Part shown: positions 1-64,000 of the stretch, piece after piece
Layout of the letters: each line of letters starts with the position of its first letter
Numbering within the stretch: position 1 is the stretch's first letter
Assembly (NCBI GenBank): GCA_913058185.1
Contig: CAJXQX010000011.1
Span: forward strand, 1-64,000
Origin: an uncultured Verrucomicrobiota bacterium
GTDB taxonomy: Bacteria > Verrucomicrobiota > Verrucomicrobiia > Opitutales > Opitutaceae
Direction: 5' to 3'
DNA: 64,000 nt
Notes under the pieces: generated by a model
Told to the model about the DNA's origin: nothing
Databases searched by the model: none
The model's input: the letters and a program-made list of their open reading frames with translations, nothing else
Made by a program: the position numbers and the translations under genes

Positions 1-24
1 CTCGGAGATGTGTATAAGAGACAG
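1..24 (+). other. Nextera adapter remnant at contig end
   Basis: The first 24 bases match the 3' end of the Illumina Nextera read-2 transposase adapter, including the complete 19-bp Tn5 mosaic end AGATGTGTATAAGAGACAG at positions 6-24. This is library DNA, not genome. It fuses in frame with the first gene and supplies a false ATG at position 10. Confidence 0.95.
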
Positions 25-1878
25 CCTACGTCTACCGCCACAGCTGAGCCTGCCCCGTTCACTTCCGTTCCGCTCGAACGCGTTGACCCAAAAACCGCCC
101 GCATCGATGCCGAGCGCAGACAACTCGCGCAAGAGCTCAGCCAAGTTCGCGGCAACCTCGAACGCCTGCAGACTCCCGACTCCGGCACCGTAGCTGAACT
201 CCGCAAACGCGTCGCCATCGCCGAAACCGCCCTGGACAACCGCCAATCTCAAGTCGCGGGCCTCCAAGCCCAACTCGACGCCGAACAGGCCGAAGGCCCT
301 TCTACACGCGAAACTGAACTCCAGCGGGACCGAGCGCGCCTCGCCGCCGAAGCCAACGCCACCACCACCGAACTTGCTACTCAACGCACTCAAAACCTGC
401 AGCTCCGCAACCAGCTCGACACCCTTGCCCAGCTTCGTGACGCCCAAAGCCAATCCGGCAACGACGCCTCCTCCGAGATCGCCGATCTTCAGACGAGCTT
501 ACAGAATTCCCGCGATCTGGCCACCACTGGCCAAAATCAAATCTCTGCCTTGGTTACCGAGCGCGACGCTCTGACGGCACAGCTCCAAACCGCAGACGAC
601 CAAGTATCCACACTCTCCACCGATCTGGCGACAGCGCGCGTCAGTCTCATCGAGCTTCGTGAAAACCAGGTGGCTCATATTGACGAAGCATCCACCCAGG
701 TGGCTAAACTGCAGACCGAGCTCGAAACCCTACGCACCGAAAATACGGCCCTGACCGGCCAACTCGAATCCAATACGATTGCAGCGGCAGACTCCGCCGA
801 ATTGCTCGACCAGATTACTATTCTCGGCGGCGAACGTGACTCCCTCCAAGTCAGCCTAACCACCGCCCAAAACCAAAATTCGCAGCTCATCACCGAACTC
901 GAAAACGAGCGTAACACGACCGACCCAGCCGTGCTCCAAGCGCAGACTGAAATCGCCGAATTACGCAGCTCACTCGAATCTGCCCAAAGCGAGTCCTCTC
1001 TCCTTCAAACCGAACTCGCCGCCCAAGTATCCGCATCTCCCGCTACCGTCGAAGTTGATCCTCAGTTGCAGAATCAACACGATGCCAGTCTGCGCGCCTT
1101 CGCCGTTCAGGAACGTGAAATCGTTCGACTCCGCGAGCAATTCGACGACGCCTCCGCTCGTGCCGATGCCGCCGACGCGACGCTAGGAACCCTCCGGGAT
1201 GAGGTTTCCGGACTCCAAACCGCCATCGCCGAAACCGAGGGCCGTGCCGCCGCCAACGCTGAACGTGCAGCCACGGCTGAAAACGCTGCTTCGAGCGACA
1301 CGGACTCCGCCACTGCACTCCAAACGGAACTGACTGGCGCTCAAAACCTGGCCGCCACTCAAGCCGCCGAGATCGAATCACTACGCGCGCAACTGGCACC
1401 CCAACCCACCGAGGAAAGCCCGGCCTCAGACCTCTCCGCCCAAAATATTACGTTCCGCGAGGAGGCCCGACTCGCCCGCGAACAAACGGCTTCGCTTTCA
1501 CGTGAACTCAATGTCCTGCGCACGCGTTTAGCCCTCGCCCAACCTTCTCCTCTCACCCCGGTGCCAGGTCGAGCGCCCCCTTCTCGTCCTACTGCCGGAC
1601 CCGCCACCATCAGGTATGGTGCTCCGGCCCAGGCTCAGACGACTCGCTCCGCTGCTGCTGATTCAGTAGCCATCGAAACTGCCGTGACCGAACGCGCTTC
1701 ATCGCCCCGCGCCACCGGCCCGCAACGGCACACGATCCTTTCCGGCGAAACCCTCTCCTCCATCGCGGGCGACTTCTACGGTGACGGAAACCGTTGGCCT
1801 GAAATCTATCGGGCCAACCGGGAAGCTATCCCGGATGCCAATCGGCTCCGCGCCGGCACCCCGATCGTGATCCCTTAG
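25..1878 (+). CDS. LysM-domain coiled-coil protein, 5' partial
   Basis: An open frame of about 617 residues whose start lies off the contig; the apparent start at position 10 is adapter-derived. The body is a very long Ala/Glu/Gln/Leu/Thr-rich region with heptad-like patterning and almost no aromatic residues until the end, typical of an extended coiled coil. A Pro-rich linker (near 1550-1620) leads to a C-terminal LysM domain of about 45 residues beginning RHTILSGETLSSIAGDFYGD and ending with the last codon. LysM binds peptidoglycan, so the protein is probably a periplasmic or envelope-spanning factor that tethers to the wall; similar LysM plus coiled-coil proteins are common in Verrucomicrobiota. 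The specific role is unknown. Any signal peptide or membrane anchor would be in the missing N-terminus. Confidence 0.85.
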   Translation, partial: PTSTATAEPAPFTSVPLERVDPKTARIDAERRQLAQELSQVRGNLERLQTPDSGTVAELRKRVAIAETALDNRQSQVAGLQAQLDAEQAEGPSTRETELQRDRARLAAEANATTTELATQRTQNLQLRNQLDTLAQLRDAQSQSGNDASSEIADLQTSLQNSRDLATTGQNQISALVTERDALTAQLQTADDQVSTLSTDLATARVSLIELRENQVAHIDEASTQVAKLQTELETLRTENTALTGQLESNTIAAADSAELLDQITILGGERDSLQVSLTTAQNQNSQLITELENERNTTDPAVLQAQTEIAELRSSLESAQSESSLLQTELAAQVSASPATVEVDPQLQNQHDASLRAFAVQEREIVRLREQFDDASARADAADATLGTLRDEVSGLQTAIAETEGRAAANAERAATAENAASSDTDSATALQTELTGAQNLAATQAAEIESLRAQLAPQPTEESPASDLSAQNITFREEARLAREQTASLSRELNVLRTRLALAQPSPLTPVPGRAPPSRPTAGPATIRYGAPAQAQTTRSAAADSVAIETAVTERASSPRATGPQRHTILSGETLSSIAGDFYGDGNRWPEIYRANREAIPDANRLRAGTPIVIP

Positions 1879-1977
1879 GACCGGTCCAGGCCCAGTTGAG
1901 ATTAGAGTGGGCGGTGGCCAGGAGATCGGAGTCGCCGACCCCGACAATAACGAAATGAAACCGTTGGATTGATGTAG

Positions 1978-1996
1978 CCGGGCTCGCTGAGCCCGG
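1978..1996. terminator. GC-rich hairpin between convergent genes
   Basis: A perfect 8-bp stem (CCGGGCTC / GAGCCCGG) with a 3-nt loop lies between the convergent LysM gene and the AEC transporter. It has no U-tract, so it could be a bidirectional terminator or one unit of a REP-like family; the sequence alone does not decide. Confidence 0.45.
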
Positions 1997-2019
1997 AGCA
2001 GTGAGTTTGTGAACCGAAC

Positions 2020-2937
2020 TCAAACCGCGAACACTGCGATGACGACGCCGAGCGATATCGCGCTCGCGACCGCACTCAAAACCACCGCAGTCGCCGCCAG
2101 CGCCTCATCGCCACCCATCTGCTTCGCCACGGTGTAGGAAATGGCGGCAGTTGGGCAGGCCAAGCAGATCAACAAGGCGAGCATCGCGGCATCATCCAAC
2201 CCCAGCCATCTCCCCAATCCGTATCCAATAATCGGCGACAATGCAACTTTGTAGATCGCAGCCAATCCCGCCTGCGCCCGATTGCCACTTACCGGCACGG
2301 TCATAAGCGCCGCCCCAATGCACAGTAGTGCCAGAGGAAGCGACATCCGCCCCAACGCCTGCAACGTCGTTCCGATCGCCTCCGGGATGTCCCAGCCCAG
2401 TTGCGAAAATACCATACCACCGACTGCTGCTATAATAATGGGGTTCTGACCAATTTGCAGCGCGGTCGTTGTCACCAAATTGCCCTGCCCTCTGGATTGA
2501 CTGACCGCGAGCACGACCACCGTGAGGGCATTATTCAAAATGATCATTGGCGCCACCGCCCACATGGCTTGAGCCAACGGAACGCCGGGAACCGTCAACA
2601 GCAAGGGCAGAGCAATAAACGACAAGTTCCCGCGAAAAGCCGCCTGCACGAAGGTGCCCCGGCCGGCGGCAGATATGCCAGCAAGCGGTGCCGACGTCCA
2701 TCCGATCGCAGCCGTGATCAGGGTTGCCCCGACCAAGGCAATCAACAGCCCACCGAAGCCTGTGCCCCCCGAGCCCGCACTCACCAACGTATGAAAGACA
2801 GCCGCCGGCAGACCGACCCAGTAGAGCAACTTGTTCACCCCCACAATCAATTCGGCCGTCATCATCCCTCCCCGCTGCAGTCCCGCGCCCAGCGCAATCA
2901 CGAGGAAGATAGGAGCGAGCAAATTGATAACCGTCAC
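2020..2937 (-). CDS. AEC-family (auxin efflux carrier-type) transporter
   Basis: A 305-residue, strongly hydrophobic protein with about ten predicted membrane segments, matching the size and internal inverted architecture of the auxin efflux carrier (AEC/MdcF, PF03547) family. The bacterial members export or import small carboxylates such as malonate or malate; the substrate here cannot be told. The C-terminal half carries the family's helix-breaking pattern with ACPTAAISYTVAKQ near residue 270. The start used is GTG at 2937, giving MTVINLLAPIFLV; an ATG one base upstream is out of frame. It converges on the LysM gene and stands alone. Confidence 0.85.
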   Translation of the reverse strand: MTVINLLAPIFLVIALGAGLQRGGMMTAELIVGVNKLLYWVGLPAAVFHTLVSAGSGGTGFGGLLIALVGATLITAAIGWTSAPLAGISAAGRGTFVQAAFRGNLSFIALPLLLTVPGVPLAQAMWAVAPMIILNNALTVVVLAVSQSRGQGNLVTTTALQIGQNPIIIAAVGGMVFSQLGWDIPEAIGTTLQALGRMSLPLALLCIGAALMTVPVSGNRAQAGLAAIYKVALSPIIGYGLGRWLGLDDAAMLALLICLACPTAAISYTVAKQMGGDEALAATAVVLSAVASAISLGVVIAVFAV

Positions 2938-2998
2938 ATTCAGGACTGTCAGTGATTAATGCGTCGGGGTCTAGGAGCTTTTCGAGACGCGTTTATGC

Positions 2999-3574
2999 AT
3001 GCTGGGGTTTGATTTTCCTCCCGCAATGCCGCACGATCTACTTCTAATGCGCACGCTCCTCGTTCCCGCCCTCTTCGGCCTCATCTTGCTCATGATCGCA
3101 ATCGTGACCCGCTCCGGCAAATTCGCGCGGGAAAATCCCGGTGCACCGATCAACAGCGCGATGCGAGAAGCCATGGATATGATGGTCCTGCCGCCGGACC
3201 AGGAAGCCATCATCGGTCAACTCTACCCCGGAGCCGAAATCACCAAATCCGGCCTGCGTTACCTCGTCACGCAGGAAGGGGATGGCGTGACCATCCCCGA
3301 TCGCGGGCAACCCGTTGCCATTCACTATCGCGGCACTTTTCTCGATGGCACTTACCTCGACGACAGCTTCAAACGCGGCGACACCTATAAATTCCCCGCC
3401 GGCAAAGCCCAAGTCGTGCCCGGCCTCGACGAGGCGGTGCTCACGATGAGTAAGGGAGAGAAACGTATTCTCATCATCCCCTACTGGCTCGGCTACGGCG
3501 AAAAGGGCGTGCAAGGGAAAATCCCTAAAAAGACGACCCTCGTCTTCGAGGTCGAATTGGTCGACGTGATCTGA
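2999..3574 (+). CDS. Membrane-anchored FKBP-type peptidyl-prolyl isomerase
   Basis: A 191-residue protein with an N-terminal membrane anchor (about residues 18-37) followed by a C-terminal FKBP domain (about 85-191). The domain shows GQPVAIHYRGTFLDGTYLDD, then FPAGKAQVVPGLDEAV and the strand ending TTLVFEVELVDVI, the standard FKBP order. It would catalyse cis-trans isomerisation of prolyl bonds during folding outside the cytoplasm. The ATG at 3047 (M17, MRTLLVPALF) is an equally good or better start because the hydrophobic anchor follows it directly. It is followed closely by a GNAT gene on the same strand. Confidence 0.9.
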   Translation: MLGFDFPPAMPHDLLLMRTLLVPALFGLILLMIAIVTRSGKFARENPGAPINSAMREAMDMMVLPPDQEAIIGQLYPGAEITKSGLRYLVTQEGDGVTIPDRGQPVAIHYRGTFLDGTYLDDSFKRGDTYKFPAGKAQVVPGLDEAVLTMSKGEKRILIIPYWLGYGEKGVQGKIPKKTTLVFEVELVDVI

Positions 3575-3609
3575 GCGAACCACGCTTCGCGGTTAAGCAT
3601 CCATTGCCG

Positions 3610-4152
3610 ATGAATGAAATTATCGCGACCAATCGTCTCGACCTGATTCCCCTGACTCCGGACTTTTTACGGAGCACCGTGGCCGGAAAATTAGCCGACG
3701 CGGAATCTATGCTAAAACTCAAGATCCCCGACGAGTGGATGGACTGTGCCGATTTCGCGGCCATACGCCTACGGGATTTTGAAGCCGGGATAACATCCCA
3801 ACCTTGGATGCCCCGCGCCATCGGCCTGCGCTCCACCGGAGCCATGACCGGTCGCATCCGATTTCATTCCTCGCCGGGCCCCGAGGACTTGGCCGACCTC
3901 AGCCCCGAGGGCGTAGAACTGGGTTACGGCATTTTCGTTGATCACCGACAACAAGGCTACGCCCGGGAAGCCGTCAGCGGCTTGATCAAATGGGCGCATG
4001 ATGTCCACGACATCAGATCGTTCATCGCCTCGGTGAGGCCCGACAATACCCCTTCATTCGCGATAATTTCGAAAATGGGTTTCCGTCGGATCGGCTCGCA
4101 CATCGACCACGTCGACGAATACGAAGGTATTTTCGGACTCACCGTGGGCTAA
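3610..4152 (+). CDS. GNAT-family N-acetyltransferase
   Basis: A protein of about 180 residues of the RimJ/RimL-like GNAT fold. The acetyl-CoA loop appears as DHRQQGYAREAVSGLI, matching Q/R-x-x-G-x-A, followed by NTPSFAIISKMGF, the usual strand-helix pair that closes the fold. It should transfer acetyl from acetyl-CoA to a small molecule or a protein N-terminus; the acceptor is not deducible. ATG at 3610 (MNEIIATNRLDL) is preferred over an in-frame TTG two codons earlier. The stop codon abuts the repeat element starting at 4153. Confidence 0.85.
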   Translation: MNEIIATNRLDLIPLTPDFLRSTVAGKLADAESMLKLKIPDEWMDCADFAAIRLRDFEAGITSQPWMPRAIGLRSTGAMTGRIRFHSSPGPEDLADLSPEGVELGYGIFVDHRQQGYAREAVSGLIKWAHDVHDIRSFIASVRPDNTPSFAIISKMGFRRIGSHIDHVDEYEGIFGLTVG

Positions 4153-4348
4153 AAGGTAGGGACGGACCGCCGGGCCGTCCGCCTCACTTTGCCTCGCCGA
4201 TTCGGCCACCAGTGTCCCGCTCTGCGGGACACTGGTGGCCGCCTTAGCGAAGGAGGGTGCCACTCAGGCCGAGGGATTATTCTTCTCCCGCTTTCATAAG
4301 GTTTATCTCCATACAACTGCGGACGGCCCGGCGGGCCGTCCCTACCTT
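4153..4348. repeat. Inverted doublet of GGACGG/CCGTCC hairpins, copy 1
   Basis: Two 30-nt arms, 4153-4182 and 4319-4348, are inverted copies of one another with one mismatch. Each arm is itself a small hairpin (GGACGG...CCGTCC) and each carries GTAGGGAC at its outer edge. The element starts immediately after the GNAT stop codon. The same layout recurs at 29762-29906 and, with altered sequence, at 31387-31485; a single degenerate unit lies at 47083-47112. The arrangement resembles a REP doublet (BIME). Confidence 0.85.
4203..4241. repeat. Long perfect hairpin inside repeat copy 1
   Basis: An 18-bp perfect stem beginning CGGCCACCAGTGTCCCGC with a 3-nt loop (TCT), nested between the two outer arms of the 4153-4348 element. 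It is far more stable than a typical terminator and lacks a U-tract. It is followed by GCCTTAGCGAAGGAGG, and a similar string occurs near 38095. Confidence 0.8.
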
Positions 4349-4400
4349 CCCACAGCATTACTATCCGTGGGAATCGCCCCAATCGATGTAACGAACGGGT

Positions 4401-5180
4401 CTACAATCCCAGATACGAGCCGTGCTCGTTGAGCCAGGCTTCGCCCTCTTCCCAATCGGGACAAACCTCGGCCACCGCCGCCCAAAATCGCTTCGAGTGA
4501 TTCATCTCCCGCAGATGCATGAGCTCGTGATAAATAACATAATCACTCACCGATGACGGAGCCAGAATCAGGCGCCAGTTGAGCGAAATCACTCCACCTT
4601 CGGTGCAGGAGCCCCAACGGGTGCGCTGATTGCGCACACTGACTTTTTTGACGTCCATTTTTGTTAAAGCCGCCAGCTCCCAAGTGCGCGAAGTGAGTTC
4701 GATACGTGCGCGTGATTTGAACGCCGATTCCAAGGTGGGGCGTAGATCTGGACTCGCCAAATCCACCACGCGAAACACGTCCGCGCCCAAACACACTTGC
4801 GGACGCTCGCCGGCCACCGCCCGTCGAATTGCTAGCATTTCTCCGCGCCACATGAGGGTCGTGCCAACCATCCATCGGTCCGCCATACGCGGTTGTTTCT
4901 GGTGCCGATCCTGCATGCGACTCAGCCAATCAGCGTTTTCCCGCACAAATTTACGGGCGGCCTTTTCAGTGCCACGCGCCGGGATCGTAGCAATCGGCAC
5001 CCCATCGCGCCGCAAAGTCAGACGGTAGTTTTTTGCCCGCAAATTGCGCACAAACAACACTTCGGTTTGAGGCACCGGAGCCGGTTCAGGATCCATCTGC
5101 AGTGGCGGAGCTTCGATCGTCGGCACAGCCCCGCCGAAGTCAAAAAAGTCCAATTGCGCCCCAATATTCTCGATCCCCAA
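4401..5180 (-). CDS. YgjP-like (DUF45) metallopeptidase
   Basis: A 259-residue protein of the YgjP/WLM-type zinc metallopeptidase family (PF01863). The hallmark motif YHELMHLREMNHSKRFW lies near residue 210: HExxH supplies two zinc ligands and the catalytic Glu, and the following His of NHS is the third ligand. The upstream NQRTRWGSC string is also characteristic of the family. Substrates are poorly known. TTG at 5180 gives the full-length frame; an ATG at 5096 (MDPEPAPVPQ) is an alternative and would remove only a low-complexity leader. An AT-rich promoter-like stretch with a palindrome lies just upstream. Confidence 0.88.
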   Translation of the reverse strand: MGIENIGAQLDFFDFGGAVPTIEAPPLQMDPEPAPVPQTEVLFVRNLRAKNYRLTLRRDGVPIATIPARGTEKAARKFVRENADWLSRMQDRHQKQPRMADRWMVGTTLMWRGEMLAIRRAVAGERPQVCLGADVFRVVDLASPDLRPTLESAFKSRARIELTSRTWELAALTKMDVKKVSVRNQRTRWGSCTEGGVISLNWRLILAPSSVSDYVIYHELMHLREMNHSKRFWAAVAEVCPDWEEGEAWLNEHGSYLGL

Positions 5181-5248
5181 CCCATAAACGATCCGACCGG
5201 TTCAACACCAGCCCCGTCTCCTCATTCCCCTAATACCCTACCATAAAA

Positions 5249-5267
5249 TTTAACCAATATGGTTAAA
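5249..5267. promoter_or_regulatory. Operator-like palindrome in AT-rich spacer
   Basis: A perfect 7-bp inverted repeat, TTTAACC-AATAT-GGTTAAA, sits in a markedly AT-rich stretch (about 5240-5315) upstream of the leftward YgjP-like gene. Size and symmetry fit a dimeric repressor site or a promoter-overlapping operator. No regulator is linked. Confidence 0.4.
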
Positions 5268-5308
5268 CTTTTCCCTATAATACTCAATTACAAATATTTA
5301 AGAATAGC

Positions 5309-5773
5309 TTAGAGGAATACTATTTCCCAGGTATAGGGAGCGCTGTCCTGGGTTTCGTCGATGGTGAGCCACGCGAAGCTAGGAGGGCCTTCGTAGCGGG
5401 GCTCGCTGACGGAACCGGGATTGAGCCAACGCACGCCGAGCGGGTCAGTGTCATCGCGGGGGACGTGAGTGTGGCCATGGAGAATCGCCGTCATCCCTGG
5501 AATCGACCGGATCGGGGGAATGTGCTCCAGGTGAAATTTATGCCCGCCCCGAGTCAGTCGTCGGGTTCGCGGCCAGGGCCAGGCATCACAGTTGCCTGCG
5601 ACGATCTGCATGGGTTTGCCCAGGAGCTCCAGCTCCACGAGTTGGCGCGGATCCATCACGTCGCCGAGGTGCCAGATTTCATCGGCCCCTTCGAGCAGAC
5701 CCGGCAATGCCGTCGGCGTGTCATCGTGGGAATCTGAAATTACAGCTATGCGCATGGGGTAACGGTCAGGCAT
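5309..5773 (-). CDS. YfcE/MJ0936-type metallophosphoesterase
   Basis: A 154-residue calcineurin-like phosphoesterase of the compact YfcE/MJ0936 group. Metal-binding motifs are in order: DSHDD near the N-terminus, WHLGDVMD, VAGNCD, and HGHTHVP near residue 100, matching D-x-H, G-D, G-N-x-D and G-H-T-H. Family members hydrolyse phosphodiesters such as bis-pNPP or cyclic nucleotides; the natural substrate is open. The start may be residue 7 (MRIAVISDSHDD, 5755), where the first strand begins. It lies downstream of yebC in the same direction. Confidence 0.88.
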   Translation of the reverse strand: MPDRYPMRIAVISDSHDDTPTALPGLLEGADEIWHLGDVMDPRQLVELELLGKPMQIVAGNCDAWPWPRTRRLTRGGHKFHLEHIPPIRSIPGMTAILHGHTHVPRDDTDPLGVRWLNPGSVSEPRYEGPPSFAWLTIDETQDSAPYTWEIVFL

Positions 5774-5818
5774 CTCCTGAGAGATCCTCGGCAGGGGTAT
5801 ATTCCAAAAACTGGAGGG

Positions 5819-6577
5819 CTACTCTTCTGCGTCGAGCGCCGCGACGACATCTTCGGCCAACTCTTCATTGGAGAAAATGTGTTGCACGTCGTCGTTCTCA
5901 TCGAGGACGTCGTGGAGCTTCTGCACCGATCGGGCGAGGCTGAGTTCGGAAACCGGCGTCATCGTCGTTGGGACGTAAGCGATCTCCGCACTCGCAGGCT
6001 TAATCCCCGCTTCATCGAGGGCATGGATGACGTGGTCAAATTCCGCGATTTCGCACCGCACTTCGTATCCATCTTCGCTGGTTATCACGTCATCGGCGCC
6101 GGCCTCGATGGCGATCTCCATCAGCGGATCTTCCTCGATCTGATCCATAGCGATGAGGAACTGACCCACGTGCAAAAACTGGAATGCAACCGCTCCGGTG
6201 CTCGCCAGATTACCCCCGTGTTTGGAAAGGATCGACCGCACGTCCTGAGAGGTGCGGGTCTTGTTGTCGGTCGTGCATTTGATGATAAACGCCACGCCAC
6301 CCGGGCCGTAACCTTCGTAAGTGTTATCCTCGTAAACGACGCCGGGGAGATCACCGGTGCCTTTTTTGATCGCGCGATCAATGTTATCGACCGGCATGTT
6401 CTCGGCCTTCGCCTTGAGGATGACCGTGCGCAACCGCGCGTTGGAGTCGGGGTCGCCGCCGCCAGACTTGGACGCGAGCGTGAGATCGCGAGAAAGGCGG
6501 CTGAAAATCTTACCGCGCTTGGCGTCGTTTGCGCCTTTGGCGCGCTTGATGGTGGACCACTTGCTATGACCTGACAT
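5819..6577 (-). CDS. yebC: YebC/PmpR-family protein
   Basis: A 252-residue protein of the YebC/PmpR/TACO1 family, full length. The N-terminus MSGHSKWSTIKRAKGANDAK is the family signature, followed by the acidic NVDRAIKKGTGD-like segment (here NIDRAIKKGTGD) and YEGYGPGGVAFI. Members are described as DNA-binding regulators, and recent work links some of them to translation through difficult proline stretches; which applies here is unknown. A clear ribosome site (AAGGAG) lies 7 nt before the ATG. It follows yidC by 60 nt on the same strand, so cotranscription with the rpmH-yidC block is plausible. Confidence 0.95.
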   Translation of the reverse strand: MSGHSKWSTIKRAKGANDAKRGKIFSRLSRDLTLASKSGGGDPDSNARLRTVILKAKAENMPVDNIDRAIKKGTGDLPGVVYEDNTYEGYGPGGVAFIIKCTTDNKTRTSQDVRSILSKHGGNLASTGAVAFQFLHVGQFLIAMDQIEEDPLMEIAIEAGADDVITSEDGYEVRCEIAEFDHVIHALDEAGIKPASAEIAYVPTTMTPVSELSLARSVQKLHDVLDENDDVQHIFSNEELAEDVVAALDAEE

Positions 6578-6637
6578 GGGGTAATCTCCTTTTAAATTAA
6601 AACGTGTGCGTAGCGATCTTGCCTCCGAGAGAGGCGC

Positions 6638-8449
6638 TTATTTTTTCTTCTTACCTTTGCGCTTGTTGGGATTCCAGGCCTTCTCTTCGACTTCGGCTCC
6701 GCCGGGTTTCACGAGAGGAGTATCGTCCTTGGTCGTCCGGTTGACAATGACTTGTTGCGCAATTGTGAACACCCCGTTGATCGTGGAATACAGGGCGAGC
6801 GCGGCAGCGAAGTTGTAACAGATCAGCGTGAAGACGATCGGCATATACTTCATCATCTGGGCCTGCGCATTATCGGTGGTCGGAGTCGGCGTGAGACGCA
6901 TCTGATAAACCATGGTCGCGCCCATGAGGAGCGGCATTATGTTCAACGGCAGATTCATGAACGGCAGCCGCCAGATCGTATCCGGAGCCGATAGATCAGA
7001 GGTCCACAGGAAGCTGGTGAAGCGCAACTCGGCTGTGCCCTGGAGCATGGCGAAGAAAGCCACAAAGAGCGGCATGGTGATGAGGATCGGCAAACAGCCG
7101 CCCATCGGGTTGACCTTGTTTTCCTTAAAAATCTTGAGCGTGGCTTCGTTCAGCTTCTGAGGCTGGTCCTTATACTGGGCCCGGACCTCTTTCATCATCG
7201 GTTGCAGCTTGGCCATCCGCTTGGCGGATTTGGAGGCGGCCAACGTGAATGGCAGTGTGACGATCTTGAGCAGCAAGGTCATCAAGATGATCGCGACACC
7301 CCAATTGCCGACCCAACCGTGCATGGTCACCATCGTGAGATTGAGAATCGGAGCGACGATGCCCGAGAGGAATATCTTGGAGAAGAAATACGGGGCAAAC
7401 TGCATCACCTCGCCCTGGTCCTGCTCGAACTTGCGGAGGCGGTCGTATTCTTTAGGACCGACATAGAAGTCACCGCCGAGGACGGCCGCGCCACCTGAAG
7501 CCATCGCTGGCATGGCGTAACTCACGACACCGTTGAGGCCCTTATTGGCTCGGGAACTACCCTCAAATGGTGGCAGCTCAACCCGACGTGTCGTGGTGCT
7601 GAAGCCAGCCGTGTCACCAGTATAAATACTGGAGAAAAATTGATTTTTGGCTGCGGCCCACACGACGGTGCCGTCTTTGGTGACGGATGACTTGGGCGCG
7701 CCGTCCTTTACGCCGACCATGGCGAGGAATCCGCCGCCTTCGAGTTCACCGGACTTGGTGAGCACCTCGTCCTCGCCGTCCCACGACATGATGTTAAGGA
7801 ACTGACCGTAGTCGTTGGGCGAAATGAGCGAGGTGGTGCCGAGGCTAAGCGCGGCGACCGTCTGAGGAGCACCGTTGCCGGAAAGATCCTGCAGCGTGGT
7901 GTCGTGACGGATCAGGTAGGGGTCGGAGCCTTCCATCTCATAACCAAGCGAGAAACGGCGCACCACCTTGAGACGGCCTTCCAGCACAGCTTCGTAAACG
8001 ACCTCCGAACTGGTGGCACTGACGAGTCGGTAGGCCGTTTCGGGCCCGAGACCGGGGATATCGGTGATAGCCAGCATCGGCTGCACGCGCGGCTGATTGA
8101 AGACGAACGGCAGGGGCGAACCCTTGGTCAGCCCGTATTTCATGAAGGCGACGTTGCCGATTGCTCCGCCAAAATTGGTGAACTCCACGCGGATGAATTC
8201 GTTCTCCAAGTAGGAGACGACCTCATCGGCATTGGCCCCGGTGAGGGTGGCGAATTCGGTATTGAGCGGAGCTGAGCCAACCGACTGGACCAGCGGAGAG
8301 GCCTGGTTTGGCGCGGTGGGCATCGGAGCCTGAGCCGGAGCAATTGCTGGCGCGGCCGGAGCTGGCGGGGCAAATCGATTGCCGAGATACAATGAGGCGA
8401 AGGCCGCGAGGAGCAGCATAACGCCGATGACAGTATTCTTTTTATCCAT
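6638..8449 (-). CDS. yidC: Membrane protein insertase YidC
   Basis: A 603-residue YidC of the long Gram-negative type. It has an N-terminal membrane segment (residues 5-24), an Ala/Pro-rich linker, a large periplasmic beta domain (about 75-370) and the conserved C-terminal insertase core with about five membrane helices (from KIFLSGIVAPILNLTM onward). The core includes the cytoplasmic hairpin with MKEVRAQYKDQPQKLNEA and NPMGGCLPILITMP. The tail ends in a lysine-rich stretch typical of ribosome-contacting YidC proteins. It inserts and folds inner-membrane proteins, alone or with SecYEG. It follows yidD by 21 nt. Confidence 0.98.
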   Translation of the reverse strand: MDKKNTVIGVMLLLAAFASLYLGNRFAPPAPAAPAIAPAQAPMPTAPNQASPLVQSVGSAPLNTEFATLTGANADEVVSYLENEFIRVEFTNFGGAIGNVAFMKYGLTKGSPLPFVFNQPRVQPMLAITDIPGLGPETAYRLVSATSSEVVYEAVLEGRLKVVRRFSLGYEMEGSDPYLIRHDTTLQDLSGNGAPQTVAALSLGTTSLISPNDYGQFLNIMSWDGEDEVLTKSGELEGGGFLAMVGVKDGAPKSSVTKDGTVVWAAAKNQFFSSIYTGDTAGFSTTTRRVELPPFEGSSRANKGLNGVVSYAMPAMASGGAAVLGGDFYVGPKEYDRLRKFEQDQGEVMQFAPYFFSKIFLSGIVAPILNLTMVTMHGWVGNWGVAIILMTLLLKIVTLPFTLAASKSAKRMAKLQPMMKEVRAQYKDQPQKLNEATLKIFKENKVNPMGGCLPILITMPLFVAFFAMLQGTAELRFTSFLWTSDLSAPDTIWRLPFMNLPLNIMPLLMGATMVYQMRLTPTPTTDNAQAQMMKYMPIVFTLICYNFAAALALYSTINGVFTIAQQVIVNRTTKDDTPLVKPGGAEVEEKAWNPNKRKGKKKK

Positions 8450-8470
8450 GCGGAGAAACGGGAAATAGGA

Positions 8471-8806
8471 TTAGCGGGCGTTGGCCGGATTGGCTACGCG
8501 TTCGCAAACGGGACGGGAAATAGGTTGGTTGGGCGGCACCGGATCGAAACCACCGGAATGAAGGGGGTTGCACCTAAGCACGCGCCAAACGCTGAGCGCC
8601 GCGCCTTTGATTGCACCGTGAGTGCGCACGGCATCGGCGGCATATCGCGAGCAGGTCGGATGGAAACGGCAACCACAGTTGGGGCCGAACACCACCGGCA
8701 ATACGGGTGATAGGGTCAGCTGATACAGCCGGATAAGCCCCAAAAGCACATTCGCCGGAATCGAGGCGATGGCACGGAAGATTGGGAACTGGGTGGAATG
8801 GGTCAT
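8471..8806 (-). CDS. yidD: Membrane protein insertion efficiency factor YidD
   Basis: An 111-residue YidD. The conserved block [19 protein letters not shown], then [19 protein letters not shown] and FDPVP, is diagnostic (PF01809). The protein is a small membrane-associated helper of YidC-dependent insertion. The ATG at 8806 is preferred over one 33 nt upstream because it overlaps the rnpA stop codon as TGATG, a translational-coupling arrangement. The C-terminal tail after PVPPNQP is variable. Confidence 0.95.
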
Positions 8807-9171
8807 CAAACGGAAGGCGTCGGGAAAATATCGGCGCACGCTTTCAAAAATCTCCGCTCGATCTCACTATACTCAAGCCCATTGAGTGATCGGCGGGCCT
8901 GTAATATGAGATCGGTGCCCGGAGAAACAAGATTTTGGTGGTGGCGATACACGTCCCGGAGACGTCGTTTGGCACGATTTCGGGCGACGGCGTTACCTAC
9001 AGCCGCCTTGGAAGCGACAAACCCAACCCGAGGGCCGGACTCCGTGACGGTGTCGTCAGAGCGAGAAGCAGCCCACAAAACAAAACCGCCGCAATGATAG
9101 CGGCGGCCTTCGGAGCGAACCTTCATGAACTCCCGTGGCCGTCGCAGATGCGATGCAGCTCGGAAACGCAT
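8806..9171 (-). CDS. rnpA: Ribonuclease P protein component
   Basis: A 121-residue RnpA, the protein subunit of RNase P that assists the catalytic RNA in 5' tRNA maturation. The RNR motif is present as [16 protein letters not shown], preceded by [13 protein letters not shown]. It lies between rpmH and yidD in the canonical order and overlaps yidD by 1 nt. Confidence 0.96.
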
Positions 9172-9209
9172 GGTAGGCCAGCAGTTAAGCGTGACGCCGG
9201 GGCGTCAAC

Positions 9210-9347
9210 TTAGGCTACAGAGAGACGCTTGCGGCCTTTGCGGCGGCGGGCATTGATGACAGCGCGTCCACCACGGGTAGCCATGCGGGCACGGAAGCCG
9301 ATTTTGCGGAAGCGTTTTTTACGGTGTGGTCGAAAAGTGGGTTGCAT
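9210..9347 (-). CDS. rpmH: 50S ribosomal protein L34
   Basis: A 45-codon gene on the minus strand, ATG at 9347 and TAA at 9210-9212. The product begins [19 protein letters not shown] and continues [11 protein letters not shown], then [15 protein letters not shown], matching L34 end to end (RxxR-K-R-x-H/R-K-x-GFRxRM-xTxxGRxVI-xxRRxKGR). It heads the rpmH-rnpA-yidD-yidC operon; unlike many genomes, dnaA is not adjacent. Confidence 0.97.
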
Positions 9348-9374
9348 CTTAGTTAGTCATTAAAAGGGCCAGCT

Positions 9375-9403
9375 GAAGTGCCTGACGCAACACCCCGTGT
9401 CAA
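9375..9403 (-). promoter_or_regulatory. Candidate promoter for rpmH operon
   Basis: On the minus strand a perfect TTGACA hexamer occupies 9403-9398, 51 nt before the rpmH ATG. The -10 candidate about 17 nt downstream (CACTTC) is weak, so the assignment rests on the -35 box and position. Confidence 0.35.
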
Positions 9404-9485
9404 GAGTCCAATAAAATAGGCCACATTATGCCTCTCAAATAACTTTTGATTCGGGCCGCACGCACCGGGGCGAAAAATGGGGGTT

Positions 9486-11231
9486 TTAGCGCACCATAGC
9501 TCGAACTGCGGCCAGATAGAGGCCATTTTCATCCGGCCACCGACTCGCCGAACGGAGCCGCAAGTAGGAGATTCCGTGCGGACTTGGGTTCCGCAGCGGG
9601 AGTATCAAGCCTATCGGTTGCTGATCGAGGAATACCTCACCGTGAGCGGAATCGGGGTTCTCCACCTCGTGCCACTCGAATCTAAGGGTGTGCCACTGAT
9701 CTGGCTGAAGCACGGCGTTAGGGCCAATACGACCGCTTTCGGGGATATCCAAAACATACATCGCCGTTTCGCGCCCCTGATTGTCGATCGGCTGAAACCA
9801 GCGATCGTTCAACGCGATGCTGGCGCCCTTGAATCCCTCGTTCAGGCGAATCGTGGTTTCGACGAACCCAGTGCGGCCGGCCGGGAAATTCCAGACCGCT
9901 CCATCTCTTTGACTGAAAACCGTTTCATCCGGCGGGCGACGCAGGTGTAGAACGTTTCGCTCCGCATCGTCAGGATGAGGCACCACCTCGGCGCCAGGTT
10001 TGCGTTCGAAGTTGTGGTGAAACTCGCGCGAATACGTGGCCGGACGAATCAGCAGCTTCTGCCGACTCCACTGCGCGGTGCCGGCGGAGAAGTCGTCCTG
10101 ACGAGACCGCTCATAAATCCAATCTGGATCCACCAACACGAAGCTGCGGTGTCCCGGGGCCTGCCCGAGTGCCATGAGCAATTTGCCGGTCCGCGTCTCG
10201 GCGACTTTGGATTCGTTGAGCCCCTTGTCCCCCGGATAATTGATGAACACTCCATCGCGCAGGCGATCGAGCATCAGTTCCCGGAAGCCGAGCCATGTTT
10301 CACCGTCGTCCTCGGAAATCGCCATGTGCAGCACCTCTCGACCCGTGAAACTCCATTTATCCAATGTCGCCTCGGGGCGAAGGGACTTAGCGTTGTTCCA
10401 CACCAACACAATCCGACCATCGGCGAGCTTCTTCAGCGTGATCCAGCTGTTGTCGCCGCAATAGAGGTCAGTCTTCACCGGGACCGTCCAAGTGGCGCCC
10501 TGGTCCAAGGAATAGGATTTCCAGATCTGGAAATTGGAGTTGCGGATAAACATCAACATCCGTCCATCGCTGAGTTCGACTAAGGTCGGCTCGACTGCTC
10601 CGGTCTGCCAGATATTGGGGACCGTATTGGCTACCGTGATTCGAGGAGAAACCGACCAAGTCCGCCCATCGTCATCGGAGTAGAACGTGCCGCTACCGAG
10701 CCCCTCCTGACAATGAAAGCCGCAGATCACCCGTTTGCCCCCACCCGGGAGATCCACCCAAACGGCATTGGCGTAACTGATGGTGTTGATGGGCGCCTGA
10801 TCGGCGGTGGACATCGCCTGGATGGTCCAGTCCTGCCAGCCAATGAATGATCGGGCCGATTTTATGCCTACGCCACGATCGATGTAGAAGAGGATCACTT
10901 CACCCGATTGGGGGCTGATGGTGGAAAAACACTGGTTAGGGTTGCCCGGCGTTTCCAAGAGCGTCTGAGCATCAGACCACGTGCGCCCCTCATCCTCCGT
11001 GCGTCGATAAAACACCGTATTAGAGAACCCACCCTTATCGTGATCACCCTCGCGATAAATGAAGACGATCGATCCATCCCGATCCGCTAGCAAAGACGTC
11101 CCGGCATTCGATGCGGGTTCACCCAAATACAAAGGCGGAGCCACCGGAGACTGTCCTATGACGAGCAAGGCACCGCCCCAAAAACCAACGGCTGCCAGAA
11201 CCACCCTGATCAAATCGAACCGAAGCCACAT
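9486..11231 (-). CDS. Exported sialidase-like (BNR/Asp-box) protein
   Basis: About 580 residues from the ATG at 11231, which gives a good signal peptide (MWLRFDLIRVVLAAVGFWGG); an upstream in-frame start adds 16 residues. The first two thirds is a six-bladed-propeller region of the sialidase superfamily with at least four Asp boxes (S/T-x-D-x-G-x-T-W): TEDEGRTWS, SDDDGRTWS, SLDQGATWT and SEDDGETWL. The C-terminal third (DDFSAGTAQWSR onward) looks like a separate beta-rich, lectin-like domain. Such proteins cleave or bind sialic acid or other glycosides; the catalytic Arg triad was not assigned, so activity is inferred. Sulfatases lie immediately upstream, consistent with a glycan-degrading locus. 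Confidence 0.8.
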   Translation of the reverse strand: MWLRFDLIRVVLAAVGFWGGALLVIGQSPVAPPLYLGEPASNAGTSLLADRDGSIVFIYREGDHDKGGFSNTVFYRRTEDEGRTWSDAQTLLETPGNPNQCFSTISPQSGEVILFYIDRGVGIKSARSFIGWQDWTIQAMSTADQAPINTISYANAVWVDLPGGGKRVICGFHCQEGLGSGTFYSDDDGRTWSVSPRITVANTVPNIWQTGAVEPTLVELSDGRMLMFIRNSNFQIWKSYSLDQGATWTVPVKTDLYCGDNSWITLKKLADGRIVLVWNNAKSLRPEATLDKWSFTGREVLHMAISEDDGETWLGFRELMLDRLRDGVFINYPGDKGLNESKVAETRTGKLLMALGQAPGHRSFVLVDPDWIYERSRQDDFSAGTAQWSRQKLLIRPATYSREFHHNFERKPGAEVVPHPDDAERNVLHLRRPPDETVFSQRDGAVWNFPAGRTGFVETTIRLNEGFKGASIALNDRWFQPIDNQGRETAMYVLDIPESGRIGPNAVLQPDQWHTLRFEWHEVENPDSAHGEVFLDQQPIGLILPLRNPSPHGISYLRLRSASRWPDENGLYLAAVRAMVR

Positions 11232-11280
11232 AGTGCCATCAAAAGTCGGCCATATCCACCCCATGGTCAAGTAGCTCAAG

Positions 11281-11357
11281 GGGGTCAGGTCGTGTTTTAT
11301 ATATTAATTGGGCAATGGCTCAATTTGTAAAAAATCATAGAAACACGACCTGCCCCC
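11281..11357. mobile_element. MITE-like element with GGGGTCAGGTCGTGTTT ends
   Basis: A 77-nt AT-rich unit bounded by inverted termini: GGGGTCAGGTCGTGTTT at 11281-11297 and its near-perfect complement at 11341-11357 (one mismatch). An internal imperfect hairpin (AATTGGGC...GCTCAATT) lies near 11306-11325. There is no coding capacity. A solo copy of the same end occurs at 45790-45806. GGGGTCAGGTC-type ends are, from memory, often seen around REP-associated (RAYT/Y1) transposase genes, but none is in this window. Confidence 0.6.
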
Positions 11358-11371
11358 CCTTCTAGGAACGT

Positions 11372-12874
11372 CTACAGCGCCGGCGCATCCCAAACCGGGA
11401 TGCCGCGCGTTGCGAGTTGCTGGTGATAGCGCACGGCCTGCGGCTGTTCGGGAGTGAAGGGGCGATCCTCGTTAACCATGAGCGGACGCGTTTCGGCCCA
11501 CCACGTATCGTAGGCCTCGCGCATCTCTGCGACGACTTCGGGGTGTTCTGCCGCGACGTCGACTTTTTCGTAAGGGTCGTTGGCGATGTCGAATAGCTCG
11601 GTGTTATTGACGAAGCGCCACTGCTGGCTGCGCACCGCACAGTCTTTGAATTTCCAACCTTCGGGATCTTCGCCTTTCGGCCAGCGACCTTTGTGGATAA
11701 ACAGATGGCGATCCTCCCAAGCGGCGTTCGAATTCTCTAACAGGGGCAAGATTGAGCGCCCATCAATCGCCTGAATTCCCGCCGGCATTTCCGCTCCGGC
11801 CAACTCCGTCATTGTTTTGAAGAAATCGATGTGAGCGACGAGCGCATTGATATCCACGCCTTGCCCCAGCACCCCTTCCCAATACCAGAATGAGGGCACG
11901 TGCGTGCCGCCTTCATAGGGACTTCCCTTCCCCGTTTTGAAACCAGCAGTGTAATGTCGGACTGACTTACCGTCCTTTTTGCCAGCGCGTCCCGCTTGAC
12001 CGTTGTCGGTCATGAAAATCACGAGCGTATTCTCGAGCGCATCCCACTCGCGTAATTTTTGAATAAGCAAACCGAAGTTGTCGTCGATGTTTTCGATCAT
12101 GCCGTAACGACCGGCCGTGTTGGCATCCCAGCCTTGGTCCAGCCATTTATTCCGATAGCGCTCCGGCGCCAGCATGGGGCCATGCGGTGCGTTCAATGTG
12201 ATGTAGGCGAAGTAAGGCGTCTGCGCTTCATGCTGCTGTTTGATCCAACCGAGCCCGGCCTGGAAAAACACGTCGGTGCAAAAACCCTCCGTCTGCACGA
12301 TGGTATCGTTGTGCAGGATCACGTTATCAAAATAACGTCCTTCCGTTTCGCGATTCGGCGGGAAGTCAGCGCAACTGCCTTCATACGCTTGCCCGATGCC
12401 ACCGGCACCGTGAATGAACGTCTCGCTGAACCCTCGGCTGTAGGGTTGATGAGCGTCCTCGTCACCTAAGTGCCATTTGCCAAAAATACCTGTTTCGTAG
12501 CCCGCGCGCTGCAGCAGTTTAGGAAACGTGGTGGTCGAAAGTGCCATAATCTCGCGCTCGAGAATCGTATGAGTCACACCGTTTTTGAATTCGTGCCGCC
12601 CACTGAACAACGCCGACCGCGTCGGCGCACATGTCGGGCTCACGTGCATTTCGGTGAACCGCGTCGATTGGGCATAGAACTTATCCAAGTTGGGCGTCGA
12701 GATGATCGGATTCCCGAAACAGGCCAAGTCCCCCATGCCTTGATCATCGGTGAGCACAAAAATGATATTGGGCCGAGATCCTTCCAGCGACTTGGCGGAG
12801 AGCGGGAGTGCGGCACTGAACAGCACAACCAGTGAAAGCAGGAACAAGCGAAAAGCAGGGGTAGGCGGTTTCAT
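11372..12874 (-). CDS. Secreted formylglycine-dependent sulfatase (S1 family)
   Basis: A 500-residue sulfatase starting at ATG 12874 with a clear signal peptide (residues 8-27); an upstream GTG/TTG-type extension of 25 residues has no such logic. The metal site begins IIFVLTDDQGMGDLACFG and the sulfatase signature SPTCAPTRSALFSGR places the formylglycine precursor at Cys82 (C-x-P-x-R). It would hydrolyse sulfate esters of an exported or imported polysaccharide. Maturation needs a formylglycine-generating enzyme not seen here. It is one of four sulfatases in the window and reads in the same direction as the sialidase-like gene. Confidence 0.93.
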   Translation of the reverse strand: MKPPTPAFRLFLLSLVVLFSAALPLSAKSLEGSRPNIIFVLTDDQGMGDLACFGNPIISTPNLDKFYAQSTRFTEMHVSPTCAPTRSALFSGRHEFKNGVTHTILEREIMALSTTTFPKLLQRAGYETGIFGKWHLGDEDAHQPYSRGFSETFIHGAGGIGQAYEGSCADFPPNRETEGRYFDNVILHNDTIVQTEGFCTDVFFQAGLGWIKQQHEAQTPYFAYITLNAPHGPMLAPERYRNKWLDQGWDANTAGRYGMIENIDDNFGLLIQKLREWDALENTLVIFMTDNGQAGRAGKKDGKSVRHYTAGFKTGKGSPYEGGTHVPSFWYWEGVLGQGVDINALVAHIDFFKTMTELAGAEMPAGIQAIDGRSILPLLENSNAAWEDRHLFIHKGRWPKGEDPEGWKFKDCAVRSQQWRFVNNTELFDIANDPYEKVDVAAEHPEVVAEMREAYDTWWAETRPLMVNEDRPFTPEQPQAVRYHQQLATRGIPVWDAPAL

Positions 12875-13001
12875 GGGGTTCCCCAAAGTCCGTCCATCAT
12901 CCTGCACCGTCAAGACGCCATCCCACCACCACCCATCACGGGTTTGCACTCGAACTTTGAGAGATCCGCCTGAAGACTAGGACGCTCCCACCCCAACCCC
13001 C

Positions 13002-13892
13002 GTGCTTACCCTACTCCCCTCCTCCATTCGCCGTTCCATCACTGTCTGCGTCACCGTTCTCACTTTCGCGACAGGCTCCCTTCTACCGATGGTCGCGGCG
13101 GAACCTCGTATAGAGACCCATGAATACGCGCGCCCCGAGGGGATTCCCCTTACCCTCGATCTCTATCGACCTGAGATATCCTTCGGCGAATTGCCCCTAG
13201 TGATTTTTGTGCACGGCGGAGGCTGGAAAAACGGGGACAAAACCGTGGTCCAAAAAAAGGCCACCTGGCTAACCGAACACGGGTTCGCCGTCGCGGGCAT
13301 CGATTTCCGCCAGACCGACGAAGCCGGATGGCCCTCCCAAATCAACGACTGCTACGCCGCTGTGCGTTGGCTGCGTGAAAACGGCCAAAAACTCGGCCTC
13401 GCCACCGAACGCATCGCCGCCGCCGGCACGTCCTCCGGCGGACACCTCGTCGCTTTGATGGGCACGCGGGCTTACCCAGAAAACGAATCTACCTCCAGCC
13501 GGGTTCAGGCGGTGTTGGATTGGTTCGGACCCGCCGATCTATTGACGATGCCGCCCAACAACGTCGGCAACGGCCGCTCCGCCGAAGACGTTGCCAACTC
13601 CAACGGCGCCAAACTCCTCCGAGCCACCGTGCGCGAAGTGCCCGAGCTCGCGAAGGATGCCAGCGCGCTGTATCAAGTCAGCGGAGACGACGCGGCTTTT
13701 CTCATCATGCACGGTGATGCCGACGAAGGCGTCCCCTTCGACCAAAGCCAACGCCTCCACGCCGCCCTCATCGCTGCGGGCGCCGAGTCCGAACTCATCA
13801 TTTTCCCCGGAGCAGGCCACGGCGGCAAAGCCTTCGAAACCAAGGAAGCCCGCGGCAATGTCGTAGCTTTCCTCAATCAACACCTGCGCTAG
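13002..13892 (+). CDS. Exported alpha/beta-hydrolase (carboxylesterase)
   Basis: A 296-residue alpha/beta-hydrolase of the BD-FAE/HSL-like esterase group. The oxyanion motif is HGGGWKNGDK; the nucleophile elbow is GTSSGGHLVAL (G-x-S-x-G), with likely acid in HGDADEGVPF and His in GAGHGGKAFE. The N-terminus has a hydrophobic segment ending MVAAEP, suggesting export. The start is GTG at 13002; an ATG further in would cut into the signal. It diverges from the sulfatase at 11372 with a very short spacer, so the two may share a control region. Likely role: removal of acyl groups from sugars or esters. Confidence 0.85.
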   Translation: MLTLLPSSIRRSITVCVTVLTFATGSLLPMVAAEPRIETHEYARPEGIPLTLDLYRPEISFGELPLVIFVHGGGWKNGDKTVVQKKATWLTEHGFAVAGIDFRQTDEAGWPSQINDCYAAVRWLRENGQKLGLATERIAAAGTSSGGHLVALMGTRAYPENESTSSRVQAVLDWFGPADLLTMPPNNVGNGRSAEDVANSNGAKLLRATVREVPELAKDASALYQVSGDDAAFLIMHGDADEGVPFDQSQRLHAALIAAGAESELIIFPGAGHGGKAFETKEARGNVVAFLNQHLR

Positions 13893-13909
13893 ATCATATA
13901 CCTGATTAC

Positions 13910-14290
13910 CTATCGCTGAGAGAAACCATCGCCGTTGCGCATGAATTCAATTCTGTTGCCAAAGGGATCAGTCACATAAAATCGCTTTCTATCCGGCAGG
14001 GCCTCATCCCATTTTACGTTGTGTCCTGCCGCCATCAGCGACTCCGCTAGACTCGCCAAATCATCCACTGTGAAAGCAGGGTGCGCTTTGAGTTGTGGCG
14101 AAAAATCGGCTTCAGCCCCAACGTGTAAACGAACCGAACCACAGCGAAACTAACACCCTCCTCTACTCGCCAAAGGCTCCGGTTTCGGTTCTTCGGTCAT
14201 ACCTAAGGTATCGCCGAAAAATGCTCTTGCCCGATTTTCCCCACCCGACGGCATCGCCAGCTGAATATGATCAATTCGGAAGGTGTTCAT
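13910..14290 (-). pseudogene. VOC/glyoxalase-family gene with in-frame TAG
   Basis: The minus strand reads as one 127-codon frame, ATG at 14290 to TAG at 13910, interrupted by one TAG at codon 47 (14150-14152). The product is a vicinal-oxygen-chelate protein: MNTFRIDHIQLAMPSGGE at the start, then FFGDTLGM, and after the stop FRCGSVRLHVGAEADFSPQ and FYVTDPFGNRIEFM. In relatives the interrupted position (RGGC-x-FRCGS) is normally Trp, so TGG to TAG is the simplest lesion. No other disruption is visible, so the loss is recent, or a base-call error. Confidence 0.85.
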
Positions 14291-14303
14291 GGTGGTAATT
14301 ATA

Positions 14304-14395
14304 GCCACAAAAGGCACAGAAGGCACAAATAAAACCAGCCTGAGTCACTTCCCCAGCCATCGCACTTTGCCTCCCCGTTTTGTGCCTTTTGTGGC
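14304..14395. repeat. Inverted repeat of GGCACAAAAG-type units
   Basis: GCCACAAAAGGCACA at 14304-14318 pairs perfectly with 14381-14395. The left arm continues as degenerate tandem units (AGGCACAAA). It lies just upstream of the VOC pseudogene start. It belongs to the same class of tandem-unit inverted repeats as 19443-19616 and 54649-54762. Confidence 0.75.
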
Positions 14396-14414
14396 AACAA
14401 ACCACCCCATGTCT

Positions 14415-14445
14415 CGCCATAGTTCTACTCCGCAGAACGACGGCG
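14415..14445. repeat. REP-like hairpin with conserved mismatches, copy 1
   Basis: CGCCATAGTTCT (14415-14426) pairs with AGAACGACGGCG (14434-14445), leaving two internal mismatches (A-C and A-G) flanking a T-A pair. A second copy at 23651-23685 keeps the same two mismatches but changes the loop-proximal stem in a compensating way. Confidence 0.7.
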
Positions 14446-14537
14446 GATGCCTCTGAGATTTCGTGTATTGTCAGCCCATTCACTCCGTTCATAGACGTGG
14501 TTAAAACCGATCCTACCTCTCCGCCGCCTTCGTAACC

Positions 14538-16082
14538 CTACTTCAGCTCCGACAGGATCCGCTTCGGCTTCAACGTCGGATCGATGCGTTTGGCCCATTC
14601 GGAATTCTTGTCTGCGTCCGCCAGTTTTGAGTTTCGCCCGGTTGGGGCGAAGTCGGCTGGGATCACTGCCGCCAATCGGTTCACGGCCGCTGCTACTTCC
14701 GGTGAGCGTCGAATGTTCAGATTGTCCCATTCCATCGGATCCGCTAACAGGTCGTAGACCTCCTCGGTGCCGTCGTCATAGCGGATATAACTCCAGCGTT
14801 CGTCTCGCAACGAGGCGCCGCCTTCCCTCAGCACGGTCATAGTTGGGTAGTCCCAGGCGACCGTCGGATCCGCCAGCACGGGTCCGAAGCTGCGGCCGTC
14901 TAGTTCCGGTTTCTCCGGGAGGTCACACAGGTCGATCAACGTCGGATAAAGATCTATCAGGTTAACCGCCCGCGAGCTGTCCTGCCGACCGCTCATCCCC
15001 GGCAATCGCACCATCAGAGGCATGCGGGTCGCCTCAGTCCAGCCGGCTGCTTTGCGAAAGCGTAGTTTCTCGCCCAAGTGCCAACCGTGGTCACCCCAAA
15101 CTACGACAATGGTATTGTCGGCGTGCGGGCTCGATTCGAGCGCTTCTAGCAACACGCCCAGACAGGCATCAGCGTAACTGACGGCAGCGAGATAGGCGTG
15201 CGTGGCTTCGTCGATCAGATCGTTTTCCTCCAGCCACAGGTAGTCATCCGTCGGCTTAAACTTAGGCTTCCCATCGGGTCGTAGAATGTCGTCGAGGTCA
15301 TCGCGTTTGATCGGATTGGCCTTCACATCGACATCGGCATACAGATCAAAAAACTCCTGCGGCACGTAAAATGGCAGATGTGGTTTACTAAATCCAATCG
15401 CCATAAAGAACGGCTGATCAAAATCCCGCTGTAACTGCTCCGCCGCCCATTGGGCGTTGCGGTAATCACCGGTTTCTTCCTTCGGACCCTTGGTCGGTCC
15501 CCACGCAAACTCCGATCCCCCACGTCGGGTGTATTCGGACGGAGGACCCGGTTGTCCCGCGATGATGTTTTGGTTGCGCGAATAAAGACCATCGCGATCC
15601 ACTCCCACGCCCTTGGTGCGTGGCAACCATTCCTCAAAGGCCCATTGGCCATCGTCTCGACCGGTCTTCGACGCATGCGCGTGAAAAATCTTCCCGCGAG
15701 AAATCGTGTGGTAGCCATTCTTCGCAAAATACTCCGGCAACGTCGCGTGCGTTTGCACGAGCTCCGAGTGCAGCATGTTCTGACTGTTGCCATACAAGCC
15801 CGTCGTGCTCGGCAAAAAACCCGACAACAACGCCGACCGCGACGGACCACACACGGGGCCCGCACAGTGCGCGTTTTGAAAGATCATCGCGCCCCGATTG
15901 GCAAACGCCTCGAGGTTCGGCGTGATCGCCTGCGGATGGCCACCAAATGGCGTGATCCAATCATTCAGGTCATCGATCGCGACGAACAACACGTTCGGTG
16001 GCGAGGAGGATTTAGCGGAGGCTAGATTCAATGCTACCGAACAAGTCAGCGCAGTAATCAACAGAGGTAGAAAGCGAATCAT
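14538..16082 (-). CDS. Secreted sulfatase, iduronate-2-sulfatase-like
   Basis: About 514 residues from ATG 16082 (signal peptide MIRFLPLLITALTCSVALNL). The metal-binding start NVLFVAIDDLNDWI and the signature GPVCGPSRSALLSG (formylglycine Cys78) mark a type I sulfatase of the iduronate-2-sulfatase-like subgroup, as does the HGWHLGEKLRFRKA block. It would desulfate uronic-acid-containing or fucose-rich sulfated polysaccharides outside the cytoplasm; the exact substrate cannot be read from sequence. It shares the IDDLND pattern with the sulfatase at 47223, making these two the closest pair of the four. Confidence 0.92.
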   Translation of the reverse strand: MIRFLPLLITALTCSVALNLASAKSSSPPNVLFVAIDDLNDWITPFGGHPQAITPNLEAFANRGAMIFQNAHCAGPVCGPSRSALLSGFLPSTTGLYGNSQNMLHSELVQTHATLPEYFAKNGYHTISRGKIFHAHASKTGRDDGQWAFEEWLPRTKGVGVDRDGLYSRNQNIIAGQPGPPSEYTRRGGSEFAWGPTKGPKEETGDYRNAQWAAEQLQRDFDQPFFMAIGFSKPHLPFYVPQEFFDLYADVDVKANPIKRDDLDDILRPDGKPKFKPTDDYLWLEENDLIDEATHAYLAAVSYADACLGVLLEALESSPHADNTIVVVWGDHGWHLGEKLRFRKAAGWTEATRMPLMVRLPGMSGRQDSSRAVNLIDLYPTLIDLCDLPEKPELDGRSFGPVLADPTVAWDYPTMTVLREGGASLRDERWSYIRYDDGTEEVYDLLADPMEWDNLNIRRSPEVAAAVNRLAAVIPADFAPTGRNSKLADADKNSEWAKRIDPTLKPKRILSELK

Positions 16083-16199
16083 AGTCACAAGCCCGCACCC
16101 CACCAAAACCGCTCCCGCGGCGCAACGTGAAAGCTACATCTCGGGCTGAGTAGCCTACGGCGGGGCGGGACTTCGGCGGACATGTTCCTGAGCCGAAAT

Positions 16200-17924
16200 T
16201 CAGTAGCCTACTGCATGGCCGTCTTTGCGGCTTTCGGTGGCGCCGATGAAGACTTTGTTTTCCGCATCCCAGCGGATGGCCTGGTAACCCCCGTAGCCGC
16301 CGGTGTCGGTGCGCATGTCATGGCGGAGTTTTTCGAGCGCTCTCACAGATTCGAAGGGGATACCTGATTCGGTCGTGACGTAGCCGCCATCCTCCATTTT
16401 TGGCGTGTCGTAATCCGTCGATCCGTGGTGCTGCCAACGCGCGGCATCTCCTGCCTCCTGAAGGTTCATATCGAAATCGACGAGGTTCATCACGATCTGC
16501 GCGTGACCTTGCGGCTGCATTGCGCCGCCCATCAAACCGAAGCTCATCCAGGGTTGTCCGTCCTTCATCACGAAGGCGGGAATGATGGTATGAAAAGGTC
16601 GTTTGCCCGGCGCGTAGACATTGGCGTGATCACGCGGATCAAAGACGAACATCTCGCCGCGATCCTGAAAACCAAATCCCTGTCCCGGCACCATCACGCC
16701 GCTACCCATGCCGCGGTAGTTGCTCTGGATCAGCGACACCATGTTACCTTCGGAATCGACCGTAGTGAGATAAATCGTGGCGCCTTGTTGTAGCGCCGGA
16801 TTGCCTGCATCGACCCGGCTCGCTGCGCGATTAAGATCGATCAGCGCGCGGCGTTCGGCCGCGTATTCTTTGGACAACAACCAATCGAGCGGGAAGTCCG
16901 AAAACTCGGGATCGCCGTAAAATTTAGCACGATCTTCGAAGGCGAGTTTCTTCGCCTCGATCATGACGTGCAGCGCTTCCGGGGAATTCCAGCCCATGCC
17001 GCGAAGGTCATAACCCTCGAGAATATTCAACATCTGCAGCGCCGCGATACCCTGCCCGTTCGGGGGTAGTTCAAACACGTCGTATCCGCGGTAGTTTACC
17101 GAAACCGGATCGACCTAGGTCGACGTATGCGCTTCGAGATCGGCCTTGCGCAGAAACCCTCCGTTGGCGCGCATAAATGCATCGATCTCATCCGCGATCT
17201 CACCGCGATAAAAGGTGTCGCGCCCTCCCGCTGCGATGCGGCGGTAGGTGTTAGCAAGGTCTGGGTTTTTGAAAATCTCCGCCTTTTTCGGGGCAACCCC
17301 ACCTGGCATCCACGTTTCGTAGGCGGCGCCCGGAACATCTTCGTAATAGTAGGCGTATTTCCAATAATAGGCAATGAGCTCGGTGAGCGGAAATCCCTCC
17401 TCCGCGTAGCGGATGGCTGGCGCGAGAATATCAGCCATCGGCATTTTCCCGAACTTGCCGTGCAGTTCATACCAACCATCGACGGTGCCCGGCACCGATA
17501 TCGGCAGCATGCCGCGTGCCGGAATCTTATCGACGCCTAGCTTCGCCAGCTCGGCACGCATCTGATCATAGCTCAACCCCAGCGGCGAGCGGCCGGAAGC
17601 GTTAAGACCGTAGAGTTTTTGCTCCTTGGCGCTCCACACGATGGCGAACAGGTCACCGCCGATACCATTGCCCGTGGGTTCCATCAACCCGAGGGCAGCA
17701 TTAGTCGCGATAGCGGCGTCGATGGCGTTACCACCTGCCTTGAGCACATCGAGACCGATCTGGGCGGCGAGCGGTTGGCTGGTGGCCACCATGCCGTTTT
17801 GGGCGATAACTTCGGCGCGGGTGGCAAAGGAGCGACTGGCGACGCGATCGATTTGTCCGTTAAGTTGCATGACGAGGGCGAGCAGCCCGGTGAATAAGAC
17901 CATGAGTCGGGCGAAACGTAGCAT
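16200..17924 (-). pseudogene. Gamma-glutamyltransferase gene split by one TAG
   Basis: One 575-codon frame runs from ATG 17924 to the stop at 16200, broken only by TAG at 17115-17117. The N-terminal part has a signal peptide, then GMVATSQPLAAQIGLDVLKA and GGNAIDAAIATNAALG; after the stop the frame resumes VDPVSVNYRGYDVFELPPNG, exactly as in GGT proteins, where the missing residue is usually Trp. The catalytic Thr lies in GATIYLTTVD about 110 residues later, and GLMGGAMQPQGHAQ is intact. The enzyme cleaves gamma-glutamyl bonds of glutathione and relatives in the periplasm after autocleavage at that Thr. Without readthrough no active enzyme is made. A downstream GTG at 17078 could restart only the second part. 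Confidence 0.88.
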
Positions 17925-17994
17925 GGGCGAACCCTAGGCATCGTCTCCCCTCTGTCAACGAACCCACCACCCTCTCACCTCTGACTCTCACCTC

Positions 17995-18048
17995 ATACTC
18001 ATACTCATACTCATACTCGTTCCCGTTCCCGTTCTCGTTCTCGTTCGC
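17995..18048. repeat. Nine-unit hexanucleotide tandem array
   Basis: Nine uninterrupted hexamers: ATACTC four times, GTTCCC twice, GTTCTC twice, GTTCGC once. All have the form RTWCNC-like purine-T-x-C, so the array appears to have drifted from one unit. It lies in the 358-nt spacer between the divergent GGT and metX genes. The rest of that spacer (to 18282) shows a pyrimidine-rich metX leader without a purine-rich ribosome site; no SAM riboswitch consensus was recognised. Confidence 0.85.
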
Positions 18049-18282
18049 AACTGCAGCCAAACCCTACCTACCTTTCACAATTTTCCCGATGACAATAAAG
18101 AGAACAAAGCCACTCCGCCGTCGGCGCGCCCAGCGGTCACGCCCTAACCCCGAGCTCAGGTAGCGACCGACCGCCGGTCCGTTCTTCAAAACTCATCGCC
18201 CTTATTCTCGCGCAAAACACATCTGCGTAACTTCTTTCTTCTTACTTCGGCCTTCTTTCTTCTAACGTCTCTCCTCCAACCC

Positions 18283-19437
18283 ATGAACGACTCCGATCCC
18301 GACAGCATCGATGCCCTGCCCGCCGAACCCGGCGAGGTCGGACTCGTCGCGCCGGTTGACTACGTTTCGGATGAGCCGTTCACGTTCGAGTCGGGTCGCA
18401 CGATTCCTGGATTCACGTTGCGTTACGAAACCTACGGCCGCCTCAACGCGGCCGGGGACAACGCCATTCTAGTGTGCCACGCCCTTTCCGGCGATCATCA
18501 CTGCGCGGGTTTCCACAGCCTGTCTGACCGTAAGGTGGGTTGGTGGAACAACATCATCGGCCCCGGTAAGGCGCTCGATACTAACCGCTACTTCGTCCTA
18601 GGCTGCAATGTGCTCGGCGGCTGCCAAGGTTCGACCGGACCGCTCTCGGTCGACCCCGAGACCGGCCAACCCTACGGCATCAATTTCCCGATCGTCTCGA
18701 TCCGCGACATGGTGCGCACGCAGGAGCGTTGGTTACGCGCGATCGGCGTAACCCAGCTCGCCGGCGTCATTGGTGGCTCGATGGGTGGCATGCAAGTGCT
18801 CGAGTGGGGCATCACCTTCCCCGGCTTCGTGCGCAAGTTACTCGCCATGGCCACGACCGCTCGCGAGAGCGCCCAGGCCATCGCGTTCAACGAAGTTGGA
18901 CGTCAGGCCATTCTGCAAGACCCCGACTGGAACGAAGGCAACTATGCTTCCGGCGAAGGCCCTCGGGTAGGATTGGCCATCGCCCGCATGATGGCCCACA
19001 TCACTTATCTGAGCGATGCATCGATGGCGCGTAAATTTGGCCGCCGCACCGTCGCGAATTCAAAGGAGTCCACCGGCGCGTTCGACGTGCAATTCGAGGT
19101 GGAGAGCTATCTCCGTTATCAAGGCAAGAGCTTCACCAATCGCTTCGATGCCAACTCCTACCTCTACATCACGCGAGCGCTCGACCAGTTCGATCTCGCC
19201 GCGGGCCCCGGTTCGCTGGAAGCAGCGCTCCAACCGGTCACCGCAGATGCTTTGGTGGTGGGCTTCACCAGCGACTGGCTCTTCCCTCCCAATCAAAACC
19301 GCGCCATCGTCACGGCACTGTTGCGGGCCGGCAAACAAGCCAGCTATGCTGAGCTTACCACTGACCTCGGCCACGATTCCTTCCTGCTCGAATCCCCCGA
19401 ACTCTACGCCCTCGTCCGCGACTTCCTCGCCAGCTGA
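18283..19437 (+). CDS. metX: Homoserine O-acetyltransferase
   Basis: A 384-residue MetX of the alpha/beta-hydrolase fold, which transfers acetyl (or succinyl) from CoA to homoserine, the first committed step of methionine synthesis. The nucleophile Ser166 lies in GGSMGGMQVLEW; Asp331 (TSDWLFPP) and His364 (LGHDSFLLE) complete the triad. HALSGDHHCAGF and GCNVLGGCQGSTGP are family blocks. Length matches the family. It is followed by metW after a repeat-filled 250-nt spacer. Confidence 0.96.
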   Translation: MNDSDPDSIDALPAEPGEVGLVAPVDYVSDEPFTFESGRTIPGFTLRYETYGRLNAAGDNAILVCHALSGDHHCAGFHSLSDRKVGWWNNIIGPGKALDTNRYFVLGCNVLGGCQGSTGPLSVDPETGQPYGINFPIVSIRDMVRTQERWLRAIGVTQLAGVIGGSMGGMQVLEWGITFPGFVRKLLAMATTARESAQAIAFNEVGRQAILQDPDWNEGNYASGEGPRVGLAIARMMAHITYLSDASMARKFGRRTVANSKESTGAFDVQFEVESYLRYQGKSFTNRFDANSYLYITRALDQFDLAAGPGSLEAALQPVTADALVVGFTSDWLFPPNQNRAIVTALLRAGKQASYAELTTDLGHDSFLLESPELYALVRDFLAS

Positions 19438-19442
19438 ATTTG

Positions 19443-19616
19443 GCCCACGAAAAACACGAAATATCACGAAACCACTCCACTGCCGATATTCACAGGAGAG
19501 AGCAGAGAAAAGCAAAGCCCTCCATTTGTAACTTCTGATTCAGGTCTCCAATAACTCCGCTTCCTCCTGTAAAAAAATCCTGCCTCTCCGTCCGAATTTT
19601 CGTGTTTTTCGTGGGC
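19443..19616. repeat. Inverted repeat with CACGAAA units in metX-metW spacer
   Basis: Arms of 19 nt, GCCCACGAAAAACACGAAA at 19443-19461 and its exact complement at 19598-19616, enclose 136 nt. The left arm continues as degenerate tandem CACGAAA units. The element fills most of the spacer between metX and metW. Confidence 0.85.
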
Positions 19617-19658
19617 TCTTAAATTCCCTGCCTCTTCGCCTCCCTCTCAAATCCAAAA

Positions 19659-19679
19659 TCGTAATTCGTAATTCGTAAA
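19659..19679. repeat. TCGTAAT x3 array before metW start
   Basis: Three tandem copies of TCGTAAT end 9 nt before the metW ATG. Similar arrays end just upstream of two other start codons (23185 and 28528). Confidence 0.8.
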
Positions 19680-19688
19680 TCAGCTCTG

Positions 19689-20294
19689 ATGTCTCTCCGA
19701 TCCAACAAACGCACCGTCGACCTGCAGGTCATCACCGATTGGGTGACCCCGTCTTCCTGTGTGCTCGATCTGGGTTGTGGGCGCGGGGTATTACTCGAGG
19801 AACTCGCGCAGCAGAAGTCGATTCGGGGTATCGGCGTCGACCTGCATTTTGATAAGATCTCGGCCTGCGTGAAGCGCGGTCTAAGCGCCTACCAAAGTGA
19901 CATGATGGGATTCATGGCTGAATTCGATGACCACCATTTCGATCACGTAATTTGTTCGCGCACTTTGGAAGAGGTCGACCGACCCAACGAGGTGATTGCG
20001 GAGGCGCTACGCGTCGGCCGTAGCCTGACGGTCGGCTTCGCGAACTACGGCTATTGGAAAAACCGACTTGATTCCGTGTTGCATGGCCGCAAACCGCAGA
20101 ACGAAGTCCACCCCACGACGTGGCAGGAAAGTCGCCCCGCCAACCCGCTCACCATCGCCGACTTCGAGGCTTTTTGTGCCGACCAAGGCTATCAGATCAC
20201 GCGCCAGGTACACCTACGCGGCGACTGGAAAACACCCTGTTCCTTTGCCCGCAATCTCCGCGCCGGTTACGCGCTCTACGAACTCAGCCGTTGA
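19689..20294 (+). CDS. metW: Methionine biosynthesis protein MetW
   Basis: A 201-residue class I methyltransferase-like protein matching MetW: VLDLGCGRGVLLEELAQ at the SAM site, then YQSDMMGFMAEFDDHHFDHV, ICSRTLEEVDRPNEV and a tail FANYGYWKNRLDSVLHGR. MetW partners MetX in many bacteria that lack a separate route and is thought to support acetyl-homoserine formation. The metX-metW order supports the call. The spacer carries two repeat elements, so the pair may no longer be tightly coupled. Confidence 0.92.
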   Translation: MSLRSNKRTVDLQVITDWVTPSSCVLDLGCGRGVLLEELAQQKSIRGIGVDLHFDKISACVKRGLSAYQSDMMGFMAEFDDHHFDHVICSRTLEEVDRPNEVIAEALRVGRSLTVGFANYGYWKNRLDSVLHGRKPQNEVHPTTWQESRPANPLTIADFEAFCADQGYQITRQVHLRGDWKTPCSFARNLRAGYALYELSR

Positions 20295-20322
20295 GGCGAA
20301 TGAGCCAACACCGCGGCGACCG

Positions 20323-21102
20323 TTATCCGTCGCGCTCGTGGGAAAATAACCAGTCGTAAAACTCCGCCGTGGTGTAGACCAATCGGCGCACATTGTGTCC
20401 TTCTTCGGGATAGGTTTTGAGCTTCACCTGCTCGCCACCCGTTGCACGAATCGCCGCCACCATGCTTTCCGACCGATCCGGCGGGACGACCGTGTCTTTA
20501 CCTCCGACAAAAGCGTAGACCGGAACTTTCGCTAGGTTGGCCGCCCAAGCCTCCAACCGATCAGTGGTGTCTTTCGGTCCCCCCGGGCCGAGGCCGCCGG
20601 ACAAAGGAGCCACCGCCGCGAAGTGCTCGGGGGCGTTGCCGCCCCACATCCACGCGCCGTATCCGCCCATGCTGTTTCCGGTCAGATAAATTCTTTGCGC
20701 ATCGATTGACATTGTCGCTTTGAGGTGCGTGAGGAAAGCGTTGAGATCATCGAGCTGCCAACCCCCACGCGGTCCGGCACCCCCTCGGGCCACACATTGC
20801 GGCGCGACCAAATAACACGGCGTTTGTCCAAATCCCTGAATCCCACTCCACAGCGGATCGGTTTGCCCCACAATTTTCTTGATGTCCTTGCCAACCCCCC
20901 CCGCGCCATGCAGATAGATGACCAACGGAAGGTCGCCCAAAATTTCTCCGACGGGCTGATACGCCAAATATTCCGAATTTAATCGGAGCGCGTCTTTATG
21001 CGCGTTCGGAGAGATTTTGGCGATACGCGGTTCACCCTGCGCCGAGGCGTTGGCCAAGCATAGTAGGCCAATCAAAACACTTATCGAGGTTCGTAGAGGC
21101 AT
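20323..21102 (-). CDS. Exported alpha/beta-hydrolase (esterase/PHB depolymerase-like)
   Basis: A 259-residue hydrolase with an N-terminal signal peptide (MPLRTSISVLIGLLCLANAS). Motifs: oxyanion segment LVIYLHGAGGVGKD, nucleophile GNSMGGYGAWMWGG (G-x-S-x-G), acid in GGKDTVVPPDRS and His in EEGHNVRR. The pattern fits the secreted prolyl-oligopeptidase/feruloyl-esterase-like group (COG4099) common in plant and algal polysaccharide degraders. Substrate unknown. It converges on metW with a 28-nt gap and lies upstream of the AraC gene in the same orientation. Confidence 0.85.
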   Translation of the reverse strand: MPLRTSISVLIGLLCLANASAQGEPRIAKISPNAHKDALRLNSEYLAYQPVGEILGDLPLVIYLHGAGGVGKDIKKIVGQTDPLWSGIQGFGQTPCYLVAPQCVARGGAGPRGGWQLDDLNAFLTHLKATMSIDAQRIYLTGNSMGGYGAWMWGGNAPEHFAAVAPLSGGLGPGGPKDTTDRLEAWAANLAKVPVYAFVGGKDTVVPPDRSESMVAAIRATGGEQVKLKTYPEEGHNVRRLVYTTAEFYDWLFSHERDG

Positions 21103-21160
21103 ACCTCTAAAGAACCATGATCTCGCCCTTTTGAAAAGGGCATTCTCGGATCGTCCAGCC

Positions 21161-22045
21161 TCACCGACCGTGCTCCCGATACTTCGTCGGCGTCATGCCG
21201 GTGCAACGCATGAAGGCTCGGGAGAACACCTCCGCACTGCGGTAACCTACCTGGGGAGCGATGGCGTCGAGTTTATCATCGGAGGCGGCCAATAGATCCT
21301 GTGCCCGACGGACGCGTAGAAAAGTCACATGCTCCATCGGAGTGCGACCCAACTCATTCCGGCAGAGTCTCCGCAAATGTTCGGCACTCACAGAACACGC
21401 CGACGCCAGTGACGAAAGCTTCCAGTCCACCGTGAGGTCACTCGCGACCGTTTCCCACATTTCCGCAATGCGCGAACTGCTGCGCCAAGCACTTGATCGG
21501 CGCAATGCCAACCCATGCGCCAGCGCGACCCAATGACGGACCATGTCCGCATCACAATCGCCTTCCCACTCCGCGCGCAATCCTCGCAACACCCGACCAA
21601 AATCTTCCGCCCCTTGCTCCAGTCGCAAGGGAGACCCCGCCCCGACCAGTGGCTTCGTCCAGGGCGCCTCATCATATCGAATCCAGGCAATTTCCCACGG
21701 CTGATTTTGGGAGGCGACGGCGTGAAACGCATTGAGACCGCGCGGTGGAGCCAGACAGAGCGAACCCGCTGTCACCTTTTGCCAACGGCCTTCCAGCCAC
21801 ACCCGCCCCTCTCCCGCCAGCGTGGCTAGAAAGTAACTGCCCGACGGGGCCAATCGCACGCGGCGGTAAGGCGAAAAAACCGAATCGAGACCCAACCACG
21901 CGATATGACACGCCTTCAGCTCGGGGCACTGCCCGGCATCCAACGACCAACGCCGGGTGCGGGCGCCATCTATCGTGGTCTCTTGCCAGTCTTGGTTCAT
22001 GAATGGAGTCGGGGATATCATCGCCTGGGGCGAGAGGCCTTCCAT
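21161..22045 (-). CDS. AraC-family transcriptional regulator
   Basis: A 294-residue regulator with an N-terminal cupin-like sensor (about residues 30-160) and a C-terminal double helix-turn-helix (about 195-290). The second helix pair shows DAIAPQVGYRSAEVFSRAFM followed by CTGMTPTKYREHGR, the AraC signature. It is divergent from the TIM-barrel gene at 22177 across 131 nt, so it is the natural candidate regulator for the TIM-barrel/cupin/ThuA/Tm-1-like cluster, responding to an unknown small molecule. Confidence 0.9.
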   Translation of the reverse strand: MEGLSPQAMISPTPFMNQDWQETTIDGARTRRWSLDAGQCPELKACHIAWLGLDSVFSPYRRVRLAPSGSYFLATLAGEGRVWLEGRWQKVTAGSLCLAPPRGLNAFHAVASQNQPWEIAWIRYDEAPWTKPLVGAGSPLRLEQGAEDFGRVLRGLRAEWEGDCDADMVRHWVALAHGLALRRSSAWRSSSRIAEMWETVASDLTVDWKLSSLASACSVSAEHLRRLCRNELGRTPMEHVTFLRVRRAQDLLAASDDKLDAIAPQVGYRSAEVFSRAFMRCTGMTPTKYREHGR

Positions 22046-22176
22046 TGCAGGCTAAAACATCCACCTCGTCACGTGGAAATTCGTCGGTTGAATGTGGGAG
22101 ACTCGAGCTTCCCCTCGGCCAGGGTTGCCGTAGAGTGAGCAACCTCACTTTACCCCTAGCTTAACCCAGCCAGACT

Positions 22177-23061
22177 ATGCCCAACCCTTGGACCGGAACC
22201 GGAAATCCTTACACTCGCGAAGAAGTTCGCGAACGCCTGCAAGCCACGCTCGATAAAAACGACGCTATCATCGCCGCCGGCGCTGGCACCGGAATCAGCG
22301 CCAAGTTCATCGAAAAAGGCGGCGCCGATCTCATCATCATCTACAACAGCGGCCGCTTCCGCATGATGGGCCACGGTTCCACCGCCGGCATGATGGCCTA
22401 CGGCGACGCCAACGCTATCGCCATGGAGATTGGTGAATACGAAGTCCTACCCGTTGTAGAAGAATGCCCCGTCATCTGCGGCGTTCACGCCACCGACCCC
22501 CGCCGCCGCATGTGGCATTGGCTCGGCAAGGTGAAGGAAATGGGGTTCTCCGGCGTGAACAATTTCCCCACCCACACCATCGTCGATGGTCACTTTCGCG
22601 GCGTCCTCGAGGAAACCGGAATGAGCGTGAAGAAGGAATACGAGATGGTGAACCTCGCCCGCCGAATGGACCTCTTTTCCGTCGTCTACGTCGGCTCCCC
22701 CGAGGAAGCCATCGAAATGGCTAAGGCCGGTGCCGACGCCATCATAGCGCACGTCGGCACGACTGTCGGCGGCAGCATCGGCGTGAAGGATGCTCTCGTC
22801 AGCTGGGACCACACCATCAAGCGGACGCAGGACATCATCGATGCCGCCTCCACCGTGCGAGATGACATCTTCTTCCTCTGTCACGGCGGCCCGATTAATA
22901 CCCCGGCCGACGCCAGCCGCGTCCTCGCCGCGACGACCGCCCAAGGTTTCGTCGGAGCCAGCAGCCTCGAACGCATGGGCGTCGAACGCTCCCTCACCGA
23001 CCTCACCCGCGAATTCAAATCCCTCAACCCGAATGGGGAGTTTCGGAAAAGTAGCGAGTAG
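22177..23061 (+). CDS. TIM-barrel (PEP hydrolase-like) protein, Tm-1 C-terminal-type
   Basis: A 294-residue protein of the TIM-barrel/PEP-hydrolase-like family (PF09370). Barrel strands are recognisable: AIIAAGAGTGISAKFIEKGG, DLIIIYNSGRFRMMGHGS, CPVICGVHATDP, SVVYVGSPEEAIEMAKAG, and IIAHVGTTVGGSIGV. In plant Tm-1 this domain follows the Tm-1-like ATP-binding domain in one chain; here the partner is a separate gene at 28528. The reaction is not established. The last codons (SSE-stop) are supplied by a 35-nt dispersed repeat that begins at 23050, so the native C-terminus may have been changed. Confidence 0.85.
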   Translation: MPNPWTGTGNPYTREEVRERLQATLDKNDAIIAAGAGTGISAKFIEKGGADLIIIYNSGRFRMMGHGSTAGMMAYGDANAIAMEIGEYEVLPVVEECPVICGVHATDPRRRMWHWLGKVKEMGFSGVNNFPTHTIVDGHFRGVLEETGMSVKKEYEMVNLARRMDLFSVVYVGSPEEAIEMAKAGADAIIAHVGTTVGGSIGVKDALVSWDHTIKRTQDIIDAASTVRDDIFFLCHGGPINTPADASRVLAATTAQGFVGASSLERMGVERSLTDLTREFKSLNPNGEFRKSSE

Positions 23062-23084
23062 TGGGTAGCGAGCAGCGAGCATTC
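23050..23084 (+). repeat. 35-nt GTAGCGA-type repeat, copy 1 (overlaps stop codon)
   Basis: A degenerate tandem of TAGCGAG-like heptamers ending AGCATTC. It is 34/35 identical to 28279-28313. Here it spans the stop codon (TAG at 23059-23061) of the TIM-barrel gene and encodes its last three residues. Confidence 0.85.
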
Positions 23085-23161
23085 CGCCGCGCCTCCTCCC
23101 GCTTTCCCTGCCATTTCAGTTCTTTCTCTTTCTCCCAATCCTGCCTCCCCGCCAATCCGAA

Positions 23162-23178
23162 TTCGTAATTCGTAATTT
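23162..23178 (+). repeat. TTCGTAA tandem array before cupin start
   Basis: Two and a half TTCGTAA units end 6 nt before the ATG at 23185. Same family as 19659-19679 and 28500-28513. Confidence 0.75.
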
Positions 23179-23184
23179 CAAAGA

Positions 23185-23631
23185 ATGACAACTCCCGCCC
23201 GTTTCGTTCAAAACGCCGACGCCATTCGTGAAGCGAATGCGTGGGCAGACATGGAATGGCTTTGCCGCCCCGACATCGTTGCCGCCGACAAACTCCTATT
23301 GGTTCGCGTCACGATGCCTCCGCATCACTGCCACCCGTTTCACACCCACCCGCATCGCGAAGAAGTCATCTACGTCGTTTCCGGTCAGGCTGAACAATGG
23401 GTCGACCAAGATCACCGCAACCTCACCGCTGGTGACACCGCCCACATCCCCGCCGGCACCGTGCATGCGACCTACAACCCGCACGACGAACCCCTCGTTT
23501 TCCTCGCCATTCTTTCCCCCGCCAACCTCCCAGAAGATCAGGCCGCCGTGACTGATCCTCAAGACGTTTCCACCGAAGCTCCATGGTCCACTGTCCGCGC
23601 CAACCTCCCCCCGTGTAAGATCCGCGATTAG
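23185..23631 (+). CDS. Cupin-domain protein
   Basis: A 148-residue single-domain cupin. Motif 1 is visible as PHHCHPFHTHPHREEVIYVVSG (a His-rich metal site with the usual Glu) and motif 2 as GDTAHIPAGTVHATYNPHDE. Cupins of this size are metal-dependent isomerases, dioxygenases or sugar/keto-acid sensors; the reaction is unknown. It lies 123 nt after the TIM-barrel gene and before the giant ThuA protein, probably in one transcript. Confidence 0.85.
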   Translation: MTTPARFVQNADAIREANAWADMEWLCRPDIVAADKLLLVRVTMPPHHCHPFHTHPHREEVIYVVSGQAEQWVDQDHRNLTAGDTAHIPAGTVHATYNPHDEPLVFLAILSPANLPEDQAAVTDPQDVSTEAPWSTVRANLPPCKIRD

Positions 23632-23650
23632 CCCCCCCTTTTTTTCCATG

Positions 23651-23685
23651 TCCGCCATAGTCTCGCACAGCGAGACGACGGCGGA
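23651..23685. repeat. REP-like hairpin with conserved mismatches, copy 2
   Basis: TCCGCCATAGTCTCGC pairs with GCGAGACGACGGCGGA around a 3-nt loop (ACA). The stem keeps the same A-C and A-G mismatches as 14415-14445. It begins 19 nt after the cupin stop codon. Confidence 0.75.
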
Positions 23686-23778
23686 TCTTTCTCTTTCTTC
23701 TTTATCTTTTTCTTTCTCAGAGTGCCAACCCGCCTCCCCGCATGTCGGACATAAAAGCCGACCCACCTTTTACCCCCC

Positions 23779-23801
23779 ATGTCGGGCTTTACGCCCGACA
23801 T
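23779..23801. repeat. ATGTCGGGC hairpin
   Basis: A perfect 9-bp stem (ATGTCGGGC / GCCCGACAT) with a 5-nt loop, preceded at 23742 by a half-copy (ATGTCGGACATAAAAGCCGAC). It lies between the cupin and the ThuA-fusion gene. Confidence 0.65.
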
Positions 23802-23908
23802 CACCCTGCCCCTCTGTGCGACCTAATCCCATCCTCTCTCTTCCCAAACTCTGTGCTCTCTGTGCCCCCTCTGAGTCCCCTGTGACTTAGACTTAAAACC
23901 CTGCCTCT

Positions 23909-26900
23909 ATGAAACGTTACCTGAGCTTCGTAACCCTTCTCGTCCTTGCGTTCACCACCACGCTCTCCGCTGCCGACCCGCTCCGTGTCTTCGTCCGCTC
24001 CGGCGAAAAAACCCACGGTCCCGGCCAACACGACCATCCCCGTTTCCTCGCCGAGTGGGTGCCCCTCCTCAACGAGCGCGGAGCCACGGCAACCGGTGGC
24101 AACGAATTCCCTACCGTCGTCCAGCTCGCCCAAACCGATGTTCTCGTCCTCCACCGAGATCACGGCGGCGAAATCGCTCCGGCAGACCGCGTCAATCTCG
24201 AAGCCTACCTTTCCCGCGGCGGCGGCCTCGTAGTCATCCACGCCGGTGCCGTTTCCAAAGACCCCGATTGGTATAAGACGATCATCGGTGGCTCCTGGCG
24301 GCACGGCACAACCAAGTGGCTCGAAGCGCCCATGCACCTTTATTTCGCCGACCGTCACCACCCGATCACGACGAACGTTTCCAACTGGGCCATGGACGAT
24401 GAGATCTACTACGACATGGATCTCTCCGACGACATCCACGTTCTCGCCACCGCCTACACGCCGAAATCCCGCGACACGGGTGGAAAGGGCAACAAGGAGG
24501 CCCAAGCGCGCGCGGCCGAAGCCGTAGCCACCCAAAAAGCCGTTAACATCTACGATCATCAACCGCAGATCTGGACCTACGAAAAGACCCGCCCGAACGC
24601 CCATAAACCTTACCGCGCCTTCGTATCCATTCCTGGTCATCACTACGAGAATTTCAACCGCCCCAACTACCGGTCCGTCCTCCTCCGCGGCATCGCTTGG
24701 GCCGGTGGTCGCAACGACGTCGACGAACTCTGCATCCTTTCCGAGCTCGGGGATGCGCTCATCTATCCCGTCAACGGTCCGATCCATCCCACCAAGGCCG
24801 CTGCCAAACTCGAGGTCCATCCGGAGTTCGACATCTCGCTCGTCGCCTCCGAACCCCTAATCGAAAAGGTCATGAACATCACCTGGGACGAAAAGGGCCG
24901 TCTCTGGGTCTGCGAAACTCCCGAATATCCCAACGGACGCCGCATCTCCGAATCCGCAGTCTGGCAAGACTCCGGCACGCTCAAGCCAACTCAACCCAAT
25001 CGCCCCGCCGAAGACCGTATTTCTATCCTCACAGATACCGATGGTGACGGCATCATGGACACCAAGAAGGTCTTTGCTGATGACCTTGAACTGATCACGA
25101 GTTTCGTGCTCTACCGCAACGGTGCTATCGCCGCGACCTCTCCCGATATCTGGTTCCTCGAAGACACCACCGGCGATGGCACCGCCGACAAACGCACCAA
25201 GCTCTACACGGGGCTCGGAGTCCGCGACACGCATTCCCTCATCAACAACCTCCGCTGGGGTCACGACGGCTGGATCTACGCCACCCACGGCTACAGCACC
25301 GGGGACGTCACCTCTCCCGATGGCAAAACCGCATTCGGCCGCGACAGTTCCGGCGTCGTTCGTTTCAAACCCGACGGCTCCGCGTTCGAGCAATACAATA
25401 GCCGCAACGGCAACTCCTGGGGGCTTGATATCACCTGGAATGGTCAGGTCTTCTGGACCCAACCCACCAGCGGCACCGTCTTCTTCCATTCTGTAGTGCC
25501 TGAGTCAATACTCGCTCAAGGTAAGATCCCCGGCACCACCTCCTGGAAGGGAATGATCAGTGATCAACGCTCGTTCCCCGCCATGGAATGGACCGAGCAG
25601 GCCTACGTGCAAATCGACCAAGTCGGCCGCTTCACCGCCGCCGCTGGCACGGCCATCTACGAAGGCGGCACTTGGCCCGCCAAGTGGAACTACTCCTACT
25701 TCACCACCGAGCCTACGCTGAACATCATCCACCACCAATTTGTGAAGCCCGATGGCGTCACTTTTACGGTCGCCAAAGAAAAGGGCCGCGAAGAAACCGA
25801 ATTCATCCGCAGCACTGATCTCTGGTTCCGACCCATCGAAAATCGCGTCGGACCCGACGGTGCCCTATACCTCATCGACTTTTACAACCAAGCGGTGATT
25901 CACAACGACACGCGTGGACCCATCCACGGCCCCGCCAACGCCGCCCTACGGCCTGACCGCGATCACTACCATTCCCGCATCTGGCGGGTGAATCACAAGC
26001 AGGCCAAGACCCTGCCCGCCATCAACCTCGACCGCAACGATCTCGATGGCCTGCTCACCGCCATCAAGACGAGCCCTAATGCGCACATTAAAAAAACCGC
26101 CCTGCGACTCGCTCGGGAGAATCACAGCGGAGACGATCGTGTGGCGGCCGCAACGCCTATGATGGGTAGCCGCGCCATGGTAGAATATCACACCACGGCC
26201 AAAGCCGATACGGCCAACCGTCGGGCCGAAGTCTTGACCAACTACGCCTCCGCACGAGACGACTGGACTCGCTCGGCCATCATCGCCGCCGCCAGCGAAG
26301 ATCCCGTGACGTGGATCGCCGCCGCTCTGAATCGTCGTAACCCGAATGGCCTCCATTCCTTGGTCACCACTCTCGCCGAAAACGCTCCCGCCGAAACGGC
26401 CACTGTCCTGACTCTCGCCACATCGCGCTCGTCCAGCCCTTTGCGCGTCGAGCTCCTCAGTGGTCTGGCCGTCCACGGAGAAAATCTTCCGAAACTGAAT
26501 CGTAATATTGCCAACTCCCTGCGGGAACTCATCGGCGAACCCGACGTCAGCACCGCAGCGCTCTCCCTCGCTGCGGTTTGGGACAAGTCGGGACTGCTCA
26601 CTAAAACCATCACCCCTACCGCAAACCGACTGCTGGCCGAACTCGGATCGGCCGCGTGGTCCGATAGCCAACGCGCCGCGGCCGTCGCCGCTTTACTCGC
26701 CATCCCGCAAACGCGAGATGCGGCCCTAGTCAAAATCGGCGCCCTACTCACCGACCCAAAAATCTCCATCGCTGATCAAAAGGCCTTGCTCAATGCCGTC
26801 GGTCGCTTGTCCGATCCTGCCGTCAGCAAACTCCTCGTGGATACCTATGTGACCACCCAATCCGCGCCCGTTTTTGAGGAAATCATTAAACGAGAAGAGT

Positions 26901-28273
26901 TCTCCCTCGCGCTGCTGAAGGCGCTACAAGACAGCCGCCTCACCCCACTCGCACTCGGTCCAGCCAACATCGATCGCCTGCGACGCCACCCCGTCCGTAA
27001 GGTCAATCGCTTGGCTGCCGACGTGGTCGCACCCTCCATCCAAACCAGTGCCGAGAAGGATGCGCTTATCGCCAAACTCTTGCCGGCTGTCAGCCAACCG
27101 GGCGACATCACCAACGGCCGCAACCTCTTTGCCACCGCCTGCGCGATCTGCCACAAGTTTAGCGATATTGGCAGTATCGATGTGGGCCCTCCCCTCGCTG
27201 GAATCGGTTCGCACGGCGCCGCTGAATTGCTGCAAGCCATCGTCGATCCTAATCGATCCATCGAACCCAACTATTGGCAGTGGAATATCACCACCAAACA
27301 GAATCAAACCTACTCGGGCGTGATCATCCGTGAGACCAACGCCAGCCTCACTATCCGCAATCAGGGTGGTGACACGGAGATTAAATCTGCCGATATCACC
27401 AAGCGTGAAAACACCCGTCGCTCCCTCATGCCCGAAGGTTTCGCCGCCCTAGGTGAAACCGGCCTGCGAGACTTGATCAGCTACATCTCCGACAGCGCCA
27501 AAGCCCCGCAGGCAGCGGTCGTCCCGGCCGTCGATGAGACGCCCAAATCCGGCGGTAAGCGTGATGCTCCCCTACCCGAAATTGAACCCATCGTCTGGGA
27601 ACCTGGTAAACCCCGCGTGCTGATGATCAGTGGCGGTAGCTCCCACAAGTTCGACACGTTCTTCAGCGGCACCGATCGCGCCTTCCTCAAGGCCGCCGGC
27701 TTTAGCGTCAACTACACCGAAGATCGCGATCAAGCCGCCGCCGCCCTCGCTTCCGGTGACGCCGACGTCGCCCTCATCAGTGTGAACCGTAAGTTCCTCG
27801 ATACCCCGGAGTATCGGGAAGCCCTCATGGCCTTCGCCGCCTCCGGCAAAGGTATTATCATGCACCACCCTGGCACGTGGTATGGCTACAAGGAGTGGCC
27901 GGAGCTCAACGCCCAGATCGTAGGTGGTGGCTCCCGCGGGCACGACAAGATTGACGCCTATGCCGTCAACGCGGTCCGCCCCAGCCACCCCATCATGCGT
28001 GGCGTATCGGCGAGCTTCACCATTGAGGACGAGCTCTACTACATGAACTCGGGGCCACAAGAAATCCCCGCCGGCACCTCACCCATCACGGTCCTCGCCG
28101 AAACCTCACCTTCGAAAAAGTTCAGCAAGTCTCATCCGGCGGTTTGGATCACGGACCATCCCGAATCACGCGTAGTCGGTATCACCATCGGCCACGATGA
28201 ACGCACCCACGACCACCCTGACTTCCGAACCCTCCTCACCAACGCCGTGGAGTGGGCCAGCGGAAAGAAGTAG
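23909..28273 (+). CDS. ThuA - PVC-type dehydrogenase - HEAT - cytochrome c - ThuA fusion
   Basis: A 1454-residue exported protein (signal peptide residues 1-22). Order: ThuA-like domain (about 24-265, glutamine-amidotransferase-like fold with LRVFVRSGEKTHGPGQHDHP); PVC-type membrane-bound dehydrogenase beta-propeller (about 296-700, starting FDISLVASEPLIEKVMNITW); helical HEAT-like region (about 700-1040); class I cytochrome c with CAICH at 1078-1082; and a second ThuA-like domain (about 1233-1454, VLMISGGSSHKFDTFFSGTD). Such proteins are typical of Planctomycetes and Verrucomicrobia and are linked to sugar oxidation and turnover, with electrons leaving through the heme; activity is mostly inferred. 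ThuA at both ends is notable. It lies between the cupin and Tm-1-like genes. Confidence 0.92.
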   Translation: MKRYLSFVTLLVLAFTTTLSAADPLRVFVRSGEKTHGPGQHDHPRFLAEWVPLLNERGATATGGNEFPTVVQLAQTDVLVLHRDHGGEIAPADRVNLEAYLSRGGGLVVIHAGAVSKDPDWYKTIIGGSWRHGTTKWLEAPMHLYFADRHHPITTNVSNWAMDDEIYYDMDLSDDIHVLATAYTPKSRDTGGKGNKEAQARAAEAVATQKAVNIYDHQPQIWTYEKTRPNAHKPYRAFVSIPGHHYENFNRPNYRSVLLRGIAWAGGRNDVDELCILSELGDALIYPVNGPIHPTKAAAKLEVHPEFDISLVASEPLIEKVMNITWDEKGRLWVCETPEYPNGRRISESAVWQDSGTLKPTQPNRPAEDRISILTDTDGDGIMDTKKVFADDLELITSFVLYRNGAIAATSPDIWFLEDTTGDGTADKRTKLYTGLGVRDTHSLINNLRWGHDGWIYATHGYSTGDVTSPDGKTAFGRDSSGVVRFKPDGSAFEQYNSRNGNSWGLDITWNGQVFWTQPTSGTVFFHSVVPESILAQGKIPGTTSWKGMISDQRSFPAMEWTEQAYVQIDQVGRFTAAAGTAIYEGGTWPAKWNYSYFTTEPTLNIIHHQFVKPDGVTFTVAKEKGREETEFIRSTDLWFRPIENRVGPDGALYLIDFYNQAVIHNDTRGPIHGPANAALRPDRDHYHSRIWRVNHKQAKTLPAINLDRNDLDGLLTAIKTSPNAHIKKTALRLARENHSGDDRVAAATPMMGSRAMVEYHTTAKADTANRRAEVLTNYASARDDWTRSAIIAAASEDPVTWIAAALNRRNPNGLHSLVTTLAENAPAETATVLTLATSRSSSPLRVELLSGLAVHGENLPKLNRNIANSLRELIGEPDVSTAALSLAAVWDKSGLLTKTITPTANRLLAELGSAAWSDSQRAAAVAALLAIPQTRDAALVKIGALLTDPKISIADQKALLNAVGRLSDPAVSKLLVDTYVTTQSAPVFEEIIKREEFSLALLKALQDSRLTPLALGPANIDRLRRHPVRKVNRLAADVVAPSIQTSAEKDALIAKLLPAVSQPGDITNGRNLFATACAICHKFSDIGSIDVGPPLAGIGSHGAAELLQAIVDPNRSIEPNYWQWNITTKQNQTYSGVIIRETNASLTIRNQGGDTEIKSADITKRENTRRSLMPEGFAALGETGLRDLISYISDSAKAPQAAVVPAVDETPKSGGKRDAPLPEIEPIVWEPGKPRVLMISGGSSHKFDTFFSGTDRAFLKAAGFSVNYTEDRDQAAAALASGDADVALISVNRKFLDTPEYREALMAFAASGKGIIMHHPGTWYGYKEWPELNAQIVGGGSRGHDKIDAYAVNAVRPSHPIMRGVSASFTIEDELYYMNSGPQEIPAGTSPITVLAETSPSKKFSKSHPAVWITDHPESRVVGITIGHDERTHDHPDFRTLLTNAVEWASGKK

Positions 28274-28278
28274 AAATA

Positions 28279-28313
28279 AGTAGCGAGTAGTGGGTAGCGA
28301 GTAGCGAGCATTC
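28279..28313 (+). repeat. 35-nt GTAGCGA-type repeat, copy 2
   Basis: Identical to 23050-23084 at 34 of 35 positions; begins 5 nt after the ThuA-fusion stop codon. The spacer that follows also holds a degenerate inverted repeat built on TAACCACAGATTACTCAGATT (left arm near 28363, right arm near 28404-28424). Confidence 0.85.
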
Positions 28314-28499
28314 ACCGAAACCCACACCACCGATATTTTCATCGGGGCTAACCGAATTTCATTAACCACAGATTACTCAGATTCGAACTTTAGATTCTAC
28401 GGTCGAGTAGATTTGCGGTTAATGAACAACTGCCTCCAAGCTTTCGTGTGTTTCGTGGTTAAAAAATAATTCTACCTCAACTCTCGGCCAAATCTGAAA

Positions 28500-28513
28500 T
28501 CGTAATTCGTAAC
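28500..28513 (+). repeat. TCGTAAT tandem array before Tm-1-like start
   Basis: TCGTAAT then TCGTAAC, 14 nt before the ATG at 28528. Third member of the start-proximal array family. Confidence 0.7.
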
Positions 28514-28527
28514 TCCGAAATCCAAAA

Positions 28528-29754
28528 ATGAACTCAACCATTGCGATTCTAGGAACCTTCGACACCAAAGGCGCGGAGCATGCCTTCATCGCTGAACACC
28601 TGAAAACTCAAGGGTTCGCCACGCTCCTGATCGATGTCGGCAGCCTCGCTGATCCCGCGATCGTCCCCGATGTCTCCCGCACGGAAGTTCTGGCTGCACT
28701 CGATGATTCGGAAACCGACGCCATCCTCGCCCGCCAAGACCGTGGTGAATGTGTGACTCTCATGGGCCGCGCCGCCGCGGTGATCGTGGCCCGACTTGAA
28801 TCCGAAAACCAGATACACGGAATCATCTCCCTCGGCGGCGGCGGCGGCACTGCTATCGCCACGACCGCCATGCGCGCGCTACCTCTCGGTTTCCCAAAGC
28901 TGATGGTGTCGACGCTCGCGAGTGGGCAAACCGCTCACTACGTCGGCACCTCGGACATCACCATGATGCCCGCCATCGTTGATGTGTCCGGTATCAATCG
29001 CGTTTCGCGACTCATCTTCAGCAACGCCGCCGGAGCAATCGCGGGCATGGTCAACTCCGCTACCCGGCGACAATCCACTTCGGCTCCTCTCGACGAGAAA
29101 CCCCTCATTGTCGCCAGCATGTTTGGCAACACCACCGAGTGCGTAACCGAAGCCAAGCGCATCATGGAAGCAGCCGGTTATGAAGTGCTCGTCTTCGCTG
29201 CCACCGGCAGCGGCGGCCGAGCCATGGAGTCCCTCATCGACAGCGGTCTTATTTCCGGTGTGCTCGACATCACCACCACCGAATGGGCCGACGAACTCGT
29301 CGGTGGCGTGCTCAACGCCGGGCCCGATCGCCTCAGCGCCACCGCTCGCGCCAAGATTCCGGCCATCGTTGTTCCCGGGTGCCTCGACATGGTTAACTTC
29401 GGCGAACGCGACAGCGTGCCCGCTCAATTCGCAGACCGAAATTTCTACGTGCACAACGAACAGGTTACCCTCATGCGGACCAACGCGGCAGAGTGCACCG
29501 AGCTCGGCCGCATCTTGGCGGAGAAAATCAACGCCTACTCCGCCCCGGTCACCGTGCTCATCCCCGGCGGCAGCATCAGCGTGATCAGCGCTCCCGGCCA
29601 GCCCTTCCACAACCCCGCCGCAGACACGGCCCTGTTCGAATCGCTGAAATCAAATCTCCGCGACGACATCCCCGTCATCGAATCTGAGGCCAATATCAAC
29701 GACGACAGTTTCGCTCAACTCTGCGCGGATGCGTTGATTGAAAAATTGGGATAG
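28528..29754 (+). CDS. Tm-1-like ATP-binding protein (UPF0261)
   Basis: A 408-residue UPF0261/Tm-1-like protein. The N-terminus TIAILGTFDTKGAEHAFI, ISLGGGGGTAIATTAMRALP, the KLMVSTLASGQTAHYVGTSD block and VMASMFGNTTECV-like segment (here IVASMFGNTTECVTEA) are family signatures, as is IPAIVVPGCLDMVNFG. The founding member is the N-terminal half of tomato Tm-1, a tobamovirus replication inhibitor; the bacterial function is unknown. The other Tm-1 half is encoded at 22177, in the same cluster and orientation. Together they suggest a two-subunit enzyme, perhaps acting with the cupin and ThuA protein on a sugar or keto-acid. Confidence 0.9.
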   Translation: MNSTIAILGTFDTKGAEHAFIAEHLKTQGFATLLIDVGSLADPAIVPDVSRTEVLAALDDSETDAILARQDRGECVTLMGRAAAVIVARLESENQIHGIISLGGGGGTAIATTAMRALPLGFPKLMVSTLASGQTAHYVGTSDITMMPAIVDVSGINRVSRLIFSNAAGAIAGMVNSATRRQSTSAPLDEKPLIVASMFGNTTECVTEAKRIMEAAGYEVLVFAATGSGGRAMESLIDSGLISGVLDITTTEWADELVGGVLNAGPDRLSATARAKIPAIVVPGCLDMVNFGERDSVPAQFADRNFYVHNEQVTLMRTNAAECTELGRILAEKINAYSAPVTVLIPGGSISVISAPGQPFHNPAADTALFESLKSNLRDDIPVIESEANINDDSFAQLCADALIEKLG

Positions 29755-29761
29755 CCTCCGA

Positions 29762-29906
29762 CAAGGTAGGGACGGACCGCTGGGCCGTCCGATCCTGCCC
29801 CCAAGGCCGCAGGGTCTTTAGGTGTCCCCAGCGCCCACGGCGATCTCGACTCAAAGCTGCTTTCTCCTTCAAACCGCGGACGGCCCGGCGGTCCGTCCCT
29901 ACCTTG
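29762..29906. repeat. Inverted doublet of GGACGG/CCGTCC hairpins, copy 2
   Basis: Arms 29762-29791 and 29877-29906 are inverted copies with one mismatch in 30, enclosing 85 nt. Same sequence family as 4153-4348 and again placed directly after a stop codon (8 nt). Confidence 0.88.
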
Positions 29907-30006
29907 CTGAACGCGCCATGAATTTTCATCTCGCCTGAACGGCTACCCGTTTTAGAAGGTGGTCGTTTGCGTCGGGGGTTGCCCTCCCGGTGTTTGTTTC
30001 CGTCGT

Positions 30007-31374
30007 ATGCCCTACCCCAAATACCTCCGTCGATCTATCGCACTACTCGTTTGCCTCAGCGCATGCATCTCCGTCCATGCACAGGCGGATGAAGAATTCT
30101 TGGGCGATGACGCGCTGATGATGGATGCGTTCAAAGTCTCGGTCTACGGCGGCAAAATCCCGATTAATGATGGCCTGACCGGCAAGAAGTATGACGGCGA
30201 TAATCAGGTCGTCATCGATTTCGCCCTCTCGTTCAACAAGCTGCTCCTCGCCTACCACCAAAAACTTGTGATTGATGAATACAAACACATGGAGTTCCGG
30301 CTCAAGCTGGGGGACGAGTTTGAATACGAAATGAATACACTTTCGCTAGCATTCAACTTTGATAAATTTGAGTTGGATCGCTCCCAGTGGATGACCCGTG
30401 AACGCGCCATCGTTTCGCGGCTCATCAACAAACCGTTTTTCAAAATCAGTTCATTGATCGCGTGGGACATCGACCGCCTGAACGAGATGGCCCCAGCCCG
30501 ACCGAAATCCAAATACGTCGACGACATCCACTTCGACCCGGAGTCCCAAAGTTGGCAGCGGCGCGTAACCGCCAAGTGGGAGGTGTTTTTTCGCCCGAAT
30601 TACAACAACCCAAAAAACGCATTCCACACCCAAAAGGAGCAGGGGCTGAACTTGGACACGCTCAAGGGATTCCACTACATTGAGCGGGGACTCCCCGGAA
30701 ACGTTCCCTCAAACGCATTCCTCGATGTAAAGCTCACTTACCCAATTTTTTATTCGGATAACAATATCAGCGAAGAGGAACTCAGGCGCCTACAGGAAGC
30801 CTTCATCGCCAACCTCTATTACATCTACGACCCGTTCAGCTGGATCGCACGTCGTGAAACCCGCTTCCGCGGCGGATTCCGCCAAGAATGCCAGAAACAC
30901 ATCGAAGGCGAACGTATCTACGTCAGCGACCGCAAATGGTTCGACGCCAACTTCTCTCGATTCTTATCTGATGCGATTACAATCAAGCTGCAAGGAGTCG
31001 AAGAAATCCATGCCCTCCAGATGACGAGTAAGCACTTCAACGAGTCACCCCAAGTGCTCGGTGCCGGCGTGGATTTACTGAACTGGAACAGGAAGGAAAA
31101 ACGCGAGGCGACTAGCAAGCCCGAAGCCCCGGTCCGCATTAGTGCCAAATTTCGTTACGCGATGATCGATGCTTATCTGCGTTTTGGGAACGCATTCATT
31201 GGCCAAATTCAGGCACAGCTCGCGCAGGCCAAAGCATCGCGAAACAAGATCAATGGTCAGCAGATGATTAAGACCATCATCGCAGATCAATCCGGCATGT
31301 CCTTTAATGCGTTCTCCAAGCGGGCCGTGAGCATCCATGAGTCCCTTTTGCTTAAGCACAAAGTGACGGGGTAA
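30007..31374 (+). CDS. Exported protein of unknown function
   Basis: About 455 residues from ATG 30007 (MPYPKYLRRSIALLVCLSAC); an in-frame GTG upstream adds 16 residues with no signal logic. The leader contains LSAC, which could be a lipobox, or cleavage may follow SVHAQA. No known domain was recognised. The mature protein is rich in Phe, Tyr, Asn and Lys, with charged amphipathic segments and a C-terminal Gln/Ala helix (AFIGQIQAQLAQAKASRNKI). It is unlike its neighbours in composition. It sits alone between two hairpin doublets (29762-29906 and 31387-31485), so it is probably a single-gene transcript. Confidence 0.7.
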   Translation: MPYPKYLRRSIALLVCLSACISVHAQADEEFLGDDALMMDAFKVSVYGGKIPINDGLTGKKYDGDNQVVIDFALSFNKLLLAYHQKLVIDEYKHMEFRLKLGDEFEYEMNTLSLAFNFDKFELDRSQWMTRERAIVSRLINKPFFKISSLIAWDIDRLNEMAPARPKSKYVDDIHFDPESQSWQRRVTAKWEVFFRPNYNNPKNAFHTQKEQGLNLDTLKGFHYIERGLPGNVPSNAFLDVKLTYPIFYSDNNISEEELRRLQEAFIANLYYIYDPFSWIARRETRFRGGFRQECQKHIEGERIYVSDRKWFDANFSRFLSDAITIKLQGVEEIHALQMTSKHFNESPQVLGAGVDLLNWNRKEKREATSKPEAPVRISAKFRYAMIDAYLRFGNAFIGQIQAQLAQAKASRNKINGQQMIKTIIADQSGMSFNAFSKRAVSIHESLLLKHKVTG

Positions 31375-31386
31375 GTTGTCGCCCCC

Positions 31387-31485
31387 GGGAGGGACCGGCT
31401 CCGTCCGGTCCGCAGATCATCGGTTCCATAAATCCTTAGCACCAGACATACCACTCAGCGGACGACACGGAGGTCGTCCCTCCCC
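31387..31485. repeat. Diverged inverted hairpin doublet with compensatory changes
   Basis: Left unit GGGAGGGACCGG-CTCCGT-CCGGTCCGC (31387-31413) and right unit 31458-31485 are inverted copies. Where the left stem has CGG/CCG, the right (read on the minus strand) has GAC/GTC, so pairing within each hairpin is kept although sequence differs. It begins 13 nt after the stop codon at 31374. Confidence 0.8.
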
Positions 31486-31500
31486 AAGGCCCGGTGTCTC

Positions 31501-32751
31501 CTATATCCGGACGAACAGTTTTTGGCGATACATCCACCAACAAACCATCCAGAAGGAAAGACCGATAAGAATCGCCTGAGCCATCGGCGCATAAACCGGA
31601 CCCGCCACCTGAAAAACCTGGTCGCCTAGATGCGTTTTTAGAGTCTTCCCCATCCACGGTTTGAGCAGCATATCCATGACGTAGATCGCGATCGAATTCA
31701 TGCCGACAACCACCAGTGGAAAGGTCCATCGGCGACACCCCTTGATATCAATCACCCAATAAAGAGATGCCAGAATCAAACAACACAATCCGGTCGAAAA
31801 CAGCGTCCATGATGGGGTCCAAATCCGCTTCACAATCGGGCTGATTCCGGTCACCCCAAGCAGCCAACCAAACACCAACCCACTCACCCCGGCGGCGAGG
31901 ATCAGTTTCAGTTTTTCGGATTCAGTTCGTTTGGATTTCAGCAACTCTCCGATCATGAGACCAAAGAGCATCGTCACCAAAGAGGGTATAAAATTGAGGG
32001 TCTGATAACCCCCGGGATTGGCTGTAAACTCGGAACGGGTTGGGGAATCCTCACCCGAGAACATCCCGCTCTCCGGCATCAAATTTAGCAGCCACCCATC
32101 AAAGGCATGGGCAACATTCGCGTTCTTATGCCACGAAGGATCCACATCCACCAAATACTCCTGCGCCCACGTCGATGAGACGCTCACGTCCGGCCCACCG
32201 CGTTCCAAATCCAAACCCGCGGACGGATACAATACAAACATCAGCCAAGTGCCCACCAATACACCTCCCGCGACTATCGACTGTGTTTTGATCCCACGTC
32301 CCCACAACAAAAACAAGATCGTGTAACCCAGCCCAATTTGCGCGAGCACATTGGTGAACCACCAGCGCGTCAGCGGTCCGGGCGAAGTGAGGAAAATCCC
32401 CAGAGCCACGAGAATCAACGAACGGACAAACGCATGACCCAACATCCGCTGGTAGGAGTGTCCTTCCCGTTGCCGCTTCACATAAGAATAAGCCATCGAT
32501 AGCCCGACCATAAACATGAAAGACGGCTGAATCAGGTCCCAGTAGCTGCAGCCCAACCACTCGACGTGCGACATTTGATATTTCAAAAATGACCAGACCC
32601 CGGACTCAGGATTCTCGGCCAACTTTAAAGCGGCGGTCTGAGCGATCCCAAATCCATGAAATGCCAGAGAGATCATGATCAATCCTCGGTAAGCATCGAG
32701 GGATAGAAGTCGGACGTTTTTCTTCGAACCAGCCGGGGAATCTACACTCAT
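31501..32751 (-). CDS. COG4299/DUF5009-type membrane acyltransferase-like protein
   Basis: A 416-residue membrane protein with about ten hydrophobic segments. The N-terminus RLLSLDAYRGLIMISLAFHG is the signature of the DUF5009/COG4299 group, relatives of lysosomal heparan-alpha-glucosaminide N-acetyltransferase (HGSNAT). Members are thought to acetylate glycans across the membrane, but bacterial activities are largely unproven. The C-terminal FPLVVVGMNSIAIYVMDMLL matches the family. Sulfatase-rich surroundings make a glycan substrate plausible. It is followed on the same strand, 89 nt upstream, by a hydrolase gene. Confidence 0.85.
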   Translation of the reverse strand: MSVDSPAGSKKNVRLLSLDAYRGLIMISLAFHGFGIAQTAALKLAENPESGVWSFLKYQMSHVEWLGCSYWDLIQPSFMFMVGLSMAYSYVKRQREGHSYQRMLGHAFVRSLILVALGIFLTSPGPLTRWWFTNVLAQIGLGYTILFLLWGRGIKTQSIVAGGVLVGTWLMFVLYPSAGLDLERGGPDVSVSSTWAQEYLVDVDPSWHKNANVAHAFDGWLLNLMPESGMFSGEDSPTRSEFTANPGGYQTLNFIPSLVTMLFGLMIGELLKSKRTESEKLKLILAAGVSGLVFGWLLGVTGISPIVKRIWTPSWTLFSTGLCCLILASLYWVIDIKGCRRWTFPLVVVGMNSIAIYVMDMLLKPWMGKTLKTHLGDQVFQVAGPVYAPMAQAILIGLSFWMVCWWMYRQKLFVRI

Positions 32752-32840
32752 ATTAGTTTGGGGGTTAAAACTGCTGAGGCGGAGCAGACCTCACCCTCGC
32801 CCCCGTTGCAAGCATCGCCCCGTGCATCTCCTTCCGCACT

Positions 32841-33863
32841 CTAAGGCAATGTGTGATCCAACATGCAAAACGGCGCGTTACTAGTAGGCTCACCCACCTG
32901 ATCAACCGGGTGGGTGTAGAGGTATCGCCACACCTCTTCGTAGCGATAATCCCCGTTCGCCGTTTTCGGCGAACTGCTCTTCGGCTGCACCGCGCCATGG
33001 GCTCGCTTCGGGTCACCACCCACATCGGCGGCCGAAACCAATCGGCGCGTATTCCCATACGGCGGTGATGCTTCATCGACATTCACGACCGGTCCCACTC
33101 CCTGCAGTCCGAGCAGTTGCCAGGAACGACAGTAATGATGGCCCGTCCAACCTTCATCGAGCATGTGGGTAAATCCAAAGAAACGCCGCGGTGGTGTAGC
33201 CGATGGTCCGGCCTGCCAATTCTGATCTTGGTCGCGGGGGCCGCACAACATGACAGCGCGGGCGACCTCCTGATGCTGCGCAAATCGCGCTGCCGTCGTC
33301 GAACCATGCGACGCCCCTGAAATGATCACCTTGTCCCAACGCACCTCCGATTTATCCGCGGTGAGAAACTGATCCCATTGGCCGGCCGGATGTTCTTGCG
33401 CGAGCCATACTAAAAACTGCCGCGACCGTTCCATCATGCCATCCGCCGGAGCCAAATTAAGTTCGGGGCTGAAATCCTCTCCCGTCGCCGCTTCCAGTCG
33501 CACATTCCCCCGCGCGGCGTCATCCATCGGGCTGGGCTGACAAAGCAAACCAAACCAAGCCCGCGCGTAGTGCGGCTGAATCACATGCAGACCATAGCTA
33601 TTCAGTCGTTCAAAAAACTCATCGTTGGCGCTCATCAACCAAATCACCAATTCACCTCGGGGAGTCACCGCCGGATCAACCGCTGCCCGTTGCAAGTCTG
33701 CTGGTTTTTCCGTCGATCCAAAAACGAAATTAATCTCCGGATATTCTCGCGCCGCTGCGTCCAATTCACTCGCTCGCGCCTGCACCAAAATGCGCTCCGC
33801 CGATAAACCGGAAACACCAACAGAAACCATCAAGGTAAAAACAAGGGCGCGGGATTTCATCAC
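32841..33863 (-). CDS. Exported alpha/beta-hydrolase, BPSS1187-like
   Basis: A 340-residue protein with a signal peptide (about residues 1-21). The nucleophile region is VIISGASHGSTTAARFAQHQ (G-x-S-x-G), with AVMLCGPRDQDQNW after it and a C-terminal His in MLDHTLP, resembling the BPSS1187-type hydrolases of unknown substrate. Start: GTG-ATG tandem at 33863/33860 with GGGAGG just upstream; the second codon may be the true start. It sits upstream of the acyltransferase-like gene on the same strand, so the two may be cotranscribed. Confidence 0.7.
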   Translation of the reverse strand: MMKSRALVFTLMVSVGVSGLSAERILVQARASELDAAAREYPEINFVFGSTEKPADLQRAAVDPAVTPRGELVIWLMSANDEFFERLNSYGLHVIQPHYARAWFGLLCQPSPMDDAARGNVRLEAATGEDFSPELNLAPADGMMERSRQFLVWLAQEHPAGQWDQFLTADKSEVRWDKVIISGASHGSTTAARFAQHQEVARAVMLCGPRDQDQNWQAGPSATPPRRFFGFTHMLDEGWTGHHYCRSWQLLGLQGVGPVVNVDEASPPYGNTRRLVSAADVGGDPKRAHGAVQPKSSSPKTANGDYRYEEVWRYLYTHPVDQVGEPTSNAPFCMLDHTLP

Positions 33864-33995
33864 CTCCCACCGATACGCGCTTCCGATGACTCACCACAAA
33901 TACATTCCTTCGATCGAAGATACCAGGCTCGGGTTGGACCCGTGCTTCTCCATCTTGACCATACAATCACCGTCCCCTTCGCCCTTCAATGTCGT

Positions 33996-36551
33996 CTAGC
34001 GATTTCGGAACGTCTCACTGCTCACCACGGCGGTCACGAGGTCGCGTAGTCCGAGGGATGTATTCGGATCAACGGTCGCGATCTCCGAAATTTCGCGGCG
34101 ATCCCGAAAGGTCATTTCTCGGCCCGTCGCATAGACCAATAACTTCTCGGTCAGGGTATGCGCGAACCGATCCTTACGTGCGAGTAATACCTGTTTCAAT
34201 CCGTGCGCCGTATCGAAGAATTCACCACTGGGCAGTTCACCCGCCCCGTCGATCGGTTGGCCAATCTTACGTGCCCCACCGGTCCTAGGCCCGGGATAGT
34301 TTTCGCGGTATCCGCCGATCGGATCGAAGAACTCGAGCGCAAATCCGATCGGATCGATCTTGGCATGACAATCCGCACACGCCTGCACTTCACGATGTTT
34401 TACCAGCTGCTCCCGAACGGTCGTCGCACCTCGAGTGTCCGGCTCGAGCGGCTCCACATCGGGTGGTGGTGGTGAGGGAGGAGTGCCTAGAATATTCTCC
34501 AGCACCCAAACCCCACGAACCACCGGCGACGTTTCCACCCCATTCGCTGTCACCGTCAAAACACTGGCCTGCCCCAGCAGCCCCCCTCGATTCGAATCCA
34601 CGGGCAGGTTTACCCGCCGAAATGTTTCTCCATGGACGTCAGCCAAACCGTAGTGTTTGGCCAGCGGGCCATTCACAAATGTGTAGTCACTATCAAGGAA
34701 ATCTTCGATCGCTCCATTGGTCGCGAGCAGGTTGGAAAAATACTCCCGTGTTTCGACCCGCATCGCCCGTTCCAGTCGCTGGGTGTAGTAAGCCTCAAAC
34801 TCCTTCTCGTCAGGCAGCATGCTGCCGAGCGTGTTCAGCCGCAGCCACGCGTCCGTAAAACGAGTCACGAACGCATCCGCTCTGTCGTCCTTCAGCATGC
34901 GATCAACTTCCGATTGTAAGACCTTGGGTTTCTTCAGCTCCCCCGTCTCCGCCAATCTAAACAACGGCTCGTCGGGCATCGAACTCCATAAAAAATACGA
35001 TATACGCGACGCGAGTTGATAGGCATCCAATTCCCGCCCGGTCGCTTCATCCCCTTCGTCGAGATAAAGAAATTTCGGTGAACTTAACATCGCTGCCAAA
35101 CCCAGTTTCAACGCCGCCTCCGGAGTCTTTCCCGCCTCCTCCTGCTGCCGCACGAAATCCGCATAGTGTTGAATATCTTTCGTGGTCTGCGGACGACGAT
35201 AGGCCCGGCGACCAAACTCCACCAAGGTCCGTTCGATGTCGACGCGAGCCACGTTGGTTTCGCCGCCGAAGACCATTTGGTGGCTGCGCTGGGGCCAAGC
35301 GTCAAAGGTGGGACCTTCGATCTCCATCGCATGCACACGCATGCGCGGTCCTTCGTAAACTTCACCGATAGTGGGGTTATCCAGATTTTTCGCTTCCTCG
35401 AGCCCTTCTTGCAGCAGGTAGTCCTGCGTCCGCACCACCTCGGGGTGATACTTTGCCGCCACGCGAGTAATCGTCGGCTTGCTGGCGACGCCGTTGATCC
35501 AATGGAAAAAAGGGGTGCTGCCCTTCTCCAGCCAGACCGTCGCGCTGTAATCAGTCGGCACTTCATCTACCAATTCAAACACCGCCACCTCACGTCGTCC
35601 TTTGTAAGCCGACTTGGATAGCAGTCGCGGTTCCGGAGCGATGACTAAGCCCATTTTCATCGGCTCCGAAAAATCGATTTTGAAATCCTTCGCGGTGTAG
35701 GGATGGTCCAGCCGATTGACCGCTTCGGCCCGCACCATGATTCGGTAGTAACCATCGGAAGGCACGCCGTCCTTCGAGAATTTTTGCGGATAATTGGGGT
35801 GACGTTCAACCGACTCACCGTGCCCAATATCCATATATTCGTCGTGAAAGTTGACCCGCCAGGTAACAGGCGCTCGCGTCCGATCCTTCGGCAACACTCC
35901 GCCAAAATCGTCCGCCGTGAATCGATAGAGTTGTGATTCCGGCTGCTCAGGCTCGAACCGGATCGCCTTGTCCAAATATTCCTCGGCGACCTCCAGATAA
36001 CGGCGTAACTGAAAATCGGAGAGCACCAGCGCCTCACCGACATTATCAAATCCATCAACGATCACGTCTTCGGGGAAATCCGCAGTCGCTTCAAACGCCT
36101 CGGCATGCACCCCCAACAAATCACGGAGCGTATTCTCATACTCGTCTCGGTTGAGTCGGCGCATCACGGTCGAATCCGGCACCTGAGTTTCGGCTGCGAC
36201 CGTGAGGGTTTCCGTCAGCCAATCGATCATCTGCCGGGTCTCGCCGATGTCCGGTTGTTTCACGTCATCCTCCAATGGTGGCATATCCCCGAGGTTCAGC
36301 ATATCGAGCACTTCCTCGACAAGCGTGAGGTTGCCTGATTCGGAAAAATCGAGCGACAGACCGTCCAAGCGACGATCCCCCTTCTGTTTCTCTTCCCCGT
36401 GACAACCTACACAATATTCCGCGACGAATGCATCCGCCATCGGCGGCAACGCGGTGGAATGCGTTAGCGTGGCGGCCATCGCTCCTGATGAAAACAAGCA
36501 GGCCGCGAACAGACCGGCCTTCATCCTGATCGAGTGCGTCATGGCGAACAT
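33996..36551 (-). CDS. DUF1592/DUF1588/DUF1585 cytochrome-type protein
   Basis: An 851-residue exported protein of the Planctomycete-type cytochrome group. Signal peptide near residues 7-26; CVGCH at 47-51 (DUF1587-type heme site); then DUF1587, DUF1595, DUF1592, DUF1588 and DUF1585 regions in the usual order. The DUF1588 part has ACADCHAKIDPIGFALEFF, a second CxxCH; the C-terminus is LVYATGREMTFRDRREI, typical of DUF1585. These proteins pair with a DUF1552 protein and are widespread in polysaccharide-degrading PVC bacteria; a redox role is inferred. The ATG overlaps the upstream DUF1552 stop as TGATG, so translation is coupled. Confidence 0.93.
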   Translation of the reverse strand: MFAMTHSIRMKAGLFAACLFSSGAMAATLTHSTALPPMADAFVAEYCVGCHGEEKQKGDRRLDGLSLDFSESGNLTLVEEVLDMLNLGDMPPLEDDVKQPDIGETRQMIDWLTETLTVAAETQVPDSTVMRRLNRDEYENTLRDLLGVHAEAFEATADFPEDVIVDGFDNVGEALVLSDFQLRRYLEVAEEYLDKAIRFEPEQPESQLYRFTADDFGGVLPKDRTRAPVTWRVNFHDEYMDIGHGESVERHPNYPQKFSKDGVPSDGYYRIMVRAEAVNRLDHPYTAKDFKIDFSEPMKMGLVIAPEPRLLSKSAYKGRREVAVFELVDEVPTDYSATVWLEKGSTPFFHWINGVASKPTITRVAAKYHPEVVRTQDYLLQEGLEEAKNLDNPTIGEVYEGPRMRVHAMEIEGPTFDAWPQRSHQMVFGGETNVARVDIERTLVEFGRRAYRRPQTTKDIQHYADFVRQQEEAGKTPEAALKLGLAAMLSSPKFLYLDEGDEATGRELDAYQLASRISYFLWSSMPDEPLFRLAETGELKKPKVLQSEVDRMLKDDRADAFVTRFTDAWLRLNTLGSMLPDEKEFEAYYTQRLERAMRVETREYFSNLLATNGAIEDFLDSDYTFVNGPLAKHYGLADVHGETFRRVNLPVDSNRGGLLGQASVLTVTANGVETSPVVRGVWVLENILGTPPSPPPPDVEPLEPDTRGATTVREQLVKHREVQACADCHAKIDPIGFALEFFDPIGGYRENYPGPRTGGARKIGQPIDGAGELPSGEFFDTAHGLKQVLLARKDRFAHTLTEKLLVYATGREMTFRDRREISEIATVDPNTSLGLRDLVTAVVSSETFRNR

Positions 36552-37855
36552 CAGGCGATTTCCAAACCGGTAAGACTTCCGGACGAGCTAGAAAATTGAT
36601 CCAACTCCAAGCCGAACTGCTGCAACATCGAGACAAACAAATTGGCCGCCCGCGTTTCAGTCCCACGCCCTTTGTCCTTCGCAAAACGCAGGTGATTCCC
36701 ATGACGAAATCCGCCACCAGCGAGAAGCAGGGGCAGGTCTTTGTTGCTGTGAGAACTCGCATTGCCCATTCCGCTGCCAATCAGCGACATCGTATTATCA
36801 AATAGCGTCTTACCGTTGGGCTCGTCGACCGCCTTCAGCTGATCAAGAAACCGGGAAAACTGGGTGGTGTGAAAACTCTCGATCTTGGCCAACTCGTGAA
36901 GGTAGCTCTCAACCCTACCGTGATGGGTGAGTTGATGATAGCCGCGAGTCACACCCAATCCTCCATTGTCAGATCCGATATCGTTTGAACTAAACGTGAT
37001 CACGCGCGTCGAATCGGTCTGCAGCGCAAGTGTCATCAAATCATAGTAGAGCGGAACCCGTTCAGCAAAAGTCAGCCCGTCCGCGCCCTTCGGCAGTTCG
37101 TAGTCCACCACCGGCTTGGGCTTGTGCAGCCAGGCTCGGGATTGAGTGAGACGGTTCTCCACCTCGCGAATGGTCGTGAAATAGCGGTCCAGTTTTTCCT
37201 TATCGCGATGCCCGACCCGATTCATCAATCGATCAGCGTCCGTTTTCACGAGATCCAAAATACTGAGGCGATCCTGATACTTCACCTGCAACTGCTCTAC
37301 TTGGGAGGCGTCCGTGCGTTGAAAGAGCAGCGCGAAGAGCACGTTCAAATTCGCCACCTGCGGCAACGCCACCCCGGAATTCGACCACGAAAGCATGTTG
37401 TGAGAATCCACCGCACCCGATGCCAGCTGCAGGGACTGAAACCGCGTCCGCGCGCCCACCAACTGCGCCGCCTTTTGATCGACCGAGATATTCGCTTCGG
37501 GCCTGCTTTTCGAATTCTTCGATAATATTCCGGTAAGAAACGCATGCACTCCACGGTGCCCTTCGATGCCTTCGGAGCCGTGATCCAGTTGCGAGAACAC
37601 GGTGAAATCATCGCGATGCCGGGCCAGCGGTTTCAGCAGTTCCGGCATGTCGTAACCGCGGCCGGTCTGAGTCGGGAAAAACAGCTTGGGCACGAAGCCC
37701 AGTCCCACCCCCACACACACCATCCGCGTGGGGACGACCTGTGCTTTCCCTTTCGCTCCCCCCGCCATCGCTTCAAGAAATGGCAACGACAACGTCGCAC
37801 CGGCGATGCCTTTTAAAAACGTCCGCCGTTCAAGCGGTTGGGGGCTGACATACAT
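36551..37855 (-). CDS. DUF1552 protein with Tat signal
   Basis: A 434-residue DUF1552 protein. The N-terminus LERRTFLKGIAGATLSLPFL is a twin-arginine export signal, so it is folded before export. Body motifs include MVCVGVGLGFVPKLFFPT, FTVFSQLDHGSEGIEGHRGV and SLIGSGMGNASSHSNKDLPL, the last two suggesting a metal-dependent alkaline-phosphatase/sulfatase-like fold (DUF1501-related). Function unproven. It forms an operon with the DUF1592 gene downstream, with 1-nt overlap. A divergent control region with direct repeats lies upstream. Confidence 0.92.
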   Translation of the reverse strand: MYVSPQPLERRTFLKGIAGATLSLPFLEAMAGGAKGKAQVVPTRMVCVGVGLGFVPKLFFPTQTGRGYDMPELLKPLARHRDDFTVFSQLDHGSEGIEGHRGVHAFLTGILSKNSKSRPEANISVDQKAAQLVGARTRFQSLQLASGAVDSHNMLSWSNSGVALPQVANLNVLFALLFQRTDASQVEQLQVKYQDRLSILDLVKTDADRLMNRVGHRDKEKLDRYFTTIREVENRLTQSRAWLHKPKPVVDYELPKGADGLTFAERVPLYYDLMTLALQTDSTRVITFSSNDIGSDNGGLGVTRGYHQLTHHGRVESYLHELAKIESFHTTQFSRFLDQLKAVDEPNGKTLFDNTMSLIGSGMGNASSHSNKDLPLLLAGGGFRHGNHLRFAKDKGRGTETRAANLFVSMLQQFGLELDQFSSSSGSLTGLEIA

Positions 37856-38240
37856 AGGGTAAAATCGATCGAGTTAATCTGCGAACAATCGAAAACAAGA
37901 GGGGTAAGATCCACGACGTTCAAACGGGGCAATCGCCCGTAAGAAACCACACCTCCACACCTCCTCCAATCAGAAAATACCGAACACCCACCCTTCTGTC
38001 GTTATTACGCATTATTCTGTCGTTTTTAGAAAAAATGAAGAAATTGAAGCACCCTCTTGGGTTTCAGTGCGTAGTTGGTAGACGACTAATGCCGCCGAAG
38101 CCTTGGCGAAGGAGTGAGCCTTTCGTATGTTCCATGGGAAAAAGCAATCCTGCCTCCCAGCAATGCAGCCTCGAAATTCGGCACCATCTCATCCATAAAC
38201 TTAATCCACCCTGCCCCTTTCAACTCCATCTACTAACCCC
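37856..38240. other. Divergent control region, DUF1552 / DUF2911
   Basis: This 385-nt spacer has no gene. It holds the TTCTGTCGTT direct repeats (37994-38024), a GCCGAAGCCTTGGCGAAGGAG string near 38092-38113 resembling 4240-4257, and the recurring AATCCTGCCTC motif at 38146-38156. Confidence 0.7.
37994..38024. promoter_or_regulatory. TTCTGTCGTT direct repeats, 21 bp apart
   Basis: Two identical decamers begin at 37994 and 38015, exactly two helical turns apart, in an AT-rich part of a divergent promoter region. This spacing suits a regulator binding one DNA face. Confidence 0.5.
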
Positions 38241-39092
38241 ATGAAGACCCTCATCGCAATCACAGCCGTGCTTCTAACAGCCGGCCTCGCATCCGCTCAG
38301 CGCCTGCAAACCCCCACCCTGAGTCCAATCACCAAGATCACCCAACAGGTAGGGCTCACCGAAATCGCCCTCGAATATAGCCGTCCCTCCGCCAAAGGCC
38401 GCGAGGTGATGGGCGCGCTCGTCCCCTATGATGAAGTCTGGCGCACCGGCGCCAACGCCTCGACCAAGGTCACGCTCAACGAAGCGGCCGCTATCGGAGG
38501 GCACCCGATCGAGGCCGGCACCTATGCCCTCTACTCCATTCCCCACGCGGAAACCTGGACCATCATCATCCACGGCAATACCAAGATGCGCAGTCTGGCG
38601 GGCGACGTGTATAAGCAGGCTAACGACATTTTCCGATTCGAGGTCCCGGCACGTAATTCCGCCGACTACGTTGAGTCCTTCACGCTACAATTCGCCGACG
38701 TCAAAACCGACTCGGTAAACTTGGAACTGCGTTGGGCGAACGCCGTTGTGAGCATTCCGTTCACCGTGGAGGTGAACCAAAAGATCGCCGCGCAGATGGC
38801 CAAATTGCTCGAGAATCCTGACAAGGTTCCCCATCGCACCTACTTCCAAGCTGCCGAATACAATCTGCACAATGACGGAAATCTGACCGAGGCGCTCACG
38901 TGGATAAACGTCGCCTTGGAGCAGAAAGCCAAAGAGCCGCGTTACGGTCTACTCAAAGCCAAGATCCAGGAAAAGCAGGGCGACCGTAAGGAAGCGCTGA
39001 ATACAATCAATCAAGCCCACGATTGGGCGGTAAAATCCGACAACGCCAACTACACTGGCCAAACTGCCCTCTTCCGCGAATCGCTGAAGTAG
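38241..39092 (+). CDS. DUF2911 exported protein
   Basis: A 283-residue exported protein (signal peptide MKTLIAITAVLLTAGLASAQ). The central part is DUF2911: ITQQVGLTEIALEYSRPSAKGREV, WRTGANASTKVTLNE and AGTYALYSIPHAETWTIII. The C-terminal 90 residues are helical and TPR-like (AEYNLHNDGNLTEALTWINV, then KIQEKQGDRKEALNTINQA). DUF2911 proteins are common in Bacteroidota and Verrucomicrobiota; the function is unknown. It is followed by an LprI-like gene on the same strand. Confidence 0.9.
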   Translation: MKTLIAITAVLLTAGLASAQRLQTPTLSPITKITQQVGLTEIALEYSRPSAKGREVMGALVPYDEVWRTGANASTKVTLNEAAAIGGHPIEAGTYALYSIPHAETWTIIIHGNTKMRSLAGDVYKQANDIFRFEVPARNSADYVESFTLQFADVKTDSVNLELRWANAVVSIPFTVEVNQKIAAQMAKLLENPDKVPHRTYFQAAEYNLHNDGNLTEALTWINVALEQKAKEPRYGLLKAKIQEKQGDRKEALNTINQAHDWAVKSDNANYTGQTALFRESLK

Positions 39093-39172
39093 ATCGCCGC
39101 GCAACGCATCATCCCGCGGGTCCTCCTGAACTCTGGATTAACGCGACCTTATTTCGACCCACTCCACCGAGC

Positions 39173-39574
39173 ATGAAACACCTGTTAAAGCTGTTGGTTT
39201 CGACCGCTTGTTTTGCGCTCTGCGTTACGGGGGCGGAAGACTCCAAGTTGGCTTCCCTTGAAGTGGCGTTGGATGAGGCCATGACTCAGACCGCCATGAA
39301 CATGGCCTCGTTCGAGATCAGCGAATACCTCAAGGAGGAATTGCAGAGCGCCGAACAACAGGTTCGAGCCCATTTGTTTGATGATCAGTCGCGCACACTG
39401 TTCGACTCTGCCGCCTCCGCATGGATCGATTACCGCACCGCCCAAGTGAAATTTGAAGGCAACAGCTATGCCGGCGGTAGTATCCAACCGTTGATCATCA
39501 ATCTGGCCTCCGCTCGCATCACTCGCGAGCGCCTCAACCTCCTCAACGAACACGCCCGACTCTCCGGCCCCTAA
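39173..39574 (+). CDS. LprI-like (DUF1311) exported protein
   Basis: A 133-residue protein from ATG 39173 with a signal peptide (MKHLLKLLVSTACFALCVTG). The C-terminal half matches the LprI/DUF1311 pattern: AWIDYRTAQVKFEGNSYAGG, then SIQPLIINLASARITRERLN. Many family members carry conserved Cys residues in this domain; none is present here, so the disulfides are missing. LprI of Mycobacterium inhibits lysozyme, but that cannot be carried over with confidence. It is 80 nt downstream of the DUF2911 gene. Confidence 0.75.
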   Translation: MKHLLKLLVSTACFALCVTGAEDSKLASLEVALDEAMTQTAMNMASFEISEYLKEELQSAEQQVRAHLFDDQSRTLFDSAASAWIDYRTAQVKFEGNSYAGGSIQPLIINLASARITRERLNLLNEHARLSGP

Positions 39575-39632
39575 ACCCTGTCGGGCGGATTTGGATCTAA
39601 GCTCCGGTCCGGAGCGGCCCCCTGAGTCTTCG

Positions 39633-40781
39633 TTAATCGGCAGCCACCACCACCAGGTCGCGCGGACCACTGGGCAAGTCGATCGCGGCGGTGCGTTTCA
39701 GTCCGCCACCGGACAACACTTTATATACCGCCAAACGCGTGTCCCCGGATTCGCTGATGACCAGATACTTGCCCTCCGGAGAGACCGCCAATCTGACCGG
39801 GACATCTCCGACGCGGGTTCGGTTGAGCAGGCTGAGCCTGCCATCCGCTTCAACCCGAAACGTGAAGACGCTGTCTTCGTCGGTATTGAAATCACGCAGC
39901 GCGACAAACAGTCGTTCGCCGTTGGGCGAGATCACGATACTCGACGCACTAAGGTCGCGTTTCCCTTGTTCAAAGGGCTTGCGACGCGGGATGGTTGTCG
40001 CGTGCTGACGGGCGGTGAGTTGGCCATCGTCGCCGATGCCATAAACGCTCACCCCGAGCTGTTGCTCATTACTGAAATAGGCGATGGGCAACGTGGGATG
40101 ATAGATCACATGACGCGGGCCAAACATCGCCGGAGGCTTGGCATCAAACGGCTCGAGGGGACTCAACCGACCCGTCTTCTCGTCGAACGCATACTGGAAC
40201 AGCGCGTTGTTGTTCTTCACGCAAGGGATGTAGACGAATCGATTGTCCGGCGTCGTGATGATACAGTGTGATTCCAAATTCGGGGTTTTGGTCGAGGTGA
40301 TGACCGCCCCCACTGCCGCATCTTCGCCGAGGGCATGACTGGCCACCGCTCCGCTTCGATAATGCGTGGACAAGAAATACTGCCCCGTCCGGTCCACACT
40401 GATGAAGCCCCCGGGTTGACCGACGTCCGCCTGCGCCGTCTTCCGTAAACCGCCTTTGTCCATGATTTCGATCGTGGCCGCCACCGCCTGTTGCGATGCC
40501 GTTCCTCCGACAATCAGATTTTTCCCATTGGGATGCGCCGTGACCGTGTTCGGCGCGAATCCGAGCTCGAGCGGCACTTCAACTGCTAGGTCTATCCCAT
40601 CATCCGCGATGTTTACCGTAATACTCATCAGCTGCTTGTTTTTCGTGTCAGGGGCAAAAACGCGAAATGCCTCGTTCCCCAGCAAATCGAATCCGCCAAT
40701 GAGTAATAAGCTGCAGGCCGCAAGTCGTCGCAGCCGAGCTGAAATAGGAGCACGTGAAGAAGGGGGTAAATACATCGTCAT
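39633..40781 (-). CDS. Lactonase-family seven-bladed beta-propeller
   Basis: A 382-residue exported protein of the lactonase (Lactonase_7, PF10282) propeller family. Repeated blades show NTVTAHPNGKNLIVGG, SVDRTGQYFLSTHYRSG, ITTPDNRFVYIPCVKNN, ISPNGERLFVALRDF and VSPEGKYLVISESGD. 6-phosphogluconolactonase and related sugar lactonases are in this fold; the exported form probably opens a sugar lactone or serves a redox protein. Start at 40781, two codons before a second ATG; the hydrophobic leader RLAACSLLLIGGFDLLG follows. It is divergent from the sulfatase at 40929. Confidence 0.85.
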   Translation of the reverse strand: MTMYLPPSSRAPISARLRRLAACSLLLIGGFDLLGNEAFRVFAPDTKNKQLMSITVNIADDGIDLAVEVPLELGFAPNTVTAHPNGKNLIVGGTASQQAVAATIEIMDKGGLRKTAQADVGQPGGFISVDRTGQYFLSTHYRSGAVASHALGEDAAVGAVITSTKTPNLESHCIITTPDNRFVYIPCVKNNNALFQYAFDEKTGRLSPLEPFDAKPPAMFGPRHVIYHPTLPIAYFSNEQQLGVSVYGIGDDGQLTARQHATTIPRRKPFEQGKRDLSASSIVISPNGERLFVALRDFNTDEDSVFTFRVEADGRLSLLNRTRVGDVPVRLAVSPEGKYLVISESGDTRLAVYKVLSGGGLKRTAAIDLPSGPRDLVVVAAD

Positions 40782-40928
40782 CCTTGATAGGAGGGCCGGC
40801 CCACCGACACAAGAGTCCGCTCACGCGCTCCGAAGCGGTGGTGCTTTCGCATTTGCAGAAGCCCGGACGCTCTCGCGATACTCTGCATTCGGTCGGGTTC
40901 ACCCTTCCCCGCCCCAACCCGTTACCCC

Positions 40929-42344
40929 ATGAAACTGAAACTGCTTTCCTTGATCGCCCTCATTGGCGCTACCCTCCTGTCACCCGGTCGGGCTGACCAA
41001 CCCAATTTTGTCGTCATCTTCTGCGATGATCTCGGCTACGGCGATCTCCGTGCATTTGGCAATCCCACCATCAAGACGCCCCACCTCGATCGCATGGCCG
41101 AGGAGGGGCAGAAGTGGACCCAGTTCTACTCCGCCGACCCCATCTGCACTCCCAGTCGAGCCGGGCTGCTTACCGGTCGATACCCCATTCGCAATGGCAT
41201 GACGTCCCCCAAACGCGGCGTGCTTTTCCCCGACTCGTCCCTCGGTCTCCCGGCTGTCGAAGTCACCATTGCCGAAGTCCTCAAACAACGCGACTACGCC
41301 ACCGCCGCCGTCGGTAAATGGCACCTCGGCCACCTGCCTCAATACCTCCCCACCGCTCAGGGTTTTGATTCCTACTACGGCATCCCCTACTCCAACGATA
41401 TGGCGAGAATCAAAGGTGCGCCCAACTACCGGCAACAGACCGACGATCCCGACTACTACGCCGACACCAACGATTTCGACGTGCCCTTGATGGAGAACGA
41501 TCGCGTGATCGAACAACCCGCCAACCAGAACACCATCACCCGACGCTACACCGAACGCGCCGTGGAGTTTATCGAGGCCCACCAAAAGCAACCGTTCTTC
41601 CTCTATCTCGCCCATTCCCTACCCCACATCCCATTGTTTGTTTCAACCGATTTTCGCGGTCAAAGCCGCCGCGGTCTCTACGGCGATGTGATCGAAGAAA
41701 TCGATTGGAGCGTCGGCCAGGTGCTCGAAACCCTGCGTCGGCTCGACCTCGCTAAAAATACCGTCGTCGTGTTCACTTCCGACAACGGTCCTTGGCTTTC
41801 TTTCAAAACCCACGGCGGATCCGCCGGCCCCCTCCGCGCCGGCAAAGGCACGACCTTCGAAGGAGGCCAGCGTGTGCCGACTGTCTTCTGGGGACCCGGC
41901 TTCGTGAAACCCGGCGTGGTCGATGGCATGGGGTCGACAATCGATCTGCTTGAGACCTTCGCTCACCTCGCTCATGCCGACGCACCCACTGATCGCAAGA
42001 TGGATGGCTACGACCTGACTCCAGCCCTAATCGGCAAGGGGCCAAGTCCTCGGGAAGAGTTTTTCTACTGGACGATGGGGAAACTGCATGCCGCGCGCTC
42101 CGGCCCCTGGAAACTCCACTTCCTCCAACGCGAGGCCGTTCAATACAGTCGGCTGGTGCCCATGGATCACCCGGAACTCTACCACCTCGAGAAAGACATC
42201 TCGGAAGCCTACGAAGTCTCGACCACTCATCCGCAGATTGTGAAAGATTTGACCGCCAAAGCCGAAGCTCACCTCGAAGACACCGCCGATTCCCTGCCCG
42301 AACAATTGAGCGCCCGTATTCCGAACTTCAAATACCGTCGCTAA
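40929..42344 (+). CDS. Secreted arylsulfatase (S1 family)
   Basis: A 471-residue sulfatase with signal peptide (MKLKLLSLIALIGATLLSPG). Metal site NFVVIFCDDLGYGDLRAFGN; signature DPICTPSRAGLLTGRYP (formylglycine Cys73); HLGHLPQYLPTAQGFDSYYG and TSDNGPWLSFKTHGGSAG are arylsulfatase A-like blocks. It would remove sulfate from a glycan or aryl ester. It heads a rightward set: sulfatase, glycerophosphodiesterase, SGNH hydrolase. Confidence 0.94.
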   Translation: MKLKLLSLIALIGATLLSPGRADQPNFVVIFCDDLGYGDLRAFGNPTIKTPHLDRMAEEGQKWTQFYSADPICTPSRAGLLTGRYPIRNGMTSPKRGVLFPDSSLGLPAVEVTIAEVLKQRDYATAAVGKWHLGHLPQYLPTAQGFDSYYGIPYSNDMARIKGAPNYRQQTDDPDYYADTNDFDVPLMENDRVIEQPANQNTITRRYTERAVEFIEAHQKQPFFLYLAHSLPHIPLFVSTDFRGQSRRGLYGDVIEEIDWSVGQVLETLRRLDLAKNTVVVFTSDNGPWLSFKTHGGSAGPLRAGKGTTFEGGQRVPTVFWGPGFVKPGVVDGMGSTIDLLETFAHLAHADAPTDRKMDGYDLTPALIGKGPSPREEFFYWTMGKLHAARSGPWKLHFLQREAVQYSRLVPMDHPELYHLEKDISEAYEVSTTHPQIVKDLTAKAEAHLEDTADSLPEQLSARIPNFKYRR

Positions 42345-42393
42345 GCATTCGGACGATTCGCCTGCATTCAGGCATTTCAGCCCCTTCCCGATT

Positions 42394-43251
42394 ATGTCAC
42401 TTTTTCGCCGAATTTCCCCATGGTTTTGCGGCATACTGACCGCCGGCCTGTCCGTCGCAACGGGAACTTCGCCGGCCGCCGGGCTGGCCGATTCCGATAT
42501 CCTCATCGCGGCTCACCGCGGTGGATATGAAACCGACCAAGCCGACCGCGCTCCAGAAAACTCGGTCGCCAATATTCGGGTGAGTCAGCGTAAAGGTTTC
42601 GCGCTCTACGAAACCGACATTCAACGCACGGCCGACGGACACTTCGTGATCGTGCACGATGCTACCCTCGATCGCGAAACAACCGGCACCGGTCATGCCA
42701 GTGACCACACTTTGGCCGAGCTTAAACAGCTGCACAAACGGTATCGCGACCGCTCCATATCCCCAAAGCACGTAGCGACCTTGGCCGAGTTTCTACGCGA
42801 AGGGAAAAACCGCACGGTGTTCAAAGCCGATTTGAAACCGGGCGTGAGTGCCCACTTTCCCACCATCATGACGCAAGTCCGGGAACTGAAAGCCGAAGAC
42901 GGTATTATCTTTCGTGTGCCTTTCAGTGAAGCCGATCTATTCGCCCAGTATCGCGACGCCGATGTCTTCACTTCGACCAACCAACTGATGTTCAAGGTCT
43001 CCAATCGCACGGAGGTCGACGACATCAAAGCCCGATTCAATCCGCAGTGGGTGCAGATTAATGTATCGAAGACCGAGCCCGCTGATCCCGAAACGCTAGA
43101 CCTCATCCGTTACGCCGTCAGTCAAGGCCTCGCAGTCGAAACTCACGCCGAAGGAACTCCCGACGATTGGGCCCAATTAATTCAAGCGGGCGTCCGGATG
43201 TTTCACACTAACCACCCCACCGCCTTCCAGACATTTCTAGGCCAACCATGA
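42394..43251 (+). CDS. Glycerophosphodiester phosphodiesterase
   Basis: A 285-residue exported GDPD. Motifs: ILIAAHRGGYETDQ (HRG), RAPENSVANIRV (x-PENT-like), FALYETDIQRTADGHFVI (ETD metal ligands) and VHDATLDRETTGTGH (general acid/base HD). It hydrolyses glycerophosphodiesters to glycerol 3-phosphate and alcohol, or a related phosphodiester. The leader SVATGTSPAAGLADS suggests export. Its stop overlaps the SGNH start by 4 nt (ATGA). Confidence 0.92.
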   Translation: MSLFRRISPWFCGILTAGLSVATGTSPAAGLADSDILIAAHRGGYETDQADRAPENSVANIRVSQRKGFALYETDIQRTADGHFVIVHDATLDRETTGTGHASDHTLAELKQLHKRYRDRSISPKHVATLAEFLREGKNRTVFKADLKPGVSAHFPTIMTQVRELKAEDGIIFRVPFSEADLFAQYRDADVFTSTNQLMFKVSNRTEVDDIKARFNPQWVQINVSKTEPADPETLDLIRYAVSQGLAVETHAEGTPDDWAQLIQAGVRMFHTNHPTAFQTFLGQP

Positions 43252-44007
43252 ATCGCCTATCTAAAATCTTCCTCATTGTTCTAGGTCTCTGCTCGCAACT
43301 CACGGCCGCCGTTCCCGAACGCGTTCTCTTTGTCGGCAACAGCTACACCTACTACGAGAACATGACTCAAGTGGTCGCAGCGTTCGCGGCGAGCCGGGAC
43401 CTCGCGATGCAGACCCGGAAGTCGCCCCCGGGAGGAGCGACCCTCGAACAGCATTGGGCGGGGGTAAAAGGCAAACATTGATAGCCTCAACCAGATTAGG
43501 ACCGGTCAGTTCGACGCGGTGGTGCTTCAAGAGCAAAGCCTGCGCCCCATCACGAACTCCGCCAGAATGGCGAACTTCGCGGATAAACTTTGCGCAGCTA
43601 TTAAGGAATCCGGAGGGCATCCCTACCTCTACCTAACCTGGTCACGTCAACAGACCCCCGAAACCCAAAGCAAGCTGACCGAAAGCTACGAAAACGTGGC
43701 GCGCGAAACTGGCGCAACCATCGCACCCGTCGGCCTCGCATGCGAACTCGCCCGGACCCGCCAGCCCGATCTCATTCTTTACAGCGCAGACGGAAGTCAC
43801 CCATCGAGCGCCGGCAGCTATCTGGCCGCATGTGTGTTGTTCTCAACGCTCACCGGTGAACCCAGCGCTGATTTACCGTTTCGGCCTTCCTTCACCGATA
43901 CTAACGGCAAGGCGATTACCCTCATCCAAGTGAACAAAAAAGATGCGATTTTTCTCCAAACCATCGCCGACGAAATCATGGCTAGCTACGAACAACCCTT
44001 CCATTAA
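43248..44007 (+). pseudogene. SGNH/DUF4886 hydrolase, frameshifted
   Basis: The first 77 codons (from ATG 43248, signal peptide then RVLFVGNSYTYYENM) stop at TGA 43479-43481. The rest continues in the +1 frame from about 43471 as NIDSLNQIRTGQFDAVVLQ to the end at 44007, with the catalytic pair in DGSHPSSAGSYLAACV (D-x-x-H). Deleting one A from the AAAA run at 43466-43469 restores ...HWAGVKANIDSLNQIRTG. The product would be an esterase or deacetylase of the DUF4886 type, acting on sugars. The lesion may be real decay, a phase-variable run, or an assembly error. Confidence 0.82.
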
Positions 44008-44568
44008 ACGGGACCTCTTAAATTAGGGATACCTCCCCCCGATATCAGGTTGATCTCGGTGCTGCCCGAGGAGCGGAAGCGGGAGAACTATTCCAGCGAA
44101 GGGCATTCCTCCTATTTATCTCGATAAGGCGGACGACCGTCACCGATGAGATGTTCAGGGTTGGTCGCCGCCTAAAAAGGTGCGTCACCAATCTATCCCT
44201 ACACGGGGCCCAAAGCTCTCCAGACTGGGAACGCCTTGCTTTGATAGCCTCAGCCCTAGGGAGACTATCCATGAAGATTTTAAAGCGTTGGCCCGGGAGC
44301 AGCAAAATCCCCTGAGGGCACCGGTCGCGAAGATCCGGCCTCGCTAAGAGGCAATCCGGTGACTATTTTGACCCTCAGTCATGAAGCGAACTGCGAAGCC
44401 ACCGCAGTAAAATGATCGTAGAGAGTCACCAAGACTCACCGTTCATCGCCACTGTTCTGATCTTCAAATCACTTCAATCACACCCTAAGGAAACAAATTA
44501 CAAAAAATACCGCCGAGCCGAGCACGTCACCACCAACCATTCTTTTTCACGTAAAAGACCTGCCTAAT
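44008..44568. other. Unassigned 560-nt spacer
   Basis: No intact gene or known RNA was recognised. On the plus strand a short open stretch near 44245-44345 (reads DSLSPRETIHEDFKALARE, then ends TAA) may be a decayed C-terminus. The last 70 nt (44461-44568) are open in frame with the downstream CDP-alcohol phosphatidyltransferase and contain AAGGA just before an ATT codon at 44497. Confidence 0.5.
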
Positions 44569-45153
44569 TTGTGTTCACTGGCCGGGTTGGCCTGCACGGT
44601 GACGGCGATCTACTGCAGTATTATTGGTAATTTTTCCGTAGCGATCATCGGCATGGTCTGGGCGGTTGCATTTGATTGGGGCGACGGACTCATCGCCCGC
44701 CGCATGAAGGGACGCACCGGGCACGACCGTGTCTTTGGCGGCCAGCTCGATATCCTTATCGATATCGTGAGTTATGGGGTTACGCCGGCGATTCTCCTCA
44801 TGAGTTACGGGGGATTTGATCCTCTGTTTCTCGTCGGGGCGTTCATCATGATCGCGGCCAGTGGGATTCGGTTGAGCTATTTCAGCACCTACGGACTCGC
44901 TGGCGGCACCCACTACACCGGCCTGGCGCTCGACAACAACAGCCTGATCATGGTGTTCGTATTTTCGTTCGAAACCCTGTTCTGCACCGCTGCCTTTACT
45001 CCCATTCTTTACGCAACGGGCCTCATATTGGCCGCGTTGAATGTATCATCGCGGATCAAGACCCCGAAACTGTCGGGCAATCCTATCAATGTATACCTGC
45101 TGGGCACTTACACCGTGCTGATTACCGGGATCTTTGGCTGGAAGCTGATCTAA
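44569..45153 (+). CDS. CDP-alcohol phosphatidyltransferase
   Basis: A CDP-alcohol phosphatidyltransferase (PF01066): the D-x2-D-G-x2-A-R-x8-G-x3-D-x3-D motif is present as DWGDGLIARRMKGRTGHDRV followed by FGGQLDILID. About six membrane helices follow. It would join a CDP-activated group to an alcohol to make a phospholipid. The start is uncertain: TTG 44569 is the only standard start, but it begins inside the conserved DLPNLCSLAGL block. The frame is open back to 44461, and AAGGAAACAA precedes ATT at 44497 (ITKNTAEPS...), so an ATT start or a mutated ATG is likely and would add 24 residues. It is paired with the cytidylyltransferase gene. Confidence 0.85.
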   Translation: MCSLAGLACTVTAIYCSIIGNFSVAIIGMVWAVAFDWGDGLIARRMKGRTGHDRVFGGQLDILIDIVSYGVTPAILLMSYGGFDPLFLVGAFIMIAASGIRLSYFSTYGLAGGTHYTGLALDNNSLIMVFVFSFETLFCTAAFTPILYATGLILAALNVSSRIKTPKLSGNPINVYLLGTYTVLITGIFGWKLI

Positions 45154-45205
45154 CCGATCAGCGCCATTTCCGAACCCACCTATTTATGAAAAAAGAACTG
45201 ACAGC

Positions 45206-45670
45206 ATGACCGTCTATACGGTCGGAACATTTGATTTACTCCATGTAGGGCACCTCGCCTTGTTGGAATATTGCCGGACCTTGGGCGATAGTCTAGCGGT
45301 AGGGGTGGCCTCCGATGAGGTCGTGAACTCCTACAAGCCTAACGTGCCAGTGATCCCGCTCGAACAACGCGTGACCATGCTCAAGGCACTCCGCTGCGTC
45401 GATATTGTGCGCCCCTACCACACGCTCGAATACGTGTCTGGCTGTCGGGAACTAGACGCGGATATCTTCGTAATCGGGGAAGACTGGGGCGCCAAACCGC
45501 ACAACCTCGCGGTAGAAGAATATCTCAAATCGCAGGGAAAGCAGATTATCCAAATCAAATATGACGCACGGACGTCATCCACGATAATCAAGAACACCGT
45601 GGTAGATCAGACTCGCGCCTCGACCCGTTCCTCTCGAAGCCAGCTCGTCGGCAACAACGAGAAGCGCTAA
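45206..45670 (+). CDS. TagD-like cytidylyltransferase
   Basis: A 154-residue nucleotidyltransferase of the TagD/glycerol-3-phosphate cytidylyltransferase type. GTFDLLHVGHLALLEYC carries the HxGH site, DIFVIGEDWGAKPHN is the family's G-D/E-D-W block, and ARTSSTIIKN matches the R-T-x-G-I-S-T-T-x-I-K motif. It forms a CDP-alcohol from CTP and a phospho-alcohol. It follows the CDP-alcohol phosphatidyltransferase by 52 nt, so the two probably make and use one activated headgroup. The tail after NTVVDQT is Ser/Arg-rich. Confidence 0.87.
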   Translation: MTVYTVGTFDLLHVGHLALLEYCRTLGDSLAVGVASDEVVNSYKPNVPVIPLEQRVTMLKALRCVDIVRPYHTLEYVSGCRELDADIFVIGEDWGAKPHNLAVEEYLKSQGKQIIQIKYDARTSSTIIKNTVVDQTRASTRSSRSQLVGNNEKR

Positions 45671-45717
45671 ACGGGTCGCGCCGCGCTAGTGGCGAAACCG
45701 CCAACCTAGAGCGGGCT

Positions 45718-45754
45718 TCAGCCCCAATGTTCGTAATACGAACATTGGGGCTGA
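45718..45754. repeat. 37-nt perfect palindrome (AATGTTCGTA family)
   Basis: Two 18-nt arms, TCAGCCCCAATGTTCGTA and its complement, flank a single central A. A 25-nt version with centre T lies at 47156-47180. The two bracket the PepSY gene. Confidence 0.9.
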
Positions 45755-45789
45755 GAGATGCCGGAGATGTCGGATGGGTTTAATCTATA

Positions 45790-45806
45790 AAATACGACCT
45801 GACCCC
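45790..45806. repeat. Solo GGGGTCAGGTCG-type end
   Basis: AAATACGACCTGACCCC matches the right terminus of the MITE-like element at 11281-11357, without a partner nearby. Confidence 0.6.
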
Positions 45807-45885
45807 GTTGGTTGGACGCCGTCCGCTCCTGCCGCGCTGCTCTGTGGAGCAGTCACTACGGTGAGGGACTGTGGAAGCTTCGTTT

Positions 45886-46995
45886 TTAACCCGTCGCTTT
45901 TGGAAGCCGCCAACGTCTCACCGAGATCCAAATGCCGGTTACCACGAGCACTGTGCCGCCCAGGGACATCAGTCCCCAAATAATGCGGACGAATAGAGGA
46001 TAAGGCCCGAGGGTGTGAAACCGGCCAAAATTCTTCCGAATCAATCCTACCGGGCCTGTGCCCGAACCGTCATAAAGAGACAGCTCCTCGCCGGTATAAG
46101 GGTCGATAGTGAGCTGCAGATTCTTTCCATTCGCATCGAGAAACGCCTTATACGGGCTATCATTCCTGTTCCCGGGTTGTAACCCCGTTATCCGCTGGTC
46201 GGGATGATTCACTCGAATTTTTCCTACTATCACATCGAGCGACACCTTCTCCCCATTTACCGGAACCATAATAACCGGATTGGGCGGCAAGGAAGAGGCC
46301 CCTTGAAACGTCTCAAGCATGGGCCATATTTGACGACCCCACGTGAAAGTGACGCCAGTGACCGCCATCACGATGAGCGGAATCAAAGTAACCAGTCCCA
46401 GCGCGTTGTGCCAATCGATGGCCTGACCTCGCTGTAAAGCGCGGATGAAGGTGCGGCCTCGGCGGGGCCACCACAACACCAGCCCGATAGTCCCGGTAAT
46501 CGCCAACACGACAGAACTGATCGCCACGATCATTTGCCCCGTTTTCCCCGCCACCAAATGGCGATGAAGATCAATCAAGGTGTGACTGATGGAGAACCCT
46601 TGGCTCATCCACGTAAGCTCGCCGGTGTAAGGGTTGAGGAAGACTCGCGCACCTCGGTTCCCTTCTGGATGAATCTCAGTGCAGAAGGCGCTGTAGGAGT
46701 GATTCGAAGCTTTGGGGATACTCAGGTGATTCACGCGCAGCCGGGGTTCGGCGGATCGGTATTTTCCCAAGACCTGTTCGATCGAAAGTGGTGATCCCGT
46801 TTCCCTGAGTTGAAATAGCGCCTTATGCTCCCACTGGAAAATATCTCGCTCAAAAACGAGCAGAGCACCGGTGAGACAGACCAAAGCAATCGGCGCAGCG
46901 GCTATCCATCCGAGCCAAAAATGAAGATGAAACCAAATACAGCGTTTCCTTCGATTATCCTCAGAAGTGGGTAGAGGTTGAGGCGAGTTATCCAT
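45886..46995 (-). CDS. PepSY-associated membrane protein
   Basis: A 369-residue PepSY_TM protein: WFHLHFWLGWIAAAPIALVC at helix 1, PYTGELTWMSQGFSISHTLI, DLHRHLVAGKTGQMIVAISS, a WHNALGLVTLIPLIVMAVTG helix, a second PepSY region (NHPDQRITGLQP, DPYTGEELSLYDG) and a last helix FVRIIWGLMSLGGTVLVVTG. The family's conserved His residues (HLHFW, HTLIDLHRH, WHNALG) may bind heme. Members are linked to iron-siderophore reduction. No TonB receptor is adjacent. It is a single leftward gene bracketed by related palindromes. Confidence 0.9.
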   Translation of the reverse strand: MDNSPQPLPTSEDNRRKRCIWFHLHFWLGWIAAAPIALVCLTGALLVFERDIFQWEHKALFQLRETGSPLSIEQVLGKYRSAEPRLRVNHLSIPKASNHSYSAFCTEIHPEGNRGARVFLNPYTGELTWMSQGFSISHTLIDLHRHLVAGKTGQMIVAISSVVLAITGTIGLVLWWPRRGRTFIRALQRGQAIDWHNALGLVTLIPLIVMAVTGVTFTWGRQIWPMLETFQGASSLPPNPVIMVPVNGEKVSLDVIVGKIRVNHPDQRITGLQPGNRNDSPYKAFLDANGKNLQLTIDPYTGEELSLYDGSGTGPVGLIRKNFGRFHTLGPYPLFVRIIWGLMSLGGTVLVVTGIWISVRRWRLPKATG

Positions 46996-47082
46996 GGGCG
47001 GGGTAATCCGGGTAGCGTCATTCCGAACGAGTCAGCTTAACACACGGTGTCAAGGTCACGGGCAATCGCAGGGCCTCCTCTG

Positions 47083-47112
47083 AGGCAGGGACGGACCCCG
47101 CTGGGCCGTCCG
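47083..47112. repeat. Single degenerate GGACGG/CCGTCC hairpin
   Basis: AGGCAGGGACGGACCCCGCT continuing GGGCCGTCCG: one unit of the doublet family, with a 2-nt longer loop and no inverted partner. Confidence 0.65.
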
Positions 47113-47155
47113 CGCCTGACCCTCCGCACGTCGCTCGAACGAAGCAGGTTATGAC

Positions 47156-47180
47156 CCAATGTTCGTATTACGAACATTGG
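47156..47180. repeat. 25-nt perfect palindrome (AATGTTCGTA family)
   Basis: CCAATGTTCGTA and its complement around a central T. Same core as 45718-45754 but shorter arms. Confidence 0.88.
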
Positions 47181-47222
47181 CTTGAGGGAGATTCCATCTA
47201 GATATCGTTAATCATCGGAGGC

Positions 47223-48743
47223 TTAGAGAGGCCGCCCTACCGCCTCACTTTTTCCCTCAGCCGCAGGCCGAGCTCGACCACGATGGTAAGGGGAATCGGT
47301 CGGAATCTTTACGTCGGCAACTGCACCTCGGGGTAATTCTCCAGCGAGGCGCGCTTTCACTGCCGCATAGTTCGGATCGTCGGCGAGGTTGTGAAATTCG
47401 TTTCGGTCCTTTTGCAAATCGTAGAGCTCTTCGAATCCGTCTGCGTATTGAATATATCGATACTGAGTATCACTTAGCCCGTGTGACGCCTTCGTGCCGT
47501 CACCGGGAAAGACAAACGACGTGAGGGATACGCGATCATCGAACTTCGCAGGATTACGCACTTGGGCCGCGATCGAAGTGCCCGTGCATTGCGCCGGGAT
47601 GGGTAGGCCTGCGAGTTCACAGAGCGTGGGATACAGGTCGGTCGTGGTGGTGGGTTGAGGCGTGCGTTCGCCGTCGCGAGACACGCCCGGGGCGTGGATA
47701 AAGACGGGAGTGCGAGTCGTCTGTTCCCACAACGCGAACTTCTCCCAGTTTTCTTTTTCCCCAATATGAAAACCATGATCTGACCAGAGCACGATGATGG
47801 TGTTTCCCGCGAGAGGTGAGGCATCCAGTCCATCTAACAGTCGGCCCAACTGATCATCCACGTAGCTGATCGAGGCCAGGTATCCCCGCATGAGGTGTTT
47901 CCATTGCTGGTTATCGGTCACCCATTTGTGCCAGCGTTCGCGACGATGGCTGCGCGCATCGTCCAAGTCCGATTCGAGGTATTCCGGCAGGACCACACGG
48001 TCTTCTGGATAAAGATCAAACCACTGCTGCGGTACTTCCCACGGGATGTGCGGCCGGAAGAGCCCCACTCCTAAAAATAATGGCTGTTCCCGCGATTCAT
48101 TCAACTGCTCGATCGCCCAGTCCACCACCGGACCATCACCTTGATCCGCGCGCAACGCGACGGGCGCGGCGCCAAAGTAGTGATCGCGCAAGGGACGTTT
48201 ACCCACGAATCCCGCGTTTTGATCGAGCGCGGTGATGGCCGGACGCGGCCAGTCGGGCGAAATGGGATCGAGCGGATCGCCCCGATATTCATCCCACGCC
48301 GTCGGATCGTTTTGGGAGTCACCGGAAGTCCATTGCAAAGTGTGAAAAATCTTCCCGGCCCCCGCTGCATAATAACCATGGTCGCGAAAGTGCTGGGAGA
48401 GCACCACGGCATCCGCCAAAGCCACAGACTCGTGACGCCAACGCGGCCCATGAGCGCCAAACAGATTGCGATAAATACCCGAAGTCGTCGGATGCACGCC
48501 CGTCATGACTGCGACCCGCGAAGGATGACACGCCGGGGCCGCGCAATGCGCATTGGAAAACGTCACCGAACGCTGCGCCAAACGATCAAAGTTCGGCGTC
48601 TTGATCCCCGGATGATTATCCAACGGTGAAATGTAGTCGTTCAAATCATCAATGGAGATGAACAACACATTCGGTTTTGGATCCGCGAACGAGCTAAGGA
48701 CAACCAACGAGAGAACTAGGGGTAAGCGGATGAAACGAAACAT
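47223..48743 (-). CDS. Secreted sulfatase, iduronate-2-sulfatase-like
   Basis: A 506-residue sulfatase with signal peptide (MFRFIRLPLVLSLVVLSSFA). NVLFISIDDLNDYISPLDNH and the signature AAPACHPSRVAVMTGVHP (formylglycine Cys72) place it with the iduronate-2-sulfatase-like group, as does DHGFHIGEKENWEKFALWE. It parallels the sulfatase at 14538. Upstream on the same strand is the DUF3472 gene, so the two may act on one substrate. Confidence 0.93.
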   Translation of the reverse strand: MFRFIRLPLVLSLVVLSSFADPKPNVLFISIDDLNDYISPLDNHPGIKTPNFDRLAQRSVTFSNAHCAAPACHPSRVAVMTGVHPTTSGIYRNLFGAHGPRWRHESVALADAVVLSQHFRDHGYYAAGAGKIFHTLQWTSGDSQNDPTAWDEYRGDPLDPISPDWPRPAITALDQNAGFVGKRPLRDHYFGAAPVALRADQGDGPVVDWAIEQLNESREQPLFLGVGLFRPHIPWEVPQQWFDLYPEDRVVLPEYLESDLDDARSHRRERWHKWVTDNQQWKHLMRGYLASISYVDDQLGRLLDGLDASPLAGNTIIVLWSDHGFHIGEKENWEKFALWEQTTRTPVFIHAPGVSRDGERTPQPTTTTDLYPTLCELAGLPIPAQCTGTSIAAQVRNPAKFDDRVSLTSFVFPGDGTKASHGLSDTQYRYIQYADGFEELYDLQKDRNEFHNLADDPNYAAVKARLAGELPRGAVADVKIPTDSPYHRGRARPAAEGKSEAVGRPL

Positions 48744-48819
48744 GGGTCGAGGGGCTTTTGAGAACCCTACCCTGACGATAAGGGGACCACATGGAAAACG
48801 AAACCACGCACGCCACTAC

Positions 48820-50580
48820 TCAATTCTCATTATTCGTCTTGGTGGAAAGTGATCCGGAGGAGAAGTCCCAGCTTTTGCCCTCATCGTTCGAAACAAACAG
48901 GCGGAAAAAATAACGCGGCCCCGGATTCAGGTCGGTGAGGCTCCATTCCACTGAGTTGTTGCTTACCGCGAGGGGCGCAGTGCGATGGGACCAGGTCCGA
49001 TTATTCGCCAACAGTTGTGAACTGACGCCTTTGTGTTCCGTGCCATGCAGATCACGTTGGACTGAGGTGAAACAATCCGTTTCACCGTAGTAAAGCGTCG
49101 CCATTGCATTGGGTCCCGCATCGGCCAACTGATAGTTGATCGTAACAGAAGATGCCGCGACGTCGGTGACTGATTTTGATTCGAATTCAACCGGCAGGGA
49201 GAAAAGTTGAGCCAGATGAGTAGGACCGAGATAATCCGGTCTGGTTGAAGGGCTGTGTAGTCTCACTTCACCGGGTGGCTTAACGAAATCCATACCACCG
49301 GTCGCCATGGTCAACCAGCCGTCAGCGGTGGTTCCAATCTGTTTACTCACCGGGTTGCCATCGGTGCGAAAATGCTGGGTGTCGACCGCGTGCCAGTTTT
49401 GCTTTTCGTCGAGAACCCATCCCCGGCGCTTCATGATTCGCTGGGTGTCGCCACTGCGTTGTCGAACGGCGGGTCCAGGGATTTCGCAGAACGACGATAG
49501 GCGCAGCGACTCGAGTGGTTTTCCTTCGACGATCGGCTTACTCCCCACCGCAAACAGCACCCATTTTCGGACACGCTCATCGAAAAAATAGCCGTAAAAA
49601 AAGTTTCGATTTCCGATGGTCTCAACTCGCAAGGCTTGAATGACCGACTGGGGGTGATGCAGGTAAGGCGACCAATTGCGGATTTTCACTCCACTGCCCT
49701 CGTGACCAAATCCGCTGAAATCAGCATCTGGATTTCCGGTGGCCAAAAGATGAGGGACGGAGTCCAACGGTGGCGCCAACTTTGATTTCGCGGAGGCCGC
49801 CCACATCGAAAAATTCACGTTGCCTGCGGGCCGTCCATCTGCACCGAAACCGGCCCCGAAGTAACCGAATTCCGTGGTCATGGGAGAGTAGCTCGATTCG
49901 GGAACGAGACTTTCGGTCTCGAATACCCAAAGTTTCGCCACCGGACAGGTAGATGCGGAATAGCTAGTATGAACCGCGGCGGGACGCCACCTCGTGCGCA
50001 GCAGCCGAGCCGGTTGATCGAGGTTCAAGTCGATCCCCGTGATTTGAGGAACTCCGTTTCCCGTGATGCGTTTTAGGGTCACTGAAGTTTTACCGGCTGC
50101 GATCGAGAGGTGCCGAAACGTGAGGACCTGCGAGCCGACTGAGCGGGATGCTCGCACCGTGAAATCCCTCATCTGGTGATCGCCAATCGTGAGTTGCCAA
50201 TCCGTAGCCGGAGTGTCGGGTGGAAGTTGGAAACGAAGGGTGGCGCGGAGCTCTTGATCGGTCTCGCTCCACACGTGCCAGCGTGCAGAGGCACGCCCAT
50301 CGGTGCCCTTGGGAACCAGAGCGGTGAAGTGTTGCCGAATCAAATGTTGTTCATCAGCCGGCGCCTCGGATTCACCGATTGCCTGGAACGCGCCAACCGT
50401 GAAAAAACCGTTGGAGGCCGTAAGTTGAATTTCGCGCGTGGCGGACTCGCCTTGGAAATAGGTTTCGGTGTCCGCTTGCGTCGTATCCGGGAAAACTTCG
50501 GCGCCCTGAGCCGGGGTTAAAAGTCCGCCTGACAATCCAGCCATTAAGAGGAAAACTCGAGGGGGCGAGAACGAGAGCAT
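48820..50580 (-). CDS. Exported DUF3472-type carbohydrate-active protein
   Basis: About 586 residues from ATG 50580 (MLSFSPPRVFLLMAGLSGGL signal peptide); an upstream frame adds 55 residues with no signal logic. N-terminal beta region (DUF5077-like, about 30-190) precedes the DUF3472 core, recognisable by TEFGYFGAGFGADGRPAGNV and NRNFFYGYFFDERVRKWVLF. The C-terminal 100 residues look like a fibronectin III-type domain (SVTINYQLADAGPNAMATLY, GPRYFFRLFVSNDEGKSWDF). Function unknown but linked to polysaccharide loci; a sulfatase lies downstream. Confidence 0.8.
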   Translation of the reverse strand: MLSFSPPRVFLLMAGLSGGLLTPAQGAEVFPDTTQADTETYFQGESATREIQLTASNGFFTVGAFQAIGESEAPADEQHLIRQHFTALVPKGTDGRASARWHVWSETDQELRATLRFQLPPDTPATDWQLTIGDHQMRDFTVRASRSVGSQVLTFRHLSIAAGKTSVTLKRITGNGVPQITGIDLNLDQPARLLRTRWRPAAVHTSYSASTCPVAKLWVFETESLVPESSYSPMTTEFGYFGAGFGADGRPAGNVNFSMWAASAKSKLAPPLDSVPHLLATGNPDADFSGFGHEGSGVKIRNWSPYLHHPQSVIQALRVETIGNRNFFYGYFFDERVRKWVLFAVGSKPIVEGKPLESLRLSSFCEIPGPAVRQRSGDTQRIMKRRGWVLDEKQNWHAVDTQHFRTDGNPVSKQIGTTADGWLTMATGGMDFVKPPGEVRLHSPSTRPDYLGPTHLAQLFSLPVEFESKSVTDVAASSVTINYQLADAGPNAMATLYYGETDCFTSVQRDLHGTEHKGVSSQLLANNRTWSHRTAPLAVSNNSVEWSLTDLNPGPRYFFRLFVSNDEGKSWDFSSGSLSTKTNNEN

Positions 50581-50874
50581 GATTGGACATACGTCTTGAT
50601 GCTCAGGGTATGTCGAGAAACAACCTGTATTGAGATGCAGCGGGTGTGACTTGATCCCTGTATTTTGGACCAACGCTCCTGAGTTCGGCCCTATTTCAGG
50701 TCCCTCGTTACCCGGCATCTCGGCCCCAGCGGAGCAATCCAGCACATCTCAAACTAACCGACATCCCCCTCCGTGACGAACTTCCGGGAAGTTTTTTTAG
50801 GGTTTCTGCAACTTTGCGCCACTCTCGTGCGTCCTCTCTACATACAGCACGTAAAATTTAAAAAATAAACCATC

Positions 50875-51087
50875 ATGAAAACCTCCCTTATCCTCTTCGC
50901 CGCCGCTACCCTCACTCCCTCCTTGATCCTCGTAGGCCTCGGCATCACCGCCGCCTTCAGTATCGCCACCATCGTCGGAGTTTCCGCCATGGTGGTTCAG
51001 GACTACGGGCCTAAACTTTCCTACCACCACGAGCTGGCAAACGTGAGTCACGCCAAGCGCGTCGAAACCCACCCGTTGGCTGCGTAA
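50875..51087 (+). CDS. Small membrane protein, 70 residues
   Basis: ATG at 50875 gives MKTSLILFAAATLTPSLILV followed by GLGITAAFSIATIVGVSAMV: one long or two short membrane segments, then a short polar tail with several His residues. No family was recognised. It has its own likely terminator at 51119-51158. Its AT-rich leader (TAAAATTTAAAAAATAAACC) suggests good expression. It is isolated from the flanking leftward genes. Confidence 0.65.
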   Translation: MKTSLILFAAATLTPSLILVGLGITAAFSIATIVGVSAMVVQDYGPKLSYHHELANVSHAKRVETHPLAA

Positions 51088-51118
51088 TTACTCTCAACTG
51101 GCTAGTCCAGTCGTTCAT

Positions 51119-51158
51119 AACCCCGGGTCGATCTCTCATGAGGTCACTCGGGTTTTTT
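51119..51158 (+). terminator. Rho-independent terminator-like hairpin
   Basis: AACCCCGGGTCGATCTC and GAGGTCACTCGGGTT form an imperfect stem around TCAT, followed by TTTTTT. It lies 31 nt after the stop codon of the 70-residue protein. Confidence 0.65.
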
Positions 51159-51234
51159 GGATCCGGTCTTCGCACTGCTAAACAATGCCCCGACCCCGTG
51201 AATCCGAATCTCTATTTTTTGCGTCCGACCTACC

Positions 51235-51741
51235 TCAGTCCAAAATGATCCCACCGTTGCGTTGCTCCGACTCAACCCGGTGATGCGCTTCAACGACTGC
51301 GGACATGGGAAATACCGTATCGACGATCGGTCGAAGGGAGCCCGCTTCGACTAATGTCTTGAGTTGACCCAGTGCCTCGCTGGTTTTCGGCGCGAAGGCG
51401 AAGATCACCTTTCGCTGGGAGGTCCATTCGGTCATAACCGAGCGGATCATATTAGCTAGCTGAGGATTTCCCATCACGTAGCGTCCCTCCGGTTTGAGAA
51501 CCCTAAGCCCCATAGCAAAAGGATCGCCCGGCACCATAGTGAATACCACATCGTAACGTTCCTTCCGGTCTCCATAAGACTCCTGAGCGTAGTCTATAAA
51601 TACATCCGCCCCTGCGCTCCGGACCACCTCCGACTTGGCGGTTTTATCGACCACCGTAACCGTGGCCCCCCGTGCCTTGGCGATCTGGACGGCGGCCAAG
51701 CCGATGCTGCCGCCCCCGCCCACGATCAATACCCGTTTCAC
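51235..51741 (-). CDS. Orphan NAD-binding half of an MDR-type dehydrogenase
   Basis: A 168-residue protein equal to the C-terminal nucleotide-binding half of medium-chain (zinc-type/quinone oxidoreductase) dehydrogenases: RVLIVGGGGSIGLAAVQIAK, AKSEVVRSAGADVFIDYAQE, GLRVLKPEGRYVMGNPQLAN and a tail VFPMSAVVEAHHRVESEQ. The N-terminal GroES-like catalytic half is absent. The GTG start at 51741 overlaps the Gfo/Idh stop (GTGA) and has GGAGGT 5 nt upstream, so it looks deliberately translated, not merely a fragment. Without the catalytic half it may bind NAD(P)H only, or be a remnant. Confidence 0.75.
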   Translation of the reverse strand: MKRVLIVGGGGSIGLAAVQIAKARGATVTVVDKTAKSEVVRSAGADVFIDYAQESYGDRKERYDVVFTMVPGDPFAMGLRVLKPEGRYVMGNPQLANMIRSVMTEWTSQRKVIFAFAPKTSEALGQLKTLVEAGSLRPIVDTVFPMSAVVEAHHRVESEQRNGGIILD

Positions 51742-52661
51742 GCGTCACCTCCCGGCAACTCGAGCACCACCCCGCCCTGCTCGCGACTGCGCCATGCGGT
51801 TTCCATGAAAGCGATGGTTTCAATCGTTTCCGCCAATGCGACCGGCGCGGGACCACCGCGATAAAAGGCCAACGCGCTGGTTAGAAATGCGGCGTAACGA
51901 TCGTGCATGCCATCCTTCACCTCAATCGGATGCGTGCCTTCCGCATCGGCCACCCAGCCGCCGTAAGTCAGCCCTTCGTCGTGATTCGTTGCGATGGTGC
52001 CGATCCGCCCGTCGGACCAAAACCCGGTGAGCACTTCGGCCGCGCCGTCGCGCGCACAGGACACGCGCTGACAACCCACACCCAACGCCGCGTAAAGCAG
52101 TTCCACTTGGTGAATCCCATACCACGCCCAGCCATGCAGTCCCGGGTGCACCGGCCATTGCCCGTGCAACGACATGTGGCGCACAGGTCCGGCGACTTCC
52201 GCCAGTGCTTCGCGTAACCCAACGGCGTAACGCCAGACCGAAGACGAAAAAACCCGGGCGGATGTGCTCTCGGCGATCTCGGCCAACTGCCGGGCATCGG
52301 CCGTCGTAGCGGTCAGCGGCTTGTCGATATATACGGGCTTACCGGATGCCGCCACCGCACGAAATTGATCGAGATGGACGCGCCCATCGATGGTCAGAAT
52401 CATGATCGCATCGGACGCCGCCACAACCTCCTCAATCGTAGCCCTCACCGGAATCGAATACCCGTTCTCAAGCTCCTCCTGGAAACCCGCGACTCGCCCA
52501 TGACTCAGCTCCCAGTCCGGAGAGCCACCGGCATAAGCCGCGACGATGCGTCCACCCGAAACGTGGTGACTGTGATCTGCTTCATGGAGCAATTTCGCAT
52601 ACTGCACGGCATGACTCGAATCCAAGCCGACGATACCAATTTTGATAGCCAGTTCACTCAT
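51738..52661 (-). CDS. Gfo/Idh/MocA-family oxidoreductase
   Basis: A 307-residue NAD(P)-dependent oxidoreductase. Rossmann start IKIGIVGLDSSHAVQYAKLL; the EKP-type motif appears as GKPVYIDKPLTATTADARQL; C-terminal domain with HGWAWYGIHQVELLYAALG. The first domain is unusual in having GLDSSH rather than GxGxxG. Substrates in the family are sugars and inositols. It overlaps both its neighbours by 4 nt (ATGA at 52658-52661 and GTGA at 51738-51741). Confidence 0.85.
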   Translation of the reverse strand: MSELAIKIGIVGLDSSHAVQYAKLLHEADHSHHVSGGRIVAAYAGGSPDWELSHGRVAGFQEELENGYSIPVRATIEEVVAASDAIMILTIDGRVHLDQFRAVAASGKPVYIDKPLTATTADARQLAEIAESTSARVFSSSVWRYAVGLREALAEVAGPVRHMSLHGQWPVHPGLHGWAWYGIHQVELLYAALGVGCQRVSCARDGAAEVLTGFWSDGRIGTIATNHDEGLTYGGWVADAEGTHPIEVKDGMHDRYAAFLTSALAFYRGGPAPVALAETIETIAFMETAWRSREQGGVVLELPGGDA

Positions 52662-54496
52662 GATGGCAGGTGCAAAAGTTTACTAGCCGTCGGGATGAGC
52701 GGGCCGTCGGACGTGACCACCACGCGGGCCCAACGCGCAGCCGCAGCCCATCGCGCGACGTGGCGGAGTTCACCTGCAGCATCATCACGCTGCACAAGAT
52801 GGCCGACCCCGGCTTCCAGCCCCACTAGATAACCGTCCGCCACTCGATTGATCGACTGCACCTCCGCCGGCAGCGCGAGGCGCCCGATCGCTTCTCCGGA
52901 AAAACTAAATACTACGACCAGCCCCAAGGAATTGCCTACCAGCACGCGTTCGTTCGTGGAATCGATATGCACCGCCGTCACTGCGCCGGGCATGCGTTGC
53001 ATCCATTGGACCTGCAGTGGTGCCGCGTTGCCGGGTTCGGTTTTCAAGAAATACAGGTTACGCCCCCGGGTCGCTCCAAACGCCAAATACGTCTGCGCAC
53101 CTTCCGCGACCGCAAATGCGGTCATGCGGCTGGTCCAACCCTCGACTTCCACTTCCTGAAGTTGTTGGCCCGATGCATCGACCACGCGGTAGTGACAGCA
53201 GTTACTCATCACTTCGCCACCAACCACGATCTCATCGATCCCATCACCATTCACATCCAGTAATCTGATCGTGCCGGGAATGCCGTTCACGTAGCGGTAG
53301 TCCCATAGGCAGTTTCCCACCGCATCGAAACGGCGCATTTGAATATCGCCGCAGCCTACGACCACACCGTCGAAACCAGAATCAGGCTGAGCTGCCACCA
53401 CGCAAAAGGCTGCCGGAGTCGGCCATTCCCACCACGAACACGAGGAGGGAATACGCGCGATCTCATACGTCCACGCCACCGCGCCATCGCTCAACCCCAA
53501 CGCGGTGAGACTGGAATCGCCGTGACCCACAAATATCAGTTCTGCTCCCGCGTCCGCATCATGAATCGAACCCGTCAACGCGGCTTGCCAACGCATCCCG
53601 CCCGACGTTTCGAGCACACGCACCGCGCCCGTTTCCATGGCGACGACCACACTGCCATCGGGAAGCTGCACGAGTTTTTTGATTACACCCTCTATCGTCT
53701 CGTCCACCGCTTGAGCCGCGATCAGCCACGGCGCGTTGGGGCCGGGTGAGACGATCGACGTCGGTTGCAATTCAATCGGCCGGTGGGTGTTCAACTCCAT
53801 CGGTTGAGCCAATCCCAACAAACGAATCGTATCGGAACCTTCTACTTCGAGAGTCGGATCCGGGTCGGCCGCATGACGCGCATGCGCGAAGTGGATAAAT
53901 GAAACGCCTTCGCCTTTTCGGAGATGCGTGTGCGAACGCATCCGAGTGATATTAATGACGGTTTCCTCAATGCCGTAGCGACGTTCCCAAGCGGCGACGT
54001 TGTCGTCTTCCGGAAGCGGATTCACCACGTCGTGCCTTTGACGAATGTGCACAGAGTGGTCTCGCTCGACCACGTGCGGCGGTGCACCGTCGGGGCCAAT
54101 CGGTTGCAGCGCAAACACCACCTCGACGCCATCCTCCTTGCGGCGATGGGCCACGGTGCCGTAAGGATTGATGAGCGTGCGCAACTCGTGTCCGCCCACA
54201 CCCGGGTAGCGCAGATCCGTCATCACCAGACACTTGAAATACAGCTCCCGCACCGCATCGCTGTTGGCGAGGTTCCCCCAGACCACCACCGGATCACTGA
54301 AATCACGGAGTGATTGTCCTTCTGCGCCGACGGAACCAATACGCGGCACCGCACCGATCTCGCTCAGCCGAGCCACGACCGCGCGTGTGAATAGACTCTC
54401 TTCCTCACCGCGCGGCGGAATCACGATCACTGAACTGCCCGCCAATTTCGTGGAGAGAACAAGCGGGCGGGGGCTCAGGGAAAAGGGAGCAGACAT
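52658..54496 (-). CDS. Beta-propeller protein of unknown function
   Basis: About 612 residues from ATG 54496 (MSAPFSLSPRPLVLSTKLAG); no obvious signal peptide. The N-terminal 200 residues (VVVWGNLANSDAVRELYFKC, then LVMTDLRYPGVGGHELRTLI) resemble segments seen in large polysaccharide-utilisation proteins, but no family was firmly recognised. The C-terminal 350 residues form a PQQ-like/FG-GAP propeller: GAVRVLETSGGMRWQAAL, GAVAWTYEIARI, GNCLWDYRYVNG and LDVNGDGIDEIVVGGE (calcium-type loop). It opens the overlapping operon with the Gfo/Idh gene. Confidence 0.7.
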   Translation of the reverse strand: MSAPFSLSPRPLVLSTKLAGSSVIVIPPRGEEESLFTRAVVARLSEIGAVPRIGSVGAEGQSLRDFSDPVVVWGNLANSDAVRELYFKCLVMTDLRYPGVGGHELRTLINPYGTVAHRRKEDGVEVVFALQPIGPDGAPPHVVERDHSVHIRQRHDVVNPLPEDDNVAAWERRYGIEETVINITRMRSHTHLRKGEGVSFIHFAHARHAADPDPTLEVEGSDTIRLLGLAQPMELNTHRPIELQPTSIVSPGPNAPWLIAAQAVDETIEGVIKKLVQLPDGSVVVAMETGAVRVLETSGGMRWQAALTGSIHDADAGAELIFVGHGDSSLTALGLSDGAVAWTYEIARIPSSCSWWEWPTPAAFCVVAAQPDSGFDGVVVGCGDIQMRRFDAVGNCLWDYRYVNGIPGTIRLLDVNGDGIDEIVVGGEVMSNCCHYRVVDASGQQLQEVEVEGWTSRMTAFAVAEGAQTYLAFGATRGRNLYFLKTEPGNAAPLQVQWMQRMPGAVTAVHIDSTNERVLVGNSLGLVVVFSFSGEAIGRLALPAEVQSINRVADGYLVGLEAGVGHLVQRDDAAGELRHVARWAAAARWARVVVTSDGPLIPTASKLLHLPS

Positions 54497-54648
54497 CGAG
54501 GGGCAGAACGGATTTAAGAAAGGAAAATCTGATGATGCTACGCGTCCTGAAAGCCGCGAATAAAATGCGCAGAATTTCATCCTATCCCAATGAAATTTCA
54601 CTAAGTAGTTGATCCGTCCCCCGGGTGAGCAGAGAGGCAGGATTTCTT

Positions 54649-54762
54649 TAACGCAAAGGCGCTAAGACGCAAAGCCCTCAGCCCGCTTATACTTTTCTAA
54701 AGGAAGACCCTGATTTTGAATCCCATCTGATTTGGCTTTGCGCCCTTTGCGTCTTTGCGTTA
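54649..54762. repeat. Inverted repeat of CGCAAAG units
   Basis: TAACGCAAAGGCGCTAAGAC continuing GCAAAGCC (54649-54676) pairs with 54734-54762. Arms are degenerate tandem CGCAAAG heptamers. It lies between the propeller gene's upstream region and the half-length aldehyde dehydrogenase. Confidence 0.85.
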
Positions 54763-54786
54763 AGAAGCTGCTAGGTAGTGTTCGAT

Positions 54787-55659
54787 CTACGCGCCGACCG
54801 GATGCCAGGTGGTCTTGTATTCGAGGAAGTCGGCGATGGCGTAGAGGGAAGCCTTCGGGCCTTCGCCGGCATACCAATCGATTGCGTCGGCGGTATTGAA
54901 AACTTTGACGCGCTTCATGCTTTCGGCTCCACCGATTTCGAGCGCTTTGCGATCGGCGGCGTTAACCACGCCACCGATGCCGCGGATGTGTTCGTGCGTC
55001 GCGAAGGTTGGCACCATCTCCTTCCGGAATCCGGAGAGAAGATTTACTACGCCGCCAGGCAGATCACTCGTCGCCAACATCTCGCCCAACGCAATGGCCG
55101 GATAAGGAGCTGTCTCGGAGGTAATCACGACCACGCTGTTACCAGCGGTGACGGCGGGCAGGATGCAAGTGAGCAGTCCGAGCAGCGGCGCTTCGTCGGG
55201 AGCGACCACTCCGATCACGCCCATGGACTCCGTGACGGTGAAATTGAAATGAGGTAAGGCCACCGGGTTCACGTTACCCAAGATTTGCTCAAATTTGTCG
55301 GTCCAGCCGGCGTAGTGCACGATACGGTCGATCGTAGCAGCGACTTCTTTTTTCGCTTCGGCCACCGTGGCGCCACCGAGAGTCAAGGCATTGACCAGTT
55401 CGGCGGTGCGGGGCTCAAGCATCTCGGCGAGGCGATAGAGAATCTGTCCGCGGTTATAGGCAGAGCGACCCGCCCAACCACCGCCCGCTTTAGCGGCGAC
55501 TTCGACAGCGTTGCGCACATCTTTGCGCGTGCACTGTGGCATGTGCGCAAAGAACTCGCCGGTCGCATCGTTGAGCGGAAACGTGCGGGCACTTTCCGAG
55601 CGGATAAACTTACCGCCGACATAACACTTGGGCGTCTTGGAAATAGGGAGTCTTGGCAT
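54787..55659 (-). CDS. Half-length aldehyde dehydrogenase
   Basis: A 290-residue ALDH-superfamily protein that keeps only the NAD-binding half. N-terminal CYVGGKFIRSESARTFPLND and the substrate-channel region GVIGVVAPDEAPLLGLLTCI are present; the ELGGK and catalytic-Cys segments of a full ALDH are missing, and the chain ends in a distinct tail (AIADFLEYKTTWHPVGA). It is the third gene after deoC and a full-length ALDH, so it may be a non-catalytic partner. Such short ALDH-like partners next to deoC are, to my memory, seen in other phyla, which argues against simple decay. Confidence 0.8.
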   Translation of the reverse strand: MPRLPISKTPKCYVGGKFIRSESARTFPLNDATGEFFAHMPQCTRKDVRNAVEVAAKAGGGWAGRSAYNRGQILYRLAEMLEPRTAELVNALTLGGATVAEAKKEVAATIDRIVHYAGWTDKFEQILGNVNPVALPHFNFTVTESMGVIGVVAPDEAPLLGLLTCILPAVTAGNSVVVITSETAPYPAIALGEMLATSDLPGGVVNLLSGFRKEMVPTFATHEHIRGIGGVVNAADRKALEIGGAESMKRVKVFNTADAIDWYAGEGPKASLYAIADFLEYKTTWHPVGA

Positions 55660-55712
55660 GGGAAATAATTTTCAGCGTTTCAGTTTTTCAGCTTTATTCG
55701 GCGCGAAGCGCC

Positions 55713-57215
55713 TCAGGTCAGTTTGACGTAGTCGGCTAGGCCCTGTTTGCCACCTTCGCGGCCGAAGCCGGATTCTTTGTATCCGCCAAATGGCGACGTC
55801 GGATCAAACTTGTTGTAGGTGTTGGCCCAGATAACTCCTGCCTTGAGCTCGGTGCTCATCTTCAGGATGCGCGAGCCCTTCTCTGTCCAAACTCCGGCGC
55901 TCAGACCGTAGGCCGTGTTGTTCGCTTTCTCCACCGCTTCGGAGACCGTGCGGAACGTTAGAATAGACAGCACCGGTCCGAAGATTTCTTCCCGGACGAT
56001 GCGGTGGCTCTGCTCCACCCCACTAAAGAGCGTGGGTTTGAAGAACCACCCTTCCCGCGGTAATTTACACTTCGGCTGAAACATCTCGGCGCCTTCGGCC
56101 TGACCAGCTTTCACCAGCCCAGCGATCTTATCGAGCTGTTCCTTGGAATTGATCGCACCGATGTCGGTGTTCTTATCCATCGGGTTGCCGACTCGCAGCA
56201 CTTCGACGCGGTTGCGCAGTCGTTTAAGCACGGCCTCCGCGATACTCTCCTGCACCAACAGACGCGAACCCGCACAGCAGACATGCCCCTGGTTGAAAAA
56301 GATACCGTTCACGATGCCTTCGACGGCCTGATCAAGCGGCGCATCTTCGAAGACAATGTTCGCCGCTTTGCCGCCCAGTTCGAGGGTCAGCTTTTTGCCG
56401 GTGCCGGCAGTGGACCGCATGATGAGTTTACCCACGTCAGTAGAACCGGTGAAAGCGACCTTGGCCGCCGTCGGATGGTTGACCACCGCCGCGCCCGTTA
56501 CTCCCGCACCCGTCACAATATTGATCACTCCAGGAGGCACGCCGGCCTCCTGCACGATCTCGGCAAATTTGAGCGCCGTGATCGAAGTGGTCTCGGCCGG
56601 TTTGAGCACGACGGTATTGCCTGTAGCAATGGCCGGCGCGATTTTCCATGCCAACATAAGTAGCGGGAAGTTCCACGGGATCACCTGGCCCACTACGCCG
56701 TGGGGTTGCGGAGTCGCTCCCGGGAACGCGTAGGCTAGTTTGTCCGCCCAGCCCGCATGGTAAAAAAAGTGCGCGGCGGCCACGGGCACATCGAAGTCGC
56801 GCGACTCTTTTATCGGCTTGCCGCCATCGAGAGTCTCCGCCACGGCGAACTCACGTGCCCGATCCTGTAATAAGCGAGCAATGCGGTAGAGGTATTTACC
56901 ACGCTCGGCCCCGGGGAGGTTGGCCCATGCTGGTGCAGCCTTGGCGGCCGCTTGGTAAGCCGCATCAACATCTGCAGGTGAGGCCATCGCAATCTCGGCG
57001 ATCGGTTTGGCGGTGGCCGGATTGAAGGACGGGAAATATTTACCGCTTTTGGGTGCCACAAATTTCCCCCCAATAAAGAGACGGTAGCGGGCTTGCAGCT
57101 TAGGGTCCGCCGACTCGGGGGCAGGATCAAACTCCCACAGATCACCGAAAATTAATTCAGGTTCGGAGCGGCGGCGCGGGGACGACTTGGATTTCTTATG
57201 AGCGGCGGTAGGCAT
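55713..57215 (-). CDS. Aldehyde dehydrogenase, full length
   Basis: A 500-residue ALDH. Conserved blocks: GVVGQVIPWNFPLLMLAWKI, AFTGSTDVGKLIMRSTAGTG, LTLELGGKAANIVFEDAP (general base Glu) and FFNQGHVCCAGSRLLVQESI (catalytic Cys), then EEIFGPVLSILTFRT and SPFGGYKESGFGREGG. It oxidises an aldehyde with NAD(P)+. Between deoC and the half ALDH it most likely handles acetaldehyde from deoxyribose 5-phosphate. The first 30 residues are a basic extension (AAHKKSKSSPRRRSEPEL). Confidence 0.94.
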   Translation of the reverse strand: MPTAAHKKSKSSPRRRSEPELIFGDLWEFDPAPESADPKLQARYRLFIGGKFVAPKSGKYFPSFNPATAKPIAEIAMASPADVDAAYQAAAKAAPAWANLPGAERGKYLYRIARLLQDRAREFAVAETLDGGKPIKESRDFDVPVAAAHFFYHAGWADKLAYAFPGATPQPHGVVGQVIPWNFPLLMLAWKIAPAIATGNTVVLKPAETTSITALKFAEIVQEAGVPPGVINIVTGAGVTGAAVVNHPTAAKVAFTGSTDVGKLIMRSTAGTGKKLTLELGGKAANIVFEDAPLDQAVEGIVNGIFFNQGHVCCAGSRLLVQESIAEAVLKRLRNRVEVLRVGNPMDKNTDIGAINSKEQLDKIAGLVKAGQAEGAEMFQPKCKLPREGWFFKPTLFSGVEQSHRIVREEIFGPVLSILTFRTVSEAVEKANNTAYGLSAGVWTEKGSRILKMSTELKAGVIWANTYNKFDPTSPFGGYKESGFGREGGKQGLADYVKLT

Positions 57216-57331
57216 GGGAAATTGGTGAATTCGGATTAGGGATTTCGGATTGAAAGTCGGAAAGAGGAAACGGGATTAAAATGACTATTTCAGCGTTTCA
57301 GTTTTCAGTATTTCAGCGTTTCAAAAACAAC

Positions 57332-58270
57332 TCAGTAAGCTCCGGCGGCTTCGCTGAAAGTATAAGGAGCTTGATAAGCCCCCGTTTCCATCTTCACCAG
57401 TTGGCGAAGCAAATCGTTGAGCAACGATGACGCCCCAAAACGATAACGGCGATTCGTCAGCCACGCGTCACCGAGCGTCTCTTTAACCGCGACAAGGAAA
57501 TGGAGCGCCTGCTTGGCCGACTTGATGCCGCCCGCGGGCTTCATGCCGATCGCCATACCCGTCTCAAAATAGTGATCTCGGATCGCATCCAACATGACTT
57601 GATTGTTGGCAAGCGTCGCATTGGCCGAAGTTTTCCCGGTGGATGTTTTGATGAAATCTCCTTGGCGAATCACCCGCATCGCCAAAAATGAGGCGGCCCG
57701 GATATTGTCGTAGGTCTCGAGTTCGCTGGTTTCCAAAATGACCTTGAGCACGGCCTCGCCGCAGGCCTCAGCCACCGCCGCGATTTCGTCCTGCATGCGG
57801 TTATACTCACCCGATAGAAACGCTCCCCGGTTGATCACCATGTCGATTTCGTCCGCACCATCAGCGACCGCTGCTTTCACTTCGGCAAGCCGAGTCCGGA
57901 GGTGGACCTGACCGCTCGGAAACGCTGTCGCCACGGAGGCGATGTTGACGGGCGACTTGTCGCCCAATGCGGCGCGGGCGTGCTTGATCATCGCCGGATA
58001 CACACAAACCGCCCCGGTGGGCGGGCAGTCCAAATCATCATGCGGCCGCACCGCTTTGGCGCAAAGTGCCCGTACTTTGCCGGGAGTATCTTTGCCTTCG
58101 AGGGTGGTCAAATCCACCATCGAAGCGGCGAGCTTCAATCCCTTAACCTTGGACGCCGTCTTGATCGACCGGGTCCCATATTTGGCCGCACGTTCTTCGA
58201 CGCCGACCGCGTCCACGTTGCCAATCTCATTCATCAATCGACGTAATACGGTAGGTTGAGCTGCGGCCAT
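57332..58270 (-). CDS. deoC: Deoxyribose-phosphate aldolase
   Basis: A 312-residue DERA from ATG 58270; the frame is open 54 codons further upstream, but that stretch has no family match and collides with the divergent lipoprotein gene. Motifs: CVYPAMIKHARAAL, ASVATAFPSGQVHLRTRLAE, GADEIDMVINRGAFLSGEYN, DFIKTSTGKTSANATLANNQ (Schiff-base Lys in IKTSTGK) and GMKPAGGIKSAKQAL (second Lys). It splits 2-deoxyribose 5-phosphate into glyceraldehyde 3-phosphate and acetaldehyde. It heads a three-gene operon with two ALDH-family genes. Confidence 0.95.
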   Translation of the reverse strand: MAAAQPTVLRRLMNEIGNVDAVGVEERAAKYGTRSIKTASKVKGLKLAASMVDLTTLEGKDTPGKVRALCAKAVRPHDDLDCPPTGAVCVYPAMIKHARAALGDKSPVNIASVATAFPSGQVHLRTRLAEVKAAVADGADEIDMVINRGAFLSGEYNRMQDEIAAVAEACGEAVLKVILETSELETYDNIRAASFLAMRVIRQGDFIKTSTGKTSANATLANNQVMLDAIRDHYFETGMAIGMKPAGGIKSAKQALHFLVAVKETLGDAWLTNRRYRFGASSLLNDLLRQLVKMETGAYQAPYTFSEAAGAY

Positions 58271-58370
58271 GGAAGCACCCTTCAATACAATCAGCGGAAT
58301 TGCAAAATACAAAGCACGCCCCGCTTCCCGTGGTCTTGCATCGACCCTACATTTTACAATCCTTGTCGAC

Positions 58371-59306
58371 TTGTCCGCAAACTTCCTCCCGTTCCTAGCC
58401 GCCCTGACCCTAGCCTTCACGGCGTGCTCCACCCTTCCGCCTATTTCGCAAGCCTACGAACCGGCGGAAACCGTGCTGCACATTCAAGATAAGCGACTGT
58501 CAGAAATAAGCGGCATGGGGTGTTCGCTACGCCAACCCGGCGTGCTGTGGGTGCACAATGATAGCGGTGACAAACCTCGCCTATTTGCCATCGGTCCCGA
58601 TGGGGAGACCATGGGAGTTCTCGAAGTCACCAACGTCGGTGCCCGCGACTGGGAAGAGATGGTGATGTTTGAAATGGATGAGAAAAAATTCATGCTCATT
58701 GCCGATGTCGGCGACAACGGGTCCGTTCGCCAAGATACCATTATATACATTATAGAGGAACCTGACCCGGCCGAATTCGCTCAAAATCAGACTCAACAGA
58801 TCGAGGCCTGTGCCGTCATACGGTTTCGCTATGAGGACGGACCGCGCGACTGTGAAGGCGTTGCCGTGGATGTGCCCAATCGCGAGATCCTACTGATCTC
58901 GAAACGGACGGAACCACCCGTCCTCTATCGCTTGCCTCTCACGCCTACCCGCGACGACGACCCTCCTTTGGTCGCCAAACGATCCGTTCCATTGACCGGA
59001 GTTGCTCCCCCCACCGCAGTGGAACGTGCCATCCCTGGACGTCTCGGCGAATATCGCTCCAACGTTACTGGTTTCGACATCTCTCCCGACAACAAGATGG
59101 CTGCCGTGCTCACCTACGGAAATGTCTACCTCTACAACCGAGTGGAAGGAGCCACGTGGGAGAACACGCTGGCTGGCACACCCACCCGCATTTCGGTGAA
59201 AGGCCTGCCCCAATCGGAATCGATTTGCTTCGATGAGGGAGGCGCCACGCTGCTACTCAGCACCGAAGCGGATCAACCACCGTTGATCCGCTATCGCCTG
59301 CGCTAG
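58371..59306 (+). CDS. Putative lipoprotein with beta-propeller
   Basis: A 311-residue exported protein if begun at TTG 58371, giving a short leader and a lipobox-like FTAC (SANFLPFLAALTLAFTACST). An ATG at 58269 adds 34 residues and would sit exactly on the divergent deoC start, so it is less likely. Body: EISGMGCSLRQPGVLWVHND, ARDWEEMVMFEMDEKKFMLI, CEGVAVDVPNREILLISKR, FDISPDNKMAAVLTYGNVYL, the pattern of SdiA-regulated/YncE-like propellers. Function unknown. It converges on the Gfo/Idh gene with 2 nt between stops. Confidence 0.7.
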   Translation: MSANFLPFLAALTLAFTACSTLPPISQAYEPAETVLHIQDKRLSEISGMGCSLRQPGVLWVHNDSGDKPRLFAIGPDGETMGVLEVTNVGARDWEEMVMFEMDEKKFMLIADVGDNGSVRQDTIIYIIEEPDPAEFAQNQTQQIEACAVIRFRYEDGPRDCEGVAVDVPNREILLISKRTEPPVLYRLPLTPTRDDDPPLVAKRSVPLTGVAPPTAVERAIPGRLGEYRSNVTGFDISPDNKMAAVLTYGNVYLYNRVEGATWENTLAGTPTRISVKGLPQSESICFDEGGATLLLSTEADQPPLIRYRLR

Positions 59307-59308
59307 AG

Positions 59309-60355
59309 CTAGCTGACCTTTTCCGGCCGACCGCTGGCGGCCGATGCATACAGCGCGTTGATCAACGCCACCGCATTACGAGCTGCCGGACCTTCAATCG
59401 CGAGCGGACGATCCTCCGCCACGGCAGCTACCATGTCGGCAATCTGACGACGGTGACCTTCGATCGAAATACCGGCAGGATTGGCGGCGCCCGATCCGAG
59501 CCCCGCATCCCCTCCCGCGCTATTGGCATCATCCGCAGCCTCGTCGCGAAACTTCCATTCCGTGATCACGCCGTCTTCCAAACGCGCCGATCCGTTTTCA
59601 CCACAAATTTCGATACGCATCGCCCACCCCGGCCACGCCGCCGTGGTCGCTTCGATCGTGCCGAGCGCACCATCTGGGAAACGTAGGCTGGCCACCGCCG
59701 TATCCTCAACTTCGATACCTTGGTGCACCCGACGGGTGGTGTAACCCATTACTTCCTCGGGTAGACCCACCAGCCATTGGAGTAGGTCTACGCCGTGAAT
59801 CCCCTGATTCATGACTGCACCACCGCCATCATACTTAACCGTGCCTTTCCAGTTGGAGCCGGTGTAATAGCTTTCTTCGCGAAACCACTTCACGTAACAA
59901 CCCGCCGAAGTGAGACGACCAAAACGTCCCGCCACAATGGCGGCCTTCAAAGCCTGCGCCCCTTCGCTGAATCGTTGTTGGAAAATAGGTGCCACCCGCA
60001 CGCCCACGGCCGATGAGGCGGCCAACAACTCATCGACCCGCGCCGTGGTGATCTCGATCGGCTTCTCCACCACTAAGTGTTTACCCGCCGCAATCGCCAC
60101 CAAAGCCGGCTCAAGGTGAGCTCCGCTCGGCGTCGTGATGCAGACCACATCGATCCCCGGCTGGGCGACCAACTCCTCCACCGAGGACGCCACCGTGTCA
60201 CCACCGTGTTTCTCGAGAAATGCTGCGCCCCGCTCGGCCGAGCGACTCACCACTCCGACCAGACGCGCGCCTTCCACCGCCCCAATCGCCTGCGCATGCA
60301 CGCCGGCAATCATGCCTGTTCCTACAATACCAAAACCGATGTTCCGCGAACTCAT
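59309..60355 (-). CDS. Gfo/Idh/MocA-family oxidoreductase
   Basis: A 348-residue oxidoreductase from ATG 60355 (MSSRNIGFGIVGTGMIAGVH); an in-frame start 30 nt upstream is possible. Rossmann GIVGTGMIAGVHAQAIGAV; GKHLVVEKPIEITTARVDEL (EKP); YTGSNWKGTVKYDGGGAVMN and QGIHGVDLLQWLVG (the G-x-H-x-x-D block). It acts on a sugar or inositol with NAD(P). Neighbours give no pathway. Confidence 0.9.
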   Translation of the reverse strand: MSSRNIGFGIVGTGMIAGVHAQAIGAVEGARLVGVVSRSAERGAAFLEKHGGDTVASSVEELVAQPGIDVVCITTPSGAHLEPALVAIAAGKHLVVEKPIEITTARVDELLAASSAVGVRVAPIFQQRFSEGAQALKAAIVAGRFGRLTSAGCYVKWFREESYYTGSNWKGTVKYDGGGAVMNQGIHGVDLLQWLVGLPEEVMGYTTRRVHQGIEVEDTAVASLRFPDGALGTIEATTAAWPGWAMRIEICGENGSARLEDGVITEWKFRDEAADDANSAGGDAGLGSGAANPAGISIEGHRRQIADMVAAVAEDRPLAIEGPAARNAVALINALYASAASGRPEKVS

Positions 60356-60676
60356 GCCTCCAGTCAGAGCACCCGAAACAATCACGTCGAGGACAACTCC
60401 GCCCTTTAGGCACCCCCGAGCCGGGTGCCCGGACCCACCCCTCGTTTCAGCATCGCACGAATAGTCAAATCCACTCGGCCCATGAATAACTTAATATATC
60501 CTCCGAAGGATTGGCCCGATTCTCGCCGAATTTCTCCGTGAGATCGCCGCTGGGTTATACCCCCGGTAAACGACCTACTGCCGCTCCCCAGTTTAAAGAA
60601 TAGAACGAAAATATTGCCGCCGCCCTGTCCTCCCCTGATCGTCTCGTTCGTTTAGAAGGTGAATCCTATAAATATT
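60356..60676. other. Spacer upstream of DGPF/sigma operon
   Basis: A 321-nt region without a gene. It has one GC-rich hairpin (GGCACCC...GGGTGCC, 60409-60429) and an AT-rich stretch before the DGPF gene. No convincing ECF42-type promoter (TGTCGA-like -35) was found by eye. Confidence 0.5.
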
Positions 60677-61033
60677 ATGAGTGAAACCAACCTATCCCAA
60701 TACCTCCTTCTCTTCCGCGAATCCGATGATGCTCCTGACGTAGCACCCGAGGAGATGCAGGCCATGTTCGCGACTTGGTTTGCCTGGTCGGAGCGTCTCG
60801 TCACCGTCGGCAAATACGTCGGAGGGAACCCCCTCACCGAGGGCGGAAAAGTCGTGCGGGGCGACACCGGCGAATCGATTACCGACGGCCCCTTCATGGA
60901 GGCCAAAGAGGTTCTCTGCGGCTATTTTCTAATCAACGCAGAGAGCATGGAAGATGCCTGCAAAATCGCCGGAGAATGCCCGGGTCTTTCACGGGGTATG
61001 TCGGTCGAGGTGCGGCCGATCATGGAGCATTGA
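60677..61033 (+). CDS. YciI/DGPF-domain protein
   Basis: A 118-residue protein of the YCII-related family (PF03795) with the diagnostic DGPF motif in ESITDGPFMEAKEVLCGYFL. ATG 60677 (MSETNLSQYLLLFRESDDAP) is preferred; a GTG 18 nt upstream is possible. DGPF proteins are encoded next to ECF42 sigma factors. Its stop overlaps the sigma gene start by 4 nt (TTGA), so the two are translationally coupled. Confidence 0.9.
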   Translation: MSETNLSQYLLLFRESDDAPDVAPEEMQAMFATWFAWSERLVTVGKYVGGNPLTEGGKVVRGDTGESITDGPFMEAKEVLCGYFLINAESMEDACKIAGECPGLSRGMSVEVRPIMEH

Positions 61034-62358
61034 GCACCCCTGCTTCACCGTCCGCCGAACCCTCTTCGGAACAATCTGCTTCTGCTACCCGGCAGACGAT
61101 GGACCATCTATTTCGGCACGAGTATGCGCGACTCGTGGCGATCCTCACCCGCCAGTTGGGCTCAGCCCGATTGCCCCTCGTCGAGGATGTCGTGCAGGAC
61201 GCCCTCCTCCGCGCGGCGCAGGTCTGGCCGTGTCGCGGACTGCCCGCCAACCCGACGGCATGGCTGCTCACCACGGCCCGTAATCGAGCCCGCGATATCT
61301 GCCGGCGCGATCAAAGGTGGAGAGGCTCCGAAGCTACGATCAGCCACCTCATCGAGTCCACGGCCGCTCAAGCCGAAGGTGCTGCCGCTGCGACGTTTGA
61401 AAACGAGATCCGCGACGCCGAACTTCGCATGATGTTCGTCTGCTGCCATCCGGACCTTTCTTCCGATGCGCAACTCGCCCTTATTCTCAAAACGCTGGCG
61501 GGATTCGGTGAACAGGAGATCGCGACGGCGTTTCTCGTTTCTCGGGCCACCATCGCCAAACGCCTCGTGCGCGCCCGCAAATTTCTGCGCGATGCAGATG
61601 TCTCCACCGAACTGCCGGTCGAGTCCGAATTGCATGACCGATTGGGCACCGTGCTTCACGCCCTCTATCTACTCTTCAGCGAAGGCTTCGAAGCCTCAAC
61701 CGGCGAACGCGTGATCCGGAACGAACTCTGTCGCGAAGCGGATCGTCTGCTCACGGCCTTGGCTACCTGGGGTCCCGGCGCCAAGCCCGAGACGTTCGCC
61801 CTCGGCGCACTGTTCGCTTTTCATCAAGCCCGCCTTCCGGTTCGCTTGGATTCCGACGGGGATCCTGTCATCCTCGCCGACCAAGATCGCCGCCAATGGG
61901 ACCAAGGGCAACTGCGCCGCGGCATGAAACTACTTTCCGCATCGGCTCAAGGAGAGCGACTTTCCCGCTACCATATCGAAGCCGGGATCGCCGCCTGCCA
62001 CAGTCTCGCCGCTTCCTACGACCAAACCGACTGGCCTCACATTGCAAAACTGTATGGCGATCTAGCCACCATCGCTCCCTCGCCTGCCGTTTCGATCAAC
62101 CGCGCGATCGCCATTGCCCGAGCCGAAGGAGCGGGTTCGGGCCTGCAACATCATGCCACCGATGTGGACGCCGCACTCGTGGACGACTATCACTTGTTCC
62201 ACGCCGCCCGCGCCGATATGCTTAGCGAAATCGGCGACCCCGCCGCCGCTGCTGCCTACAAACGCGCCATTGAACTCGCTCCCCTTGCCGCTGAACGACG
62301 CTCCCTGCGGAGCCGCATCGCAGATCTCTCCAAACCTAGGCGGAAAAACCAAAAATAA
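61030..62358 (+). CDS. ECF42-type RNA polymerase sigma factor with TPR-like extension
   Basis: About 442 residues if begun at TTG 61030, or 419 from ATG 61099 (MDHLFRHEYARLVAILTRQL). Sigma region 2 (LVEDVVQDALLRAAQVWP, NPTAWLLTTARNRARDICRR) and region 4 (GFGEQEIATAFLVSRATIAK) are followed by a long C-terminal domain (about 190-440, DUF6596/TPR-like: ALGALFAFHQARLPVRLDSD, VSINRAIAIARAEGAG). This layout and the adjacent DGPF gene define the ECF42 group, whose C-terminal extension is needed for activity and which lacks a classical anti-sigma factor. The TTG start overlaps the DGPF stop. Confidence 0.9.
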   Translation: MSTPASPSAEPSSEQSASATRQTMDHLFRHEYARLVAILTRQLGSARLPLVEDVVQDALLRAAQVWPCRGLPANPTAWLLTTARNRARDICRRDQRWRGSEATISHLIESTAAQAEGAAAATFENEIRDAELRMMFVCCHPDLSSDAQLALILKTLAGFGEQEIATAFLVSRATIAKRLVRARKFLRDADVSTELPVESELHDRLGTVLHALYLLFSEGFEASTGERVIRNELCREADRLLTALATWGPGAKPETFALGALFAFHQARLPVRLDSDGDPVILADQDRRQWDQGQLRRGMKLLSASAQGERLSRYHIEAGIAACHSLAASYDQTDWPHIAKLYGDLATIAPSPAVSINRAIAIARAEGAGSGLQHHATDVDAALVDDYHLFHAARADMLSEIGDPAAAAAYKRAIELAPLAAERRSLRSRIADLSKPRRKNQK

Positions 62359-62397
62359 GATTTTTTACAAATAATCTGCATTTTCAAGGTCGCACGT

Positions 62398-63270
62398 ATG
62401 AAGCTTCGTTACCCCGCGCTCCTTTTGGTCTCCGCTGCCTTACTACCCCTTTCCAGCCAAGCCCAGTTACTGGCCGATTGGGAAATCATCAAGGGCATCG
62501 ATTACGTGCAAACCTCAGCGACCGACCCCATCGTGAAAACGGGGAATTCCTACTTCTGGGAATCACTCTTCAAGGCAAACGGCGGTGACACGGTGCTAAC
62601 GTCTCCAGCACCGAACACTGCAATTCCGAACGGCACCGGAGGAACCCAGACCCACACCTTCGACTCCGGCGATAGCGAGTGGGGCGCATCGCTCAACAAC
62701 ATCAGCCACGGCGGCCTCGATACGTTGGTGGGCAACGGCACCTTTACGACCAATATCACGTTCGGCACCGCCGGAGCCCAAAGTGGCACACTCAATCTGA
62801 ATACTGACGGCAGTGGTATTGATTATTTCGCCGCCAATCCAAAATTAACCACGCTGACCAACGCAGCATGGTCGGGAGGCAAACTGTATGTCACGGCCGG
62901 CACCATCGCCACCATCGGTTTCAACGGCACGTCGGTCATTGGTTTTACCAACGCCCAGGATGTCATGGATGTCTCCATTGATGGCCAAGGTTCGAAAAAT
63001 CAGACCCCCAAGTTCGGAAGCTTTACCATCGGCTCAAGTGGCGACTTCAATCTGGTTGCCGGCACCTATAAACCAGAGATCGAATACGTGAACTACACGG
63101 ATGTGCATACGAGTAATTTTCCCGGATCCACGGGTAGAGCGGGATTCCTCAACAACGTGCTCGTCGAACTCGTCGTCGTCTCCGCCGTGCCGGAGCCTTC
63201 GTCCTATGCCCTACTCGGCGGCATCATAGCACTCGGCTTTGGAGCCACCCGTCGTCGCCGCACGGCTTGA
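62398..63270 (+). CDS. PEP-CTERM surface protein
   Basis: A 290-residue exported protein: signal peptide MKLRYPALLLVSAALLPLSS, a Gly/Thr/Asn-rich beta-type body with low Cys and charge, and a C-terminal PEP-CTERM sorting tail (AVPEPSSYALLGGIIALGFG then ATRRRRTA). The tail directs processing by an exosortase (EpsH) coupled to exopolysaccharide export. No exosortase gene is in view. Role probably structural at the cell surface or in matrix. Confidence 0.9.
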   Translation: MKLRYPALLLVSAALLPLSSQAQLLADWEIIKGIDYVQTSATDPIVKTGNSYFWESLFKANGGDTVLTSPAPNTAIPNGTGGTQTHTFDSGDSEWGASLNNISHGGLDTLVGNGTFTTNITFGTAGAQSGTLNLNTDGSGIDYFAANPKLTTLTNAAWSGGKLYVTAGTIATIGFNGTSVIGFTNAQDVMDVSIDGQGSKNQTPKFGSFTIGSSGDFNLVAGTYKPEIEYVNYTDVHTSNFPGSTGRAGFLNNVLVELVVVSAVPEPSSYALLGGIIALGFGATRRRRTA

Positions 63271-63510
63271 GTTCAGTCCCGCCAGGATTCGACTCCCGCA
63301 CGGGAGGCATCTGAAGAGACACTCAAGGGCATGGCCGTTCGCAGTGACTGTCATACCTTTTTTATGGACTCTCGATAAAAGAAACGAGACGGGACCACCC
63401 GCAACAGTTGCGCGAAGCCTCGGGAGTGGATGATTGACTGAGGGCTAAATCAAACGTTCGGTCGTGGAGCCTCTTTCACTCGATTCGACCCTTCACTCGT
63501 TTCATTACAC

Positions 63511-64000
63511 ATGAATACCCCTCATCTCTCCCGGCGCGATTTCAGCCGGTCCCTCTTGCTAGCTGGTGCCGGCCTCGCCCTACCGCAACTCCGCGCTGCT
63601 CATCACAAAATTCCCGTTCCCTCCTTGGGCGTGCAGACGGACCTAGCCAACGCAGCCGCCGTCAAAGCAGCGGGTGGATCGTGGATCGGTCTGAGTGTCG
63701 CAGGCTGGCTTCAACCGGATGGGCTCGAGAGCGAATTTCACGCCCGGCTCGAAGAAGCCGCAGCCTCCCCCCTACCCATCTACGCCTGCAACAGCTTCAT
63801 TCGCCGCAAAGACCTGAAATGTAATGGTCCCAACGCCAACCACGACGAGGTCATGGAATATGTGAAGCGGGCCTTCAGCCGCGCCGAGCGGGCCGGCGTC
63901 CGATTCATCACCTTTGGCAGCAGCGGATCACGCCGTCTGCCGGAAGGATACGATTACAATCACGCCCTCGACCAGTTCACCACGTTACTGGGTCGCATGG
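63511..64000 (+). CDS. Tat-exported sugar isomerase/epimerase-like protein, 3' partial
   Basis: ATG 63511 opens a frame that runs off the window (163 codons seen). N-terminus HLSRRDFSRSLLLAGAGLAL is a twin-arginine signal. What follows (IPVPSLGVQTDLANAAAVKA, GSWIGLSVAGWLQPDG, PLPIYACNSFIRRKDL, RAGVRFITFGSSGSRRLPEG) matches the xylose isomerase-like TIM-barrel (AP endonuclease 2 superfamily) common as Tat proteins in PVC bacteria. Confidence 0.85.
   Translation, partial: MNTPHLSRRDFSRSLLLAGAGLALPQLRAAHHKIPVPSLGVQTDLANAAAVKAAGGSWIGLSVAGWLQPDGLESEFHARLEEAAASPLPIYACNSFIRRKDLKCNGPNANHDEVMEYVKRAFSRAERAGVRFITFGSSGSRRLPEGYDYNHALDQFTTLLGRM

Follow-up and report, generated by a model that had tools for sequence, protein, structure and literature searches.

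A TAG codon at a conserved tryptophan position of a gamma-glutamyltransferase-family gene: probable ordinary gene decay in an environmental bacterial genome

Stop codons of pseudogenes can take on the appearance of a changed genetic code. For eight yeast species, Trp was inferred as the meaning of UAG or UGA, and in the excerpts of the study considered here the authors blame these results on protein domains that were aligned over the stops of pseudogenes (PMC8629427). The same excerpts warn, with regard to code screens, that pseudogene stops mimic UAG/UGA = Trp, as TGG is one transition away (PMC8629427). A locus of this appearance lies in the stretch of 64,000 nucleotides analysed here (the window), which belongs to contig C11 of an environmental genome (G000) of 4,094,351 bases in 159 contigs, with a completeness of 99.18% and a contamination of 2.06%. 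The interrupted gene belongs to the gamma-glutamyltransferase (GGT) family, whose members cleave themselves at a catalytic Thr and so come to consist of two chains. The features discussed below are collected in Table 1.

Table 1. Positions of the two interrupted genes and of the gene between them in the window
Feature	Position	Strand	Remarks
Glyoxalase/VOC-family gene, accessory	13913..14290	minus	3 of 37 searched relatives have a match; single interruption
VOC-gene internal TAG	14150..14152	minus	TGG in G004 and G038
Sulfatase gene, intact, between both lesions	14538..16106	minus	90% identical in G005
Gamma-glutamyltransferase (GGT)-family gene	16200..17924	minus	PF01019; 575 codons including terminal stop; single interruption
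GGT internal TAG	17115..17117	minus	TGG (Trp) in sister G005 and in 97 of 109 homologous loci read

The interrupted gene and its relatives

Read in the coding direction, from 17924 to 16200, the GGT frame contains exactly one internal stop, the TAG of codon 270 (17117..17115), which precedes VDPVSVNYRGYD. This agrees with the original prediction, which had described a frame whole save for this codon, with the stop at the usual Trp. The search of the own genome with the whole gene returned the same locus, with one TAG inside. The PF01019 profile spans the stop (residues 59-569 against profile positions 2-512 of 512, 492.8 bits), and this match over its length places the protein in the family. 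The best PDB match of the read-through protein is 2nlz, deposited as a cephalosporin acylase (482.5 bits), in which a Trp is aligned to the stop. The structures of the small chain align from around residue 380-387 of the read-through sequence, downstream of the stop. Apart from the TAG, no damage was found in the comparison with a relative. A restart of translation 3′ of the TAG was considered and rejected: the next listed frame opens at GTG 17078, preceded within some bases by nothing better than a weak GGA (judged by eye), and such a restart would split the large-subunit part, so that a working product is not expected.

The premature stop stands where the relatives have a sense codon. All of the Trp residues counted at this site are encoded by TGG; as two loci were counted twice (L003 = L077 and L007 = L079, both with Trp), the distinct loci amount to 95 with Trp out of 107. 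The residue is found in 52 of 53 loci at 60% identity or more, in all 37 loci at 45-60% and in 8 of 19 below 45%, and the sole locus above 45% identity that lacks it is the decayed copy of G007, which carries many stops and frame changes. The sister genome G005 has an open frame, 95% identical in protein, and close open copies occur within the genus in G002, G003, G004 and G005. A search of 57 genomes, among them the own genome, gave matches in 34, which in many cases are distant paralogs. The matches in G001 do not exceed 34% identity, which together with the decayed copy of G007 indicates that the gene can be lost. In G006, the GGT gene is split over several frames; both this gene and the DUF3179 gene are broken there by frame changes (L019, L212, L220), in an assembly that is 69% complete. 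Since the DUF3179 gene is broken likewise and the genome is this incomplete, the breaks in G006 are perhaps base errors rather than decay. Among the best 80 loci listed, the closest named ones belong to Opitutaceae and other Verrucomicrobiota MAGs, and Balneolales, Acidobacteria, Proteobacteria and others stand lower.

The comparison of G000 with G005 gives a dN of 0.024, a dS of 0.70 and a ratio of 0.035 for the GGT gene. The ratio is 0.077 for the sulfatase and 0.027 for the neighbouring intact ORF at 18283-19437; the closeness of the GGT value to the latter implies that the constraint lasted until recently. The stop is consequently young, or still polymorphic and not fixed, or a base error. 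The amino-acid changes (10 on the G000 branch, 6 on the G005 branch, 10 ambiguous) are too few to show relaxed constraint, and the absence of visible relaxation is in line with a stop that arose very recently or has not reached fixation.

The original prediction counted the GGT stop as the second Trp-to-TAG lesion of the window. The first one exists as well: it is the TAG of the VOC gene (14152..14150), about 3 kb from the GGT lesion, and its site was read in two of the three relatives with the gene, both of which have TGG there; the third relative is G001. The presence of the VOC gene in so few relatives, with no match in the sister G005 among the 37 searched, marks it as accessory. A contig of G005 aligns on both sides of window positions 13892-14538 and not across them. 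This stretch, which adjoins the sulfatase and holds the VOC gene, and positions 6181-7109 of L076 have no DNA match between G000 and G005. That both lesions lie on the same strand follows only from the orientation of the two genes. We infer that the VOC lesion arose independently, by an event of like kind, in a further accessory gene.

Terminators, tRNAs and other internal stops in the genome

TAG is a working stop in this genome. In a sample of 858 kb, the 314 ORFs of at least 350 codons end in TGA (109), TAA (107) or TAG (98). The TAG ends were compared with 341 kb of G005, with the conditions that the coding score is positive and that the relative is at least 78% identical; a stop within 8 codons counted as the same place. 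Under these conditions, 9 of 12 TAG-ended ORFs stop at the same place in the sister (4 with TAG, 3 with TAA, 2 with TGA), a count that initially stood at 13 of 16, before four frames with a negative coding score were dropped. One of the remaining three is unaligned at its end, and the other two are the GGT gene and the sulfatase of contig C89, whose frames continue in G005. Conversely, the sister has TAG at 4 of the 6 TAA ends with a match.

The Rfam tRNA search of the own genome found 44 tRNA genes, and ARAGORN named the anticodon of each. The CUA anticodon, which the original prediction had proposed to look for, is not among them. A single tRNA-Trp with the anticodon CCA is present, ordinary in its look, with the usual five pairs of the anticodon stem (by eye). 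The tRNA-Ile(GAU) and tRNA-Ala(UGC) are also not among the 44 genes, which means that the contigs lack some tRNAs and that, strictly, a suppressor could lie outside of them.

Around 1.28 Mb of the genome was scanned and supplemented with family searches, which revealed eleven internal stops inside family domains: 7 TAG, 4 TAA and no TGA. The TAG lesions affect the GGT, VOC and DUF3179 genes, a Na/H antiporter and sulfatases of contigs C16, C31 and C89; the TAA lesions affect a GFO/IDH oxidoreductase, a TonB receptor, a MacB-type permease and an Ada-type regulator. The eleven do not form a clean sample, as both cases of the window were given and the stretches C16, C31, C52 and C89 were taken for their sulfatase lesions. 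Two candidates in no family (L166, L281) and three in which the match begins after the stop (L267, L276, L283) were excluded, as was the C52 sulfatase with its many stops, which is long decayed. The lost residue, assigned in six of the eleven lesions, is Trp in the GGT, VOC and DUF3179 genes, Gln in the C89 sulfatase (from an 88%-identical relative, with no further damage in the aligned part) and probably Lys in the C31 sulfatase (from two paralogs at 36-39% identity). Orthologs fix the lost residue in four lesions, three of which are at Trp, two of these being the given ones. The TAA of the GFO/IDH gene (L261, contig C102, around 259-630) sits at what we take to be a Glu of the family motif. 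In the DUF3179 gene (L185:1463, contig C4) the TAG replaces a Trp that is encoded by TGG in G005 and G002, and the comparison with G005 reveals further stops and frame changes upstream, as in a decaying gene. The comparison of further damage with a relative covers the GGT, DUF3179 and C89 sulfatase genes among the eleven. The TonB gene has no match in the G005 sample, and the short or cut frames of the MacB and TonB genes may be decayed too. The Ada-type regulator (L282:4525) and the MacB-type permease (L277:6075) have one internal TAA each, inside the domain.

The coding-score scan of 858 kb gave 34 candidates (15 TAG, 14 TAA, 5 TGA), and that of a further 425 kb, not chosen for lesions, gave 11 (8 TAA, 2 TGA, 1 TAG). 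Gene ends are included in both counts and make up most of the candidates, which were mostly judged by eye only; the scan missed the VOC lesion. Sulfatases (PF00884) have 151 matches in the 4.1 Mb of the own genome and 152 in G005. Such very large numbers occur in organisms living on sulfated polysaccharides. Window matches of this family lie at 11792-12772, 14922-15998, 41001-41975 and 47607-48674. Among the matches listed, internal stops interrupt four sulfatases of the own genome, three by TAG and a decayed one by TAA, and three candidates of G005 (1 TAG, 2 TGA). Other families searched in the own genome give one short candidate with TGA and TAA among 44 ABC_tran matches, one TAA among 47 GFO/IDH matches, and two TAA among 35 MFS matches (C34, C88) that look like gene ends. 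A tolerance specific to TAG was considered because the three cleaner sulfatase lesions are all TAG, but was rejected, as TAA dominates the further 425 kb.

According to codon usage, random nonsense mutations would yield TAG in about 44-45% of cases and Trp-to-TAG in 6-20%, depending on the model tried; with transition/transversion weights of 2-8 the latter range is 9-17%. With these expectations, 7 TAG among the eleven has a p of 0.16-0.17 and 3 Trp-to-TAG among the eleven a p of 0.08-0.28; the absence of TGA is slightly unusual (0 of 11, p 0.02-0.05). Before the later sample was added, the smaller counts had a stronger skew, with p values of 0.002-0.054 for 3 Trp of 5 and 0.04-0.05 for 7 TAG of 9. 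By the expected Trp-to-TAG share and the count among the eleven, the claim that two TGG-to-TAG events are unexpected is weak. As eleven nonsense lesions were found, they are not rare here, and two in one 64-kb window are a modest coincidence. TAG at a Trp codon kept by relatives, for which the original prediction had proposed a scan, is seen in three genes (GGT, VOC and DUF3179); the internal stops of this genome also include TAA and hit Gln and probably Lys and Glu.

Explanations of the GGT stop

Very probably, the GGT gene is dispensable and has only lately acquired an ordinary nonsense allele. By this account, one substitution, G to A on the coding strand, turned a Trp codon into TAG, a plain nonsense mutation that either became fixed recently or still segregates in the population behind the assembly. 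Translation would end after 269 residues, in the large-subunit part, with around 110 residues still to go to the point where the small chain should begin. As the product would be cut before the small chain, this allele is not expected to yield an active enzyme. No second system would be involved. What counts against the nonsense allele is that constraint and an otherwise intact frame are also compatible with a base error or with suppression of the codon. The first of these readings, in which an erroneous base, a faulty assembly or a minority allele went into the MAG consensus and the living population has an intact GGT gene, is unlikely. It accords with a single substitution in such a frame and with assembly statistics that look like those of a MAG. 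However, other lesioned genes are visibly decayed (the frame changes upstream in DUF3179 and the C52 sulfatase), so that real decay is ongoing. Moreover, no motif is common to the seven TAG lesion sites compared, the CCTGG-like context being present at the GGT gene only, which leaves a methylation-linked base-calling error unsupported. This context is also the ground for a deamination hot spot: the site reads ACC TAG G, so its inferred ancestor ACC TGG G would be a CCTGG site, and if the methylated C of the opposite strand of CCWGG were deaminated, TAG rather than TGA would result. A change from CC-TGG to CC-TAG by this route is nevertheless very unlikely as the explanation, as none of the other six TAG lesion sites printed fits; CCWGG as a common mutable motif of the TAG lesions was rejected for the same reason.

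The remaining readings keep the gene functional or change the meaning of the codon. Partial amber suppression or readthrough, in which TAG is sometimes read as Trp or another residue, would suit the still strong constraint of the GGT gene and the prevalence of TAG among the eleven domain-spanning stops, at least three of which replace Trp. It is highly improbable, because internal stops inside domains are not confined to TAG, the excess of TAG is within chance (p about 0.17), the tRNA genes found offer no CUA anticodon beside an ordinary-looking tRNA-Trp(CCA), TAA prevails in the later 425-kb sample, whose counts include gene ends, and the sister has stops at 9 of the 12 TAG ends compared. From the options of the original prediction, decay and polymorphism thus gain support, and partial suppression is not supported, in view of the tRNA genes found, the TAA and Gln lesions and the matched ends. 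It is barely credible that UAG in accessory genes is tolerated in this lineage, either because termination is inefficient or because a suppressor tRNA is encoded beyond the contigs of the assembly; if it were, the GGT gene, the VOC gene and three sulfatases would still partly be made at full length. The reassignment of TAG to Trp in the own genome, for which three genes with TAG at a Trp kept by relatives could be cited, has a practically negligible probability: TAG ends nearly a third of the long ORFs, the sister uses TAA or TGA at 5 of 9 conserved TAG ends and TAG at 4 of 6 conserved TAA ends, and a CUA tRNA was not found among the 44. Trp-specific recoding was rejected in view of the tRNA genes found, the matched terminators and the mixed lesions, which bears out the earlier expectation that global recoding is unlikely where TAG is also an ordinary stop.

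Comparison with known systems

The finding very probably reflects ordinary gene decay. As TGG is one transition from TAG, such decay produces TAG at Trp codons, and an environmental genome can be expected to show this at a few of its conserved Trp positions. Therefore, TAG at Trp should not be counted as recoding without a matching tRNA and a genome-wide excess. The locus resembles the false inferences of UAG/UGA = Trp, as far as the excerpts of that study describe them, in its in-frame stops at conserved Trp and in the absence of a suppressor tRNA among the tRNA genes found; unlike those cases, which concern yeast genomes, it is bacterial, and its nearest named relatives are Opitutaceae (PMC8629427). 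The likeness to PF01019 and 2nlz lies in the family match across the stop and in the Trp of 2nlz aligned to it, whereas this allele is interrupted in the large-subunit part and retains the first 269 residues only. The locus agrees with single-nonsense bacterial pseudogenes: the GGT gene has one premature stop in a whole and recently constrained frame, with intact copies in relatives, and no difference from this class is seen.
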